Of a stretch of 64,000 nucleotides of DNA, positions 1 to 64,000 are shown piece after piece. The stretch covers positions 868,001 to 932,000 of the forward strand of contig NZ_JAFJYB010000001.1 of assembly GCF_018777385.1 (NCBI RefSeq), given 5' to 3'. Each line of letters starts with the position of its first letter. Position 1 is the first letter of the stretch. This stretch comes from Candidatus Symbiopectobacterium endolongispinus. GTDB lineage: Bacteria > Pseudomonadota > Gammaproteobacteria > Enterobacterales > Enterobacteriaceae. The notes under the pieces were generated by a model. It saw nothing but the letters and a program-made list of their open reading frames with translations, had not been told where the DNA came from and made no database searches. The position numbers and the translations under genes are program-made.

Positions 1-399
1 AATTAATAAAATCTATCACCACACGATAATTGATTGTTATCATTAAATAAAAAACATATTTTCTCATTATATTCATAAAGTTACCATCAATGCAAAATCG
101 TTTCACTTATCATGTGCACCTGTTGAGCCCCCATAAAGATCAGGAGCGGCAAGGTTCATTCCACTAATCATTAACAATATAAAACACCATTGCTGAAAAA
201 ATTACAAGAATCAAACAATGAAAAGAGCCTGTATAACAAAATGAATCACCATTTTTAACATTTAGACGTCAGGCAGGACAACAAACGGCGAAAAAGCAGC
301 GCGCGAGGAAAGGGATAAATAAAATGTAAATTATCGTGTCAAGTAACCAACGCGCTAACAATGATACCAGTCCAACAAGTTGGACTGACTCTGCTAAGA
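1..399. other. AT-rich non-coding stretch
   Basis: I see no supported gene, tRNA or clear regulatory site here. Base composition is much richer in A and T than in the rest of the window. Open frames on the plus strand from 361 are antisense to pdeH and show no family resemblance. The stretch probably lies between pdeH and a gene outside the window. Confidence 0.6.
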
Positions 400-1188
400 T
401 TACAACGTAGATTTCAACTCGCTAAAATTCTCAAAAGGCTGGGGGCGAGACAGGAAATACCCTTGCACCGCGTCAGCCCGCGTTTGCGTTACCATGCCCC
501 ACTCTTCCTGCGTTTCGACCCCTTCAACCACCACGTGATTACAAAAGCGGGACAGCAGCGCCACCAACGACGGGAACAGCTGACGGCCCCCCTCACTTTT
601 TTGCAGCAAAATAAACAGCTCGCGCGCCACTTTGATACAGTCATATTGCGCTTGCATCAACGAAGAAAAATTGGCGACGCCCGCCCCGAAATCATCCAGC
701 CACAGGTGGCGCATTTCAGGAAACATGGTCAAGACTTCTTGCGAGAGCGTCCCCTGATTTTCAACGATCTCAAATCGCAGCCAGGGCATGGAGGCGATCA
801 ACTGTTTCGCTTCATGGCTCCGTTGTAACGCATGCAACGTTTGCCCGTTCACATTGACTGACGCCAGAATGCCGTCCTGAATAAAGCGAGGATGCCAACG
901 CGACAGAAGCTGCATTTGCTCAATCACTACCTGTAACCGCTCAGCCACATTGATACTGGCAAAATAGGTTTCAGGTGAAACAAAACGCTGCGGGAACGCT
1001 GGCGAAAACACAGCAGTAAGCAGCTCTATCGCTAACAGTTTGCCGCTGGTGCGGTAAATAGGCTGAAAGTTATAGCGTCTTTGACAGTGATGCCAATACT
1101 GGCGTTCAAAAGCTGCCGCATCCCCAAGTTCAGAAGGCAGTGCCTGTATAACCCCTAAATTCCCCTGCTGCCCGATACATTTTGTCAT
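400..1188 (-). CDS. pdeH: c-di-GMP phosphodiesterase PdeH (YhjH-like EAL protein)
   Basis: This 262-residue, single-domain cytoplasmic EAL protein hydrolyses cyclic di-GMP, which in enterobacteria favours swimming over biofilm. EAL-family elements appear in order: the signature as ELL (residues about 55-57, as in E. coli YhjH), the metal-site stretch SVNVNG near 111, FEIVEN near 138, LDDFGAG near 165, the Lys in IKVARELF near 184, EGVE near 222 and QGYFLSRP near 242. Length and overall similarity match E. coli PdeH (255 aa), including the tail 'FLSRPxP'. It has no sensor domain and no membrane segment. A sigma-28 promoter sits directly upstream, which implies co-expression with late flagellar genes. 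The frame is intact and all catalytic acidic residues are present, so it is probably active. Confidence 0.9.
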   Translation of the reverse strand: MTKCIGQQGNLGVIQALPSELGDAAAFERQYWHHCQRRYNFQPIYRTSGKLLAIELLTAVFSPAFPQRFVSPETYFASINVAERLQVVIEQMQLLSRWHPRFIQDGILASVNVNGQTLHALQRSHEAKQLIASMPWLRFEIVENQGTLSQEVLTMFPEMRHLWLDDFGAGVANFSSLMQAQYDCIKVARELFILLQKSEGGRQLFPSLVALLSRFCNHVVVEGVETQEEWGMVTQTRADAVQGYFLSRPQPFENFSELKSTL

Positions 1189-1236
1189 AAGACCTGATGT
1201 GATACGTTGTTAGCCTGCTTATACTTAGAATAATGG

Positions 1237-1263
1237 ATATCGGCAAAGCCACAGAAAACTTTA
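1237..1263 (-). promoter_or_regulatory. sigma-28 (FliA) promoter of pdeH
   Basis: Read on the minus strand there is TAAAGTTT (1256-1263), an 11-base spacer, and GCCGATAT (1237-1244). This matches the FliA consensus TAAAGTTT-N11-GCCGATAA at 15 of 16 positions. The predicted transcript start near 1229 lies about 40 bases upstream of the pdeH start codon. E. coli yhjH is a known class 3 flagellar gene, so the arrangement agrees with the family. Confidence 0.9.
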
Positions 1264-1344
1264 TTCATTATTTGGCTTGCTACGCTATTTTATGCGAGAG
1301 ATATTGGGGAAAGAGAGTGCTCCGCTACGCCGTTACTAGTATAA

Positions 1345-2028
<684 letters not shown>

Positions 2029-2029
<1 letters not shown>

Positions 2030-2760
2030 TAACGACGGGCTTCCCGCAGCAATGCCTTCATTTCCGCGACGGCCTCTGCCAAGCCACTCATGACGGCGCG
2101 ACCGATAATCGCATGCCCAATATTAAGCTCATGGATTTCAGGCAGGGCCGCAATAGCTTGCACGTTGTGGTAGGTCAGGCCATGTCCGGCATTTACCTTG
2201 AGTCCTTTGCTGGCGGCATAAACCGCTGCATCGCGAATACGCGCCCACTCTTGCTGGCGCAGCGTATCGTCCTGAGCATCGGCATAAGCACCGGTATGGA
2301 TTTCGATATAAGGAGCGCCAACGGCTACAGCGGCATCAATTTGCACCCGTTCGGGGTCGATAAACAGAGATACCAGAATTCCCGCCTCGTGCAAACGGGC
2401 CACGGCTGATGTCATACGCGGCAGTTGACCCGCAACGTCCAACCCACCTTCCGTTGTCACTTCCTGGCGTTTCTCAGGTACCAGACAACAAAAGTTAGGA
2501 CGAAGCTCGCAGGCAATCGCCAGCATCTCTTCCGTCACCGCCATTTCAAGGTTCATGCGCGGCTGCAACGTTTGGCGTAACAAACGCACATCGCGATCGG
2601 TAATATGACGACGATCTTCACGCAGATGAACCGTAATACCATCCGCCCCGGCTTGCTCGGCAACAAACGCAGCTTGCACCGGATCGGGGTACGCTGTGCC
2701 GCGCGCATTGCGCAGGGTCGCCACATGATCGATATTTACACCCAGCAAAAGCTCTGCCAT
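2029..2760 (-). CDS. pdxJ: Pyridoxine 5'-phosphate synthase PdxJ
   Basis: PdxJ condenses 1-deoxyxylulose 5-phosphate with 3-amino-2-oxopropyl phosphate to pyridoxine 5'-phosphate, the last ring-forming step of vitamin B6 synthesis. The start at 2760 gives the family N-terminus [20 protein letters not shown]; a longer frame from 2805 adds 15 residues without similarity. The His-rich catalytic loop HLREDRRHI (near 45-53), the central EMA/EE acidic region and NAGHGLTY near 190 are conserved. At 243 residues it equals E. coli PdxJ. It is followed by coupled acpS and preceded by the recO pseudogene. Confidence 0.96.
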
Positions 2761-2877
2761 GAAATCAGTCCTCAAAAAAATCACCTTTAGACGACCAGTG
2801 TACACTGGCCTTTCAGTTCGTTACCACTGCGGCAATCTTTAGATAGCGAGAGGTTGACAGGTTCACTGCTCAGGTCA

Positions 2878-3613
2878 TTATTCTTTTGCAACAGGTGGCG
2901 TGTGGGGACGTAAAACGGCAGATTTTTGAAACAGCTCACGGCTCTTCAATGGTTTGCCGCCCAGATAAGGTTTGAGCGCCATACGGGTAAAGCGTTTCGC
3001 AGTCCGCAGGGTTTGCACATCAGGAAATTCCCGCGCAGCCAGCGCACGCAACTCATAGCCGGTAAAGCTACGCTGATCCACAATCATACTGGCGATAAAC
3101 CCTTTTTCTTCACGGTAGCGGTAGGTCATGGTGTCTGCAACGGGCTCCCCACTGCCTGCACAGTGCAGAAAATCAACGCCGTAACCGAGATAGCCCAACA
3201 GCGCCAGCTCAAAACGACGCAGTGCCGGTTCCGGTGAGGAACTCAACGCTGCCAGTTGCTGCAAGCAATGCAGGTAATCGAAGAAGAGTGCAGAAAAATT
3301 GGTTTCGTGCTCCAGCACGCGAGCAAGCAATTCATTGACGTAGAGGCCACTGTACAACATGACGCCAGTAAGCGGTAGTGCCAGTGATACTGGTTCAGCG
3401 TTACGCAAGGTTTTTACTTCATCGCGTCCACCCCAGCGCACCAGCAATGGCGTGAACGGTTGCAAACATCCTTTTAGCGGAGAGCGGCGCGCGGCGCGCG
3501 CCTTTGGCTAACACGCGCACATGCCCTTCGTCTTCCGTGAAAAGATCCAGCAACAGGCTGGTTTCACTGTAAGGTCGCCCATGCAAGACAAACGCGCGCT
3601 GCCAGCCTTCCAT
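2878..3613 (-). pseudogene. recO: recO, frameshifted
   Basis: RecO anneals single strands and loads RecA together with RecR. The first 40 or so residues ([20 protein letters not shown] onward, from 3613) and the rest ([20 protein letters not shown] to the end at 2878) are both well conserved but lie in different frames. The break is in the GC-rich stretch about 3480-3500, where the expected ...ARRARSPLKG... would be encoded. A net one-base change explains it. The remainder of the frame is clean, so the lesion is recent. The gene lies between era and pdxJ, as in E. coli. It could be a sequencing error in a GCGC run, but recO is dispensable and fits the decay pattern. Confidence 0.85.
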
Positions 3614-3624
3614 CGGCGTTAACC

Positions 3625-5210
<1,586 letters not shown>

Positions 5211-5246
5211 TTACCAATAGATCAACAATACCTATTTACCGCAGCA

Positions 5247-5308
5247 AACGAAACAGCTTTGTTCCCCTATCGCTCTTGCGGGCGATAGGGGAACAAAGCT
5301 GTTTCGTT
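5247..5308 (-). promoter_or_regulatory. 27-bp perfect hairpin in rnc leader (likely RNase III autoregulatory site)
   Basis: Bases 5247-5273 and 5282-5308 are perfect inverted repeats of 27 bases with an 8-base loop. The stem lies 40 to 100 bases upstream of the rnc start codon on the coding strand. E. coli rnc is known to be autoregulated by RNase III cleavage of a leader stem-loop, so this element is placed where such a site should be. A smaller hairpin (ggctcc-gaac-ggagcc) follows at about 5325-5340. A mobile palindromic repeat is the alternative reading. Confidence 0.6.
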
Positions 5309-5464
5309 GCTGTTTCGTTTGCATTGGCTCCGAACGGAGCCTGCGTTTTTCGTTTATTCTCATCACATTCTCCGTTGCAAGGGCTAACTGCAACGGGAAT
5401 GTGGTGCGAGATACAACAATTCTACAAAGTACCCGAAAATAATGCTGCGGGTTTATCACGATGA

Positions 5465-6424
5465 TTAATGAATTCGACCAATTCGGCTCAGACGCACGCC
5501 CGTTGGCCATTCACCTTCTTGTTTCTCAAAGCTCATCCAGATTGACGTTGCGCGGCCGACCAGATTCTTCTCCGGCACAAAACCCCAGAAACGGCTATCG
5601 GCGCTGTTATCACGGTTATCACCCATCATGAAATAGTGCCCGTTTGGCACTACCCAGGTGGCCAGCGGCTGGCGCGACTGCTGGTAGTACATCCCCAGTT
5701 GATCCTGGCTACCCGGCACCACCAGAATGCGGTGCGAGACATCACCCAGCGTCTCCTGACGAACGCCCATCCGCACGCCACCCGGTTTTTCCTCACCGAG
5801 TGGCAGCGCGTAGAAACCGCTGCCCGATTCCGAACCAGGACGACCGAACGTTTGCACGAAATCACTGGCTTCAAGGTTGCTGTAGGTTACCGCGACGGCG
5901 CTGTCACACGCCGAGCCTTCACATGCAGGACGCACCGTCACCTGCTTGCTGAGCGGATCGTAAGAAACCCTCTCGCCCGGCAGACCAATCACACGTTTGA
6001 TATAATCCAGGCGCGGATTTTCAGGATATTTGAATACCGCTACATCCCCGCGTCGCGGATGCCCGGTCGGGATCAGCGTTGTCTGCGTGATGGGATCCTT
6101 AATGCCGTAGGCAAATTTCTCCACCAGAATAAAATCACCAATCAGCAGCGTCGGCATCATGGAATCCGACGGTATCTGGAACGGTTCGTAGACAAAGGAG
6201 CGCACAAAAAATACCAGCGCCAATACCGGAAACACCGAAGCGCAGGTTTCAATCCAACCGGGCTGTTTGATCGTCACAACGCCCGCGCCGCCATCCTGCT
6301 GCGCACTCAGCGCCGCCTCCGCTCTCGCCTTGCGTGCCGGTGCCCATTTAAAGCGTTCAAAACACCAGACGATGCCGGTGACGAGCGTCGCCAGCGCTAA
6401 AACCAAGACAAACATATTGGCCAT
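5465..6424 (-). CDS. lepB: Signal peptidase I
   Basis: LepB is the inner-membrane serine protease that removes signal peptides from exported proteins; it is essential. Two N-terminal membrane segments (about residues 3-21 and 60-77) precede the periplasmic domain. The nucleophile is Ser88 in IPSDSMMPT and the general base Lys143 in DYIKRVIGLPG; the GDNRDNSADSR box is near 272. E. coli has Gly where this protein has Asp87 (PSGSM to PSDSM); Asp or Glu occurs here in some other signal peptidases, so function is expected. Length is 319 aa against 324 in E. coli. It lies 16 bases after lepA and probably shares its transcript. Confidence 0.97.
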   Translation of the reverse strand: MANMFVLVLALATLVTGIVWCFERFKWAPARKARAEAALSAQQDGGAGVVTIKQPGWIETCASVFPVLALVFFVRSFVYEPFQIPSDSMMPTLLIGDFILVEKFAYGIKDPITQTTLIPTGHPRRGDVAVFKYPENPRLDYIKRVIGLPGERVSYDPLSKQVTVRPACEGSACDSAVAVTYSNLEASDFVQTFGRPGSESGSGFYALPLGEEKPGGVRMGVRQETLGDVSHRILVVPGSQDQLGMYYQQSRQPLATWVVPNGHYFMMGDNRDNSADSRFWGFVPEKNLVGRATSIWMSFEKQEGEWPTGVRLSRIGRIH

Positions 6425-6440
6425 GCCAACTCCTTAGGGT

Positions 6441-8240
6441 TTATTTGCTCTCTTTGCCGACGTGCAGAATGGTCAAGAAGGCTTCTTGCGGCAATTCAAC
6501 GTTGCCGACCTGTTTCATGCGCTTCTTACCGTCTTTCTGTTTCTGCAACAGCTTTTTCTTACGGCTCACGTCGCCGCCATAACATTTCGCCAATACGTTT
6601 TTACGCAGCTGTTTCACGGTCGAACGCGCGATAATGTGGTTGCCGATGGCCGCCTGAATGGCAATATCAAATTGCTGACGCGGGATCAGCTCTTTCATTT
6701 TTTCCACCAGCTCACGGCCACGATACTGTGAGTTATCGCGGTGGGTAATCAGCGCCAACGCATCAACACGTTCGGCGTTAATCATCACGTCAACCCGCAC
6801 CATGTCAGAGACCTGGAAACGTTTGAAACTGTAATCCAACGATGCATAACCGCGCGAAGTCGATTTCAGTCGATCGAAGAAATCGAGCACCACTTCCGCC
6901 ATCGGAATTTCATAGGTCAATGACACCTGATTACCGTGGTATACCATGTTGGTCTGCACACCACGCTTCTCAATACACAAAGTGATCACGTTGCCCAAGT
7001 ACTCCTGCGGCAACAGCATATGGCATTCCGCGATAGGTTCACGCAGTTCTTCAATGTTGTTGAGCGGTGGCAACTTGGAAGGGCTGTCAACGTAGACAAT
7101 TTCCTGACGCGTGGTCTTCACTTCATAAATTACGGTTGGTGCCGTGGTGATCAGATCCAGATCGTATTCACGCTCCAGACGTTCCTGAATGATCTCCATG
7201 TGCAGGAGGCCCAGGAAGCCGCAGCGAAAACCGAAGCCCAACGCGGTTGAGGTTTCCGGTTCGTAGAACAGCGAAGCATCATTGAGGCTCAGTTTACCCA
7301 ACGCGTCGCGGAAGTTCTCATAATCATCAGAACTGACCGGGAATAAGCCAGCATAAACCTGTGGTTTAACCTTTTTGAAGCCCGGGAGCGCTTTGTCAGC
7401 CGGTTGGCGAGCCAATGTCAGGGTATCCCCCACCGGAGCACCAAGAATGTCTTTGATGGCGCACACCAGCCAACCCACTTCACCGCAATTAAGCACATCA
7501 CGATCGATCTGCTTCGGCGTGAAAATCCCCAGACGATCGGCGTTATACACCTGACCGGTACTGATGGCCTTCACTTTGTCGCCCTTGCGCAACGAACCAT
7601 TTTTGATGAGGATTAGAGAGACCACACCGAGGTAGTTGTTGAACCAGGAGTCGATGATCAACGCCTGAAGCGGCGCATTTGGATCGCCCTCTGGCGGTGG
7701 AATTTCTTTCACCAGACGTTCAAGCACATCAGGAACGCCAACGCCGGTTTTCGCCGAGCAGCGCACGGCATCGGTGGCATCGATGCCGACGATATCTTCA
7801 ATCTCTTCTGCCACACGCTCGGGATCGGCGGCCGGCAGGTCAATCTTGTTAAGCACCGGGACCACTTCCAGGCCCATTTCCATCGCGGTGTAGCAGTTGG
7901 CGAGCGTTTGTGCCTCTACGCCTTGCCCTGCATCCACCACCAGCAACGCACCTTCGCACGCCGCCAGAGAACGTGAAACTTCATAGGAGAAGTCAACGTG
8001 CCCCGGTGTATCGATAAAATTCAGTTGGTAGGTTTCGCCATCTTTGGCATGGTAATCCAGCGTTACACTTTGCGCTTTGATGGTGATGCCGCGTTCACGT
8101 TCCAGATCCATGGAGTCCAGCACCTGCGCCGCCATTTCACGGTCAGATAAACCGCCGCAAAGTTGAATAATGCGGTCAGAAAGCGTCGACTTACCGTGGT
8201 CGATATGGGCAATAATGGAGAAATTTCGTATATGCTTCAT
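6441..8240 (-). CDS. lepA: Elongation factor 4 (LepA), ribosome GTPase
   Basis: LepA is a translational GTPase that acts on stalled or assembling ribosomes. The start at 8240 gives [19 protein letters not shown]; an upstream frame to 8315 adds 25 residues lacking similarity and was rejected. G1 AHIDHGKST (residues 11-19), G3 DTPGH (near 77) and G4 NKID (near 131) are present, and the LepA-specific C-terminal domain ends in [16 protein letters not shown]. Length is 599 aa, equal to E. coli. It is followed by lepB. Confidence 0.98.
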
Positions 8241-8533
8241 TATGAAAGTTTTTCTACCTTGGTATTTCTGAAATTCTTGCCGTCTGGCATGCGCATGCGA
8301 TGAAAATGGCGGCAATGCCTTCCCCTTTCACCAGAACCGATACATTCTACATGTCAGACGCCGGAAAACCTAGTCATCAACCCTTATTCCCTTTGATTAT
8401 GGAACTTTTATTCCATCATGGCAGACAACCGGGAAAAAGATGACGTTTAAGGACAAGCACGCGCGCGTTGGACGGAGAATATCTCGGTGAGAAACGACCG
8501 GGTGGCGCAGCGGCTCACCCAGTTAAATGAGGT

Positions 8534-8979
8534 TCAGGATTCGATTTTTAGCGGCTGTCCCGGCAGGGCTATCTGCAAAATAACCGGGCGATAGTGATGT
8601 TTCTCGCCTAATTTAAGCGACCAGCCGCGTACCAGGATAAACGCCAACGCGGCACCCAGCACCGCCGCCAGATCGTTGGCGAACAGCGACTGCAACAATC
8701 CCGCCCCTATGAATAATCCCAACAGCGGCACCAGATAGACCAGCATGGCGGAACGCAGCAGACTACTTTCGGAAATACCCAATTCAACGCGCTGACCAGG
8801 CAGCAAGGGTTCTCGCACGGAACGTGCAGCGCCTGTTCAGCGGACCGTCCCAATTCACTCAAAAGCCCGGTACCACAGGTTTTACGCGACTGACAACCGC
8901 TGCACCCAGAACGCTGCTCACAGTGCAGCACGGCCATGCCATTGTGCCAGGAAACCACAGTCGCCCACTCTTTGATCAT
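8534..8979 (-). pseudogene. rseC: rseC, frameshifted
   Basis: RseC is an inner-membrane protein that modulates SoxR reduction and the sigma-E pathway. The N-terminal part (MIKEWATVVSWHNG with the Cys-rich CSGCQSRKTC) and the C-terminal part (LLPGQRVELGISESSLL and two membrane helices) are both well conserved but in different frames. The break is near 8803-8810, where one base is missing between ENP and LLPGQ. The position at the distal end of the rpoE-rseABC operon matches E. coli. Confidence 0.85.
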
Positions 8980-9003
8980 ACCTGCGCCCTACATCTTGCA
9001 AAT

Positions 9004-9860
9004 TTACTGCGATTGAAAAATGACATTATCAGCGCGGATTTCTGTGTGTACGCTTCGCCGTCCTGTCGTGACATATTGCTCGGCACGGGATTCTGACGAT
9101 GGCGTGATATTAACAGAAAAGCTGAATAAACCATCACTGAACAGGCGCGATTCCACCGGGATGCAGATCCCAGGCAACGTTCTGCGGGTACGCGAGATCT
9201 CTTTCATGCCCTGTGGCTGTCATTCAGGGATCCAGGTCAGGTCGACCGTTTCAACCGACGGTGTCGTCAGCAATGGCGGTAACCCTTCGCTTAATAATGG
9301 GCGTAACGTCTCACGGATATCATCACTGACCACCAGCGATGTCACCAGAAATTGCTCCATTCGTTCCCCATTGCGATCCTACAAGTCAATACGTCGCGAC
9401 ATCAAACTATACGCTGTAGCTATAACGTGTCCCATCCCGGGAAATAATACACATGCCTTCACACAGGCGATCGGCGATCCGTACTCTTCCTGCCGCCGGA
9501 ATGAAATCATAGAACGCGGACAGCGATTGATAATCGGCATAAACCAGGCTGGGGAACGAATCGATGATGTGATTGCCGGAAAGCGAGAAAGGTTCTAGAT
9601 CGGTATCAAAATAACTGATATCTCAGTCTCGCTGCACGATTTCTCGGCGAGGCCCATCCATAAACAGCAACTGTGTCAATGGACGGTTATCTATACGGGC
9701 ATGCCGATAGCGCAGAGATTCGATGCCCGAATAGCATTGCCCATCTGTTGCAGCGAGGACTGAGGCTGCAACACCGTACCTGACGCAGGTCGCGCCAGGA
9801 CGGTTGTTGAATAGGGTAAGCAACCGAGCAGAATGCAAAAAGCAAACCCAACACGCTTCA
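9004..9860 (-). pseudogene. rseB: rseB, heavily decayed
   Basis: RseB is the periplasmic protein that shields RseA from proteolysis. The region begins with a normal start and signal peptide (MKRVGFAFCILLGCLP from 9860). Recognisable RseB pieces then occur in several frames, among them ESLRYRHARIDNRP, MDGPRREIVQRD, RLFSDGLFSFSVN and TTGRRSV. Stops and frame changes separate them, and the 3' end lacks the TIVGELPP-type segment, so the region is about 100 bases short. This is one of the most degraded genes in the window, in contrast to intact rseA just upstream. Confidence 0.9.
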
Positions 9861-10517
9861 TTAACGAGACTGCGTTCCTAAAGATTGAGTGCCAGGCACC
9901 TGAATAGCGGCCTGCTGTTCTTCATCTTGCTGACCTTGCAACGGCTCCGAATTGAGGCGACGCTGCAACTCATAGTCCTGCAAAATGACATTGATGCGGT
10001 TGCGTTGTGCTTCAACCTGACATTGACCACCGTGCGACACAAAGTTTTCAGACGGTACGCCCAGGCTTACCGGAGAGGCGCTGCCCATGGCGGGAAGCGT
10101 ACTAAACGCTGGCATGTCGTTTTGCGCTTCCAGAGCTTGATCCGGGGAACGTTGCATTTGCACGCCGACGATCACTGCCAATGAGACACAGGCGGCCACA
10201 CCAACCTGAGTCAGTTGGCTTGCCCAAGGACGCACTTTGTCCCAGAACGACAAACGTGACCAGGTATCGGGATGAGGCTGTGCTTCGGGAATAGCCTGAG
10301 GCGCAATGCGCACCGGCTCTTCGGCAATCGCCTGCGCAACGCGTGCGGCAATGTCGATCTCAATGACACTCTGCGCCACGTCACCACGCAGCGTATCGCG
10401 AATCAAATGGTAGCTTTGCCAACTTTTTTGCAGTTCAGCATCCCGCCCCAATGTGTTAAGCAGTTCGGTATCCGCTGCCTCGCCGTCCATTAAAGCGGAA
10501 AGTTTCTCTTTCTGCAT
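9861..10517 (-). CDS. rseA: Anti-sigma-E factor RseA
   Basis: RseA is a single-pass inner-membrane protein whose N-terminal domain holds sigma-E inactive until DegS and RseP cleave it. Starting at 10517 (MQKEKLSALMDGE), it shows the sigma-binding domain (1-90), a membrane segment VGVAACVSLAVIVGVQM (about 105-121) and a periplasmic region with the family tail VPGTQSLGTQSR. Length is 218 aa against 216 in E. coli. The frame is clean although rseB and rseC downstream are broken. Confidence 0.96.
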   Translation of the reverse strand: MQKEKLSALMDGEAADTELLNTLGRDAELQKSWQSYHLIRDTLRGDVAQSVIEIDIAARVAQAIAEEPVRIAPQAIPEAQPHPDTWSRLSFWDKVRPWASQLTQVGVAACVSLAVIVGVQMQRSPDQALEAQNDMPAFSTLPAMGSASPVSLGVPSENFVSHGGQCQVEAQRNRINVILQDYELQRRLNSEPLQGQQDEEQQAAIQVPGTQSLGTQSR

Positions 10518-10568
10518 ACCCATACCCTTTACCTTGTCAAATCCATCATGGTTAACTCGAAAACCGGG

Positions 10569-11144
10569 TTAATGTTGAATTAGCGGTTGTACTTTGTTAT
10601 CTATCGCTTCTCGCGCACGGAATATACGAGAACGAACAGTGCCGACCGGGCAATCCATAATGGCGGCTATCTCTTCATAACTTAGGCCATCAAGTTCGCG
10701 TAGCGTAATCGCCATCCGTAAATCTTCTGGCAACGCTTCAATGGTTCGAAAAACGATACTTTTCAATTCCTCTGACAACATTAAGTTCTCAGGGTTCGAT
10801 ATTTCTTTTAATGCGCTGGCAGTTTCATAATTTTCAGCGTCATTGGCATCAACGTCGCTATACGGTGGTCGCCGCCCCTGAGCAACCAGATAATTTTTGG
10901 CCGTATTAACCGCAATGCGATACAGCCAAGTGTAGAACGCACTATCGCCGCGAAAAGACTCCAACGCACGATAGGCTTTGATAAACGACTCCTGCACCAC
11001 ATCAGGCACATCCCCAGGAGGAACGTACCGTGACACTAGGTTCGCTACTTTGTGCCGATAGCGCACCACCAGTAAATTAAAAGATTTCTGGTCGCCTTTC
11101 TGGACACGTTCAACCAGAATGCGATCTGCTAGCTGCTCGCTCAT
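10569..11144 (-). CDS. rpoE: RNA polymerase sigma-E factor
   Basis: RpoE (sigma-24) directs the envelope stress response. The 191-residue protein has sigma region 2 (PDVVQESFIKAYRAL, near 46-60) and region 4 (LDGLSYEEIAAIMDCPVGTV, near 150-169), as in E. coli. It is the first gene of the rpoE-rseA-rseB-rseC operon. A sigma-E-type promoter lies 80-110 bases upstream (11233-11259), consistent with the autoregulation known in E. coli. Confidence 0.98.
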   Translation of the reverse strand: MSEQLADRILVERVQKGDQKSFNLLVVRYRHKVANLVSRYVPPGDVPDVVQESFIKAYRALESFRGDSAFYTWLYRIAVNTAKNYLVAQGRRPPYSDVDANDAENYETASALKEISNPENLMLSEELKSIVFRTIEALPEDLRMAITLRELDGLSYEEIAAIMDCPVGTVRSRIFRAREAIDNKVQPLIQH

Positions 11145-11456
11145 CCGAGGTAATGTCTCCTCAAACCGTTCTCCACACGTAAAATAGTACTGCCAGCCAT
11201 ATCGTTATTAAATAATCTGAGCAAGCTGTAAGTCGGACACCACCGGTTAACAAAAGTTCCCGATAACGTTTGTTCCTTCTTCTTTATGTGCTCAGCCTGC
11301 CACATGTATCTTCGCGCGTCGGCGTTTACATCCGTACACGTCGCGCAGATTTCTGTTCTTTAGCTGGGACAGTCATGGGATCATACGCGAAAAAACGTTC
11401 AATAGCACCGTTAGCCTCTGAGAGTGCCCGAGCCATCGTTAACGACAAGGAATATC
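11145..11456. other. rpoE-trmN6 spacer where nadB is expected
   Basis: In E. coli the L-aspartate oxidase gene nadB (about 1.6 kb) lies here, divergent from rpoE. Only 312 bases remain, holding the rpoE promoter and no frame with FAD-binding or NadB similarity. A short open frame at 11270-11464 has no recognisable features. nadB has either been deleted or moved. Confidence 0.6.
11233..11260 (-). promoter_or_regulatory. sigma-E-dependent promoter of rpoE
   Basis: On the minus strand GGAACTT (11254-11260) is followed by 16 bases and TCCGA (11233-11237). The sigma-E consensus is GGAACTT-N16-TCTGA or TCAAA. The predicted start is about 80 bases before the rpoE ATG. E. coli rpoE has such an autoregulated promoter. 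Confidence 0.8.
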
Positions 11457-12203
11457 CTACATAAATAAATAGAAATCCTTGGTCAATGCGCGAAAATCAT
11501 AAGAGTAGCTGCCATCTTCTGCGCGGACAATCAACGTTCGCCTCTCGCAGGGGCCCGCTTGCTTCGTCAGGGTCAACAGTTCCCGATGCGGTTGGCCCTC
11601 TGCCCTCTCACGTACGGCCAGTCGCTGACGTATCGACCACCCTTGTTGGCATGCCGTGCTGCAAAAATCACTGGCAACCTGACTCGGTAGCACCACACAA
11701 AAGCGCCCTTCCGGCTCCAGCAGCTTGGCAGCACAGTGGAGTAAGGTTTCATGGGACAAACTCTCTGTATAACGGACCGTGCTGCGCGCCTCGGTCCGAC
11801 ATGCACTGCCCGGTGCAAAATAAGGAGGATTACTGACAATCAACGCATAGCGTGATGCTGTTTGTGCCGTAAACGTCTCAATATCACGGTTTACCACGGT
11901 AATACGTGATGCCCACGGTGAGATCTGACGATTCTCTTGTGCCTGTGTGCTGGCTTCGCGCTCTACCTCAACCGCATCGATCGTCACCGAGTCTGGGCTA
12001 CGCTGTGCCAACATCAGGGTGATAATGCCGGAACCATATCCAATATCCAGCACACAGCCGGTTTGCGGCACTGGAGCCCAGGCACCGAGCAGGATGGCAT
12101 CCGTACCCACTTTCATCGCACAACGATCGTGCGCGACAAAAAATTGTTTAAACGTGAACCCGTTGCGCCGCAATGTTTGTGATCGCGCTGCGTGCTGATG
12201 CAT
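11457..12203 (-). CDS. trmN6: tRNA1(Val) (adenine37-N6)-methyltransferase TrmN6
   Basis: TrmN6 (YfiC) methylates A37 of tRNA-Val using S-adenosylmethionine. Start 12203 (MHQHAARSQTLRRNGFTFKQ) is preceded by a good ribosome site (GGAGG, 10-11 bases upstream); the frame to 12281 adds residues without similarity. Motif I is LDIGYGSGI (near 52-60) and the N6-adenine methylase motif NPPYF is near 124. Length is 248 aa, as in the family. It is divergent from srmB, as in E. coli. No lesion is seen. Confidence 0.93.
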   Translation of the reverse strand: MHQHAARSQTLRRNGFTFKQFFVAHDRCAMKVGTDAILLGAWAPVPQTGCVLDIGYGSGIITLMLAQRSPDSVTIDAVEVEREASTQAQENRQISPWASRITVVNRDIETFTAQTASRYALIVSNPPYFAPGSACRTEARSTVRYTESLSHETLLHCAAKLLEPEGRFCVVLPSQVASDFCSTACQQGWSIRQRLAVRERAEGQPHRELLTLTKQAGPCERRTLIVRAEDGSYSYDFRALTKDFYLFM

Positions 12204-12354
12204 GATGTGCTGCTCCTCCGGAAACCCGCCGTAGCATAAGGGAATCCCTGCAACAGGGAAAGCATCCCGCCGACAGGACACCGAGGCGGTGTAAACAGAT
12301 GATGAAGTGTACGCGTAATGCGTCTATAATCAGCGCCCCAAATAGAGGTAGACC

Positions 12355-13692
12355 ATGACTGCAACCCAATTTTCCGATCTTGATCTTGATGAAAGCCTGC
12401 TAGATGCCTTGCGCGATATGGGCTACGAGCGCCCAACCGCCATTCAACTCGCGGCGATCCCACCCGCCATGGACGGGAAAGATGTCCTTGGATCCGCGCC
12501 AACAGGAACAGGAAAAACAGCAGTCTATCTGCTGACGGTGTTGCAGCATCTGATTGACTTTCCTCGTAAAAAATCAGGTCCACCGCGTATTCTGATCGTA
12601 ACGCCCACGCGTGAACTGGCGATGCAGGTGGCCGAGCAGGCTAAAGCGTTGGCGGCGCACACCCATCTGGACGTAGCAACCATTACTGGCGGTGTGGCCT
12701 ACATGAACCACGCTGAAGTCTTCAGCGAGAATCAGGATATTGTGGTGGCGACAACGGGGCGCCTGCTTCAATACATCAAAGAAGAAAACTTTGACTGTCG
12801 CGCAGTGGAAACGCTGATTCTGGACGAAGCAGATCGTATGCTCGACATGGGATTTGCTCAGGATATCGAACATATTGCTGGTGAAACCCGCTGGCGCACA
12901 CAAACTTTGCTGTTTTCCGCCACGCTGGAAGGCAATGCCGTCAAAGATTTCGCAGAGCGACTGTTGAAAGAACCGGTTGAGATTGAAGCCGACCCTTCAC
13001 GGCGTGAGCGTAAAAAGATTCCGCAATGGTTTTACCGCGCTGATGATACTGAGCATAAAACCGCGCTGCTGGCACATTTGCTGAAACAGCCGGAAACCAC
13101 CCGAGCCATTGTGTTTGTGCGTAAGCGCGAGCGCGTGCATGAACTTGCAGCCTGGTTACGTGAAGCGGGTATCAACAGTTGCCATCTGGAAGGCGAGATG
13201 GTGCAAGCCAAACGCAATCAGGCCATCACGCGCCTGAGCGAGGGACTGGTCAATGTATTGATTGCCACAGACGTTGCTGCACGCGGGTTGGACATCAATG
13301 ATGTTAGTCATGTCTTCAACTTTGACTTGCCACTGACGGCTGATATCTACTTGCACCGTATCGGGCGTACCGGACGCGCTGGCAAAAAAGGGTGTGCCAT
13401 CTCACTGGTGGAAGCCCACGATCACTTGCTGCTTGGCAAGATCAGACGTTACTTAAATGAGCCGTTGAAAGCGCGCGTCATTGATGAGTTGCGTCCAAAA
13501 ACCAAAGCGCCAAGCGAAAAAACCAACGGTAAGCCGTCGAAAAAAGTACTGGCTAAGCGTGCTGAAGAGAAGAAAAAGAAGAAAGAGAAAGAAAAAACCA
13601 AGATGAAAGTGCGCCACCGCGACAGCAAGAATGTAGGGAAGCGCCGCCAGCCTTCGCAGAAAACTGACGATACGCCTTCAGGCACAGAGTAA
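12355..13692 (+). CDS. srmB: DEAD-box RNA helicase SrmB
   Basis: SrmB is an ATP-dependent RNA helicase for early 50S assembly. The motifs are APTGTGKT (near 48), PTRELAMQ (near 84), DEAD (near 158), SAT (near 189) and RIGRTGR (near 336). The C-terminal 70 residues are very lysine-rich, as in E. coli SrmB (444 aa); this one has 445. It is followed by a strong terminator shared with convergent grcA. Confidence 0.97.
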   Translation: MTATQFSDLDLDESLLDALRDMGYERPTAIQLAAIPPAMDGKDVLGSAPTGTGKTAVYLLTVLQHLIDFPRKKSGPPRILIVTPTRELAMQVAEQAKALAAHTHLDVATITGGVAYMNHAEVFSENQDIVVATTGRLLQYIKEENFDCRAVETLILDEADRMLDMGFAQDIEHIAGETRWRTQTLLFSATLEGNAVKDFAERLLKEPVEIEADPSRRERKKIPQWFYRADDTEHKTALLAHLLKQPETTRAIVFVRKRERVHELAAWLREAGINSCHLEGEMVQAKRNQAITRLSEGLVNVLIATDVAARGLDINDVSHVFNFDLPLTADIYLHRIGRTGRAGKKGCAISLVEAHDHLLLGKIRRYLNEPLKARVIDELRPKTKAPSEKTNGKPSKKVLAKRAEEKKKKKEKEKTKMKVRHRDSKNVGKRRQPSQKTDDTPSGTE

Positions 13693-13744
13693 TTCTGTTT
13701 CGATACCGTCTCCCGGCACAAACGCCGGGAACAAACCAGAGCAC

Positions 13745-13771
13745 AAAAAAAGGAGCTTTCGCTCCTTTTTT
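13745..13771. terminator. Bidirectional terminator between srmB and grcA
   Basis: A run of A, a GGAGC-TTTC-GCTCC stem and a run of T form a symmetric Rho-independent terminator. It can serve srmB on the plus strand and grcA on the minus strand. Confidence 0.9.
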
Positions 13772-13793
13772 ATTACGGCAACCGTACGTACGA

Positions 13794-14175
13794 TTACAGG
13801 CTTTCAGTGAAAGTACGCGTGATCACGTCACGTTGCTGTTCTGGGGTCAGTGAGTTGAAACGCACTGCATAACCAGAAACACGGATGGTCAACTGCGGGT
13901 ATTTTTCCGGGTGTTTTACCGCATCTTCCAGCGTTTCACGGCGCAAAACGTTCACGTTCAGGTGTTGCCCCCCTTCCACACACTTCCTGTTTGATTTCCA
14001 ACGGAACTTCACGATATTCAAACTGCCCCAAATCGCTAACCGGAACGATTTGATCTTCGCTGTAATCCGCTTTTGCGCAAACGCAGCGTGCTTCTGATTT
14101 TTCTTCATCGAGCAGCCAGAAAGAGTTAACCAGAGCGTTATTGTTAGCTTTAGTAATTTGAATGCCAGTAACCAT
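13794..14175 (-). pseudogene. grcA: grcA (yfiD), frameshifted glycyl radical cofactor
   Basis: GrcA is a spare glycyl-radical domain that repairs pyruvate formate-lyase after oxygen damage. The N-terminal half ([20 protein letters not shown] from 14175, preceded by a CGGAGG ribosome site) and the C-terminal half ([20 protein letters not shown] through RVSGYAVRF, the radical loop) are nearly identical to E. coli. They lie in different frames. The break is near 13975-13985, before VEGGQ, and is a net loss of 2 or gain of 1 base. Two FNR boxes upstream are still perfectly arranged, so the gene died recently or the break is a sequencing error. Confidence 0.85.
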
Positions 14176-14310
14176 AATTGCCTCCGTAAAACAGCAGAAT
14201 CGTGTCTGAACCTGAGAAGGGTTGCAGTACTCACCAACACGAGGTTTTAACCACAAAATGAAATTCACTTACCTTGTGTAGTTATATACCAGTACCTTAG
14301 CCGCCAATCT

Positions 14311-14324
14311 TTGATTTAAATCAA
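14311..14324 (-). promoter_or_regulatory. FNR box 1 (proximal) of grcA
   Basis: TTGATTTAAATCAA is a perfect match to the FNR consensus TTGAT-N4-ATCAA. If centred at -40.5, transcription would start near 14277, just after a TATATA-like -10 at 14283-14288. Confidence 0.88.
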
Positions 14325-14363
14325 TTAATTCAGGGTGTAAAAATCAGACGCAACAGCAATTAA

Positions 14364-14377
14364 TTGTTTTACATCAA
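14364..14377 (-). promoter_or_regulatory. FNR box 2 (distal) of grcA
   Basis: TTGTTTTACATCAA matches the FNR consensus at 9 of 10 defined positions. Its centre is exactly 53 bases from that of box 1. This is the spacing of the -40.5 and -93.5 FNR sites known at E. coli yfiD. Confidence 0.82.
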
Positions 14378-14535
14378 TTTTAACCAAAAGATGTGATGCG
14401 ATTTTTTTTGTAAATTTTCAACTTTTTTATAATTTTCACTTCATTACCATCAACTTTCCCGCCACAGTGTTTTACCTTGAGAGCAGAGATCGGTAAGCTA
14501 CAGCCCTCTTTCACAACACCCGTATCGAGGACAGG

Positions 14536-15228
14536 ATGACAACCGAACTAACGTGGCATGACGTTTTGGCACAGGAAAAAGAGCAGCCTTATTTTGTGCA
14601 AACGTTGACGTTTGTCGGCAATGCCCGCGCCGAAGGAAAGGTAATTTATCCCCCGCAGAAAGATGTGTTTAATGCCTTTCGCTATACGGAGTTCAATCAG
14701 GTCAAGGTGGTGATCCTGGGACAAGACCCCTATCACGGGCCTAGTCAAGCGCACGGCCTGTCATTCTCCGTCCGCCCTGGCATTCCCGCACCGCCGTCAT
14801 TAATGAACATGTACAAAGAGCTGGCGAACGATATTCCCGGTTTTACGATCCCTCAGCATGGTTGCCTGCAAAGCTGGGCGGAGCAAGGTGTACTGCTGTT
14901 AAACACCGTGTTAACGGTGGAGGCAGGTCAGGCGCATTCCCACGCCAACCTCGGCTGGGAAACCTTTACCGATCGCGTGATTAGTGCATTGAATGAAAAG
15001 CGTGATGGCATCGTGTTTCTGCTGTGGGGAGCACACGCGCAGAGAAAAGGCAGCATTATCGACACGCAGCGCCATCATGTGCTGAAATCCCCGCACCCGT
15101 CGCCGTTGTCTGCACACCGTGGCTTTCTGGGCTGTCGCCTCTTTTCCAAGACGAATCAATTCCTGATACAGCAGGGGCAGTCGCCAATTGATTGGATGCC
15201 ACGGCTACCGGGTTCAGCAGATCAGTAA
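14536..15228 (+). CDS. ung: Uracil-DNA glycosylase
   Basis: Ung excises uracil from DNA. The water-activating loop GQDPYHGP with Asp64 and the late [11 protein letters not shown] motif (catalytic His near 187) are intact. Length is 230 aa against 229 in E. coli. It lies next to grcA and divergent from it, as in E. coli. No lesion is seen. Confidence 0.97.
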
Positions 15229-15354
15229 TGCCATCGGTTCGCAAGCCGCGCCACAGCAATACAAAGCGCTTACGAACTGAGCTCTATATGAGAATTGACT
15301 ACGCCATAGCGATGGTCTTAGGGACAAAACAGGGGAAATAAAAACAATAAGGAG

Positions 15355-15430
<76 letters not shown>

Positions 15431-15609
15431 ATTACATCAGACAGTGACACCGATTGTCTGTGTGAACGGCCCGAATAATATGCAACCCGCTCAGGTGTGT
15501 CAACGGCTAAATCTCTTTCTGCCGTCAACCGCTGAAAAAGCCGCCAGCACGCCGATTTTATCAACGCTTGTGGCGTAATACCGCGCACAAGAACAGAAAA
15601 ACGCTGGTA

Positions 15610-15632
15610 ATGATAACGGGTTTTATTATCAT
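15610..15632. promoter_or_regulatory. Fur-like inverted repeat upstream of esterase gene
   Basis: ATGATAA (15610-15616) and TTATCAT (15626-15632) form an inverted repeat 36 bases before the start of a putative siderophore esterase gene. Fur sites are built from GATAAT-type repeats, but the spacing here is not canonical, so this is a weak call. Confidence 0.35.
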
Positions 15633-15667
15633 CTTTTATTCGTTCATCAGAACCTTAACAGGTCGTT

Positions 15668-16553
15668 ATGCGCTATTTGCCCGTTGTGCTTATTACTCTG
15701 ATCGCCTCCAGCCTTTTGCCCGCACGGGCACAGCCCCCTGTCGCCACGCTCTCTGAAAACGCCAAGCGCTACTTCAGCATTGAGCAGCACGGTATGGAAA
15801 GCACCCGCCGGCTTCAGTACCGTGTCTTTATCGCTACGCCGCGTGATATCGCCGCACAGGAGAAACGTCCAGTGCTCTATGTACTGGACGCCAATGCCCA
15901 GTTCCCGCTGGCGGTCAACAGTTATACCCCCAGCACAGGGGCCAGCGCCTGTGATTGTTGGCATCGGCTATCACATTGATCAAGGTTATGACATTCCTGC
16001 CCGCACCCGCGACTACACGCCTCCGGCCCCGACAATCGACTCGGATTTTGGTGCAGGAGGGGAAGCAGAGCAGTTTTATCAGTTTATCCAACACAGTGTG
16101 AAACCGTGGGTAGAAGCACGAGTCCCGGTTAATCCACAGCAGCAGACACTCGCCGGTCACTCCTTTGGTGGGTTATTCGTACTGTTTACCCTGTTTAATC
16201 ATGGGGAATCTTTCCAGCGCTATCTGGCCGCCTGCCCGTCTATCTGGTGGGGAGACGACGTGGTCATCCCCAAACGTTCACCACTGCTTACGGCACAACC
16301 TACGTCAATCACGATAAGCGTGGGCGAATATGAAGAGAAGCCCCCCAAGGCCGATCCCAACCAACCGGTCGATCCGAAACGTGCCAAGCGTCAGGCGCAG
16401 CGCACCATGGTGACCAAAGCGCGCGACCTGGCGGCGCAATTGCACACCGAAAACCCCGCAGCCAACTTTATCCTGTTCGAAGGTAAACACCATGGTAGCG
16501 TGATCCCCGATGCAATGGCAAAGGCGGTAGAAGTGGCCATTCAGCCACAATGA
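15668..16553 (+). pseudogene. IroE/Fes-like periplasmic esterase, frameshifted
   Basis: This is an alpha/beta-hydrolase of the Fes/IroE type, a family that includes enzymes hydrolysing catecholate siderophore esters. A signal peptide (MRYLPVVLITLIASSLLPARA) is followed by the VLYVLDANAQFPL strand. The frame then shifts in the CCCCCAGCACAGGGGCC stretch near 15928-15945 and continues as PVIVGIGYHIDQGYDIPART and the nucleophile elbow GHSFGGL (Ser), ending with a likely catalytic His in EGKHHGS. One base explains the break. Whether its substrate was a siderophore cannot be told from sequence alone. Confidence 0.75.
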
Positions 16554-16580
16554 GCTCAGGATTGATTTGCGTTCGTGAAT

Positions 16581-16632
16581 AAAAAAACGCCCCGGCGGCG
16601 AACTCCCGAAAAGGAGGGCCACACGGGGCGTT
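16581..16632 (-). terminator. gltX terminator
   Basis: AACGCCCCG (16586-16594) pairs with CGGGGCGTT (16624-16632) around a 29-base loop. On the minus strand the stem is followed by a T run (A run at 16581-16587). It ends 23 bases after the gltX stop codon. Confidence 0.75.
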
Positions 16633-16654
16633 AACCGATCGCTGGGTTATGCGA

Positions 16655-18061
16655 TTATTGCTGCGCTTCACGCTCAGCGATAAAGGCCAATGCTTTATCG
16701 ATGCGTGCCAATGCACGTTGCTGACCCACCGCGTGTACCGTAACATCGACGCCAGATGATTGGCCCACGCCAGTTACCGCCACACGCAGCGGCATACCGA
16801 CTTTACCCATGCCTTGTTGCAGTTCGTCCGCCGTGCCCTGAATGGCGTGATGAATGTTTTCCGCAATCCAGTCGCTGATAGCAGCAAGCTTCTCACGCAC
16901 CAATTCCAATGGCTGGCGAGCAACCGGACGCAAGTGTTTCTTGGCAGCATCGGCATCAAACTCGGCAAAATCTTCATAGAAATAACGGCAGGACGCCGCA
17001 ATCTCTTTCAGTGTTTTGCAGCGCTCTCCCAACAGCGTCACCAGTTCGCATAGTTGCGGCCCGGTGCGGGTGTCGATCCCGGCTTGCTCAATGTGCCATG
17101 ACAGATGCGTTGCCACATATTCAGCTGGCAGATGATTGATATAGTGATGGTTCAGCCACTGCAACTTCTCGGTATTGAAGGCGCTGGCCGATTTGCTTAC
17201 GGCATCCAACGTAAACAGTTGCGTCATCTCATCAATGGAGAAAATTTCCTGATCGCCATGTGACCACCCCAAACGGACCAGATAGTTGAGCAGCGCTTCT
17301 GGCAGATAACCATCATCGCGATACTGCATCACGCCCACGGCACCATGGCGTTTGGACAGTTTTTTGCCATCATCGCCCAGGATCATCGACACATGGGCGT
17401 ATTCCGGCACCGGCGCACCCAACGCTTTCAGGATATTGATTTGGCGCGGGGTGTTGTTGATATGGTCTTCACCACGAATAACGTGCGTGATTTCCATATC
17501 CCAGTCGTCGATCACTACACAGAAGTTGTAGGTTGGTGAACCATCGGTACGGCGAATGATCAGATCGTCCAGTTCCTGATTGCTGAATTCGATCGGGCCA
17601 CGAATACGGTCGTTGAAAATCACAGAACCGTCTTGCGGATTACGAAAACGCACCACGTGAGGCTCATTATTGGCATGATGCGCATGAGAATCGCGACAGC
17701 AGCCGTCGTAGCGTGGTTTTTCACCCTTCGCCATTTGATCTTCACGCAGCGCTTCCAGACGCTCACGGCTGCAATAGCATTTGTAGGCGGTGCCCTGCAC
17801 CAGCATTTCATCAATCACCGCGTTGTAACGGTCAAAGCGCTTGGTCTGGTAGTACGGACCCTCATCCCAATCCAGGTTCAGCCAGTTCATGCCATCCATA
17901 ATGGCATCCTGCGTTGAACGCTCCAGGTCAGTGTCTTCGATACGCAAAACAAACTCACCCTGATGGTGACGGGCAAACAGCCAGGAGTAAAGCGCAGTAC
18001 GAGCGCCGCCGACATGCAAATAGCCAGTGGGGCTTGGCGCGAAACGAGTTTTGATTTTCAT
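16655..18061 (-). CDS. gltX: Glutamyl-tRNA synthetase
   Basis: GltX charges tRNA-Glu. The class I HIGH-type motif appears in [14 protein letters not shown] (residues 10-23) and the KMSKS-type motif as KLSKRHG (near 237). The Zn-binding region has [14 protein letters not shown] and two further cysteines. Length is 468 aa against 471 in E. coli. It is essential and intact, flanked by tRNA genes as in E. coli. Confidence 0.98.
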
Positions 18062-18284
18062 TGGGATAATAAGCCTTGTTACTTAAGGGCGACTGGCAGA
18101 CACCAGCGACGGTTCCAGCCAAAAGTTGGCGATATTCTATCACTCTGCCCTGATTCCTCAACGCTGTAACCGCATTGCGTGTTGAATAGGACTAACAATA
18201 CGCCAAATTATTGACCACGAATGCCCAGAAAAACGACGTGTTGCCTAATTTTACAACGAACACGCATTTTGCATTTAAAAAGCG

Positions 18285-18312
18285 TTGACTCACTTTCAAC
18301 TATCCCTATAAT
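18285..18312 (+). promoter_or_regulatory. sigma-70 promoter of tRNA-Val/tRNA-Lys
   Basis: TTGACT (18285-18290) and a perfect TATAAT (18307-18312) are separated by 16 bases. They sit 18 bases before the mature tRNA-Val 5' end. Confidence 0.85.
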
Positions 18313-18329
18313 GCGATTCCACACAGCGA

Positions 18330-18405
18330 GGGTGATTAGCTCAGCTGGGAGAGCACCTCCCTTACAAGGAGGGGGTCGGCGGTTCGATCCCGTCATCACC
18401 CACCA
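18330..18405 (+). tRNA. tRNA-Val(TAC)
   Basis: GGGTGATTAGCTCAGCTGGG begins a 76-base tRNA with the anticodon stem CCTCC-CTTACAA-GGAGG, anticodon TAC, T loop TTCGATC and an encoded CCA. It matches E. coli valU-type genes, which lie in the same place next to gltX. Confidence 0.97.
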
Positions 18406-18412
18406 CTTCTGC

Positions 18413-18488
18413 GGGTCGTTAGCTCAGTCGGTAGAGCAGTTGACTTTTAATCAATTGGTCGCAGGTTCGAATCCTGCACGACCCGCCA
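18413..18488 (+). tRNA. tRNA-Lys(TTT)
   Basis: GGGTCGTTAGCTCAGTCGGT begins a 76-base tRNA with anticodon loop CTTTTAA (TTT), T loop TTCGAAT and an encoded CCA. It is 7 bases downstream of tRNA-Val and cotranscribed with it, like E. coli valUXY-lysV. Confidence 0.97.
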
Positions 18489-18759
18489 TTTCGCAGACCT
18501 CTCCTTTTTCTTTTAATACTTTCTCATCTGCATGAGATATCGCAACAAACACCGGTCAGTGCTTAGGCTTGGGCGAAAACGCCGTTAGCGTCGATCACAA
18601 TAGATGATCTCATCCCGATTAACCTTTCCCCTGCCATTTTAGTAGACCCTTTTAAAGTCGAAACATTACCCTTCGTTTAGATCAAAAGCGTTACTGTTGT
18701 GTAGATCATAGTCAGAATCAGTGATAAAATATCAAAAAATTAATAAAAACTATTATTTA

Positions 18760-19122
18760 ATGCTTAAATTATTCACTAAATATATGACCGTAGGGATTAT
18801 CAATACAATTATTCACTGGATTGTATTCGGTACTCTGGTTTATTTTGCGGCATACGATCAATCGATCGGAAACCTGATTGCATTTATGGTTGCAGTCACA
18901 TTTTCATTTTTTGCCAATGCAAAATTCACCTTTCAAGCCAGAGCTTCTGGTGGAAGATATTTTCTTTTCATTACTTTCATGGGGATACTGAGCTTTATTT
19001 CAGGTCAACTATCAGACCATTACAATATTTCCCCCTTGATCACAATGATTGAATTTTCTGCAATTAGCCTGGTTTGCGGTTTTTTCTATTCGAAGTTCAT
19101 TGTCTTTAGGAAAGATAAATGA
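18760..19122 (+). CDS. gtrA: GtrA-like bactoprenol-glucose flippase
   Basis: GtrA-family proteins are small polytopic membrane proteins that flip bactoprenol-phosphate-glucose across the inner membrane for O-antigen modification. Starting at 18760 ([20 protein letters not shown]) it is 120 aa, with four hydrophobic segments and the family end [21 protein letters not shown] at 18721 would add 13 polar residues and is less likely. The stop overlaps the gtrB start (ATGA). The cluster is much richer in A+T than its neighbours and sits just after tRNA-Lys, which suggests horizontal acquisition. Confidence 0.88.
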
Positions 19123-20042
19123 AAATCTCACTGGTAGTTCATGTATTTAATGAGGCAGATACAATACCTATCTTTTATAAAGCAGTTAGAGAGATGGAAT
19201 CTTTCAGACAGCACCAAGTAGAAATTCTTTTCATTAACGATGGCAGCAGCGATGCTACATAGTCAATCATTAATGCACTCGCCGTGTCGGATGAATTAGT
19301 TATTCCACTGTCGTTCACTCGTAATTTTGGTAAAGAACCTGCTATTTTTGCAGGGTTAGAGAATGCAACCGGGGATGTCATTATTCTCATTGACGTTGAT
19401 CTTCAGGATCCGATTGAAATAATCCCTGCTCTTATTGAAAAATGGCAATGTGGAGCGGACATGGTTCTGGCTAAGCGCTCGGATCGCTCTACGGATGGTC
19501 ACTTAAAGCGAAAAACGGCAGAATGGTCCTATAAACTCCACAACAAAATTAGCACACCAAAGATCGAAGAAAATGTGGGTGACTTTCGTTTAATGTCTCG
19601 TGGCATTGTTGAAGGTATTAAGCTTATGCCGGAACGCAATCTTTTCATGAAAGGGATACTCTCTTAGGCAGGGGGTAAAACAGATATTGTTGAATACACT
19701 CGTGCTGAACGCGTTGCAGGAAACACAAAGTTTAATGGTTGGAAACTCTGGAACCTTGCTATTGAAGGCATTACCAGTTTCTCAACGATTCCATTAAGAG
19801 TGTGGACCTATATTGGCCTATTTGTAGCAGGATTATCCTTCCTTTATGGCTCCTGGATGGTTTTTAACACCCTTGTTTTCGGAAACCCCATGCGCGGTTA
19901 TCCTTCCCTCTTAGTTTCTATTTTGTTTCTCGGTGGTATTCAGCTTATAGGAATTGGGATTTTAGGAGAGTATATCGGAAGGATTTATGTAGCAGTAAAA
20001 CAAAGACCAAGATACATAATTAAAAAACAAGCACCAAAATGA
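19119..20042 (+). pseudogene. gtrB: gtrB (bactoprenol glucosyltransferase) with two amber codons
   Basis: GtrB transfers glucose from UDP-glucose to bactoprenol phosphate. From 19119 ([20 protein letters not shown]) the frame is unbroken to 20042 except for TAG at 19260-19262 (codon 48, where family members have Glu or similar) and TAG at 19665-19667 (codon 183, where they have Trp). The DVDLQDP metal motif, the RNFGKEPA segment and two C-terminal membrane helices are preserved. Only point mutations are needed, so decay is recent. It overlaps gtrA and gtrC by 4 bases each. Confidence 0.88.
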
Positions 20043-21598
20043 GATATATCAAAAAAATGAAAAAGACACTGACAATATTAATATCGGTTGTTATTTTTTT
20101 AGCAATATTTTTGATTGAGTGGTATACGCATATTCACTCAGATGATTATCACTATACACTGCTAGGCATATCTTTAGATACTCACTACAAACACTACATG
20201 ACATGGAGTGGGAGAGTGGTCGCTGATTACATCAGCACATTGTTACTATATCTCAACTCTCGTATTATCTACTCTATTTCAATTGCAACAGCCGTATTGT
20301 CTTTTTGCCTTTTCATTGCAAAAACCCCATCAGGTTCATTCAAATGGAATAAAAATGACAATATAATTATTCCATTAGTTTTTCTTACCTACTGGATAGC
20401 TAACCCTAATATTGGAGAGACAATATTCTGGGTTGTTGGTAGCGCCAATTATCACTGGACAAACCTTTTTGTTGCTGCATGGATATATGGAATAAGCTAC
20501 ACACTTCAAAATAATGATAAAAAAATCCGCATACTGATGGTAATCATCAGCCTATTAGCCGGATGCTCTAATGAAAGCGTGGCTCCATTCGTTATTAGAT
20601 TATCATTGTTAGTGATTTGTTATGATTTCTGGAAAAGAAAAAGCGTTGATATCAATAAGGTAATTTATACTTTCATGGCAGTTGTTGGGGCTTGCATACT
20701 CATTCTTGCACCCGGAAATTTTATCAGAGCAAAAGAAACCCCGGTTTGGTTAGGGAAATCATTTTTAGAAAAAATTGTCTTTCATTTTACAGAACGACTC
20801 TCTGGACATCTTGCCATGATATGTATTAGCTATGTTGTTTTAGCATTACTTGCTTTGATTGCAGTTATAAGTGCTCGCAAAGGTACACCTGTTTCTAGAA
20901 AAAGAATCTATGCGACTTATCTGATGATAGCGATTGCGGTGGGGACAAGCTTTATCATGTTCATCTCCCCCTCTTACCCAGATAGGGTAGTCAATGGAAC
21001 ATTGATGTTTCTTCTCTTTGCGGTATCCTTCCTTGGTCATGGTATCCTGGAAACGGCTGACAGAAGAAATCTTTTGAAGATCAATATTGTCACCTTTCTT
21101 TGTCTAGCAACCTTCTTATGGTCTTATTCGCTAATGTATAGCGCTTACACACGTGTTTATGTGCAAGACAAAGTAAGAATGAAGATCATTGCGGATGAAA
21201 TAGCCAAGAATCAAGAGAGTTTCCCCATTCCTGAGTTTTATTTCTCTAAACTCCAAAACAGCGGGGGGCATTTCGGCCTGTTCCATGCCCCAAATCTCTA
21301 TGGCCGATATTTTGGTGCAAAAGAGATTTTTAAAACCATTGTCAAATTTGACTACTCGGTCATGTACAGTGGCCAAAAAGGGGTTTTGGATGACCACACC
21401 CGTTACTACACCAATCAGTCTGGTGATTTTATGTTAGTGAGCGCTAAGCCACTAGAGGGAGAGATGGCGATAACGGTCAATGGCAACAAAGTGAGTTATA
21501 TGCTGGAGACATTTACCAAAGCAACAGTCAATGATGAATACTGGTATTATAAAAAAATACCCGCAGGACTGTTCGACGCCGTCAACATCGTCAAATAA
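20039..21598 (+). CDS. GtrC-like serotype-specific glucosyltransferase (DUF6056-type membrane protein)
   Basis: This 519-aa membrane protein is the third gene of a gtrABC-type cluster, where the variable third gene encodes the enzyme that moves glucose from bactoprenol to O-antigen in the periplasm. It has an N-terminal helix ([10 protein letters not shown]), the early acidic motif HSDDYHY (residues about 33-39), a region of about ten membrane helices to about residue 360 and a C-terminal periplasmic domain. The start overlaps the gtrB stop (ATGA). The HSDDY motif and topology fit DUF6056/GtrC-like enzymes; the actual linkage cannot be predicted. With gtrB broken its donor would be lost. Confidence 0.7.
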
Positions 21599-21982
21599 CG
21601 GCTAAGATCAGCACAACACATAGCGGACAATGGATAAAAATTATTGTCGGTAGCAGCTTACCGACATCATCCATGCTCACCACGTTACGTGGTTCAATCC
21701 GCTGTATGATATTGATGTATAAAACAACACATCATATTCCATACAGCGACCTTCATCCAACGGCCATCCTACCCGAAAAGGGATCTTTGTTGATCTATGC
21801 CTACCGGTGGCCTTGCTATATTCATTTCAACATCGCGGTCACATAGCCACTCGCCCATACCACAGCAATTTTTTTGATTAGCTATGTAAAATAAATTTGT
21901 TTTCTCTGCGTCACTAAAATGGCGACACTACGCCCTGTTGTCCTTACCACAATTTTTATGAACATACATAGGGTTAATTATT
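21599..21982. other. gtrC-doxX spacer with two hairpins
   Basis: No gene is supported. A 7-bp stem (GTCGGTA/TACCGAC, 21646-21665) follows gtrC. An imperfect 18-bp inverted repeat (CGCTGTATG.../...CATACAGCG, about 21700-21748) with a 12-base loop lies beyond it. Neither has a clear T run. They could be transcript ends or remnants of a small repeat. Confidence 0.45.
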
Positions 21983-22417
21983 ATGATTGCTCAGCTCAAT
22001 CGGTCATTCAATCGTCTCGCAGACCATCAGGATGCCGGTATTCTGCTACTACGTCTGACCATTGGTATTTTGTTGCTGTTTCACGGCGTAGCCAAAATAG
22101 AGCACGGCGTGGGTTGGATCGTGCAGATGCTGCAAGCGGCGGGCCTGCCAGGCTTTATCGCTTATGGGGTGTACATTGGTGAAGTGGTTGCGCCGATCCT
22201 GATTATTTTAGGTGTATTTACCCGCATTTCCGGCCTGATTGCCGCTTTTACGTTAGTGGTTGCCACTCTGATGGTTGGTATCGGTAATTTCTTTACTCTG
22301 ACCAAAGTCGGTGCCTGGGCACTGGAAGTGGAAGCTCTCTACTTCTTCGGTGGCCTGATCATCACGCTGGTAGGCAGTGGACGTTACTCTGTGGTGTCCA
22401 ACCCAGATTACCGTTAA
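21983..22417 (+). CDS. DoxX family inner-membrane protein
   Basis: This 144-aa protein has four hydrophobic helices (about 21-36, 57-78, 82-102 and 115-135). It carries DoxX features such as GILLLFHGVAKI, VYIGEVVAPILIILGVFTRISG and the final GSGRYSV. DoxX proteins are small membrane proteins with proposed quinone or redox roles; the substrate here is unknown. It starts at the ATG at 21983; no strong ribosome site is visible. A terminator at 22565 ends its transcript, so it is probably monocistronic. Confidence 0.8.
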   Translation: MIAQLNRSFNRLADHQDAGILLLRLTIGILLLFHGVAKIEHGVGWIVQMLQAAGLPGFIAYGVYIGEVVAPILIILGVFTRISGLIAAFTLVVATLMVGIGNFFTLTKVGAWALEVEALYFFGGLIITLVGSGRYSVVSNPDYR

Positions 22418-22462
22418 TTTTACTGTCAAACGATTTGAATGAAAAACCCACCTAAAAGAGTC

Positions 22463-22482
22463 ATTCCCGCGCAGGCGGGAAT
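22463..22482. repeat. Short palindromic repeat (ATTCCCGC...GCGGGAAT)
   Basis: An 8-bp perfect stem with a GCAG loop forms the motif CATTCCCGC-N4-GCGGGAAT. Similar units are dispersed in many proteobacterial genomes. Only this copy was noticed in the window. Confidence 0.6.
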
Positions 22483-22564
22483 CTCTTGCAGATGAAACGC
22501 GTTCCTTCTGGCAGAGATCCCCGGCTTTCGTCGAGGATGGAACGGCTTTGTCATCAGTCTGAAT

Positions 22565-22587
22565 GCCCGCGATGGCGGGCGTTTTTT
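22565..22587 (+). terminator. Rho-independent terminator after doxX
   Basis: GCCCGC-GATG-GCGGGC is followed by G and six T. This is a classical terminator on the plus strand, about 150 bases after the doxX stop codon. Confidence 0.85.
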
Positions 22588-22625
22588 ATGAACCTTGTGG
22601 TATTTTTTGAAACCGTAGCCGTCGT

Positions 22626-23618
22626 TTAGATTTCCCAATCGTGGTTATACACTTTGGGTTTGAACTGGATAACATCACCACGCTTCAAGCCGTTAAGGTT
22701 GATGTCGTCTTGTGCGACTTCGGCTTCAATCAGTTCGGGCTCACCTTCGACTTTCAACGACAGACGAGTCAATGCCCCCAATGGACGGATATACCGCACC
22801 ACCACCGGCTGAAATCCGTCTTGCACCTCCGCAGAAATCGCCACTTCATGGGGACGGAACAGGATCGGTTTATCGCTGTGCGCCACTTTCAGGCGGTTGC
22901 TGTCACCAAGGAAGTGATAAACAAAATCGCTGGCCGGATGGTTATACACCTCAGCAGGTGAGCCGATCTGCTCAATAACACCTTTATTCATCAGCACAAT
23001 GCGATCGGCAACTTCCATCGCTTCTTCCTGATCGTGCGTCACAAACACCGATGTCAGATTGACGTTCTCGTGTAAACGTGACAGCCAGCGGCGCAGCTCT
23101 TTACGCACTTTAGCATCCAGCGCACCAAAGGGCTCATCCAGCAGCAAAATACGCGGTTCAACAATCAGCGCGCGTGCCAGAGCAATACGCTGGCGTTGTC
23201 CGCCAGAGAGCTGTTCCGGATAACGATCTGCCAGCCAGTCTAACTGCACCATGTTCAGCAACTCGTGCACTTTCGCTTCAATATCGCGCTTGGAAGGGCG
23301 GATACTGCGCGGTTTCATACGCAGCCCAAACGCCACGTTGTCAAACACGGTCATATGGCGAAACAGCGTATAGTGCTGGAACACAAAGCCAACATTGCGA
23401 TCGCGCACATCATGCACCGACACATCTTCACCGTGAAAAACAATCTGCCCGCTATCCGGCTTTTCAAAACCAGCAATAATACGCAACAAGGTCGTTTTGC
23501 CACAGCCCGATGATCCCAACAAAGCCACCAGCTCGCCGCTGTTGATTGCCAGATTAATTTCATTCAAGGCCCGGAACTGGCCAAACTGTTTGTTTATATT
23601 ACGAATATCAATGCTCAT
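22626..23618 (-). CDS. cysA: Sulfate/thiosulfate ABC transporter ATPase CysA
   Basis: CysA powers sulfate and thiosulfate import. Starting at 23618 ([20 protein letters not shown]), the motifs are Walker [10 protein letters not shown] (near 36), signature LSGGQRQR (near 135), Walker [12 protein letters not shown] (near 154) and the H-loop THDQEEA (near 191). A C-terminal TOBE-like region follows; total 330 aa. It overlaps the upstream permease gene by 11 bases. The ATPase is intact, but its partner permeases are fused into one protein and the binding-protein gene is broken. Confidence 0.93.
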
Positions 23619-24453
23619 TTTGAGCCAGTTCCTGTTGGTGTTTCTCAACCTGTTTTGCCAAACGCCCTTCGCTCCATTGGCGCAGCAGCAATACCACTAA
23701 CGACATCAGCAGCAGCAAAATCGCCACGCTAAAGGCCGCTATAATATTGTATTCGTTGTAAAGGATCTCAATGTGCAACGGCAAGGTGTTGGTCAAACCA
23801 CGAATATGGCCAGAGACCACGGACACCGCACCAAACTCACCCATCGCACGCGCCGTACAGAGCACCACACCGTAAATCAACGCCCATTTCACATTGGGCA
23901 GCGTGATATACCAGAACATCTGCCAGCCGTTGGCACTCAGCAAACGGGCAGCCTCCTCCTGGGTGCCCTGCTGCTCCATCAAAGGAATCAGCTCGCGCGC
24001 CACATAGGGCAAGGTGACAAAGATCAACGCCAGCGTGATACCCAGGCTGGTGTAAGCAATCTTGAAAGGAAACAGTCCACCAATCAGCCCATTTGGCGCA
24101 TACAGCGCCGTAAGTGCAATCCCCGCCACCGCCGTGGGCAGCGCAAAAGGCATGTCGATCATGGCATCGATCACTTTGCGCCCCGGAAACTGGTAGCGCA
24201 CCAACACCCAGGCCAGTAAGGTTCCCAGAATGCCATTGACAAAAGCCGCCGCCAGCGCCGTGCCAAAAGAGAGTTGCAGTGAAAGCAGCACCTGACGACT
24301 GGTGATCAACGTCCATAATTGCGTGAGTGTAAGCTGACTGGCGTAGACAAACATGCCCGCCAACGGGATCAACACAATCAAACTCAAGTAGCTGAGGCTA
24401 AACCCTAAGGTAAGGCCAAAACCAGGAATGACGGGAGAAATGCGTCGTGACAT
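23608..24453 (-). CDS. In-frame CysT-CysW hybrid sulfate permease
   Basis: The normal operon has two paralogous permease genes, cysT and cysW, each about 280 codons; here there is one of 281 codons. Residues 1 to about 145 have CysT features ([20 protein letters not shown] start, [15 protein letters not shown]). From about residue 150 the sequence is CysW-like ([41 protein letters not shown], the [16 protein letters not shown] helix). The switch is at [10 protein letters not shown] (about 23995-24025), a stretch that is similar in both paralogues, as expected for a deletion by recombination between them. Six membrane helices and the EAA-type loop remain. Function is unknown: the importer normally needs both proteins. 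Confidence 0.8.
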
Positions 24454-24549
24454 ACCAAGCCTTTCTTAATGCAATAGTTCAGTGAACCAGCCCATCCACA
24501 TGGCAAAGCCGCTATCAACGTAGCGGCCAGCCAGTAGGCGTTTTAAAAA

Positions 24550-25571
24550 TTATTTATTGATTTTATTGAAAATCTTGTCAAAAACGCCACCATCGTTAAA
24601 GTATTGGCCCTGCACTTTGGTCCAGCCGCCAAACTCTTCATCGATGGTTACCAGTTTCACCGGTGCGAATTGACCTTTGAATTCTTCAGCAATCTTGGCA
24701 TTGCGCTGGCGGTAGAAGTTCTTACCGATAATGCGCTGCGCATCGTCGCTGTAAAGGTATTTCAGGTAGGCTTCAGCCTGTTTTTGTGTGCCTTTGCGCT
24801 CAACCACTTTGTCCACAACGGCAACTGGCGGCTCTGCCAGAATAGACAGCGACGGCGTGACGATTTCCAACTGATCGCCGCCCTGCTCTTTCAGTGACAG
24901 ATAGGCTTCGTTTTCCCACGCCAGCAATACATCGCCCAGTTGGCGTTGTACGAAACTGAATAGTGGCACCGCGCGCACCGGTATCTAATACCAGCGCATG
25001 GCGACAAAGCTCAGTCACAAATTTCAGTGCGCTTTCATCACTTCCCCCCCGGCAGGTGCTTGGCATAAGCCCAGGCCGCCAGGAAGTTCCAACGCGCACC
25101 GCCGGAGGTTTTCGGGTTAGGCGTGATCACTTCTACGCCCGGTTTCACCAGATCGCCCCAGTCCTTGATGTTTTTCTGGTTACCTTTGCGCACCAGGAAC
25201 ACAATGGTAGAGGTGTAAGGCGTACTGTTATCCGGCAGGCGTGCCTGCCACTTGGGATCGATCAGCGGCTGATTAAGATTCATGGCATCAATATCGCCCG
25301 CCAGCGCCAGCGTCACCACGTCCGCCTGCAAACCATCGATGACCGAACGCGCCTGTTTGCCGGAGCCACCGTGGGAGTTTTTAATGGAAAGTGTTTCACC
25401 AGTGGTTTCTTTCCAGTGTTTAATGAAGGCAGCGTTATACTCCTGATACAGCTCACGCGTTGGGTCATAGGACACGTTCAACAATTCCGTTGCCGCAGAC
25501 GCAGCGCCCGCAAATAATACCGTTGCTGCTGCAAGAGATACTCCCAGACTACGTATTGACATCATTATCAC
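24550..25571 (-). pseudogene. sbp: sbp, sulfate-binding protein with two +1 frameshifts
   Basis: Sbp is the periplasmic sulfate-binding protein. The signal peptide ([20 protein letters not shown]) and [18 protein letters not shown] are clear, as is SHGGSGKQA. The frame first shifts at a run of seven C (25044-25050; six would restore the frame). It reads [20 protein letters not shown] and then shifts again at AAA (24953-24955; one base extra) before FVQRQLGDVLLAWENEA and the normal C-terminus. Both breaks are single-base gains in homopolymers, typical of slippage (or sequencing error). It is first in the sbp-cysTW-cysA order. Confidence 0.87.
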
Positions 25572-25806
25572 TCCCTCAACATTTTTCGTAATTTGTGTAG
25601 TGTGTTTGGCGTGGTGCGGGCAATGGGCTCACAACATGGAGTGACAATATGAGGATAGGGGGTGGGGGCAAAAATATTGTTTCGCGATAATTTATGCTCT
25701 CGCGTTATATTCTTTGAGCCTATTCAGTTTTTTAAATCTAAGCAGATTAACGGCTCGCAGACAGCAACAAGGGGCCATCGGCCCCTTGGATAAATCAGAG
25801 AGCAAA

Positions 25807-26961
25807 TTATTCTTCTTCATCGAGTTGCAGTGCCACATAGAGCAGCAAACGATCGTCAAAATTGCCCAAATCCAGCCCGGTCAGTTCGGAAATACGGTTC
25901 AGGCGATATTCAAGCGTATTGCGATGGATAAACAGCGCCTTAGCCGTAGCGCCCGGCTGAACGTTATTGCGAAACCAGGCGTTAAGCGTACGTCGCAACA
26001 AACCATTGCCGTCCATCGCTTTCAGTTTTGCCAACGGACGAACCAGTTCATTGGCCTGCCAGCCACCGCGTAGACTATCGAGCAACACTGGCAGCATTAA
26101 ATCCTGATAGTAGTAGCAACGCTGACTGGGCATACGCTGTTTCCCAACGCCCATGGTGGTACGCGCAGTACGGTAAGAACGCGCAATGCTGCCCGGCCCG
26201 GTAAAGTAGTTACCCAACGCCATCCGTACCCGCAGGCGGCCGCTCTCGGTCATGCGGGAGAACAGGTTATCTACGCGACGTCGATGCTCTTCGGCATCCC
26301 AACGATCATGGCTGTTCAGCGCGGGTTTCAGCACCACCATTTCAGTCAGAGACACAATAGCGATCAGATTGTTGCGCTCAGGCGTGGTCAACAGCGTTTG
26401 CAACTGCTGCAATTCTGCCATCGCACTGTCCACGCCCAATTGGCCGCTATCCACCTCGACAACGGTCACCACACGCGGCGTATTGAGATCGATCCCCATA
26501 CGTTGTGCCCACTCCATCAGCGCGGGTGACAGTTCGTCCGTGCGAATCAGGTTTAGCACCAATTCTTCACGCAGACGGCTATCCTGCGCCAACATGTGCA
26601 GGATAGCCTGCTCCAGCATCATCTCTGCGGTCATGCACACCAGTTCACCAAACTGGCGCAAATGGGCGGGGTTACCGGTCAGGCCGATTACGCCGACGAT
26701 TTCACCGTCAATACGTAGCGGCAAGTTGATACCAGGCCGCACCCCGTGCAGATGACGGGCAACCGCATCATAGATATCGACGACACGCCCCTGTGACAAA
26801 GCCAATAGTGCCCCTTCGTGCAGTTCGCCCACGCGTTCTCGATCGCCGCTGCCGATGATTCGCCATCTGGCATTCATCACGTTGATATTGCTATCAATAA
26901 TTTGCATGGTGCGCGCAACGATATCCTGCGCAAGCTTTACATTGAGGTGATATGACGCCAT
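25807..26961 (-). CDS. cdaR: Carbohydrate diacid regulator CdaR
   Basis: CdaR (SdaR) is the activator of D-glucarate and galactarate use genes. The 384-aa protein (385 in E. coli) has the N-terminal diacid-sensing domain (AQDIVARTMQIID, GVIGLTGNPAHLRQFGELVC near 91-110) and a C-terminal PucR-type helix-turn-helix with ALFIHRNTLEYRLNRISELT near 346-365. It lies next to degP, as in E. coli. A GGGGCC-ATC-GGCCCC hairpin at about 25768-25788 follows the gene. The frame is clean; its target genes are not in this window. Confidence 0.94.
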   Translation of the reverse strand: MASYHLNVKLAQDIVARTMQIIDSNINVMNARWRIIGSGDRERVGELHEGALLALSQGRVVDIYDAVARHLHGVRPGINLPLRIDGEIVGVIGLTGNPAHLRQFGELVCMTAEMMLEQAILHMLAQDSRLREELVLNLIRTDELSPALMEWAQRMGIDLNTPRVVTVVEVDSGQLGVDSAMAELQQLQTLLTTPERNNLIAIVSLTEMVVLKPALNSHDRWDAEEHRRRVDNLFSRMTESGRLRVRMALGNYFTGPGSIARSYRTARTTMGVGKQRMPSQRCYYYQDLMLPVLLDSLRGGWQANELVRPLAKLKAMDGNGLLRRTLNAWFRNNVQPGATAKALFIHRNTLEYRLNRISELTGLDLGNFDDRLLLYVALQLDEEE

Positions 26962-27114
26962 TCCCGCCCCTGGTAAGAGAAAGTGACAATTGCACTATCA
27001 TAACGTTGCCCTGAAAGCTGGACATTGTGCGATTTCACAAACATTGACCCAATTCCTTAGAATTGCGGGAAGTATCACAAAATAATAACGAGGAGGCGGG
27101 TGGCTAAGGGGAAA

Positions 27115-27147
27115 ATAAAAAAAGGAGCGTACCTGATACGCTCCTTT
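27115..27147 (-). terminator. degP terminator
   Basis: AAAGGAGCGTA (27121-27131) and TACGCTCCTTT (27137-27147) form an 11-bp stem with a CCTGA loop. On the minus strand it is followed by a T-rich run, about 20 bases after the degP stop. Confidence 0.88.
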
Positions 27148-27167
27148 CAGTCTGAAATGGCTACCGT

Positions 27168-28601
27168 TTATTGTGCCAACAGATAAATCGTAGCATTGCC
27201 ACGCAGCACGTTCAGCGCTAACACCGGAGGCTTGCTGTCCAGAATTTTACGCAGTTCACCCAGATTCTGCACCGGCTGCTGGTTCACACTGAGGATAACG
27301 TCATCCTTCTTCAAGCCGATTTTCGCGGCCGCCGATCCGGCTTTCACCTCGTCCACTTTCACGCCTTTCTGGCCGTCGATTTCGGTATTGCTGAGCGATG
27401 CGCCGCTGATGCCGGTGTAAAGATTACCCGAGGCGACCTGTGTCTGGTTTGCCTGCTGCAAGGTCACTTCTACCGCTAACGGTTTGCCTTCACGCAGCAG
27501 CCCAAGCTTGACCTTGCTACCGACGGGTAAGGAAGCAACCTGGGCGCGCAGTGCTGCAAAGCTGCTGATCGGTTTATCGTTCAGCGTCAAAATGACGTCA
27601 CCGGCTTTGATGCCTGCTTCGTCAGCAGCGGATTTCGGCCTGACCTGGCTGACAAATGCCCCGCGCTGAGCATCCACTTTTATCGCTTGAGCCAGATCGG
27701 AATTGAGCTCAGTACCGGTAATACCCAGTTCGCCGCGTTTCACGTCGCCAAACTCAACCAATTGCGCGGTCAGGTTTTTCACCATGTTGCTCGGAATAGC
27801 AAAACCAATACCGATGTTTCCACCATCCGGTGCCAGAATCGCGGTGTTCAGACCGATAAGCTCACCATTAAGGTTAACCAGCGCCCCGCCCGAGTTGCCT
27901 CGGTTGATCGCGGCATCGGTCTGGATAAAGTTTTCATAATTCTCGATATTCAGCCCGCTGCGCCCTAACGCCGAAACAATACCGGACGTCGCCGTTTGGC
28001 CTAAGCCGTAGGGGTTGCCGATCGCCACGGTATAGTCACCCACCCGTAACTGATCGGAATCGGCGATCTTGATGGCGGTTAGATTTTTAAAATCAATCAG
28101 TTGAATCAACGCAACGTCGGTACGCGGGTCTTTGCCAATCACTTTGGCATCATACTTACGCCCATCGTAAAGCCGTACCTGAATCTTGTCCGCGTTGTCG
28201 ATTACGTGGTTATTGGTTACCACATAGCCTTTCTCCGCGTTGATCACCACACCAGAGCCTAATGCCTGGAAGTTCTCACGTTTTGCGGGCGCGCCCTCTT
28301 CCCCTTCGTCTTCAGCCCCCTGGCAAATCGGGGAGTTTTGGAAGGGTGACCACTCCTGACAGAACGGCGAATTCTCACCGAAGAAAGGCTGCATCTGCTG
28401 CGGAATATTGCTGCGCTTGACGTCGGTATGCCCTTCAATGGAGATACTGACGACGGAAGGCATCACTTTCTCAAACATCGGAGCCAAACTTGGCATCTGG
28501 CTGGATGTCGATACCACCGCCTCAGTCGCCGCAAAGACGTGCCCCATGCTCATTGCCAGGCTCAGCGCCAATGCACTCAGAACCAATGATTTTCTTTTCA
28601 T
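27168..28601 (-). CDS. degP: Periplasmic serine protease/chaperone DegP
   Basis: DegP degrades or refolds misfolded periplasmic proteins. A signal peptide (to about residue 24, ending HVFA) precedes the trypsin-like domain with His132 (TNNHVID), Asp162 (RTDVALIQ) and Ser237 (RGNSGGA). Two PDZ domains follow (about 285-375 and 390-470). The LA loop has the CQ...CQ cysteines and an acidic insert (EDEGEEGAPA). Length is 477 aa against 474 in E. coli. A sigma-E promoter lies about 120 bases upstream, so regulation by rpoE is preserved. Confidence 0.98.
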   Translation of the reverse strand: MKRKSLVLSALALSLAMSMGHVFAATEAVVSTSSQMPSLAPMFEKVMPSVVSISIEGHTDVKRSNIPQQMQPFFGENSPFCQEWSPFQNSPICQGAEDEGEEGAPAKRENFQALGSGVVINAEKGYVVTNNHVIDNADKIQVRLYDGRKYDAKVIGKDPRTDVALIQLIDFKNLTAIKIADSDQLRVGDYTVAIGNPYGLGQTATSGIVSALGRSGLNIENYENFIQTDAAINRGNSGGALVNLNGELIGLNTAILAPDGGNIGIGFAIPSNMVKNLTAQLVEFGDVKRGELGITGTELNSDLAQAIKVDAQRGAFVSQVRPKSAADEAGIKAGDVILTLNDKPISSFAALRAQVASLPVGSKVKLGLLREGKPLAVEVTLQQANQTQVASGNLYTGISGASLSNTEIDGQKGVKVDEVKAGSAAAKIGLKKDDVILSVNQQPVQNLGELRKILDSKPPVLALNVLRGNATIYLLAQ

Positions 28602-28721
28602 GATCTCTTATCTCGTCGTATCAACAGGTGAATCCCAAGTCGCCGAACCTGTTCACCATCCCACCCTCTAGATGTCGCGCTGGCGGGCTCGTAAACAGGC
28701 TCAATTGGCGTTCGCGCTATA

Positions 28722-28748
28722 TTAGATAAACAAGAAAGCACAAAGTTC
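28722..28748 (-). promoter_or_regulatory. sigma-E-dependent promoter of degP
   Basis: On the minus strand GAACTT (28743-28748), a 16-base spacer and TCTAA (28722-28726) fit the sigma-E pattern. The start would be near 28714, about 113 bases before the degP ATG. degP is a founding member of the E. coli sigma-E regulon. Confidence 0.8.
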
Positions 28749-28803
28749 ATCGCCGCGCGCTGGCCCAAACGTAAGCAAGTATGGGGCCGCTTTACATAAA
28801 TTG

Positions 28804-30315
28804 TTATTCCGCCGCCATCAGCCGCCGGTACTCGTCGTAAGCGTAAAGATCTGTCATTCCACTGATATAATCTTGAATCAATCGCGCCCGATAATAGTAT
28901 TCCCAAATCTCCTGTTCCTCACAAGACAGTGCAGAGAGTTGGAGCGTGGCTTCACGATAGGCCAGGCAATGTTTGCTGGAAAGCTTGTGGTAGAGCCGGG
29001 TTTCTATGGGATAGTGCGGGTGCGTATCGTCATTCACCATTTGGCTGAAAGCGTCATAAGACATTTCCAGCAGCGGATGATAGATGTCCAATAGCCCCCC
29101 GATCACGCGATAGCCTTGCAGTTCCAGCTTTTCGACTTCTGCGTTATTAAACACATACTTGCGCGCAACCTCTTTGAACACCCGCAACAGTTTAGCCTGC
29201 GCGCCCTTGTCTTCCAGCAGCGCCTCATCAAAAGCACCAGCGTAAATTGCAGGCAAATTTTTGATAAAACGATGCGTCGCGTAAGGCACCAGCTTAGTCA
29301 CCGTATTGACGCGCAACTGCATAAAAAATTGATCGTCGGTGCTGCGCCAGCGGTGCCGTTTTCGACTTTCATAAGCCTGCTCTACGGTTTTGGCAAACAG
29401 ATCAGAGGGATCGACCGTGCCCCAGGTTTGGCGTAAGTACAGATAAAGCTGGTCGGTGGTAAGGATCTCTTTTTCTACCGCATCCTCCAGATCGGCGACG
29501 CAGTAAGAGATGTCGTCCGCTGCTTCCATGATGTAGGTGAGCGGAAAGCGATGGTATTCTTCCAGCGACAATTCCTGGCGCAAATCGGTAACAAAATCCT
29601 GTTCAGAAAGGTAATAGCCCGGCTTTTTCATCAGATAGCGGTAGGTATCGGGCACCTCGCCGACCCAATACGCTGGCCGGGTATATTTGAGAATACAGCC
29701 GACCTGGCTGTAGGTTAGATTCAGTTTAAGCAACGTATGCACCAAACGAATCGCTTGTGCATTGCCTTCGAAATGGCTGAGATCCTGTCGCACCTGACGC
29801 CGCAATGCATCATGCGCATCGCCTTTCAGCCGCAGGGCTTCAACCTGACAAGCATCATCACGCGACAATGCGTCATCCTGAATATAAGTGGCATCCAACC
29901 GTTTTCTAAACCAGTTATTGATAGCGGATTCACCAAAATGGCCAAAGGGCGGGTTGCCGATGTCATGCATCAGGCAGGCCATTTCTACCATGCTTTCAAA
30001 GGGCGTCTGCCACAGAGACAGGCCAAGGGCGTCCAGTCGGTTTTCGCCTTTTATTCGCACCAGAATATCTTTGGCGATGTAGCGACCGATCTGCTGCACT
30101 TCCATAGAGTGTGTCAGCCGCGAACGCACGGCGGCGTTACGCTCCAGCGGAAATACCTGCGTCTTCTGTTGTAAACGGCGGATCGCGGCAGAGTTGATGA
30201 TACGCCCCCTATCACTTTCGAACAGGCGGACGATGTCATATTCGCTCTCCGCTGTGATCGGTTTGCTCAGAGGCCGCTGAACGCTGAATTTCTTTGAAAA
30301 ATCGATATCGGACAT
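28804..30315 (-). CDS. dgt: dGTP triphosphohydrolase Dgt
   Basis: Dgt cleaves dGTP to deoxyguanosine and triphosphate. The HD-domain metal ligands are seen in [13 protein letters not shown] (near 65-77) and [14 protein letters not shown] (near 116-129), with a third set in [17 protein letters not shown] (near 263-279). Length is 503 aa against 505 in E. coli. It is divergent from mtnN and upstream of degP in the E. coli order. No lesion is seen. Confidence 0.97.
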
Positions 30316-30432
30316 CCCCTTCCCCCTTTACCGCCGCCAAAATCACGCCTGGGTTCCATTTCACCCCGTTAGCCATGATAGACTACACAACACAGACTAC
30401 GGCTAACTATTTGAAATTTTGTGGGGAATCTA

Positions 30433-31134
30433 ATGAAAGTCGGCATCATCGGGGCCATGGAACAAGAAGTGACGATCCTGCGCGATCGCATCGAAAACCT
30501 CAGTACCTTCGCACGCGCCGGATGCGAAATCTACAGCGGGTGGCTGAACTGTGTCGAAGTGGCGCTGTTAAAATCCGGTATTGGCAAGGTTTCCGCGGCG
30601 ATGGGCACCACGCTGCTGTTGGAACATGCCCGCCCTGACATCGTTATCAACACCGGTTCTGCGGGCGGTCTGGCACCGACCCTGAACGTCGGCGATATCG
30701 TGGTATCCAGTGAAGCGCGCTATCACGATGCCGATGTCACCGCCTTCGGTTATGAAGCGGGCCAGATGGCAGGTTGCCCGGCGGCGTTTCCCGCCGATAC
30801 ATCCCTTATTGCGCTGGCCGAGCGCGCCATTGTGTCTCTGCAATTGAATGCGGTTCAGGGGCTGATTGTCAGTGGTGATGCGTTTATCAACGGTGCCGAA
30901 CCGCTGGCTCGCATCCGTCGCACCTTCCCACAGGCCGTCGCGGTCGAAATGGAAGCCATGGCAATCGCTCACGTTTGCCATCAGTTCGGTGTGCCTTTCG
31001 TCGTAGTACGCGCCATTTCCGATGTGGCAGACAAAGCCTCTCACCTGAGTTTTGACGAGTTTCTGGCCGTGGCGGCCCAGCAATCATCACACATGGTGAG
31101 CGCCATGTTGCAAGAGCTCGCCGGAAAAGCCTGA
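30433..31134 (+). CDS. mtnN: 5'-methylthioadenosine/S-adenosylhomocysteine nucleosidase
   Basis: MtnN (Pfs) splits methylthioadenosine and S-adenosylhomocysteine, recycling by-products of polyamine synthesis, methylation and AI-2 synthesis. The start at 30433 gives [13 protein letters not shown] with catalytic Glu in EQEV. The catalytic SGDAF (near 153) and [11 protein letters not shown] (near 172) regions and the Asp in [12 protein letters not shown] (near 197) are conserved. Length is 233 aa (232 in E. coli). The stop overlaps the btuF start by one base. Confidence 0.97.
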
Positions 31135-31916
31135 TGCGCGTTCGCGGGCTCTCTCTTCTGGCAATACTGTGTCTGCTCATGGCCGGACGGGCCAACGCAG
31201 ACGCTGTCGCCCAGCGCATTATCAGTATGGCTCCCCACGCTACGGAGCTGGCCTTCGCCGCTGGCATGGGCGATCAGGTGATTGGCGTGAGTGCCTGGTC
31301 AAACTACCCGCCCGAAGCGCAACAGAGGGAACAGGTTGCCTCCTGGCAAGGTATCAATCTGGAACGGGTGCTGGCCTTAAAGCCGGATTTGGTTCTGACC
31401 TGGCGTGAAGGGAACCCGCAGCGACCGCTTGAGCAACTATCAGCCTTTGGCATCCCGGTGTTGTATCTGGATCCCACCTCGCTGGAGGCAATACCGACCA
31501 TTCTGGAACAGCTTGGGCAATACAGCGCGCACCATGAGGTTGCGCGACAAAATGCACAGACCTTACGCCAGCAGTTGGCTGATTTGAAAGCACGCTACGC
31601 CCATGCGTCAAAACATCAGGTATTCCTGCAATTTGGTACACACCCGCTGTTCACGTCAGGCAAACAGTCGTTGCAAAACCAGGTACTCGCCCTGTGTGGC
31701 GGCGTCAATGTTTTCGATGACAGCAAGGTGCCCTGGCCACAGGTCAGTCGTGAACAGGTGTTGCGGCGCAACCCACAGGTGATCATTACGACGGGCACCG
31801 CTGCCGATGCGGCCGCCACGCGTGATTTTTGGTCGCCGCAGTTGTCCGTGCCAATTATTACGGTAGACGAAGATTGGTTTAATCGCAGCAGCCCGCGCAT
31901 GCTGCTGGCAGCCTAG
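31134..31916 (+). CDS. btuF: Vitamin B12-binding protein BtuF, C-terminus cut by amber codon
   Basis: BtuF is the periplasmic cobalamin-binding protein of BtuCDF. A signal peptide (LLAILCLLMAGRANA) is followed by typical segments: ISMAPHATELAFAAG, GVSAWSNYPPEAQ, WQGINLERVLALKPDL, HPLFTSGKQSLQNQVL and the docking end DWFNRSSPRMLLAA. The frame then meets TAG (31914-31916) but continues as YICQQLAALPAQ to a natural stop at 31953-31955. About 13 residues of the last helix are therefore lost. The E. coli protein continues similarly after ILAA. Function may survive. Confidence 0.88.
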   Translation: MRVRGLSLLAILCLLMAGRANADAVAQRIISMAPHATELAFAAGMGDQVIGVSAWSNYPPEAQQREQVASWQGINLERVLALKPDLVLTWREGNPQRPLEQLSAFGIPVLYLDPTSLEAIPTILEQLGQYSAHHEVARQNAQTLRQQLADLKARYAHASKHQVFLQFGTHPLFTSGKQSLQNQVLALCGGVNVFDDSKVPWPQVSREQVLRRNPQVIITTGTAADAAATRDFWSPQLSVPIITVDEDWFNRSSPRMLLAA

Positions 31917-32134
31917 TACATTTGTCAGCAACTCGCCGCCCTCCCCGCCCAGTAAATCATAGGGTAATGCCTGCGCTCGTGCAGGCATTACTGCACGCTT
32001 TTCATCCAGTTAAAAACCGGTTATCATGCCGCAAACGGTTAAAACGCAACCGTATACAAACCAAAACATAACGATTTGATAACGTACATTGTGCGCTGAA
32101 CCGGCAACGGTTCTTTTTAACACCAGGTAGAAAA

Positions 32135-32392
32135 GTGATAAAAATAAGTCTGCTTAACGCGGGCCTGTTGATGCTGGCCTGCAATACGGCGTATGCGGCA
32201 AGCACCAGCGGGCAAATCAATGTAGGGCTAAACGTGGTTGCTGTCTGTGAGGTCAAGGAAAACGCAGCCACCGCCCGCGTAGAATGCCCGAATGCAAAAG
32301 CGCTCATGCCAAAGATTACGCAAACATCGCTAAGCGCAGGAGCTCGCACGGTAACCCATCAGGAACAGCGACTGATCACGATCGAGTGGTGA
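32135..32392 (+). CDS. Small exported protein of unknown function
   Basis: This is an 85-aa open frame from a GTG at 32135. The first 21 residues (ending NTAYA) form a clear signal peptide. The mature part (STSGQINVGLNVVAVCEVKE onward) contains two Cys, possibly a disulfide, and ends TIEW. The N-terminus of the mature chain resembles small secreted beta proteins of the spore-coat U/pilin type, but I cannot assign a family. It lies where E. coli has yadS, which is absent. It shares a bidirectional terminator with erpA. Confidence 0.55.
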   Translation: MIKISLLNAGLLMLACNTAYAASTSGQINVGLNVVAVCEVKENAATARVECPNAKALMPKITQTSLSAGARTVTHQEQRLITIEW

Positions 32393-32425
32393 TGGCGCAG
32401 GTTGGTTTATTCGGCCCGTTAAAAC

Positions 32426-32455
32426 AAAAAACCGCGTTGAAGAACGCGGTTTTTT
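32426..32455. terminator. Bidirectional terminator between small exported gene and erpA
   Basis: A run of A, ACCGCGTT-GAAG-AACGCGGT and eight T form a symmetric Rho-independent terminator that can end both convergent transcripts. Confidence 0.9.
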
Positions 32456-32477
32456 TTCTATATCAGCGGTAGGGTAA

Positions 32478-32825
32478 TCAGATACTGAAAGAAGAGCCGC
32501 AGCCGCAGGTGCTTTTCGCATTAGGATTAGTGACCACGAAGCGCGAACCTTCCAGACCTTCCGTGTAATCCACCGAACCACCGACCAGATATTGCAGACT
32601 CATCTGGTCTACCACCAGCGCCACGCCCTGTTTCTCAATGGTCATGTCACCGTCGTTTATTTTATCGTCGAAAGTGAAACCGTATTGGAAGCCGCTACAG
32701 CCGCCCCCGGTGATGTAGACGCGAAGTTTCAGCTCCGGGTTCTCTTCATCAGCAATCAGGACTTTCACCTTTTTTGCCGCCGCATCAGTGAATTGCAGCG
32801 GCACAGCCATTACTTCATCGCTCAT
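32478..32825 (-). CDS. erpA: A-type iron-sulfur carrier ErpA
   Basis: ErpA delivers Fe-S clusters, among others to isoprenoid-synthesis enzymes, and is essential for respiratory growth. The three cluster cysteines are visible: [11 protein letters not shown] (near 42) and STCGCGSSF (near 107-109). Length is 115 aa against 114 in E. coli. It is intact and lies between mtnN-btuF and clcA, as in E. coli. Confidence 0.97.
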
Positions 32826-32917
32826 TGTCGTACTCCCAGCTTGTCTTTTATTGGGCGGCGCACGCCGTTTGCCTTATCCCAATCATACGCTCATTATCCA
32901 ACAGCGGGAAACAAGGT

Positions 32918-34314
32918 TCAAGGTTTGGCCTTGCGTTCATTTTCCGCACGCTGCTCTAACGCATTTTGCCGTTGCAGCGTTCGAGCCAGAATAGCAGAGT
33001 ATAACGGTTGTCCGCCTAAAAACTGCGCCATTAACGTCGCCCCCAGGCAGGTGATGATCATGGGCAAAATCAACTGATAGTTATCCGTCATTTCCAGCAC
33101 CAGCACAATTCCGGTCAGTGGGGCGCGTACTGAAGCCGCAAACAACGCGCCCATTCCTGCAATGGCAAAGGTGCCAGCACCTAATGCATAGTCAGGGAAT
33201 ACTCCGTGCAAGATCAGCCCGTAAGCGCCGCCTAGCACGGTGCCCAACGCCAGCATCGGCGCAAAGATCCCGCCTGGTGCGCCAGAGCCAAAACACAACA
33301 GCGTCAGCACCACCCGCAACAAAAATATCAGCAGCAGCATACTCACGCTGTAGTGCGCCGCCGTTACATCAGGAATGATGGCAAAACCGCCGCCGGAAAC
33401 GTCGCTGAATGCCAGCGAAAGCACACCACACAGCCCACCGGCTAACATCCCGACCAGAATAAAGCGCGTTAGACTCTGCCCATGAAAACGTAAAACAGCG
33501 CCTGCGTCCCTAATACCAGTCGGTTAAACACCACGCCAACCGCACCAAACACTATGCCTAACAGCAGATAACACCATAGTGTGTTGACCGGGGCATCGGG
33601 CAGTGTGCCAACGTGGATAACCGCCGCTTCACCGTTAAACCCCCGAAACACCACGCTGGACATGATGACGCCAATAAACACGGCTTTGATAGAGATCAGG
33701 TTGTAGCGAAACTGCGGCCGCATCTCTTCAATAATGAACAAGATCCCGGCCAACGGGGCGTTGAACGCCGCTGACAACCAGGCTGCCGCACCGGTTGCCA
33801 ACAGAGAATGACGCACGTCTGCGCGTTTGGCCGACAACAAATCCGCGATCATCCCGCCCACGTTGCCGCCGAGTTGCACCGTTGGCACTTCCCTGCCCAA
33901 CACCATGCCAGCGCCAAGTGTTCCCAAGCCACCGAAGAACTTCACTGGCAATACGCGCCACCAGCGTACCGGGCGAAGATCCTACAATGCGCCTTCAATC
34001 TCCGGAATCCCCGAGCCCCCCGCTTACGGCGCAAAACAACGCACCAGATAATATCCCCCGGCAGCCATCAGCCCAGAGAGGGGAAACGCCAGCGACCAGC
34101 GCCACTCAGCAGGCGCCCACTGCGTCACCATTTCCAAACGAAGTGCTTGCAGCGCACTCACCCCTTTCTCAAAGGCCACCCCAACCAGACCGACCAACGT
34201 CCCCACCAGGGCCGCCAGCACCAGAATGATTACCGGCGTTTTATCACGGCGCAGGAATTGCCGAATCGCAGCACGGAGCACCTCAATCAGGGAAATATCT
34301 CGGGAAGTCGTCAC
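32918..34314 (-). pseudogene. clcA: clcA, H+/Cl- exchanger, multiply disrupted
   Basis: ClcA is a chloride/proton antiporter used in extreme acid resistance. The reading frame from a likely GTG at 34314 (VTTSRDISLIEVL) meets TAA just after CFAP and TAG after GSGIPEIEGAL, both where E. coli has Glu. It continues in frame through [16 protein letters not shown] and breaks by a frameshift at about 33483-33490, before the [12 protein letters not shown] half. The filter motif GREGP reads GREVP, so a conserved Gly is Val while the gating Glu is kept. GSGIP and GGIFAPML are intact. At least three independent lesions make this a true pseudogene. Confidence 0.9.
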
Positions 34315-34469
34315 AGGATAGACCAAAGCAGCTAATACTAAAGCGGTACAGTATACGCCCACCCATCACATAACGTCCCTCTCCCTCTTACATCAATGAC
34401 GCAAATTTGATAACGCGACAGCGTTGTTTACAATAGGCAAAACTCCGCTCTCTTTTCAGGACCCTTTCC

Positions 34470-35750
34470 ATGAATAAATCAGAAAGTCTCTACGCTGCGG
34501 CACAGCAGCTTATTCCCGGTGGCGTCAACTCGCCGGTGCGCGCGTTCAACGGCGTCGGCGGCGTGCCGTTGTTTATTGAGCGGGCGGAAGGATCACATAT
34601 CTACGATGCAGACGGTAACGCCTATATCGATTATGTCGGTTCCTGGGGCCCCATGGTGCTGGGGCATAACCATCCCGCCATTCGTCAGGCGGTGATCGCC
34701 GCCGCAGAGCGCGGATTGAGCTTTGGTGCGCCAACTGAAATGGAAGTGCACATGGCTCGGTTGGTAACCTCGCTGGTGCCGTCGATGGATATGGTGCGCA
34801 TGGTGAATTCCGGTACCGAAGCGACCATGAGCGCCATTCGTCTGGCGCGCGGCTTCACGGGCCGTGACAAAATCATCAAGTTTGATGGCTGCTATCACGG
34901 CCACGCGGACTGCCTACTGGTCAAAGTGGGATCGGGTGCATTGACGCTGGGCCAGCCTAATTCCCCTGGCGTACCCGCTGATTTCGCCCGTCATACCCTG
35001 ACCTGCATCTATAACGATTTAGCCTCAGTCCGTCAGGCTTTCGAGCAATACCCTGATGACATTGCAGCGATTATCGTTGAACCGGTGGCAGGCAACATGA
35101 ACTGTATTCCGCCGCTGCCTGAGTTTCTGCCGGGATTACGCGCACTGTGCTATGAATTTGGTGCGCTGCTGATCATCGACGAAGTGATGACGGGCTTTCG
35201 CGTAGCATTAGGCGGCGCACAGGGGCACTACGGCGTAGTGCCCGATCTGACCTGTCTGGGGAAAATCATTGGTGGCGGTATGCCAGTAGGCGCTTTTGGC
35301 GGACGGAGTGATGTGATGCAAGCGCTGGCCCCAACCGGCCCGGTGTATCAGGCGGGAACGCTGTCCGGTAACCCGATTGCCATGGCAGCGGGCTTTGCCT
35401 GCCTGAGCGAAGTGGCTAAACCCAGCGTGCACGACACGCTCACCGCATTGACCACGCAGTTGGCACAGGGGTTGGAAGCGGCGGCCAAAGCGCAGCACAT
35501 TCCTCTGGTGGTGAATCATGTGGGCGGTATGTTCGGTCTGTTTTTCACTGACGTACCGAGCGTGACGTGCTATCAGGATGTGACGCAGTGCGATGTGGAG
35601 CGCTTTAAGTGTTTCTTCCACCTGATGCTGGCCGAAGGCGTTTATCTGGCTCCGTCAGCGTTTGAAGCGGGCTTTATGTCACTGGCGCACAGCCAGCAGG
35701 ATATTGAGAACACCATCGCGGCAGCACGTCGCTGTTTTGCCCAGCTGTAA
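34470..35750 (+). CDS. hemL: Glutamate-1-semialdehyde 2,1-aminomutase
   Basis: HemL converts glutamate-1-semialdehyde to 5-aminolevulinate, the haem precursor, using PLP. The catalytic Lys265 lies in [12 protein letters not shown], and [10 protein letters not shown] (near 235-244) holds the PLP-nitrogen Asp. Length is 426 aa, equal to E. coli. It is intact, as expected for an essential step. It is convergent with fhuE and divergent from clcA. Confidence 0.98.
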
Positions 35751-35793
35751 TCGCGGCCAAGAGAAACGCCCCGCACATCGTGGCGTTTGCGCA

Positions 35794-38065
35794 TCAGAAA
35801 TTGTAATTTACACTCATGGACACGCTGCGCGGCGCGCCATAGGTATAGTTGTCACTGAGGGCGCTGTAATAGCGCTTATCCAGCAGATTGTTGACGTTAG
35901 CCTGCACCGCCAGCTGTTTGTTGATCTGGTAGCGACCAAACAGGTTAACCAACGGATAGCTTCCCTGATGCACACGCGCAGCACCATTCGGCCCCGAGGT
36001 ATCCACAAAGGTGCCGTTCTGCCAGTTTACCCCGCCGCCCAACGTCAGTTCCGGCAACATCGGCAACTGGTAGCGTGTAAACCATTTCAATGTGGTTTGC
36101 GGTAGCTGGCTGTTCACCCGATTATCCGCCGCGTCTTTGGCAACGTAACGTGCGGCACCGAACGTCATTTGCCAGTTATCCGTCAGGGCACCGTTCAGTT
36201 CCAGTTCGACACCTTTACTGGTCACCCCTTGCGCACCGTAGTAAGCCTGATCGCTTGATCCCTTGACCTTGTTGCTGCCATCGGTCTGCGCCAGATTATC
36301 CTGCTCAATACGGAACAAGGCCATGGATGCCGTCAGGCGGCCATCAAGCCAGTCGGATTTCAGACCGGTTTCATAGTTTTTGCCTTCAATCGGGGCCAGG
36401 TAGTTGCCATTAACACTTCTGTTATCTTGTATCTTGCGGCTGGAAGATTGAGGTGTAGCTGACATAGGTAGAGAGGGTATCGTTGATGTCGTAAATTAAC
36501 CCGGCATAGGGCGACACCTTGTCTTTGCTGAAGCTGGAAGTCATACCGCCCGTGTTCCATTCGGTATAGCGCGCACCGGCCACCAGCGCCAATGGATCGG
36601 CCAGCGAGAAACGGGCCGCACTGTAGACCGACCTTTGATGCACGGTATCATCCGAACTTTTGGTCTGCGCCTGCCAGTTCGGTTCCGGCACACTGCCGTT
36701 CCAGTTGTAGTAATTGCCCATATCAGCAACCGTCACTGCATCGTTAGAAGCGTAGTAGTAGTCGCGTTGGCGACTGAATCCCACCCCGGTAACCAGCTCA
36801 TGCTGACGCCCCAGCAGTTCGAACGGACCGCGCACGTAGGTTTCCAGTGCGTCCAGTTTGCGTGTGCCGGTAAACCAGCCAGCGCCACCCGCCAAGCCCA
36901 CGCCAGTGGTTTGATCGGGGAAGGCTCCTGATGTGGCTGGCTCAGTCGTTCCATAAGGCGAAGCGTACATCAGTTTGTCATCAAACTTGGTTTCCGCATG
37001 AGTGGTGTTGATATGCCAGTCCCAGCCATTATCAAACATATGGCTGAACTGGGCGAAGACCTTGTTGGTCTCGATATTGTAATAGGCCCAGTTTGGGGCG
37101 GGATTGAAGCTGCGATCGAAGTGGGTACGGTTGCCGTTACTAAACCAGGTCGGCAAGCCGCCCCAGGTTGAACCGGGGGTTTTGCTTTCCTGATAATTGT
37201 AGCCGAATAACAGCGTGGAATTATTGGCCAGATCCGCATCGACAATGCCGGAAATAAATTTTTTGCGCTTATGGTAGCGATCGAGCCAGCTATCCTGATC
37301 CTGATAGCCGGCAATAATTCGCCCGCGCACGCTGCCGGATTCGGTCAAGGGTGCGGAAAGATCGGCCACATAGCGTTGGTTATTCCACGAGCCATAACTG
37401 GCAGAAACGTTGCCGGTCACTTCTTTGCTGGTGGCGTGTTTGCGCATCATATTCACGGTTGCAGATGGATTACCGGTACCGGTCAGCAGGCAGTTGGCAC
37501 CGCGCACCACTTCAATGCGATCGTAGATCGCGGTATCTCCCAGCGCGTCAACAAAGTTCCAGGCTTCGGATACCGAAGTGGGAATATCATCAATGACGAA
37601 ATTGTTGATGTAGAAACCGCGCGCATAGTAACCGGTACGCTCACTGTCAGTATAGTTGCCGGTGATGCCCACCACGTTATCCAACACGTCACCCACCGTT
37701 TGCAGGTTCTGATCCTGCATGCGCTGTTTATTCACGATGGTAATGGATTGCGGAATATCACGCGGACTTAACAGCAGACGCGTCCCCGCGGTGGTCAGTT
37801 TGGTGCTGTAGTCGCCATGCACATCCTGCCCTGCTGCGCCCCAGGTGGCGGTGACCACCAGCGTGTCGCCACTCTTTTTACCCGATGATGAGGCAGATTG
37901 TGCAGCGCTCTGATGGGTGTTGCCACCCACCGCAGTGCTGGTCTGTGCCGCCCCCGCCAGAGCGGGCCACAGTGCAGCGCCCACACACAGCGCCAAAACA
38001 GAAAAACCGCTTACCGATTCCATTGCCTGAACCGGCTTCGCGCAGTCAAACATCTTTCCTTTCAT
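35794..38065 (-). pseudogene. fhuE: fhuE-like TonB-dependent hydroxamate siderophore receptor, frameshifted
   Basis: The protein resembles E. coli FhuE (coprogen/rhodotorulic acid receptor) far more than FhuA: DIPQSITIVNKQRMQDQNLQ, TGNPSATVNMMRKHATSKE, GRIIAGYQDQDSWLDRYHK, TYVSYTSIFQPQ and the final ARSVSMSVNYNF-type strand all align. The plug domain covers about residues 70-210 and the barrel the rest. A 7-base tandem duplication (36423-36429 and 36430-36436) shifts the frame after IFQPQ; removing one copy restores a frame of about 750 codons. It follows fhuCDB, where E. coli has fhuA nearby. A Fur-like box lies upstream at 38189-38218. Confidence 0.88.
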
Positions 38066-38188
38066 AACGATCCCTTAAGCGTGCATCATGCTGACACGAC
38101 AGCGCTTTACCCGGCTATCATCGGTTTAACGCCCGACGATGGTCGTGTCCCTGAGGCACAAATCTAATTATTGAGCATACATAATATT

Positions 38189-38218
38189 AGATAATGGGAA
38201 TCATAGTGATAATGATTT
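38189..38218 (-). promoter_or_regulatory. Fur box upstream of fhuE
   Basis: The stretch contains GATAAT, AATCAT and GATAATGATT units, with AATCAT and ATGATT forming an inverted repeat around GTGATA. This resembles overlapping Fur hexamers, about 125-150 bases before the fhuE start. Confidence 0.65.
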
Positions 38219-38276
38219 GCGTTTAATATATAAGTAGGGTTTACCTGTTGGCAGGGAAAACCTTGCCAACAGGTCG

Positions 38277-40205
38277 TTAATGGGCTTGCTTACGCAGCAG
38301 ATAAATAAAGTAAGGCGCGCCGATAAAGGTCGCCAGCAGACCAGCAGGCACCTGATTAGGAAACAGGATCATGCGGCCCGCCCAATCGGCCAACAGCATC
38401 AATATGCCGCCAATCAGTGCGGAACAGCAAAGTTGAGGGATCACGCGGGAGAACCCCGTCATGCGCGCCAGATGTGGGGCCATCAGCCCGACAAAGCTAA
38501 GCGGTCCCACCGTCAAGGTTGCCATCGCGGTCAACACCGATGCCAACAGCAAAATCAGCAAGCGCACTGGCGTGACAGCAACTCCTAACGCCTGGGCGGT
38601 TACGCTACCCAACGGCAAAATACGCAGCCAACGTTGGCACACTGGCACCATAAGGGCTAGCACCAGTGCTACTCCTGCGGTGTTGATTGCCTGTTCAGAC
38701 TCAACGGCGTATGTCGACCCAGAAATCCAGGTGATTACACCGCTCATGCGCGGATCGCCGCTCGCCAGCAGCAGCGTAAGCACGGTGGAAAATGCGGTGC
38801 TCAGAGCAATCCCCGCCAATAGCATGCGCTGCGTGGAAAACCCACCGCGGCTGGAGATAGTGATCATCACCAACAGTGTCAACGCCGCACCCGCGCTGCC
38901 CGCCGGCAACTGCCATGCGCTGGTGTCTCCCGGCATCAGGAACAGCAACAGAATAACCCCGGTCGCCGCCCCCGCGCTGATACCTAACACCTCCTGGCTG
39001 CCCATAGGGTTGGCCGTCAGTTTCTGGATCAGTGTACCTGCCATCGCCAACATCATGCCCGCCGTCAGCGCCGCCACCGCCCGCTACCAACGCCAGAGCA
39101 ACAATTGCGCCAGTTCCTCACCGCGACCCCATTGCCAGCCTTGTGCGCCTTTACCCAGCATCAGCGCTATCGCCAAAGCGCCCAGCAACAGTATTATACC
39201 TGCCAACAGCCAGCGTCCCCAGCAGGGGGCCACGGCGTTAATGTCTCCGGCTGGCGCCAACGCAGGCTGGTGCGTGGTGCGTAAGCGCGGCAACAGCCAC
39301 AGCAGCAGTGGGGCACCAATCAGCGCCGTCACCGCTCCCGTCGGCACTTCACGCCAGACGCGGGTCAGCCACAGCACAGTTTGATCGGTCAATCCCAGCA
39401 TGCGCGCCAGCAACGGGGCAAACAGGCCAACAAAGCCGATAATCCCCGCCACGTTAACCAGTTGTGCACTGAGAAAAATCGCAACACCAAGCGTGGTTAA
39501 GCGCGCCAACATCAGACCTAATCCCAAATTACGCGCCACGCCATCATCCAGTCCCAACAGCGTCAATGGACGCAACAGCAACAACGCCAGCGCAAAACAC
39601 ACCAGCAATCTGGGAAATAGAAACGCCACGCGGCTCCAATCCTGCTGGTTCAGCATGCCGCTGCTCCACAAAAACAGATTCTGTAGCTGCTCATGGTTAA
39701 ACAGCACCAGCAATTGATTGACGGCAGCACAGTAAAAACTCAGCACCAGGCCAGCAAGCAGCAACGTGATTGGCGACATCTGCTTGCCCCACGAGAGGCC
39801 AAACACCAGTACGCCGATACCGAGCGCGCCTGCCATCGCCATCCACTGCTGCGCGACGTCGCCGCCCGGCAGCATCCATAAGGTTGCAACCGTCACCCCG
39901 AGCTGAGCACCGGTGGCAATGCCCAGCGTAGCCGGTTCCGCGAGCGGATTGCGCAGCACCTGCTGAAACAGCAGCCCCGCCAGCCCTAGCCCCGCGCCGA
40001 CCAGCAGCGAGAGCGCCACGCGCGGTAACAGGCTGTAATGGAACAGCAGTTGGCGCAAGTCATCCGTTTCGGGGTTGGCGACGGCCTGCCACCATGTCGC
40101 CACTGGCAATGCGTGGCGCAGATTGACGGCCATCATCAACAGCAGCACCGCCAGCATGCCGACCACAATCAGCACCGCGCCAGAGCGCTTAGGCGTTGGC
40201 GTCAT
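38277..40205 (-). pseudogene. fhuB: fhuB, fused hydroxamate permease with internal amber codon
   Basis: FhuB is a double-length inner-membrane permease for ferric hydroxamates. The frame from 40205 (MTPTPKRSGAVLIVVGM) to 38277 would encode 642 aa in two homologous halves (about 660 in E. coli), each with GLxFQQxxxNPLAxPxxLG-type and GxIGFVGLxAPHxAR-type helices. A TAG at 39084-39086 (codon 374) interrupts it in the linker/start of the second half, in LLWRW-stop-RAVAALTAG. The rest is undamaged, so a single point mutation is enough. The half proteins might still be made separately if translation restarts at the GTG or ATG codons just after. Confidence 0.87.
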
Positions 40206-41112
40206 GACGAGCCTCCAGTGCATCCTGCAATACCTGACAAAAACGCATTGCAGACAGCGTGCTGCCATACAGCCACACCGCCGGTACACGCTGCCAGCGG
40301 TGCTGGCGCACAAACGGCAACGCCTGCCATAAAGGGCTGCGTTCCACCTGTGCCATCATGGCCTCGTCACCGTGACCAAAACAGATGGCGTTGGCATCCT
40401 GAATGTCCGCCAGGCGCTCAACGCTCACCACCACGCTGCCCCAGAAGCTGGTTTCTTCACGCCAGGCATTTTCAATGCCGAGTTCATCCATCACTTTCTG
40501 AAACAGGCTGTTCTTCGCGATAATCAAAACGTGCGTGCTGTCGATAAAAGAGAACAGCAACAGTGGACGACGGGTGTAGGGCAGCAACTGCACCCTAGCC
40601 TGCTGCATAAAGGCTGAGAAGGTGTCCAGATGCTGTTCGGCAGCGTCGGGGATGGCTAACCGCTGCGCCAGTTGGCGCAGCGACGCTTTTGCCATAGTCA
40701 GCGGCCGTCCGACGTCGTTGTTAAAGCTAAATCCCATGGTCGGGGCAATGCGCGACATTTTCTCCACCGACGGACCATAGCCCGCAGAGTAAAGCATCAA
40801 CGAAGGCCGCAGCTGCGCCAACAGTTCCATATTGGGTTCGGTACGGAAGCCGACATCAATCACCGACTCGGGCAGTTGCGGCTCCGCAACCCATAGCCGG
40901 TAATTCGGGATTTCAGCCACCCCCAGCGGCATAACGCCAAGCGCCAGCAGCAGTTCAGCAGGCAACCACTCGAGCGCCACGATGCGCCGCAGGTCTGGCG
41001 GCATCTCGGTTTTTGCCCAGGCGGAACAGCACAGAGGGGAAAGCAACAGCGCCGTCAGCAGGCGACGGCGATCGTAATTGATACGATGGGATAACAAAGC
41101 CATCTTTAGCAC
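40189..41112 (-). CDS. fhuD: Ferric hydroxamate-binding protein FhuD
   Basis: FhuD is the periplasmic binding protein for ferrichrome-type siderophores. The N-terminus carries a twin-arginine-type signal (DRRRLLTALLLSP), as in E. coli FhuD (SRRRLLTAMALSP), which suggests Tat export. Conserved parts include RIVALEWLPAELLLALGV, FRTEPNMELLAQLRPSL and VWLYGSTLSAMRF. Length is 307 aa from 41112 or 304 from the next ATG. It overlaps fhuC by 7 bases and fhuB by 17. Confidence 0.93.
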   Translation of the reverse strand: MLKMALLSHRINYDRRRLLTALLLSPLCCSAWAKTEMPPDLRRIVALEWLPAELLLALGVMPLGVAEIPNYRLWVAEPQLPESVIDVGFRTEPNMELLAQLRPSLMLYSAGYGPSVEKMSRIAPTMGFSFNNDVGRPLTMAKASLRQLAQRLAIPDAAEQHLDTFSAFMQQARVQLLPYTRRPLLLFSFIDSTHVLIIAKNSLFQKVMDELGIENAWREETSFWGSVVVSVERLADIQDANAICFGHGDEAMMAQVERSPLWQALPFVRQHRWQRVPAVWLYGSTLSAMRFCQVLQDALEARHDANA

Positions 41113-41933
41113 ACAAAGCTTACTGGCGCACCGCCGCCAGGGTGCGGCAGGATCCCCATCGGGATGCCGTACACCGCTTCAAGCACCTGCGGCGTCATGA
41201 TGGCATCAGGCGTCCCCTGCGCAATCATTTCACCACCGCGCAGCGCCACCAGATAATCACAGTAGCGCGCCGCCATATTGATATCGTGCAGCACGGCGCT
41301 CACCGTAAGCCCCTGCTCTCGGCTCATACGTTGGATCAGTGCCAGTACCTCAACCTGATGCGCAATGTCTAACGCCGATGTCGGTTCATCCAGCAGCAGG
41401 CAGCGACTGTCCTGCGCCACCGTCATTGCCAGCCAGGCGCGTTGACGCTCACCGCCAGACAGGCTGTCCACCAGACGGTGAGCGAACGGCTTCAGCCCCA
41501 CGACGGCGATAGCGTTTTCCACTTTTTCACGATCGATGCTGCTAAAACGTCCCAGTGCGCCGTGCCACGGGTAACGCCCTAGCGCAACCAGCTCACGTAC
41601 CGTCATACCTTCCGCAGCAGGGAGTTGTTGAGGCAGATAAGCAACCTGGCGGGCAAAAGATTTGCTGTCCCAGCCGGGCAATGGCGTGTCCTTGACCGAA
41701 ATTACGCCGGTACTTGGTGCTTGATGACGCCCCAGCATCTTCAACAGCGTTGATTTACCTGAACCGTTGTGACCAATCAATCCGCATACTTTACCGATGG
41801 GAAATGTCAGAGAAAGCGAATGCAGCAGGGTGCGGCCAGGCACAGCAAAACTGACATCGTCGAGCCTAAAGGTGGTATCCGGCCCGTTATCAGCCCGCAC
41901 CGATTCATGAGAATAGGTGTCTGGATTTTGCAT
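41106..41933 (-). CDS. fhuC: Ferric hydroxamate ABC transporter ATPase FhuC
   Basis: FhuC energises FhuBD. Motifs are Walker A GHNGSGKST (near 53), the signature LSGGERQRAWLAM (near 147), Walker B CLLLDEPTSALD (near 166) and the H-loop VLHDINMAARYCDYLVALRG (near 198). Length is 275 aa. It is first in the fhuC-D-B order, with a strong Fur-like box about 85-100 bases upstream. It is intact although fhuB and fhuE are broken. Confidence 0.95.
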   Translation of the reverse strand: MQNPDTYSHESVRADNGPDTTFRLDDVSFAVPGRTLLHSLSLTFPIGKVCGLIGHNGSGKSTLLKMLGRHQAPSTGVISVKDTPLPGWDSKSFARQVAYLPQQLPAAEGMTVRELVALGRYPWHGALGRFSSIDREKVENAIAVVGLKPFAHRLVDSLSGGERQRAWLAMTVAQDSRCLLLDEPTSALDIAHQVEVLALIQRMSREQGLTVSAVLHDINMAARYCDYLVALRGGEMIAQGTPDAIMTPQVLEAVYGIPMGILPHPGGGAPVSFVC

Positions 41934-42016
41934 AACCGTCGTAACCCATTGTTGCTGTCCGCCGTTTGTCAGGTAGCAGCATTGTTCACCGAGATGCTAC
42001 CGACGCAAAAGAGAAC

Positions 42017-42032
42017 GATAATGATTATTATC
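42017..42032 (-). promoter_or_regulatory. Fur box upstream of fhuC
   Basis: GATAATGATTATTATC is a near-perfect palindrome matching the core of the Fur consensus GATAATGATAATCATTATC. Confidence 0.82.
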
Positions 42033-42076
42033 AAGAGCGGGAATAATAGGCGGACGTGATCCCTCTCGCAAGCAAT

Positions 42077-42236
42077 TTATACCCGTCATACTTCACGTTG
42101 CAGATACGTTGGCTGTGCTCACTCCCCCGAATCACTTACTTCAGTGGCTCATCGGGATTGAGGAATCTCATCCCTGAGATTCCACCTGTGGGCCAGCGCT
42201 TGCCGTCTTCCTGCAACTCGAATTATTTAGGGTATA
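42077..42236. repeat. Dispersed ~160-bp intergenic repeat, copy 1
   Basis: The element runs from TTTATACCCGTCATACTTC at one end to AACTCGAATTATTTAGGGTA at the other. It has an internal palindrome (GGAATCTCATCCCTGAGATTCC). A second copy in the opposite orientation lies at 49565-49768. Such elements with CGTCATACTTC and AATTATTTAGGGTA ends are common between genes in Pectobacterium and related genera. No transposase is encoded. Confidence 0.75.
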
Positions 42237-42250
42237 GCCCCAAAAAGCAC

Positions 42251-42281
42251 AACGCCCCGGCACAGATCGCGTCGGGGCGTT
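42251..42281 (-). terminator. Probable mrcB terminator
   Basis: AACGCCCCG and CGGGGCGTT form a 9-bp stem with a 13-base loop, 24 bases after the mrcB stop. On the minus strand a short T run follows after three bases, so the terminator is plausible but not ideal. Confidence 0.6.
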
Positions 42282-42304
42282 GTTCATCAGCGTAAACTGC
42301 GTAG

Positions 42305-44746
42305 TTACTGACCAAACATCTCTTTGATCCAGTCAGCGACACCGCTGTCGTTTTGCTGTGCGGGCGCTTGTTGCTGCTGTTGTGCGCTCTGGCACAGTGC
42401 TTGCGGGTTTTCCGTCCACACCGGCAATGCCCGGCCTGCGCTGCCATTACAGATAAACTGACCGCCGCTATCGACAGTCATAGTCGCGATACCTTCCGGC
42501 GGTGTCAGCATCAGCGCCAGCGGCGTCTGGTTTTCCAGATAGCGGCGATACAGCGTTAACGCACCGTTGGCACCGGTCAGTTTTGCCGGACCGTTGTTAT
42601 CGCGCCCTACCCAGGTGATCGCCACTTCTTTGCCATCAACACCGGCAAACCAGCTGTCGCGCAGATCGTTGGTGGTCCCGGTTTTCGCCGCCAGATGGTA
42701 ATTGGGGAACTTCACCGCCAATGAGCGTGAAGTTCCGCGCTCAACCACCTGCTGCATGCCATACAGCGTCAGGTACGCCGCCTGAGTCGACACCGCGCGT
42801 TCAGCCTGCGGGAGGCTTTGATACAGCACTCTACCGTCTTCCGCAATCACAGAACGCAGCGCCGACAACGGCGCGCGATTACCGCCGCTGGCGATGGTTT
42901 GATACTCCTGCGCCACTTCCATCGGTGTCAGGCTGATGGCCCCCAGCAGCATGGCAGGCACCGGTTGGATCACCTCTTTCGGGATACCCAAACGTTGCAG
43001 CGTATTGCTGATCTGCTCCAGCCCAACCGTCATCCCCAAATTGACCGTCGGCACGTTAAGCGAGTTGGCTAATGCATCCACCAACATCACGCGTCCACGG
43101 AACTGGCGATCGTAGTTGTTCGGCTGCCACACCTGCCCGTTCTGCTGCTTGAGCGAGAGTGGTTCATCCGCCAACCAGGTATTGAGACGGAAGGTATCGG
43201 GCTGACTCAATGCGGTCAGATAGGTCGGCGGTTTTGCCAGTGAACCCACAGGGCGACGCGCCTGCATGGCACGGTTAAAACCGGCGTATTGGGTTCGAGC
43301 CCCGCCCACCATGGCGCGAATTTCACCACTAAAACGATCGACAACCACCATGGCAGATTCCAGATCGCTAACGTTGCGTGCCGCACGCAGCGCAGGAATC
43401 CCCTCTTCCACCGCTTTTTCAGTCGCATCCTGCGACACCGGATCCAGCGTGGTGAAAATCTTCACGCCGGAAAGATCTTTTACCTTATCCCCCAGTCGCT
43501 GCCGCAACTCCTGACGCACCAGTTGCATAAAAGCAGGTTGCGGTGTGATCACGCCTCCTTTCGGCTGCACCCCTAACGGGCGGGCGCTCAGCATGTTGTA
43601 GAGACCTTCGTCAATAATCTGCTGGTTTTGCAGCAAACGCAGCACCAGATTACGGCGTTCTAATGTCAGTTGCGGATTACGCCACGGGTTATACAGCGAA
43701 GCGCCTTTTACCATACCGACCAACAGTGCCTGCTGATCGAGACTCAGTTCATTCACCGGACGACCGAAGTAGTAAATGCTGGCAAGCGGGAAACCACGAA
43801 TCTGATCGTTGCCGCTCTGGCCGAGATACACTTCATTCAGGTACAGCTCAAGAATGCGATCTTTGCTGTAGCGGTAATCCATGATCAACGCCATGTAGGC
43901 TTCGTTCGCTTTACGCCACAAGGAGCGTTCATTGGTGAGAAACAGGTTTTTCACCAACTGCTGCGTCAGGGTACTCCCGCCCTGCACCGCGCGGCCAGCC
44001 GTGATGTTCGCCAGAAAAGCACGGCCAATAGACAGGAAGCTGATGCCGTCATGTTGGTAAAAATGGCGGTCTTCAGTCGCGACCAGCGTATCAACCAGTA
44101 AATCCGGGAAACCGGAGCGCTGCACGAACAGCCGCTGCTCCCCGTTAGGGGATTGCATCATGGTGATCAGGCGCGGATCGAGACGAAAGAAACCAAAATT
44201 ACGTTGGTTTTCCAGATTTTGGATCTGAGCCAGACGATCGTTGGTAAAGATCAGTCGGGCATTGATCTGCCCTTCCTTACCATCGGGGAAATCGAACGGG
44301 CGGCGAAGTATATCAATGGTATTACCACGCACGCTGAATTCGCCCGGCCGGGTGATACGCGATACCTGACGGTATTGCATCCCTTCCAGCAGGTTTATCA
44401 TCTCTTTCTGGCTGTAGGACATGCCCGGTTCGAGGTTCACCATGCGGCCATAAACGGCCGCAGGCAGTTGCCACACTTTGCCTTCGATTCGGCTGCGAAT
44501 CTGGCTGTCAAGATAGACGCCATACAGCGCAAGCACCACGGCGAAGACCAGCGACAGCTTAATGAACAACCCAAGCCAGCGTCTTTTTTTACGCGGTTTT
44601 TTGCTCATCTCGTCCTCATCGTACTTGTCATCCTCTTCTTCATAGTCATCCCTTCGACTACGACGCCGGGTCGCCTGAGCGCGCGGCGGTTTTAGTCCTG
44701 ACGCTCTTCCTTTGCGTCCGATAGGTTCACGATCGTCCTGTGACAT
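42305..44746 (-). CDS. mrcB: Penicillin-binding protein 1B (bifunctional)
   Basis: PBP1B polymerises and cross-links peptidoglycan. It has a charged cytoplasmic tail (1-57), a membrane anchor [21 protein letters not shown] (58-78), a UB2H-like domain, the glycosyltransferase motif [10 protein letters not shown] (near 220) with [12 protein letters not shown], and the transpeptidase motifs SLAK (near 495), SLN (near 557) and KTGTT (near 690). The C-terminus is Gln-rich. Length is 813 aa against 844 in E. coli. It is intact and placed next to fhu and hrpB, as in E. coli. Confidence 0.97.
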
Positions 44747-44881
44747 TGCGGTTACTTCTCCGTCAGGTTAATGACAATAACAGCACCACTATAGACGTAG
44801 GCGCTGACTGTCGTCGCTTACTCTGTTGTTCCGCCCGGTTTCAGAAAAGCAGAACCGTCTGAAATACGTTGCAATAACGTA

Positions 44882-46645
44882 TCATGGCGTCTGGTATTTC
44901 TTCGTGCGCCGCGTCGGCGCAGTATTGGCAGGATCGTCCGGCCATACGTGTTTGGGATAATGCCCTTTCATCTCTTTTTGCACCTCACGGTACGCTCCTT
45001 GCCATAAGGCGGCCAGATCGCGCGTGACCTGCAAAGGTCGATGCGCCGGAGAGAACAGTTCCAACACTACGGCAACGCGCCCTTCTGCCACCGTGGGGTT
45101 CTGCCGCTCACCAAACATCTCCTGCATACGTACCGCGAGCGCCGGCGGCTGATCGTGATGATAGAGCAACGGCAGATGGCTGCCGCCCGGTGCGGTGTAA
45201 TGGCGCCGCAGCGCGCTTTCCAGCCGCTGTCGCAGCAACGCATCGTAAAGGTCAATCCGCGTCATCAACTGCGTGGCACGCTGCCGCCAGGAGGGCGAAG
45301 GCCGCGCAAGTAAACGCTCAATGTCCAGCGGTCCCATACGCGGCGGTTCTTCTAACAGCGTCGCCAACAGACAGGCGGTGGCCTGCGTTTGCGCATCCTG
45401 CTGTGCGGTGCTGTGCAACATAGCCGCCAAACGAGGCTCGATGCCCCGTCGGGCGATATGGCGTCCACGGGTCGTAAGCCTCCCGGCATTGTCGGTTACC
45501 TGCAATTGCGTCAGCAAACGACGTGCAGCATCAAGAGCTGGCGTCGGCGGGACATCCAGCCAGGTGAGCGACTCAGCGGAGGTGCAGCCCCATTGCAACA
45601 GTTCAAGCCAGACGCTGCTCAAATCGCTGTTTAACATTTCCTGGCTGCTTTGTGCGGCGGCACGCTCCGCCTGATCTTTTGCGCACAGGTGCACGCACAA
45701 GCCCGCTTCCAGTCGTCCGACGCGCCCCGCCCGTTACGTCATCGATGCCTGACTGATGTGCTGCGTCACTAAGCGCGTCAGCCCGCTTTTCACATCAAAA
45801 CGGGCAACGCGCTCCAGTCCACTATCGACCACCAGCCGAATACCTTCAATTGTCAGGCTGGTTTCTGCAATATTGGTGGACAACACCACTTTACGTCGCC
45901 CCGGCGCGGCAGGGAGAATCGCTTTCTGCTGGTAGGTAAGCGTCTCTTGCAGCATGGCTTCAACCCGTTTGATCTCCGCCACGCCGGGCAAAAACACCAA
46001 CGCCGATCCGGGCTGTTCCGTCAGCAAACGGCGAATCTGCCGGGCAATGCCCTCTTCCAACCGTTCCTGATTGCCCAACGGCTGATAGTTGCGATCCACT
46101 GGAAAAGCCCGCCCCTGTGACACCACCGTCTCCGCCGTCGGTAATAACGCAGCCAAACGCGCGTTATCCAGCGTGGCGGACATAATGAGCAGAGCCAGAT
46201 CCTCGCGCAGCCCTTGCTGAACATCGAGCAGCAGCGCCAATGCCAAATCCGCCTGCAAGCTGCGCTCGTGAAATTCATCCAGAATCACCAGCGACACGCC
46301 CGTCAGTTCGGCATCCCGTTGCAGCATGCGTGTCAGCACCCATTCAGTGACCACTTCGATGCGCGTCTGGGGGCCGACGCGCGTTTCAGCGCGCATGCGG
46401 TAACCGATGGTGCCACCCGGCGTTTCACCCAGTTGTTCCGCCAGGCGCCCCGCCACGTTTTTGGCCGCTAACCGACGCGGCTCAAGTAAAATGATCCGGC
46501 CAGAGAACCCGCCCATTTCCAGCAATTTTAGCGGCAGCCAGGTGGATTTTCCCGCCCCGGTAGGTGGGTGCAATAAAACTTGAGGCGCGCGGCCTAACGC
46601 TTCAATGACCTCATTCAGCACGACGCTGACCGGCGGTAAACTCAC
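44882..46645 (-). pseudogene. hrpB: hrpB, ATP-dependent helicase with stop and internal deletion
   Basis: HrpB is a DEAH-type RNA helicase. From a likely GTG at 46645 (VSLPPVSVVLNEVIEALG) it shows PTGAGKST, LDEFHER and MSATLD. A TAA at 45734-45736 replaces the usual Gln after QASMT, just before GRAGR motif VI. Downstream the frame continues to PKHVWPDDPANTAPTRRTKK, the family end. About 200 residues normally present between LEEPPRMG...QLMTRI and DLYDALLRQRL are missing, near 45255, without changing frame. The gene is therefore about 590 codons instead of about 810. Confidence 0.87.
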
Positions 46646-46777
46646 AGCATTCTCCTCTACAATAGCGTCTTCCTGGCGCAACGCATGTTCGCACAAAATA
46701 GGGCATTGCGCGAAAGCGGTGGTTGTCGCCTTCGAATCGGCATTGTAGCATCCTCGGTTATCCGCGTAGAGAGAGCC

Positions 46778-47321
46778 ATGTTAAGCACACGCCGCCTGTT
46801 TTTTGCCTTGTCCTTACCCGATGCACTGGCGCAAACGCTGGTTCAGTGGCGTGCCCAGCACTTTGCCCCAGAGGCGGGACGCCCGGTCGCTGCTGCCAAT
46901 ATGCATATGACGCTGGCCTTTTTGGGTGAAGTGAGCGAGCAAAAAGAGCGCGCCCTTCGGCTGCTGGCCGACAGAATCCGTCAGCCCGCTTTTCAGTTGC
47001 ATCTTAACGACGCAGGCCAGTGGCCGCGCCCCGGCGTTGTATGACTGGGCTGCCGTCAGGCACCGCGCGGCTTGCTGCAATTGGCCACGCTGTTGCGATC
47101 GCAAGCGGCGCGCAGCGGTTGCTACCAAAGCCCGCAACCCTTTTACCCGCATATCACACTGTTGCGCGGCGCCACGCGCCCCGTGGCGCTTCCCCCCCGC
47201 CAATTTTGACTGGACGTTGTCGGCCGAGCGCTTTGCCCTGTATGAATCTCGCTGGGAACAGGGAAAAACCCGCTACCAACAGGTCGCGGAATGGCCGTTG
47301 GCCCACCATAACGCAGGATAA
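46778..47321 (+). pseudogene. thpR: thpR (ligT), RNA 2',3'-cyclic phosphodiesterase, disrupted
   Basis: ThpR (LigT) is a 2H phosphoesterase acting on 2',3'-cyclic RNA ends. From 46778 (MLSTRRLFFALSLPDALAQT) the first HxT motif is HMTLAF. A TGA at 47042-47044 replaces the Trp of VVWLG. The frame continues through the second motif HITLL and then shifts by one extra T at 47204-47207 before [17 protein letters not shown]. Two lesions are present and otherwise the gene matches the family (about 176 aa). Its end lies 4 bases before the sfsA start. Confidence 0.87.
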
Positions 47322-47325
47322 CCCG

Positions 47326-48057
47326 ATGAACTTTACGCCGCCGCTCAAACCGGCACGGTTGATTAAACGTTACAAACGCTTCCTTGCCGATGTGGTTACG
47401 CCCGAAGGAGAAACCTTTACGCTGCACTGTGCCAACACCGGTGCGATGACTGGGTGCGCCACACCGGGTGATACAGTGTGGTACTCCACCTCAGATAACC
47501 CCAAGCGTAAATACGCGCACAGTTGGGAACTTACAAAAACCGCGCAGGGGCATTGGATTTGTGTCAATACGCTGCGCGCCAATCATCTGGTGCATGAAGC
47601 GCTGCTGGCGCAACGCATTCCTAAGTTGGCCGGCTACCGCCAAATCACCCCCGAAGTGAAATACGGCACGGAGAACAGCCGCATTGACCTGCTGTTACAG
47701 GCACCGGGGCAGATTAACTGCTATATTGAGGTGAAGTCAGTTACATTATTGCAACAAACGCCGTTGCATATGTCGCCTCACCAGGGATTTTTTCCAGATG
47801 CCGTGACGCAGCGCGGACAAAAACACCTGCGCGAATTGATACAGGTGGCTGAAAACGGCGAACGTGCAGTGCTGTTTTTCGCGGTGCTGCACTCTGGCAT
47901 CGCCGAAGTTGCGCCTGCACAGCACATCGATGCCCGTTATGCAGAATTATTTTGCGAAGCGCGGCAAAAGGGGGTTGAAATTTTTTGCTATGCCACCACA
48001 TTATGCCCTGACGGTATTACGCTCACGTACCCGTTGCCGTTAACCGTAACGCGATAA
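47326..48057 (+). CDS. sfsA: Sugar fermentation stimulation protein SfsA
   Basis: SfsA is a DNA-binding, nuclease-fold protein first found to stimulate maltose genes; its exact role is unclear. The start at 47326 ([20 protein letters not shown]) matches the family; longer upstream reading was rejected because that region is thpR in another frame. Conserved parts are [12 protein letters not shown] (near 38-49), [25 protein letters not shown] and [10 protein letters not shown] (near 130-139). A stretch of about six extra residues follows ([14 protein letters not shown]) before [17 protein letters not shown]. Length is 243 aa against 234 in E. coli. It is intact. Confidence 0.93.
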
Positions 48058-48237
48058 AGACGGTAGGTGCCTTTACCTGTTGTTTATTATCGGATGTGAC
48101 GACGAGGTTCCTGGTACCTTATCAGGCCTGTGACAGGAATTATTGCCAACCCCAGTTCCATCTGCTATTTATAGCGGCCTGTTTTTCTCCCCCCTTAGGG
48201 ATCGATAGTGCGTGTCGAGTTATGTAGGAGAAGCAAC

Positions 48238-48693
48238 ATGCAAGAAGAGCAAAACCGTAAGACATCTTCTCTGAGCATTCTCGCAATTGCCGGAGTGGAG
48301 CCGTACCAGGAAAAGCCGGGCGAAGAGTACATGAACGACTCCCAATTGGCTCATTTCAAGCGTATTCTTGAAGCATGGCGCAATCAACTCAGGGATGAAG
48401 TGGATCGCACCGTTTCCCATATGCGCGATGAAGCAGCCAACTTCCCGGATCCGGTCGATCGCGCCGCACAGGAAGAAGAGTTCAGTCTGGAACTTCGTAA
48501 CCGCGATCGGGAACGCAAGTTGATCAAAAAGATTTCCAAAACACTACAGAAAATCGAAGACGAGGACTTCGGCTACTGTGATTCTTGTGGTGTTGAAATT
48601 GGTATCCGTCGCCTGGAAGCGCGTCCTACCGCTGATTTATGTATTGACTGCAAAACGCTGGCGGAAATCCGCGAGAAACAGATGGCGGGATAA
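48238..48693 (+). CDS. dksA: RNA polymerase-binding transcription factor DksA
   Basis: DksA binds the RNA polymerase secondary channel and works with ppGpp. The start at 48238 ([20 protein letters not shown]) is preceded by TAGGAG. The coiled-coil tip carries Asp71 and Asp74 (DPVDRAA), and the zinc finger uses Cys114, Cys117, Cys135 and Cys138. Length is 151 aa, nearly identical to E. coli over the whole length. It shows no sign of decay although gluQ downstream is dead. Confidence 0.98.
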
Positions 48694-48794
48694 TCCCACA
48701 GTAGGGCGGAAAAGCTGTTCCGCTTTACGTTTTTGCCGTAGCGTCATCTCCCGGCACCGAATGCGGGAGTGACGTGCTGGCATTATTCACCCGT

Positions 48795-49574
48795 ATGCCT
48801 GACACCCATCGTTATACCGGCCGTTTTGCCCCATCGCCTTCCGGCGATCTTCATTTTGGTTCCCTGATCGCAGCATTAGGCAGCTATCTACAGGCACGCG
48901 CCCATCGTGGCCGCTAGCTGGTGCGCATTGAAGACATCGATCCGCCGCGCGAAGTCGCTGGCGCGGCAAGCCGCATTCTTTCACAGTTGGAACACTACGG
49001 TTTGCTGTGGGATGGCCCAGTGCTTTATCAGTCCCAACGGCATGCGCGTTATCTGGAAGTGCTGGCCAAACTGAAAGCGCGCCACCAGTGCTACTACTGC
49101 GATTGCACGCGCCAACGCATTCATTCACTGGGCGGGCAGTATGATGGCCATTGCCGTACGCGCCAACTGGGCCCTACTCACGCCGCCCTTCGTTTGCGCC
49201 AAGACAACCCGGTGTTGCACTTTCACGACAGGTTGCGCGGAGAACTGTATGCCGTTCCAGCGCTGGCACAGGAAGATTTTATCATTCACCGCCGCGATGG
49301 ATTATTCGCCTATAATCTTGCCGTTGTGGTGGATGACCACAATCAAGGGGTAACGGAAATCGTGCGCGGCGCAGACCTGATCGCCCCTACCGTCCGGCAG
49401 ATCGCGCTCTATCAACAGCTAGGCTATCCGGTACCGGATGGCGATCCGCGTCCGGTACTGTTAAGCGCGCTGCGCTTTCTTAATCAGCCGTTGCCGTAGC
49501 ATTGGCAGGACATGGCGTTGCCGCTCCTTTTACAGTGGGCCGTTAGCCGTTGGTCACTCGCGTCTATATCCTAA
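48795..49574 (+). pseudogene. gluQ: gluQ, glutamyl-Q tRNA(Asp) synthetase, three lesions
   Basis: GluQ attaches glutamate to queuosine-34 of tRNA-Asp. From 48795 ([20 protein letters not shown]) the frame meets TAG at 48915-48917 (codon 41), where the family has Trp in [13 protein letters not shown]. The rest stays in frame. About 24 residues that carry the KLSKQN ATP-site motif are missing between YQQLGYPVP and GDPRPVLL. A second TAG at 49497-49499 precedes HWQDM, and the remnant ends at 49574 inside a dispersed repeat. The Zn cysteines (CYYCDC) remain. Confidence 0.88.
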
Positions 49575-49768
49575 ATAATTCGAGTTGCTGGAAGACGGCA
49601 AACGAATGACAAATCAGTCTGGAACAGATTTGAACAGCGCTCGCACTGGCCCGCAGGGGGAATCTCAGGGATGAGATTCCTCAATCCCGATGAGCTTACT
49701 CAAGTAAATGATTCGGGTAAAAAGAGTGTAGCCAACGCACCTGCGGCTTGAAGTATGACGGATATATT
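49565..49768. repeat. Dispersed ~200-bp intergenic repeat, copy 2 (inverted)
   Basis: This is the reverse orientation of the element at 42077-42236: it starts TATATCCTAAATAATTCGAG and ends TTGAAGTATGACGGATATA, with the same inner palindrome (GGAATCTCAGGGATGAGATTCC). About 40 more bases are present than in copy 1 (around 49605-49645). It abuts the 3' end of the gluQ pseudogene. Confidence 0.75.
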
Positions 49769-49892
49769 CCGTTAATCGGAGCATTCGATGTGGCTGAGGC
49801 AACATCGGCATTCTCAAAGGTGGCGCGGTGAGCTATGATTAGCCGCTATTTTTTGTTGTGCCGTTATTTTTTCATCACTATCGAGGTGTACC

Positions 49893-51296
49893 ATCTTTAC
49901 CCGAGTCGCTAATTTTTGTCGCAAGGTACTCAGCCGCGACAATGACGTGGCCACCGCGGAGCCCGTGCGCCAGGCTATGACCGTGATTCCGCGCGACCAG
50001 CATAACCTTTCGCGCAGTGATATCAGCGAAAATGCGCTGAAGGTACTCTATCGCCTGAACAAATCGGGCTATGAAGCCTATCTGGTTGGCGGCGGCGTAA
50101 GAGATCTGCTGCTGGGGAAAAAACCAAAAGATTTTGATATCACCACCAATGCGACGCCGGAGCAGGTGCGTAAATTATTTCGCAATTGCCACTTGGTTGG
50201 CCGCCGTTTCCGCCTCGCTCACGTTATGTTTGGCCCTGAAGTGATCGAAGTCGCGACCTTTCGCGGCCATCACGAGCAACATCAGGAGCAGCAGCTAAAA
50301 ACCACTTCGCAGCAGGCACAGAGCGGCATGCTGTTACGCGATAATATTTTCGGCAGCATTGAAGAAGATGTGCAACGCCGCGATTTTTCCATTAACAGCC
50401 TCTATTACAGCGTCGCCGATTTCAGCGTGCGTGATTACACCGGCGGGTTAAACGATCTGCGTCAGGGCGTGATCCGGTTGATTGGCGATCCCGAAACCCG
50501 CTATCGGGAAGATCCGGTACGCATGCTGCGCGCCGTGCGCTTCGCCGCCAAACTAAACATGACCATCAGCCCGGAAACCGCCGAGCCGATTCCACGTCTG
50601 GCGACATTGCTGCACGATATCCCCGCCGCACGCCTGTTTGAGGAATCTCTGAAGCTGTTGCAAGCGGGCTACGGTTACCCGACGTACCGTTTGCTGTGCG
50701 AATACCAACTGTTTCAGCCGCTGTTCCCGCTGATCAGCCGCCACTTCACGCCTAACGGCGATAGCCATTTGGAAAAAATGGTGGCGCTGGTGTTAAAGAA
50801 CACCGACCAGCGGTTGCAAAATGACATGCGCGTTAATCCGGCGTTTCTGTTTGCCGCCATGCTGTGGTACCCGTTGATCGAGCATGCGCAGAAACTGGCA
50901 CAGGAGAGTGGATTAACCTACTTCGACTCCTTCGCCCTTGCCATGAACGAAATTTTGGACGAACAGTGCCGTTCTCTTGCCATTCCCAAACGTATCACCT
51001 CGTTAGTGCGTGATATATGGCAGTTGCAGTTGCGCCTGTCACGGCGTCAGGGCAAACGCGCCTACAAGCTGATGGAGCACCCGAAATTCCGCGCTGCCTA
51101 CGATTTGTTGTGCCTGCGTGCCGAAATTGAGCGTCAGCCAGAGCTGCAACGTCTCTCTCAATGGTGGGGAGAATTCCAGGTCGCTACGCTGCCGCGCCAG
51201 CAAGCCATGCTCAGCACGCTGGATGATGGCCCTACGCCACATCGCCACTCCCGACGCCGTAAGCCGAGTGCGCCGCGCAGAGAAAGAACCTCGTGA
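49893..51296 (+). CDS. pcnB: Poly(A) polymerase I, non-AUG (ATC) start
   Basis: PcnB adds poly(A) tails to RNA and controls RNA decay and plasmid copy number. Family similarity ([13 protein letters not shown]) extends upstream of the first GTG (49947) to an ATC at 49893, preceded by GAGGTG at 49883-49888. E. coli pcnB is known to use AUU at this very place, so a rare start appears conserved. Motifs are [23 protein letters not shown] (catalytic Asps) and [11 protein letters not shown]; the C-terminus is Arg-rich. Length is about 467 aa. The stop overlaps the folK start (GTGA). Confidence 0.88.
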
Positions 51297-51772
51297 CACG
51301 CGTTTATCTGGCGCTGGGTAGCAACCTGGCGCATCCGCTACAACAGGTTAACTCCGCGCTGGCGGCGCTGGATAACGTGCCGCACACCCGCGTGCAATGC
51401 TGCTCACCGTTTTATCGCAGCCGTCCATTGGGCCCGCAAGATCAGCCCGACTATCTCAATGCGGTGGTGGCATTGGACACTATGCTCGCGCCAGAAATTC
51501 TGCTCGACCACACCCAAGCCATTGAACAGCAGCATGGCCGCGAGCGCAAAGCGCACCGCTGGGGGCCGCGCACGCTGGATCTGGATATTCTGCTGTATGG
51601 CAATGAAACCCTGCACACCGCGCGTTTAACCGTTCCTCACTACGACATGAAAAACCGGGAATTCATGCTGTATCCGCTGGCCGATATCGCCCCGGATTTG
51701 CACTTTCCTGACGGTGAAGCACTGGCATTGCGCCTGTCCGCCGTACCGCGCAATGGCATGACGCTGTGGTAG
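51293..51772 (+). CDS. folK: 6-hydroxymethyl-7,8-dihydropterin pyrophosphokinase
   Basis: FolK (HPPK) makes the activated pterin for folate synthesis. It starts with GTG at 51293, coupled to pcnB by a 4-base overlap, as in E. coli. Family motifs are [10 protein letters not shown] (near 5), [31 protein letters not shown] (near 82-97, with the two Mg Asps) and [16 protein letters not shown]. Length is 159 aa. It is intact. Confidence 0.97.
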
Positions 51773-51882
51773 GAGCAAGGCTGATATCACCCAGGTCACA
51801 TTTCCCCCCTTCAACGGCTATGCCTTAAGGCAGGCTTCATTTAAGATGCTCTCCTGACTTTTTCGATTCCGGGAGGCTGCCA

Positions 51883-52655
51883 ATGAAACCGACAACCCTA
51901 ACCTACCTACGCAAGTGTAAGCAGGATAAGCGTAAATTCGCGACCATTACCGCCTATGACGCCAGTTTTGCCCGCTTATTCTACGACAATGGCATTCGCG
52001 TGATGCTGGTGGGTGATTCGCTAGGCATGACGTTACAAGGCCATGATTCCACGCTGCCAGTGACCGTCAGTGACATTGCCTATCACACCCGCTGTGCCTG
52101 CTGCTTGCTGACCTGCCGTTTATGGCTTATACCACGCCAGAGCAAACGTTTACGAATGCGGCGGAAGTGATGCGCTCCGGTGCCAACATGGTTAAACTGG
52201 AAGGCGGCCAATGACTTGCCCCCACGGTGAAGATGCTGACCGAGCGCGCGGTACCCGTGTGCGGCCATCTGGGATTGACGCCGCAATCGGTGAATATTTT
52301 CGGTGGCTACAAAGTTCAGGGACGCGATGAGGCTGCGGCGGCGCAATTACTGGATGATGCGTTAGCGTTGGGGGCTGCGTGCGCCCAACTGCTGGTGCTG
52401 GAATGCGTGCCGGTTCCGCTGGCACAGCGTGTCACCGAGGCATTGTCGATCCCTGTTATCGGCATTGGCGCAGGTAACGTCACCGATGGCCAAATTCTGG
52501 TGATGCACGATGCGTTCGGCATCACCGGCGAGAACACACCCAAATTTGCTAAAAACTTTTTAGCACACAGCGCCGACATCCCCGCCGCCGCGCGTCTTTA
52601 TGTGCAGGAAGTTGAGCAGGGACTTTACCCTGCCGAGGAACATTCGTTCCGTTAA
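51883..52655 (+). pseudogene. panB: panB, ketopantoate hydroxymethyltransferase, disrupted
   Basis: PanB forms ketopantoate, the first committed step of pantothenate synthesis. From 51883 ([20 protein letters not shown]) the start is normal, including [19 protein letters not shown]. After YHTRC a deletion of roughly 25-30 bases (near 52095) removes the segment before [11 protein letters not shown] and shifts the frame. The sequence continues as [20 protein letters not shown], meets TGA at about 52212 in place of the Trp after LEGG(Q), and then reads [20 protein letters not shown] to the end at 52655. panC and panD downstream are intact. Confidence 0.88.
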
Positions 52656-52714
52656 GCTAAACCCTTTACCACAGCAAGTATTGATAAAAATGATGAGTAC
52701 AAAGGAGCAAGACC

Positions 52715-53569
52715 GTGTTGATTCTTGAAATCCCTTTGCTATTACGCCGTGAGATTCGCCACTGGCGTCAAGAGGGGAAACGCATTGCATTGGTGCCTAC
52801 CATGGGCAATCTGCATGACGGACACATGACGCTGGTAGACGATGCGCGGGCACGCGCCGATATTGTTATCGTCTCCATTTTCGTCAACCCGATGCAGTTC
52901 GATAAACCCGACGATCTGAAACGTTATCCACGCACCTTGCAAGAGGATTGCGAAAAGTTAACCCGTCGTAACGTGGATCTGTTATTTGCACCCTCACCAG
53001 AGACAGTCTATCCGCATGGACTGGGCCAGCAAACGTTTATCGAGGTGCCGGGGTTGTCTGCCATGCTGGAAGGCGCCAGCCGTCCGGGCCATTTTCGCGG
53101 TGTGGCAACCATTGTCAGCAAGTTGTTTAACATGGTACAACCCGATATCGCCTGCTTTGGTGAAAAGGATTACCAGCAGTTAGCGCTGATTCGCCAGATG
53201 GTGCGCGACATGGGCTACGACATTGATATCGTCGGTGTGCCGATTGTCCGTGCACCGGACGGGCTGGCACTCAGCTCGCGCAACGGTTATCTTAGCCCGG
53301 AAGAGCGCCAGTCTGCGCCCGCGCTAAAACGCATCATGGATCAGATGGTAGATAAACTCAGCAACGGCGATCGCCAGCTTGAGGAAATAGTAACCAGTGC
53401 TGCAGAAGCGTTACGTGAAGCCGGGTTCACGCCCGATGAGCTCTACATTCGCGATGCGGATACGCTGCAAGAACTGACCGTGGCCAGCACGCGCGCGGTG
53501 GTATTGATGGCAGCCTGGCTGGGTAAGGCCCGCTTGATTGATAATCAGCAGGTCGTACTGGTCGATTGA
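52715..53569 (+). CDS. panC: Pantothenate synthetase PanC
   Basis: PanC joins pantoate and beta-alanine with ATP. It starts with GTG at 52715, preceded by AAAGGAG. Motifs are [15 protein letters not shown] (near 28-42), [40 protein letters not shown] and [10 protein letters not shown]. Length is 284 aa, as in the family. It is intact and lies between panB (dead) and panD (intact). Confidence 0.97.
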
Positions 53570-53603
53570 CTGGCATGACAGACATTAACCGAGGTAACCG
53601 ACA

Positions 53604-53984
53604 GTGATACGCACCATGCTACAAGGTAAGCTGCACCGGGTAAAAGTCACCCAGGCAGATCTCCACTATGAAGGTTCTTGCGCCATCGATCAGGATTTCA
53701 TGGATGCAGCGGGCATTCTGGAATACGAAGCCATCGATATCTACAACGTGGATAACGGGGCGCGTTTCTCTACCTATGCCATTGCGGCAGAAAGAGGATC
53801 ACGCATTATTTCTGTCAATGGGGCGGCGGCACACTGCGCCTGCGTCGGCGACAAACTGATCATCTGCTCCTATGTACAGATGTCAGACGAAGAAGCGCGC
53901 ACACATCACCCGAAAGTCGCCTATTTCTCCGGTGATAACGTGATGTCGCGCCAGGCGAAGGCGATTCCGGTTCAGGTCGCCTAA
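53604..53984 (+). CDS. panD: Aspartate 1-decarboxylase PanD
   Basis: PanD makes beta-alanine from aspartate with a pyruvoyl cofactor formed by self-cleavage between Gly24 and Ser25, seen here in HYEGSCAID. Length is 126 aa, equal to E. coli, with YDVN-type, [12 protein letters not shown] (near 72) and IICSYVQM segments conserved. It is last in panBCD and ends in a terminator. Confidence 0.98.
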
Positions 53985-53988
53985 AAGC

Positions 53989-54015
53989 AACGGGGCCATA
54001 ATGACCCCGTTTTTC
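53989..54015. terminator. Terminator between panD and yadH
   Basis: AACGGGG and CCCCGTT pair around a 9-base loop and are followed by a T run on the plus strand. It ends panD and may also act on convergent yadH. Confidence 0.8.
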
Positions 54016-54017
54016 TC

Positions 54018-54788
54018 TCAACTTCGCAGGCCGCGCCCGCGTTCGATCAGCCACCACGCCAGCACGTAAAACACCAGAATAAACACCAGCAACACCGCCA
54101 TGGTGAAAGCCAGCGGTACATCCTGAATGCCGAGAAAGCCGTAGCGGAAACCGCTTATCATGTACACCACGGGATTGAGCTTGGACACCGCTTGCCAGAA
54201 TGGCGGCAGCAGCGTCAGCGAATAAAACACGCCGCCAAGGTAGGTTAACGGCGTCAGCACAAACGTCGGGATAAGGCTGATGTCATCAAAGGTTTTGGCA
54301 AATACCGCATTCAGCAATCCGGCCAGAGAGAACAGTACCGCCGTCAGCAGTAGCGTAGCCACCACCACCCACCAGGCATGCACATGCAGCGGAACAAAAA
54401 ACAGCGACACCGCCGTGACCAACACACCGACACACACGCCGCGGGCTACCCCGCCCCCCACGTAACCGGCAATAATGATGTGTGTCGGAACGGGCGCCAC
54501 AAGCAACTCTTCAATATTGCGCTGAAATTTAGCGCTGAAGAAAGACGCTGCGACGTTAGCATAGGCGTTGGTGATCACCGCCATCATGATGAGCCCAGGT
54601 ACGATAAACTGCATGTAGTCGAAACCGTGCATTTCACCGATACGGGAGCCAATCAGGCTACCGAAGATAAGGAAATAGAGCGTCATGGTGATCACTGGCG
54701 GCACCAGCGTTTGTATCCAGATGCGACTGAAACGGTTGATCTCTTTGGTCCAGATACTTTTCATGGCGACCCAATATAACTGCGTCAT
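54018..54788 (-). CDS. yadH: ABC-2 type transporter permease YadH
   Basis: YadH is the membrane part of an ABC exporter of unknown substrate. The 256-aa protein has six hydrophobic segments and ABC-2 features, including LYFLIFGSLIGSRIG and PLTYLGGVFYSLTLLPPFWQ. It overlaps yadG by 4 bases, as in E. coli. It is intact. Confidence 0.93.
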   Translation of the reverse strand: MTQLYWVAMKSIWTKEINRFSRIWIQTLVPPVITMTLYFLIFGSLIGSRIGEMHGFDYMQFIVPGLIMMAVITNAYANVAASFFSAKFQRNIEELLVAPVPTHIIIAGYVGGGVARGVCVGVLVTAVSLFFVPLHVHAWWVVVATLLLTAVLFSLAGLLNAVFAKTFDDISLIPTFVLTPLTYLGGVFYSLTLLPPFWQAVSKLNPVVYMISGFRYGFLGIQDVPLAFTMAVLLVFILVFYVLAWWLIERGRGLRS

Positions 54789-55738
54789 GCTTTTTTCGCC
54801 TCCCCGCTGGCCTTCACATGTTTCATCTTTTCACCGTTAACCATGGAGACGAACAACTCTTCCAGACGGTTCGCCTTGTTACGCATACTCAATATTTGAA
54901 TCCCTTGCGTGCTTAATTGGCTGAAAACGCCATTGAGTCCCTGCTCACGCATCACGTCCACTTCCAGCGTTGAAGTATCTGTCAGACGGTGGGCATACCC
55001 CTCCAGCTTGGGCAGCGGGCTTTTCGGTGCTAGATCGAGAATAAAGGTTTCCGATTGCACGTTGGCAAGTAATGCCTTCATCGAGGTGTTTTCTACCAAT
55101 TCACCATGCTGAATAATGCCAATATTGCGGCACAGCATTTCCGCTTCTTCCAGGTAGTGCGTGGTGAGAATGATGGTGGTGCCCTGCGCGTTCAGCGCTC
55201 TGAGAACCCCCCACATGGAACGACGCAGTTCGATATCCACCCCGGCGGTTGGCTCATCAAGGATCAACAATTTGGGTTCATGCATCAGGGCGCGCGCAAT
55301 CATCAAACGGCGCTTCATCCCACCGGAAAGCATGCGTGCCTTTTCCTGACGCTTTTCCCACAGATCGAGCTGCTTGAGGTATTTCTCCGCCCGTTGCAGG
55401 GCGTCCTGGCGCGACACACCATAGTACCCCGCCTGATGGGTAACTATTTGCAGCACCGTTTCAAACGGGTTGAAGTTAAACTCTTGAGGCACCAGCCCGA
55501 GTTGGCGCTTGGCGTTAACGATATCGCGCTCCAAATCGTAGCCGAAAACGCGCACCTTACCGGAAGATTTGTTTACCAGTGAGCTGATGATACCAATCGT
55601 GGTCGATTTCCCTGCGCCGTTCGTTCCCAGCAGCGCATAAAAATCCCCAGCCTCCACACGCAGATCGATACCGCGCACTGCCTTGACGCCCCCTGGGTAC
55701 GTTTTGGTCAGTTTCTCCAGTTCCAGTGCATATGTCAT
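54785..55738 (-). CDS. yadG: ABC transporter ATPase YadG
   Basis: YadG is the ATPase partner of YadH. Motifs are Walker A GTNGAGKST (near 38), signature MLSGGMKRRLMIARAL (near 137), Walker B LLILDEPTAGVD (near 156) and H-loop TTHYLEEAEML (near 191). Length is 317 aa against 308 in E. coli, the extra lying in a Lys-rich end. The start is divergent from can. It is intact. Confidence 0.94.
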   Translation of the reverse strand: MTYALELEKLTKTYPGGVKAVRGIDLRVEAGDFYALLGTNGAGKSTTIGIISSLVNKSSGKVRVFGYDLERDIVNAKRQLGLVPQEFNFNPFETVLQIVTHQAGYYGVSRQDALQRAEKYLKQLDLWEKRQEKARMLSGGMKRRLMIARALMHEPKLLILDEPTAGVDIELRRSMWGVLRALNAQGTTIILTTHYLEEAEMLCRNIGIIQHGELVENTSMKALLANVQSETFILDLAPKSPLPKLEGYAHRLTDTSTLEVDVMREQGLNGVFSQLSTQGIQILSMRNKANRLEELFVSMVNGEKMKHVKASGEAKKA

Positions 55739-55851
55739 AACAAGTTAACTAGCCCTATTATCAATGAGTGACTCAGTTTCGATTTTAAAACATTCACGCT
55801 TGCCTTATATTACCTTTCACTGCCCTTTTTTGTCACAGGCCATTTACTTTC

Positions 55852-56493
55852 ATGAAAGATATTGAAACGCTCCTCGCCAACAACCAGCGTTGGTCCAACA
55901 CCATGGTTGAAGAAGATCCGGGTTACTTTGAACGCCTGGCGTTGGCACAAAAACCCCGTTTTTTGTGGATTGGCTGCTATGACAGTCGCGTACCCGCTGA
56001 AAGCCTGACCAGCCTTGCGCCCGGCGAGCTGTTCGTTCACCGCAATGTGGCAAACCTGGTTATCCATACCGATTTAAACTGCCTTTCCGTGGTGCAGTAT
56101 GCCGTTGAAGTGCTCGAAGTCGAACACATCATCATTTGTGGGCATTACGGTTGCGGCGGCGTGCAGGCGGCGGTAGAAAACCCTGAATTGGGGCTTATCA
56201 ACAACTGGCTGCTGCACATCCGTGATTTGTGGTACAAGCATAGCTCGCTGTTGGGAGAATTGCCGCCCGAAGAACGCTTTAACAAACTGTGTGAAATCAA
56301 TGTTGTAGAACAAGTCCATAACCTGGGTCACTCTACCATCATGCAATCCGCCTGGAAGCGAGGCCAAAAGGTCACGATTCACGGCTGGGTGTATGGCATC
56401 AAGGACGGTTTGTTAAGCGATCTGGAAGTTACCGCTACTAGCCGCGAAACGCTAGAACAGCGCTATCGCCGCGCCATCTCTTCCCTGATCTGA
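55852..56493 (+). CDS. can: Beta-carbonic anhydrase Can
   Basis: Can hydrates CO2 to bicarbonate and is needed for growth in air. The zinc ligands Cys42, His98 and Cys101 and the partner Asp44 (CYDSR, GHYGCGG) are all in the E. coli positions. Length is 213 aa against 220. It is intact and convergent with hpt. Confidence 0.98.
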
Positions 56494-56537
56494 TTTTACA
56501 GGGGCACCTTATGTGCCCCTCTATCTGGCGCGACAAC

Positions 56538-57063
56538 TTATTCCTGCGGAATCACCTTGCCAATATAAGGCAAATGCCGATAGTGCTGTGCGTAGTCGAT
56601 ACCGTATCCCACCACAAATTCGTCAGGAATAGAAAAACCGACCCACTCCACTTTCACGTCAACTTCCCGACGCTCCGGCTTATCCAGCAGCGTACAGATA
56701 GCCAGCGACGCAGGCTCACGCAGACGCAGAATTTCGCGTACTTTGCTCAGGGTGTTTCCGGAATCGATGATGTCTTCCACGATCAGCACATGTTTACCAC
56801 GGATGTCTTTATTCAGATCTTTGAGGATCTTGACGTCTCGCGTAGAACTGGTACCGCTCGTAGCTGGATGCCGTCATAAAGTCCACTTCGTGGGAGACAT
56901 CGATAGCACGACATAAATCGGCCATGAAAATAAACGAACCGCGCAGCAGCCCGACTAACACCAGATCGCTGTCACTGCCACGATAGTGCTGGCTGATTTC
57001 CTGACCTAATGCGCTCGCGCGCGCGTCCGTTTCGGCAATCATGACGTCCACAGTATGTTTCAT
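56538..57063 (-). pseudogene. hpt: hpt, hypoxanthine phosphoribosyltransferase, frameshifted
   Basis: Hpt salvages hypoxanthine to IMP. The part before the break ([19 protein letters not shown] to DFMTASSY) and the part after it (the [24 protein letters not shown]-binding loop to YIGKVIPQE) match E. coli. Between them, near 56857-56862, two bases are missing from the codons for the Gly-Ser-Gly turn that follows SSY. Everything else is clean, so the lesion is recent. Confidence 0.87.
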
Positions 57064-57344
57064 CATACACATCACTCGTTTTAAAAAAGGGCGACACCAC
57101 AGCGCTACACGGCTTATTCGCAGCCTGTTCACGGTCTCTTTGAGGCGCGCAGTATAACGGCCACAGCACAGGGTTCTCAATGACACAGGAAAAGGCTTAT
57201 GCGCCTCTCATTGCCAGACGATCGCAAAATGACAGGAGTGTAAGTGAAGCGTTATCGCAGCATAAAACTGGGTAAAACACATTGCGCCTCCCTGCCAGAG
57301 CGGCTTTGATAAGGCCTGAATTCAGCCAGCGAGAAAGGTCTTTT

Positions 57345-57656
57345 ATGAACATGACACACCCGCACCCTACTCTTTTGCTTGCCCTGCTGTTAGGGCTCTC
57401 TTGGATAGCGAAGGCCGCACCAGACACACCACGGCCACTGCCTATAGGTGCCCCTCACTTTGCCAAAAGCGAACTCTCGCCTCCGCCACCTGTACCACCG
57501 CTGTACGAGGCATCTATGCAAACCCACCAGTCCGCAGAAGCGCTTGGTAAGCTGATTGCCAATGCCCCACAGACGGAGAACAAAAACTATGAAGTGAGAG
57601 TGATGATTCGCGAGCTGCCAGCGCCACCGGCGGAGGTGAGCAAAGCCGACAAATAG
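57345..57656 (+). CDS. Small Pro-rich exported protein, unknown function
   Basis: This 103-aa frame starts with ATG at 57345 after a GAAAGG ribosome site. It has a signal peptide (to about residue 24, ...SWIAKA) and a Pro-rich mature N-terminus (PDTPRPLPIG, SPPPPVPPLYE). The mature chain is about 80 residues and without cysteine. I do not recognise a family. It lies convergent with the ABC transporter genes that follow and 4 bases from their end, in a place where E. coli has gcd/cueO. Confidence 0.55.
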   Translation: MNMTHPHPTLLLALLLGLSWIAKAAPDTPRPLPIGAPHFAKSELSPPPPVPPLYEASMQTHQSAEALGKLIANAPQTENKNYEVRVMIRELPAPPAEVSKADK

Positions 57657-57660
57657 CCCC

Positions 57661-58743
57661 TCAAGACGCGTTCTCTTCAGCGACGGGTTCAAGCGGTAAC
57701 GCGGGAAACAAAATGGGCTGATCGGGCCGGATACTGATCCTGACCTGCTGACCAGGCTCAAACCAGTTACTGATTTGTACCGTCAGCACGCGTTCCGCCA
57801 GCCGAACCCGATACACGTTTGAAGTTCCCAGAAACACGCGATCTTCAATCAGCGCTGTACCATCTGGATCGAGCGCCAGCGCAATTTCTTGCGGCCGCAC
57901 CAGCCAATCGCACTGGCTGCCAATCGGGAAACCAAGCGGATAGTTGGCATGAAAATCCCCCATCGGGCTTTGCCACTGATGTTCGCTCAGCACGGTAATC
58001 GGCAGATAGTTGGTGTTGCCCAGAAAATCAGCCACCGCGCGCTGCACCGGTCGATAATAAAGTTCGTAAGGATTGCTTTGCTGTATCACCTTGCCTTCAT
58101 GCAATAACACCACATGATCTGACCAGGCAAACGCTTCTTCACGACTGACCGTCGCCAGAATAGCGGCAATCTGACGCTGTTTGAGCAAATCGCGAATTTC
58201 CGCAATCAGCCGGTCGCGCTGCTGGCTATCCATGGCGGGGAACGGCGCATCCAGCAGCAACAGACGCGGCTTACACAATAACAATAACGCGCGCCCTAAC
58301 GCCACGCGCAGTTGCTGCTTGGCAGAGAGGTCGCGAGGATAGCGCGCCGCGCACTCGGTCAATCCCAATAGCGTCAGCATCTCCTGCACCGCATCTTTAT
58401 GTTCTTGCGTCATAGGCACCGGGCAGGCAAAGGCCAGATTCTCCTGCCCGGTTAAATGCGGGAACAGGGCGTAGTCTTGAAACACCAACCCAACAGGACG
58501 CTGATGTGCGGGAACAGATATCATCGGGGTGCTCATGCGCTCACCGACAAGCGCTATCTCCCCTTTTGTCACAGGCAGCAAGCCAGCGATCGCTTGCAAC
58601 AGCGTGGTCTTGCCGCTGTCGTGGGGGCCCAATACGCAAATCAGTTCCTGCTCGCGCACTGAAAAGGTTACCCAGTCCAGCACGGGCTGCTGCCTGAGAT
58701 GACAAGATACGCTTTGCACCGCCAAAACCGTTGTGGGCGTCAT
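57661..58743 (-). CDS. Iron-type ABC transporter ATPase with degenerate motifs
   Basis: The 360-aa frame is open and has the fold order of FbpC/SfuC-type ferric-iron ATPases, with a C-terminal TOBE-like region (LVRPQEIALAL...). The Walker A is GPHDSGKTT, still plausible. The signature LSGGQ reads LSAKQ, the Walker B catalytic Glu is Ala (LLLLDAPFPAMD for LLLDEPFSALD) and the H-loop His is Ser (TVSREEA for THDQEEA). ATP hydrolysis should therefore fail. It overlaps the broken permease gene by 4 bases, and no binding-protein gene is present. It looks like a silent pseudogene whose frame has not yet been broken, unless the family itself is divergent. Confidence 0.75.
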   Translation of the reverse strand: MTPTTVLAVQSVSCHLRQQPVLDWVTFSVREQELICVLGPHDSGKTTLLQAIAGLLPVTKGEIALVGERMSTPMISVPAHQRPVGLVFQDYALFPHLTGQENLAFACPVPMTQEHKDAVQEMLTLLGLTECAARYPRDLSAKQQLRVALGRALLLLCKPRLLLLDAPFPAMDSQQRDRLIAEIRDLLKQRQIAAILATVSREEAFAWSDHVVLLHEGKVIQQSNPYELYYRPVQRAVADFLGNTNYLPITVLSEHQWQSPMGDFHANYPLGFPIGSQCDWLVRPQEIALALDPDGTALIEDRVFLGTSNVYRVRLAERVLTVQISNWFEPGQQVRISIRPDQPILFPALPLEPVAEENAS

Positions 58744-60344
58744 CGATTATTTCCCTTCCAAAGCCATTGAAACCACAACATCGGCACACCGCCAATCAGC
58801 ACTAAACACAGCGCTGGCAATGCCCCCCACTGCAACAGGTTATCGGCAGCAAGACGAAAAACATACGTCGGCAACGTTTCCCACCCGAACATGCGGAATA
58901 AAAATGCGGCATTTAACTCTTTCATGCCTTCGAAAAACAGAATCACCACGCCCATCATCAACTGTGGTTTCAGTAACGGGAAATAGACGCGCGCTCCGCG
59001 TTGCCACAGCGTGAGTCCAGCCATCGCGCTGGCCTGATCGAGAATGCTCGGAATGTTCGCCATACGTATACTGAGTGGCTCCAACACAAAACGGCTAAAT
59101 TTGGCGCAGTAAACCAGCACCATGATCAACCAGACGCTGGAAAACAGCGGGGGTACAAACGGTATCTCCGCCAGCATAGCCAGAGAACGAAGCCCGTTAT
59201 CCAGTGCAATTAGCGGAATGGCAATGCCCGTCGCCAGTGCAGCCGCCGGAAACACATAGCCCCACTGCGCCAAGGCGAAAGAAACGCGTCCGGCACGTAA
59301 CCCCGCCAAACGAATAAACAGCAGAAAAGGAATCATCATCGCGCACAGAATAACGGCAGCCAGCGATGCCATGGTCAGACTGTTCAACAACGCGTCGAGC
59401 AGCGTTGCGCTCCAGCCGTCGCGGATATTCGCTAATTGCCAATACAGCAAGCGACCGAGCGGCAAACCGAAAGCCAACAGCGCCAGCCCCCAGCATACCA
59501 GCGTGACCAGTCGCGCCATACCGACCGTCAGCACCGGCTTGACGATGTCATCTGCGATCCCCGGAAAGGTATTTTGCCGTTGCTGGCGGGCAAAACGCAG
59601 GCCAAGCCAGGTAAGCAGCACAATAAAAGGCAACAGAGAGAGCGTCCAATGGGCGACAGCCTGAGTATCACCTTGCAACACGCCAGCATCGATCAAACGC
59701 GTTGTCAGCGTAGGCAGTGCCAGCAAGCGCGGTACCATAATCATTCAAGGTCTCGATGGCCACCAGCATGGCACCCATTCCGATAACCGGGCGCACCAGC
59801 GGGAAAGATAAACGCCAGAATACCTGGCGCGGCGTCAGTTTGAGTAGCTGCGCGGCCTGTAACCAGTGCGGAGGTTGGGATTCCAGCGCATGACGCACCG
59901 GCAGATAAACATAAGGGTAAAAGGCCAGCGCCAGCAAGACACAAGCGCCCAACAGCGTTCGGCTGTGCGCACTTTCCTCACTGAGCGCAGGAAAATCTAA
60001 CAGGGCCCACAGCACGCCATGTTGCCCCAGCATATCGGCATAAAAATCGGCTATCAAAAAGGCGGGCATGGCCAGCGGTAAGCACAAGGTCCAGGCAACG
60101 TCGCGTTTACCGGGAAAACGGTAATAGGCCATAACCCAGGCAGCCCGATCAGCAGGCTCAGCGTCACTGCACCACAGACCAGAATCGTCGTATGCAGCAG
60201 ATAAAGCGGCATCCCCTGCTGCCACAGTGCCAGCATGCCGCTAGCATCGGGCCAAAATGCCAGCGCGAAGACGATCCCCACGGGAAGCAAAAATGCCCCG
60301 TTAATCACCCAATAACTGATACGCCAGAGACCCGATATCATCAC
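58740..60344 (-). pseudogene. Iron-type ABC permease (FbpB/SfuB-like), frameshifted
   Basis: About 535 codons encode a two-half, about 12-helix permease as in FbpB/SfuB. The N-terminal part (MMISGLWRISYWVINGAFLL to LSLLIGLPG), the middle (VMAYYRFPGKRDVAWTLCLP to MGAMLVAIETLNDYG) and the C-terminal part (LLALPTLTTRLIDAGVL to LWFQWLWKGN) lie in different frames. Breaks are near 60130 and near 59740. The EAA-type loops are in ...LLKLTPRQVFWRLSFPL and ...MAGLTLWQRGARVYFPL. The periplasmic binding protein usually encoded upstream is absent. Confidence 0.8.
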
Positions 60345-60577
60345 ACCAGCAACGGTAAATCCTATTGACCATCATCTATTAATAACAGAGGCTGCGCACG
60401 GAGTCATGTTATCAACACGGAATAAATGGGGCTTAATCCGGCCATTGGTCTCAACCGTACAGATTGGCACATCAGGGAATAACGAGTTTTACTAACGTGA
60501 ACGCGTAAAATAAACCTTGAACCAACTTACCCCATCTGTGATAACGTCATTTTACGATTGTTGATACAGGTTTAATC
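60345..60577. other. Non-coding spacer before yacC
   Basis: No gene is supported. The binding-protein gene expected upstream of the ABC permease is missing and no remnant could be recognised. Confidence 0.5.
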
Positions 60578-60925
60578 ATGAAACGCTCTGTGCTGGCACT
60601 GCTGCTTATGAGTCTGATGGGATTTTCGTCAGCCAGTAACGCACTGAATGAATTTGAGGCGGAAGATCTCGCTGACTTGACGGCCATTTTCGTCTATCTA
60701 AAAAACAACTGTGGCTATCAAGACATTTCCAACGATCATATTCGACGCGTGCTGGTCGCTTTTGCACAGCAAAACCGTTGGAATCTCAATAATTACAGTG
60801 AGTTTGATATGACCAGCCTGGGTGAGGATAGCTACCGCGATCTGAGTAACATCCCAATACCGACGCCCAAAAAGTGTCAATCGCTGGCGCAAAACTCGCT
60901 CGGTCTGCTCGCGTACGCGAAATAG
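60578..60925 (+). CDS. yacC: YacC family exported protein
   Basis: The 115-aa protein equals E. coli YacC in length. Its signal peptide ends near SASNA, followed by EAEDLADLTAIFVYLKNNCGY, RRVLVAFAQQNRW and SLGEDSYRDLS. Two Cys may form a disulfide. YacC proteins are periplasmic and related to pilotin-type folds; the role is not established. It lies upstream of speE, as in the E. coli neighbourhood. It is intact. Confidence 0.92.
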   Translation: MKRSVLALLLMSLMGFSSASNALNEFEAEDLADLTAIFVYLKNNCGYQDISNDHIRRVLVAFAQQNRWNLNNYSEFDMTSLGEDSYRDLSNIPIPTPKKCQSLAQNSLGLLAYAK

Positions 60926-61057
60926 TGCTGGTGTAGGCGAAATAGTGTTCACGTAACGTTTCCCGCACTGTCTGAAATTTCGCCGTGCAAGCCATCAGCG
61001 AGTTAGCTATGATGGCGCGCTCATTTTCACGGCGGTTATTGCAGAGGAAGCCCTGAC

Positions 61058-61912
61058 ATGTCCCGAAAAGAGATATGGCATGAAACGTTACATGCCAGCT
61101 TCGGCCAATATTTTTCCATTGACCAGGTGCTGTTTCATGAAAAAACCGCCCATCAGGATCTGATTATCTTCGAAAACGCGGCGCTGGGGCGCGTAATGGC
61201 ACTGGATGGCGTGGTGCAAACCACCGAACGCGACGAGTTTATCTACCATGAAATGTTAAGCCATGTCCCTCTGCTGACACATGGCGCAGCCAAGCGCGTG
61301 CTGATTGTCGGCGGCGGCGATGGCGGCATCCTGCGCGAAGTGTGTCGCCATCCGGAAGTAGAACACATCACCATGGTGGAGATTGATGCGGGGGTGGTCA
61401 GTTTCTGTCGCCAGTACCTTCCCAACCACAGTGCCGGAGCTTATGACGATCCGCATTTAACGCTGGTGATCGCCGATGGCGTTGATTTTGTCAGCCAAAA
61501 CCGCTATAGGTTTAATGTGATCATTTATGATTGCACCGATCCCATCGGCCCCGGAGAAAGCCTTTTCAGCTCAGCGTCTTACGATGGCTGTGCGCATAGC
61601 CTGAATCCTGGCGGCCTGTTTGTCGCACAAAATGGCGTCTGTTTCCTGCAACAGGATGAAGCCATCAACAGCCACCGCTTACTCAACCGCTCTTTTTCGG
61701 ATGTCACCTTCTATCAGGCGGCAATCCCCACCTATTACGGTGGCATCATGACCTTTGCCTGGGCCAGCAACGATCCGACATTGCGCCTGGTAGCACAGGA
61801 CACGCTTGCGGCACATTATCACGCTTCAGGCATCACCTGCCGTTATTACAATCCGGCTGTCCACACGGGTAGCTTTTCGCTGCCACAATATCTACTGAAT
61901 GCATTAGCCTGA
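61058..61912 (+). CDS. speE: Spermidine synthase SpeE
   Basis: SpeE transfers an aminopropyl group from decarboxylated S-adenosylmethionine to putrescine. Motifs are [18 protein letters not shown] (near 51-68), [14 protein letters not shown] (near 83-96), the Asp in [10 protein letters not shown] (near 157) and [14 protein letters not shown]. Length is 284 aa against 288 in E. coli. It is intact, but the next gene, speD, which supplies its substrate, is frameshifted. Confidence 0.97.
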
Positions 61913-61941
61913 CGCTTACAGCCATAAGGGGGTGACGAAAA

Positions 61942-62735
61942 TTGTACAAGCTGAAACTGCACGGCTTTAACAACCTGACCAAAAGCCTGAGTTTTTGTAT
62001 CTACGATATCTGCTATGCCAAAACCGCTGACGATCGCGACGGCTATATCGCCTATATTGACGAACAGTACAACGCCAATTGTTTGACAGAGATCCTCACG
62101 GAAACCTGTACGATCATTGGTGCCAATATTTTGAACATCGCGCGGCAAGACTACGATCCTCAGGGCGCCAGCGTGACTATTCTGGTCAGCGAAGAGCCGA
62201 TGGATCCGCGCGATGTCGATAACTCAGAACTTCCCGGACCACTGCCCCATTCCGTGGTTGCGCATCTGGACAAGAGCCATATTTGTGTACAAACCTACCC
62301 GGAAAGCCATCCCGAGGGCGGCCTGTGCACCTTTCGCGCCGATATTGAAGTGTCAACCTGCGGCGTGATTTCCCCGCTAAAAGCACTGAATTACCTTATT
62401 CACCAGTTGGAATCCGATATTGTCACCATTGACTATCGCGTGCGCGGTTTCACGCGTGATATCAACGGGTAAAACATTTCATCGACCATCAAATCAATTC
62501 CATTCAGAACTTTATGTCGGAAGATATGAAGTCGCTGTATCACCTGATGGACGTGAATGTGTATCAGGAGAATATGTTTCACACCAAAATGCTGCTCAAG
62601 GATTTCGATCTGCGGCACTATCTGTTCAACGCCGCGCCGGAAAATCTGGAATCGGTGGAGCGCAAAAGGATCACCGATCTGCCCTATCATGAAATGCGAG
62701 AGATCTACTACGGTAGGAATCTTCCGGTTTTGTAG
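61942..62735 (+). pseudogene. speD: speD, S-adenosylmethionine decarboxylase, frameshifted
   Basis: SpeD supplies decarboxylated SAM. It starts with TTG at 61942 after AAGGGGGTG. The pyruvoyl cleavage site Lys111-Ser112 (LDKSHICV), the [13 protein letters not shown] region and all residues to TRDING (codon 176) are E. coli-like. A net one-base loss near 62471-62474 (GGG-TAAAACAT for GGG-ATG-AAA-CAT) then brings a TAA. The remaining 87 codons ([20 protein letters not shown]... to [12 protein letters not shown]) are perfect in another frame. Two thirds of the protein could still be made but would lack the C-terminal part. Confidence 0.88.
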
Positions 62736-62857
62736 ATGACGTACCTGCGGACCCACAGCGGCCCGTTTTTTTTATTCTCAACCACGCCCCCGTTTCCCCC
62801 TTGGTAGCACTGTCTTCTTCCGCCATTCCGATCTCCGCCTCAATGAGTCCACACTAA

Positions 62858-62904
62858 GTACCATATATTGTATGGTTGAAATTAAAAACATCTACATCTA
62901 GTAT
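62858..62904 (+). promoter_or_regulatory. Tandem NrdR-like boxes upstream of nrdHIE
   Basis: GTACCATATATTGTAT (62858-62873) and CATCTACATCTAGTAT (62889-62904) resemble the NrdR box (ACACWATATATWGTGT-like). They are offset by 31 bases, the spacing typical of paired NrdR boxes. They lie 115-160 bases before nrdH. Confidence 0.6.
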
Positions 62905-63016
62905 TTAAACACGCCACGGTTATCGATGAGGCGCGTTTCGCAGAAAGGCGGTAGCGGAATGGTGTCACAAGGCCGCTTTACCATACTGACTTTAACTCAA
63001 AAGGTAAATACGAATC

Positions 63017-63253
63017 ATGAGCATTACTATTTTCACTAAACCGCACTGTGTTCAGTGCAATGCGACGTGCCGTGCTTTGGATAAACAAGGTATCGCCTAT
63101 CAGCTTATCGACCTGACAGAAGATGAGTAGGCATTACAGCGGGTAAGGGCATTGGGCTATCAACAGGTACCGGTCGTTATGGCAGAGGACGACCACTGGA
63201 GCGGTTTTCGCCCGGATAAACTCGGCGCATTGCGCTCAGCGCAGTTGCAGTAA
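63017..63253 (+). pseudogene. nrdH: nrdH glutaredoxin-like protein with amber codon
   Basis: NrdH is the hydrogen donor for the class Ib ribonucleotide reductase. From 63017 (MSITIFTKPHCVQCNATC) the redox motif CVQC is intact. TAG at 63128-63130 (codon 38, after LTEDE) interrupts the frame, which then continues to the family segments GYQQVPVVMAEDDHWSGFRPD and ends at 63253. A single base change explains it. nrdI and nrdE downstream are open. Confidence 0.88.
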
Positions 63254-63262
63254 GGGAGCGCA

Positions 63263-63667
63263 ATGAATCCACTGGTCTATTTTTCCAGCCAATCGGAAAA
63301 CACACATCGGTTTATCGCTCGTGTGGGTCTGCCCGCCCTGCGCATTCCGATAGCAGAAGACCAGCCGGTACTCAACGTGGCGCAACCGTTCATTCTGGTT
63401 GTGCCCAGCAACGGCGGAGGAAGCAGCAAAGGTGCCGTGCCGCACCAGGTCATTCGCTTCCTCAACGACGCCAACAACCGGGCCGGTCTGCGCGGCGTGA
63501 TTGCAGCAGGCAATATGAACTTCGGCACCGCGTATTGTCTGGCTGGCGACATTATCGCGCAGAAATGCAAAGTGCCGTACTTGTATCGTTTTGAACTGCT
63601 CGGCACACCGGAAGATGTCATCAATGTGCGCAAAGGAGTAACCAAATTTTGGCAACAACATCCGTAA
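63263..63667 (+). CDS. nrdI: Flavodoxin-like NrdI
   Basis: NrdI is the flavoprotein that supplies oxidant for the manganese cofactor of NrdF. The 134-aa protein has the start [15 protein letters not shown] (FMN phosphate loop), LVVPSNGGG (near 54) and [20 protein letters not shown] (near 80-99). Length matches the family (136 in E. coli). Its last 19 bases overlap nrdE. No lesion is seen. Confidence 0.96.
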
Positions 63668-64000
63668 TCAATACACCCGCGCAGGGAAAAAGCGACAACG
63701 CGCTTGATTACCATGCGCTCAATGCCATGCTGAATCTCTATGACGCTGACTGGCACATTCAGTTTGAAAAAGACCGGCTGGCGGCACGACGCTATTTCCT
63801 TCAGCACGTAAACCAGAATACGTTGTTCTTCCACAATCTGGAGGAGAAACTGCGCTATCTGGTAGAAGAAGGTTACTATGAAGCTGAGGTATTGGAGCAG
63901 TATCAATTCAGCTTTATCAAGAGCCTGTTTCAGCAGGCCTGTGCGCACAAATTCCGTTTCCAAACCTTCCTTGGCGCGTTCAAATATTACACCAGCTATA
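63649..64000 (+). CDS. nrdE: Class Ib ribonucleotide reductase alpha subunit NrdE (partial)
   Basis: Only the first 117 codons are in the window. A TTG at 63649, after AAAGGAG with a 10-base spacer, gives [12 protein letters not shown], followed by [22 protein letters not shown] and [16 protein letters not shown], as in E. coli NrdE. This N-terminal part belongs to the RNR N-terminal domain; active-site residues lie beyond the window edge. The frame is open to base 64000. Confidence 0.93.

Follow-up and report, generated by a model that had tools for sequence, protein, structure and literature searches.

At which codon does translation of pcnB, the gene for poly(A) polymerase I, begin in Candidatus Symbiopectobacterium endolongispinus, where the first canonical start codon downstream of the apparent ribosome-binding site is codon 19 of the conserved reading frame? 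The question is raised by a 64,000-nucleotide stretch of contig NZ_JAFJYB010000001.1 (positions 868,001 to 932,000, assembly GCF_018777385.1), here called the window, whose own numbering is used throughout. The AUU start of pcnB in Escherichia coli is already known and annotated; Binns and Masters are said to have described it in 2002, and their work is reportedly the source of the claim that it keeps expression low. The initial annotation of the window proposed that pcnB begins at an ATC with GAGGTG four bases before it, at the same place as the E. coli start, with coding similarity running upstream of the first GTG to this ATC, and that a weak start may be conserved while the codon itself drifts.

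The pcnB frame is open from the ATC at 49893 to the stop at 51296, and its product is a PcnB orthologue, scoring 956.2 bits against the NCBIfam equivalog NF008634 (curated cut-off 702) over residues 1-465 and having 79% identity with its E. coli counterpart across residues 1-445. Its first 15 residues, counted from ATC, are the first 15 of E. coli PcnB, and the gene order dksA, gluQRS, folK around it is that of E. coli. From 49883 the window reads GAGGTG TACC ATC TTT ACC CGA GTC GCT AAT TTT TGT CGC AAG GTA CTC, and the duplex energy with the anti-Shine-Dalgarno sequence is -9.8 kcal/mol at ATC vs -0.3 at GTG 49947, which is the first canonical codon downstream, as the initial annotation had it (Table 1). 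No ATG, GTG or TTG occurs among the 18 codons between TGA 49836-49838 and the ATC. The window start is thus of the E. coli kind, a non-AUG codon placed as in E. coli, with the same GAGGTG and spacing and with no usable canonical start. The codon, however, is AUC and not AUU, both here and in 21 of the 80 named relatives described below, which makes it a variant of that kind and rules out a sequencing error or a peculiarity of a single genome.

Table 1. Features at and around the 5′ end of pcnB (window coordinates).
Feature	Position	Strand	Evidence or remark
Repeat element, ~207 nt, following the 3′ end of gluQRS and preceding pcnB	49566..49772	+	Missing from the relatives L003 and L005; internally ~70 nt shorter in the relative L004
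Stop codon TGA, in frame upstream of pcnB	49836..49838	+	Sequence reading
Shine-Dalgarno sequence GAGGTG	49883..49888	+	Anti-Shine-Dalgarno duplex -9.8 kcal/mol; same place in 82/82 genes
Spacer TACC, 4 nt	49889..49892	+	Window sequence; 82-gene alignment
Proposed pcnB initiation codon ATC (AUC)	49893..49895	+	Sequence and alignment of relatives
pcnB, poly(A) polymerase I, 467 aa counted from ATC	49893..51296	+	NCBIfam NF008634; alignment with E. coli PcnB
Codons 2-13, conserved N-terminal segment of 12 residues	49896..49931	+	Variation almost only synonymous
GTG, first in-frame canonical start codon (codon 19)	49947..49949	+	Rejected as start: Shine-Dalgarno energy -0.3; aligned codon ATG/GTG/TTG in 33/82

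The repeat element upstream of pcnB leaves the Shine-Dalgarno sequence and start untouched; a second, partly similar copy lies on the other strand at ~42078-42235. gluQRS (48795-49568) retains only an open reading frame of 192 amino acids with a shortened match to E. coli GluQRS, is nearly full length in L003, and looks like a pseudogene in the window. panB (51883-52655) is split into two frames of 95 and 142 amino acids, one matching the first part of TIGR00222 and the other the second. An Rfam search near the pcnB start returned only two matches, both far under the gathering score. The small RNA CssrA matches at 49712-49846 over the full model length, with 25.7 bits against a gathering score of 93. 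Two weak sites from a promoter scan upstream of pcnB, against a shuffle mean of 0.8, were given no weight.

An alignment of pcnB 5′ ends across Enterobacterales had been proposed as a check on the ATC start. Within the family, 82 genes were aligned, namely those of the window, E. coli and 80 named relatives, the best 80 of 278 from a scan of a genome collection. Codon 1 is ATT in 59 and ATC in 21 of these 80 relatives and no other codon in any (ATT 60 and ATC 22 in all 82), and the gap between GAGGTG and codon 1 is exactly 4 bases in every one of the 82 genes. Such third-base variation alone would also fit an internal isoleucine codon. Minority bases at codon positions 1, 2 and 3 number 11, 0 and 262 over codons 2-13 and 488, 463 and 393 over codons -16 to -4; since the codon-position pattern changes at codon 1, protein-coding constraint begins there, and the coding similarity claimed upstream of GTG 49947 is confirmed as far as the ATC.

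These data leave scarcely any credibility to the reading that ATC is an internal isoleucine codon of a protein begun further upstream: although 18 open codons precede it, and an in-frame ATG occurs upstream in three of the 82 genes, where it is not conserved, and five codons upstream in four of the seven genes of another family (f25), no coding signature extends upstream of codon 1, the AGG before codon 1 belongs to the Shine-Dalgarno sequence and is invariant in 82/82, 39 of the 82 genes (window included) lack any ATG, GTG or TTG from the in-frame stop to codon 1, as do 59 of 96 genes of other families from the stop to the ATT/ATC, and in Dickeya (L014, L019) an in-frame stop lies six codons upstream. 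Initiation at GTG 49947, with the frame upstream of it being an untranslated leader open by chance, is also very improbable. GTG is an ordinary start codon at which a mechanical list of open reading frames begins the gene, and the catalytic part of the protein comes later, with TIGR01942 beginning at residue 31 and the match to the nearest poly(A) polymerase structures (chains 3aqk to 3aqn) at query residue 29. However, the GTG has almost no Shine-Dalgarno pairing, the codon aligned with it is canonical in no more than 33 of the 82 genes, and the nearly exclusive silent change in codons 2-13 is not expected of an untranslated leader. The position and sequence context that the initial annotation gave for initiation at the ATC are borne out.

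The ATC is a property of a clade. On a tree of the 82 PcnB proteins, built with the first 20 residues removed, ATC requires two changes. The gain falls in the common ancestor of Symbiopectobacterium, Pectobacterium, Samsonia, Brenneria, Dickeya and Lonsdalea, and the loss is a reversion to ATT in Prodigiosinella. The window protein groups with Candidatus Symbiopectobacterium and is 99% identical to that of L003. A record titled Serratia marcescens strain 1001295B_180824_A7 (L005) carries a Symbiopectobacterium-like pcnB with 94% identity that also groups with Symbiopectobacterium, and its label or binning looks wrong. A looser family search, in which the start codon was left free, matched the start region in 278 of the 392 genomes of the GTDB family; among 150 listed of these 278, 138 have ATT and 12 have ATC (counted by eye), with no other codon. 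Many of the 114 genomes that gave no match are of 1.5 Mb or less. In one genome that is 49% complete (G413:C1:4238163-4238201), an extra T stands directly after the pcnB ATT, through either an error or a broken gene. Thus, the proposal that a weak start is conserved while its codon drifts is supported, by ATT or ATC only in all 80 relatives and in the 150 listed genomes and by one change and one reversal on the tree; the drift is a slow process that has left AUC clade-wide and not peculiar to one genome.

Of 5426 E. coli genomes, 5372 matched a 43-nt query centred on the ATT, with no match covering less than 80% of the query; 5369 of the matches have at least 99% identity, in which the aligned part has no mismatch and must include the start codon, and three have 95-99%. 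RefSeq annotation starts E. coli pcnB at the ATT in both records examined.

Beyond the family, the reading of pcnB 5′ ends covered 130 genomes in 23 further families of this GTDB order (one match set of 51 genomes without G019, and 80/80 of another). By hand labelling, 96 of these, in 17 of the 23 families, have ATT or ATC (labelled ATH) at the start of the conserved N-terminal helix, 25 have ATG or GTG and 9 are unclear, labels that were set after sight of the sequences with ATH as the default and are thus not blind. When the ATH codon with the strongest Shine-Dalgarno sequence is taken in each of the 96, 81 are ATT and 15 ATC, and 93 head the conserved helix (exceptions L160, L240 and L278); several of these genes carry two or three adjacent ATH codons, so that the exact start among them is ambiguous. 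A codon-blind test, taking in each of the 130 genes the in-frame codon with the best Shine-Dalgarno sequence (run of at least 5, spacing within 1), selected ATT or ATC in 70, ATG, GTG or TTG in none and other codons in 18, with no such site in 42. With a run of at least 6, 59 of 83 in-frame codons are ATT, ATC or ATA against a background of 8.2%, and the other two frames give 1/87 and 0/94; these counts and the binomial p-values attached to them treat related genes as independent trials, and the genes are kin. Outside the order, 28 of 199 matching genomes of the class were read, and starts were mixed and N-termini not alignable. Because 25 of the 130 genes have ATG or GTG by hand label, the non-AUG start does not seem to be indispensable.

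Start codon and Shine-Dalgarno strength appear to trade off. Across the 96 ATH genes, the median energy is -9.4 kcal/mol (range -11.3 to -3.9) for the best ATH site and, in the 82 of them having any ATG, GTG or TTG, -3.3 for the best canonical site. For the 25 canonical genes the figures are -3.4 kcal/mol (range -7.8 to 0.8) at the best canonical site and -4.1 (23 genes) at the best ATH site, while medians are -6.1 canonical and -5.1 ATH in the 9 unclear genes, and -6.0 canonical (25 genes) and -5.1 ATH (22 genes) outside the order. Since the canonical medians outside the order are stronger, the weakness of canonical-start sites is marked within the order and less so outside. The families with ATG or GTG starts (f8, f15 and parts of f20 and f21) mostly have no strong Shine-Dalgarno sequence; in part of f20, the ATG stands one codon ahead of the former start, which now reads GTA. 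These lineages look as though something other than the codon held their initiation rate low, a lead that comes from the non-blind labels. Individual genes with an ATG start and no recognisable Shine-Dalgarno sequence are L182, L183, L286 and L296 in f20 and L162, L243, L245-L247 and L249 in f21, and the f21 genes so named are missing the N-terminal PcnB helix.

How would an AUC start act? AUC reportedly acts like AUU in vivo. The third base of the window codon mismatches the initiator anticodon CAU, on the assumption that CAU reads it. We consider it very probable that pcnB translation starts at AUC 49893 in the following manner. A strong Shine-Dalgarno sequence at fixed spacing would bring in the ribosome, the normal initiator tRNA would read the AUC so that the protein begins with fMet, and initiation factor IF3 would reject most attempts at the mismatched third base, leaving PcnB scarce. 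Purifying selection would hold the third base off G, with a single T-to-C change in the clade's ancestor. The sequences show the reading frame, the position of the codon, its conservation and the lack of alternatives; the cellular use of AUC, the low yield and the discrimination by IF3 are what we infer, the latter two from work on E. coli. Low PcnB in E. coli is ascribed to its AUU (cited in PMC9764084; PMC1780047), and IF3 disfavours weak third-base pairs and lowers full-length product in vitro at AUU read by CAU (PMC10158994). The E. coli pcnB ribosome site is called poor in one of these papers (PMC9764084), in contrast to the strong Shine-Dalgarno complementarity found here.

The gene for IF3 itself, infC, was compared in the same lineage. 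Its start is ATA in all five genomes of the window's genus (G000, at C4:561793, G410, G537, G616 and G681) and ATT in 9/9 genomes of Pectobacterium, Samsonia and Prodigiosinella. In the genome of the window, an in-frame stop two codons upstream leaves only GGT or ATA possible as the infC start. The infC pattern was matched in 97 of 129 family genomes, with 32 giving no match; by eye, ATA is found in the window's genus and in one other (G496), and the remaining infC rows have ATT. An apparent ACT start in G448 was ruled out, with an ATT standing two codons earlier. In this lineage the third base has thus shifted in both genes for which E. coli is known to use AUU, to C in pcnB and to A in infC, and to G in neither.

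A different account of why the pcnB start has stayed non-AUG is that PcnB belongs to an IF3-sensing circuit with infC, and that more than a low level is being kept. The non-AUG infC start of the same genus, its third base likewise changed, and the placing of AUU in the IF3-sensitive class (PMC9410913; PMC1780047) both favour it. The mostly weak Shine-Dalgarno sequences of the ATG- or GTG-start pcnB genes suggest instead that the level, and not IF3 sensitivity, is what is kept, and we regard the circuit as rather unlikely. As a broader and tentative conjecture, possible if somewhat doubtful, pcnB and infC may form a very small, ancient regulon of IF3-sensed starts, with AUH and a strong Shine-Dalgarno sequence across ~18 families (the window's own and 17 others), in which RNA polyadenylation and decay would be tied to the state of the initiation factors and lineages with AUG would stay low by lacking a Shine-Dalgarno sequence.

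Low-level initiation at AUC, the reading preferred here, has several known counterparts. E. coli pcnB is alike in gene, position, GAGGTG, spacing and first 15 residues and differs in having AUU, whereas the AUC of the window is common to its whole clade and has a predicted effect on expression. E. coli infC, with its IF3-autoregulated AUU (PMC9410913; PMC1780047), is alike in that an AUH start is conserved while the third base changes, to ATA in the window's genus. It differs in being another gene, and one for which autoregulation is known. We know of no autoregulatory loop of the IF3 type for pcnB. In Staphylococcus aureus, cvfC1 (AUU) and ccpN (AUA) also combine a weak start codon with a strong extended Shine-Dalgarno sequence, an arrangement that yields less product, and the cvfC1 start is conserved among staphylococci (PMC13009471). 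However, these are unrelated genes of another phylum, and their starts were shown by ribosome profiling and reporters.

Annotation programs often ignore starts besides ATG, GTG and TTG, as stated in PMC5601948, and the literature examined treats the AUU of pcnB as an E. coli case. Neither the AUC version nor the order-wide ATT/ATC start was found in the open literature searched, and Binns and Masters (2002) may mention orthologues. That many families keep an AUH start at one place, with a third base that varies but avoids G, is evidence from nature for selection on weak initiation as such. By comparing lineages, the apparent trade-off between Shine-Dalgarno sequence and start codon allows one to test how the level of an RNA-decay enzyme is held low in bacteria, and makes directly testable whether it is the level of PcnB or the sensing of IF3 that is kept.
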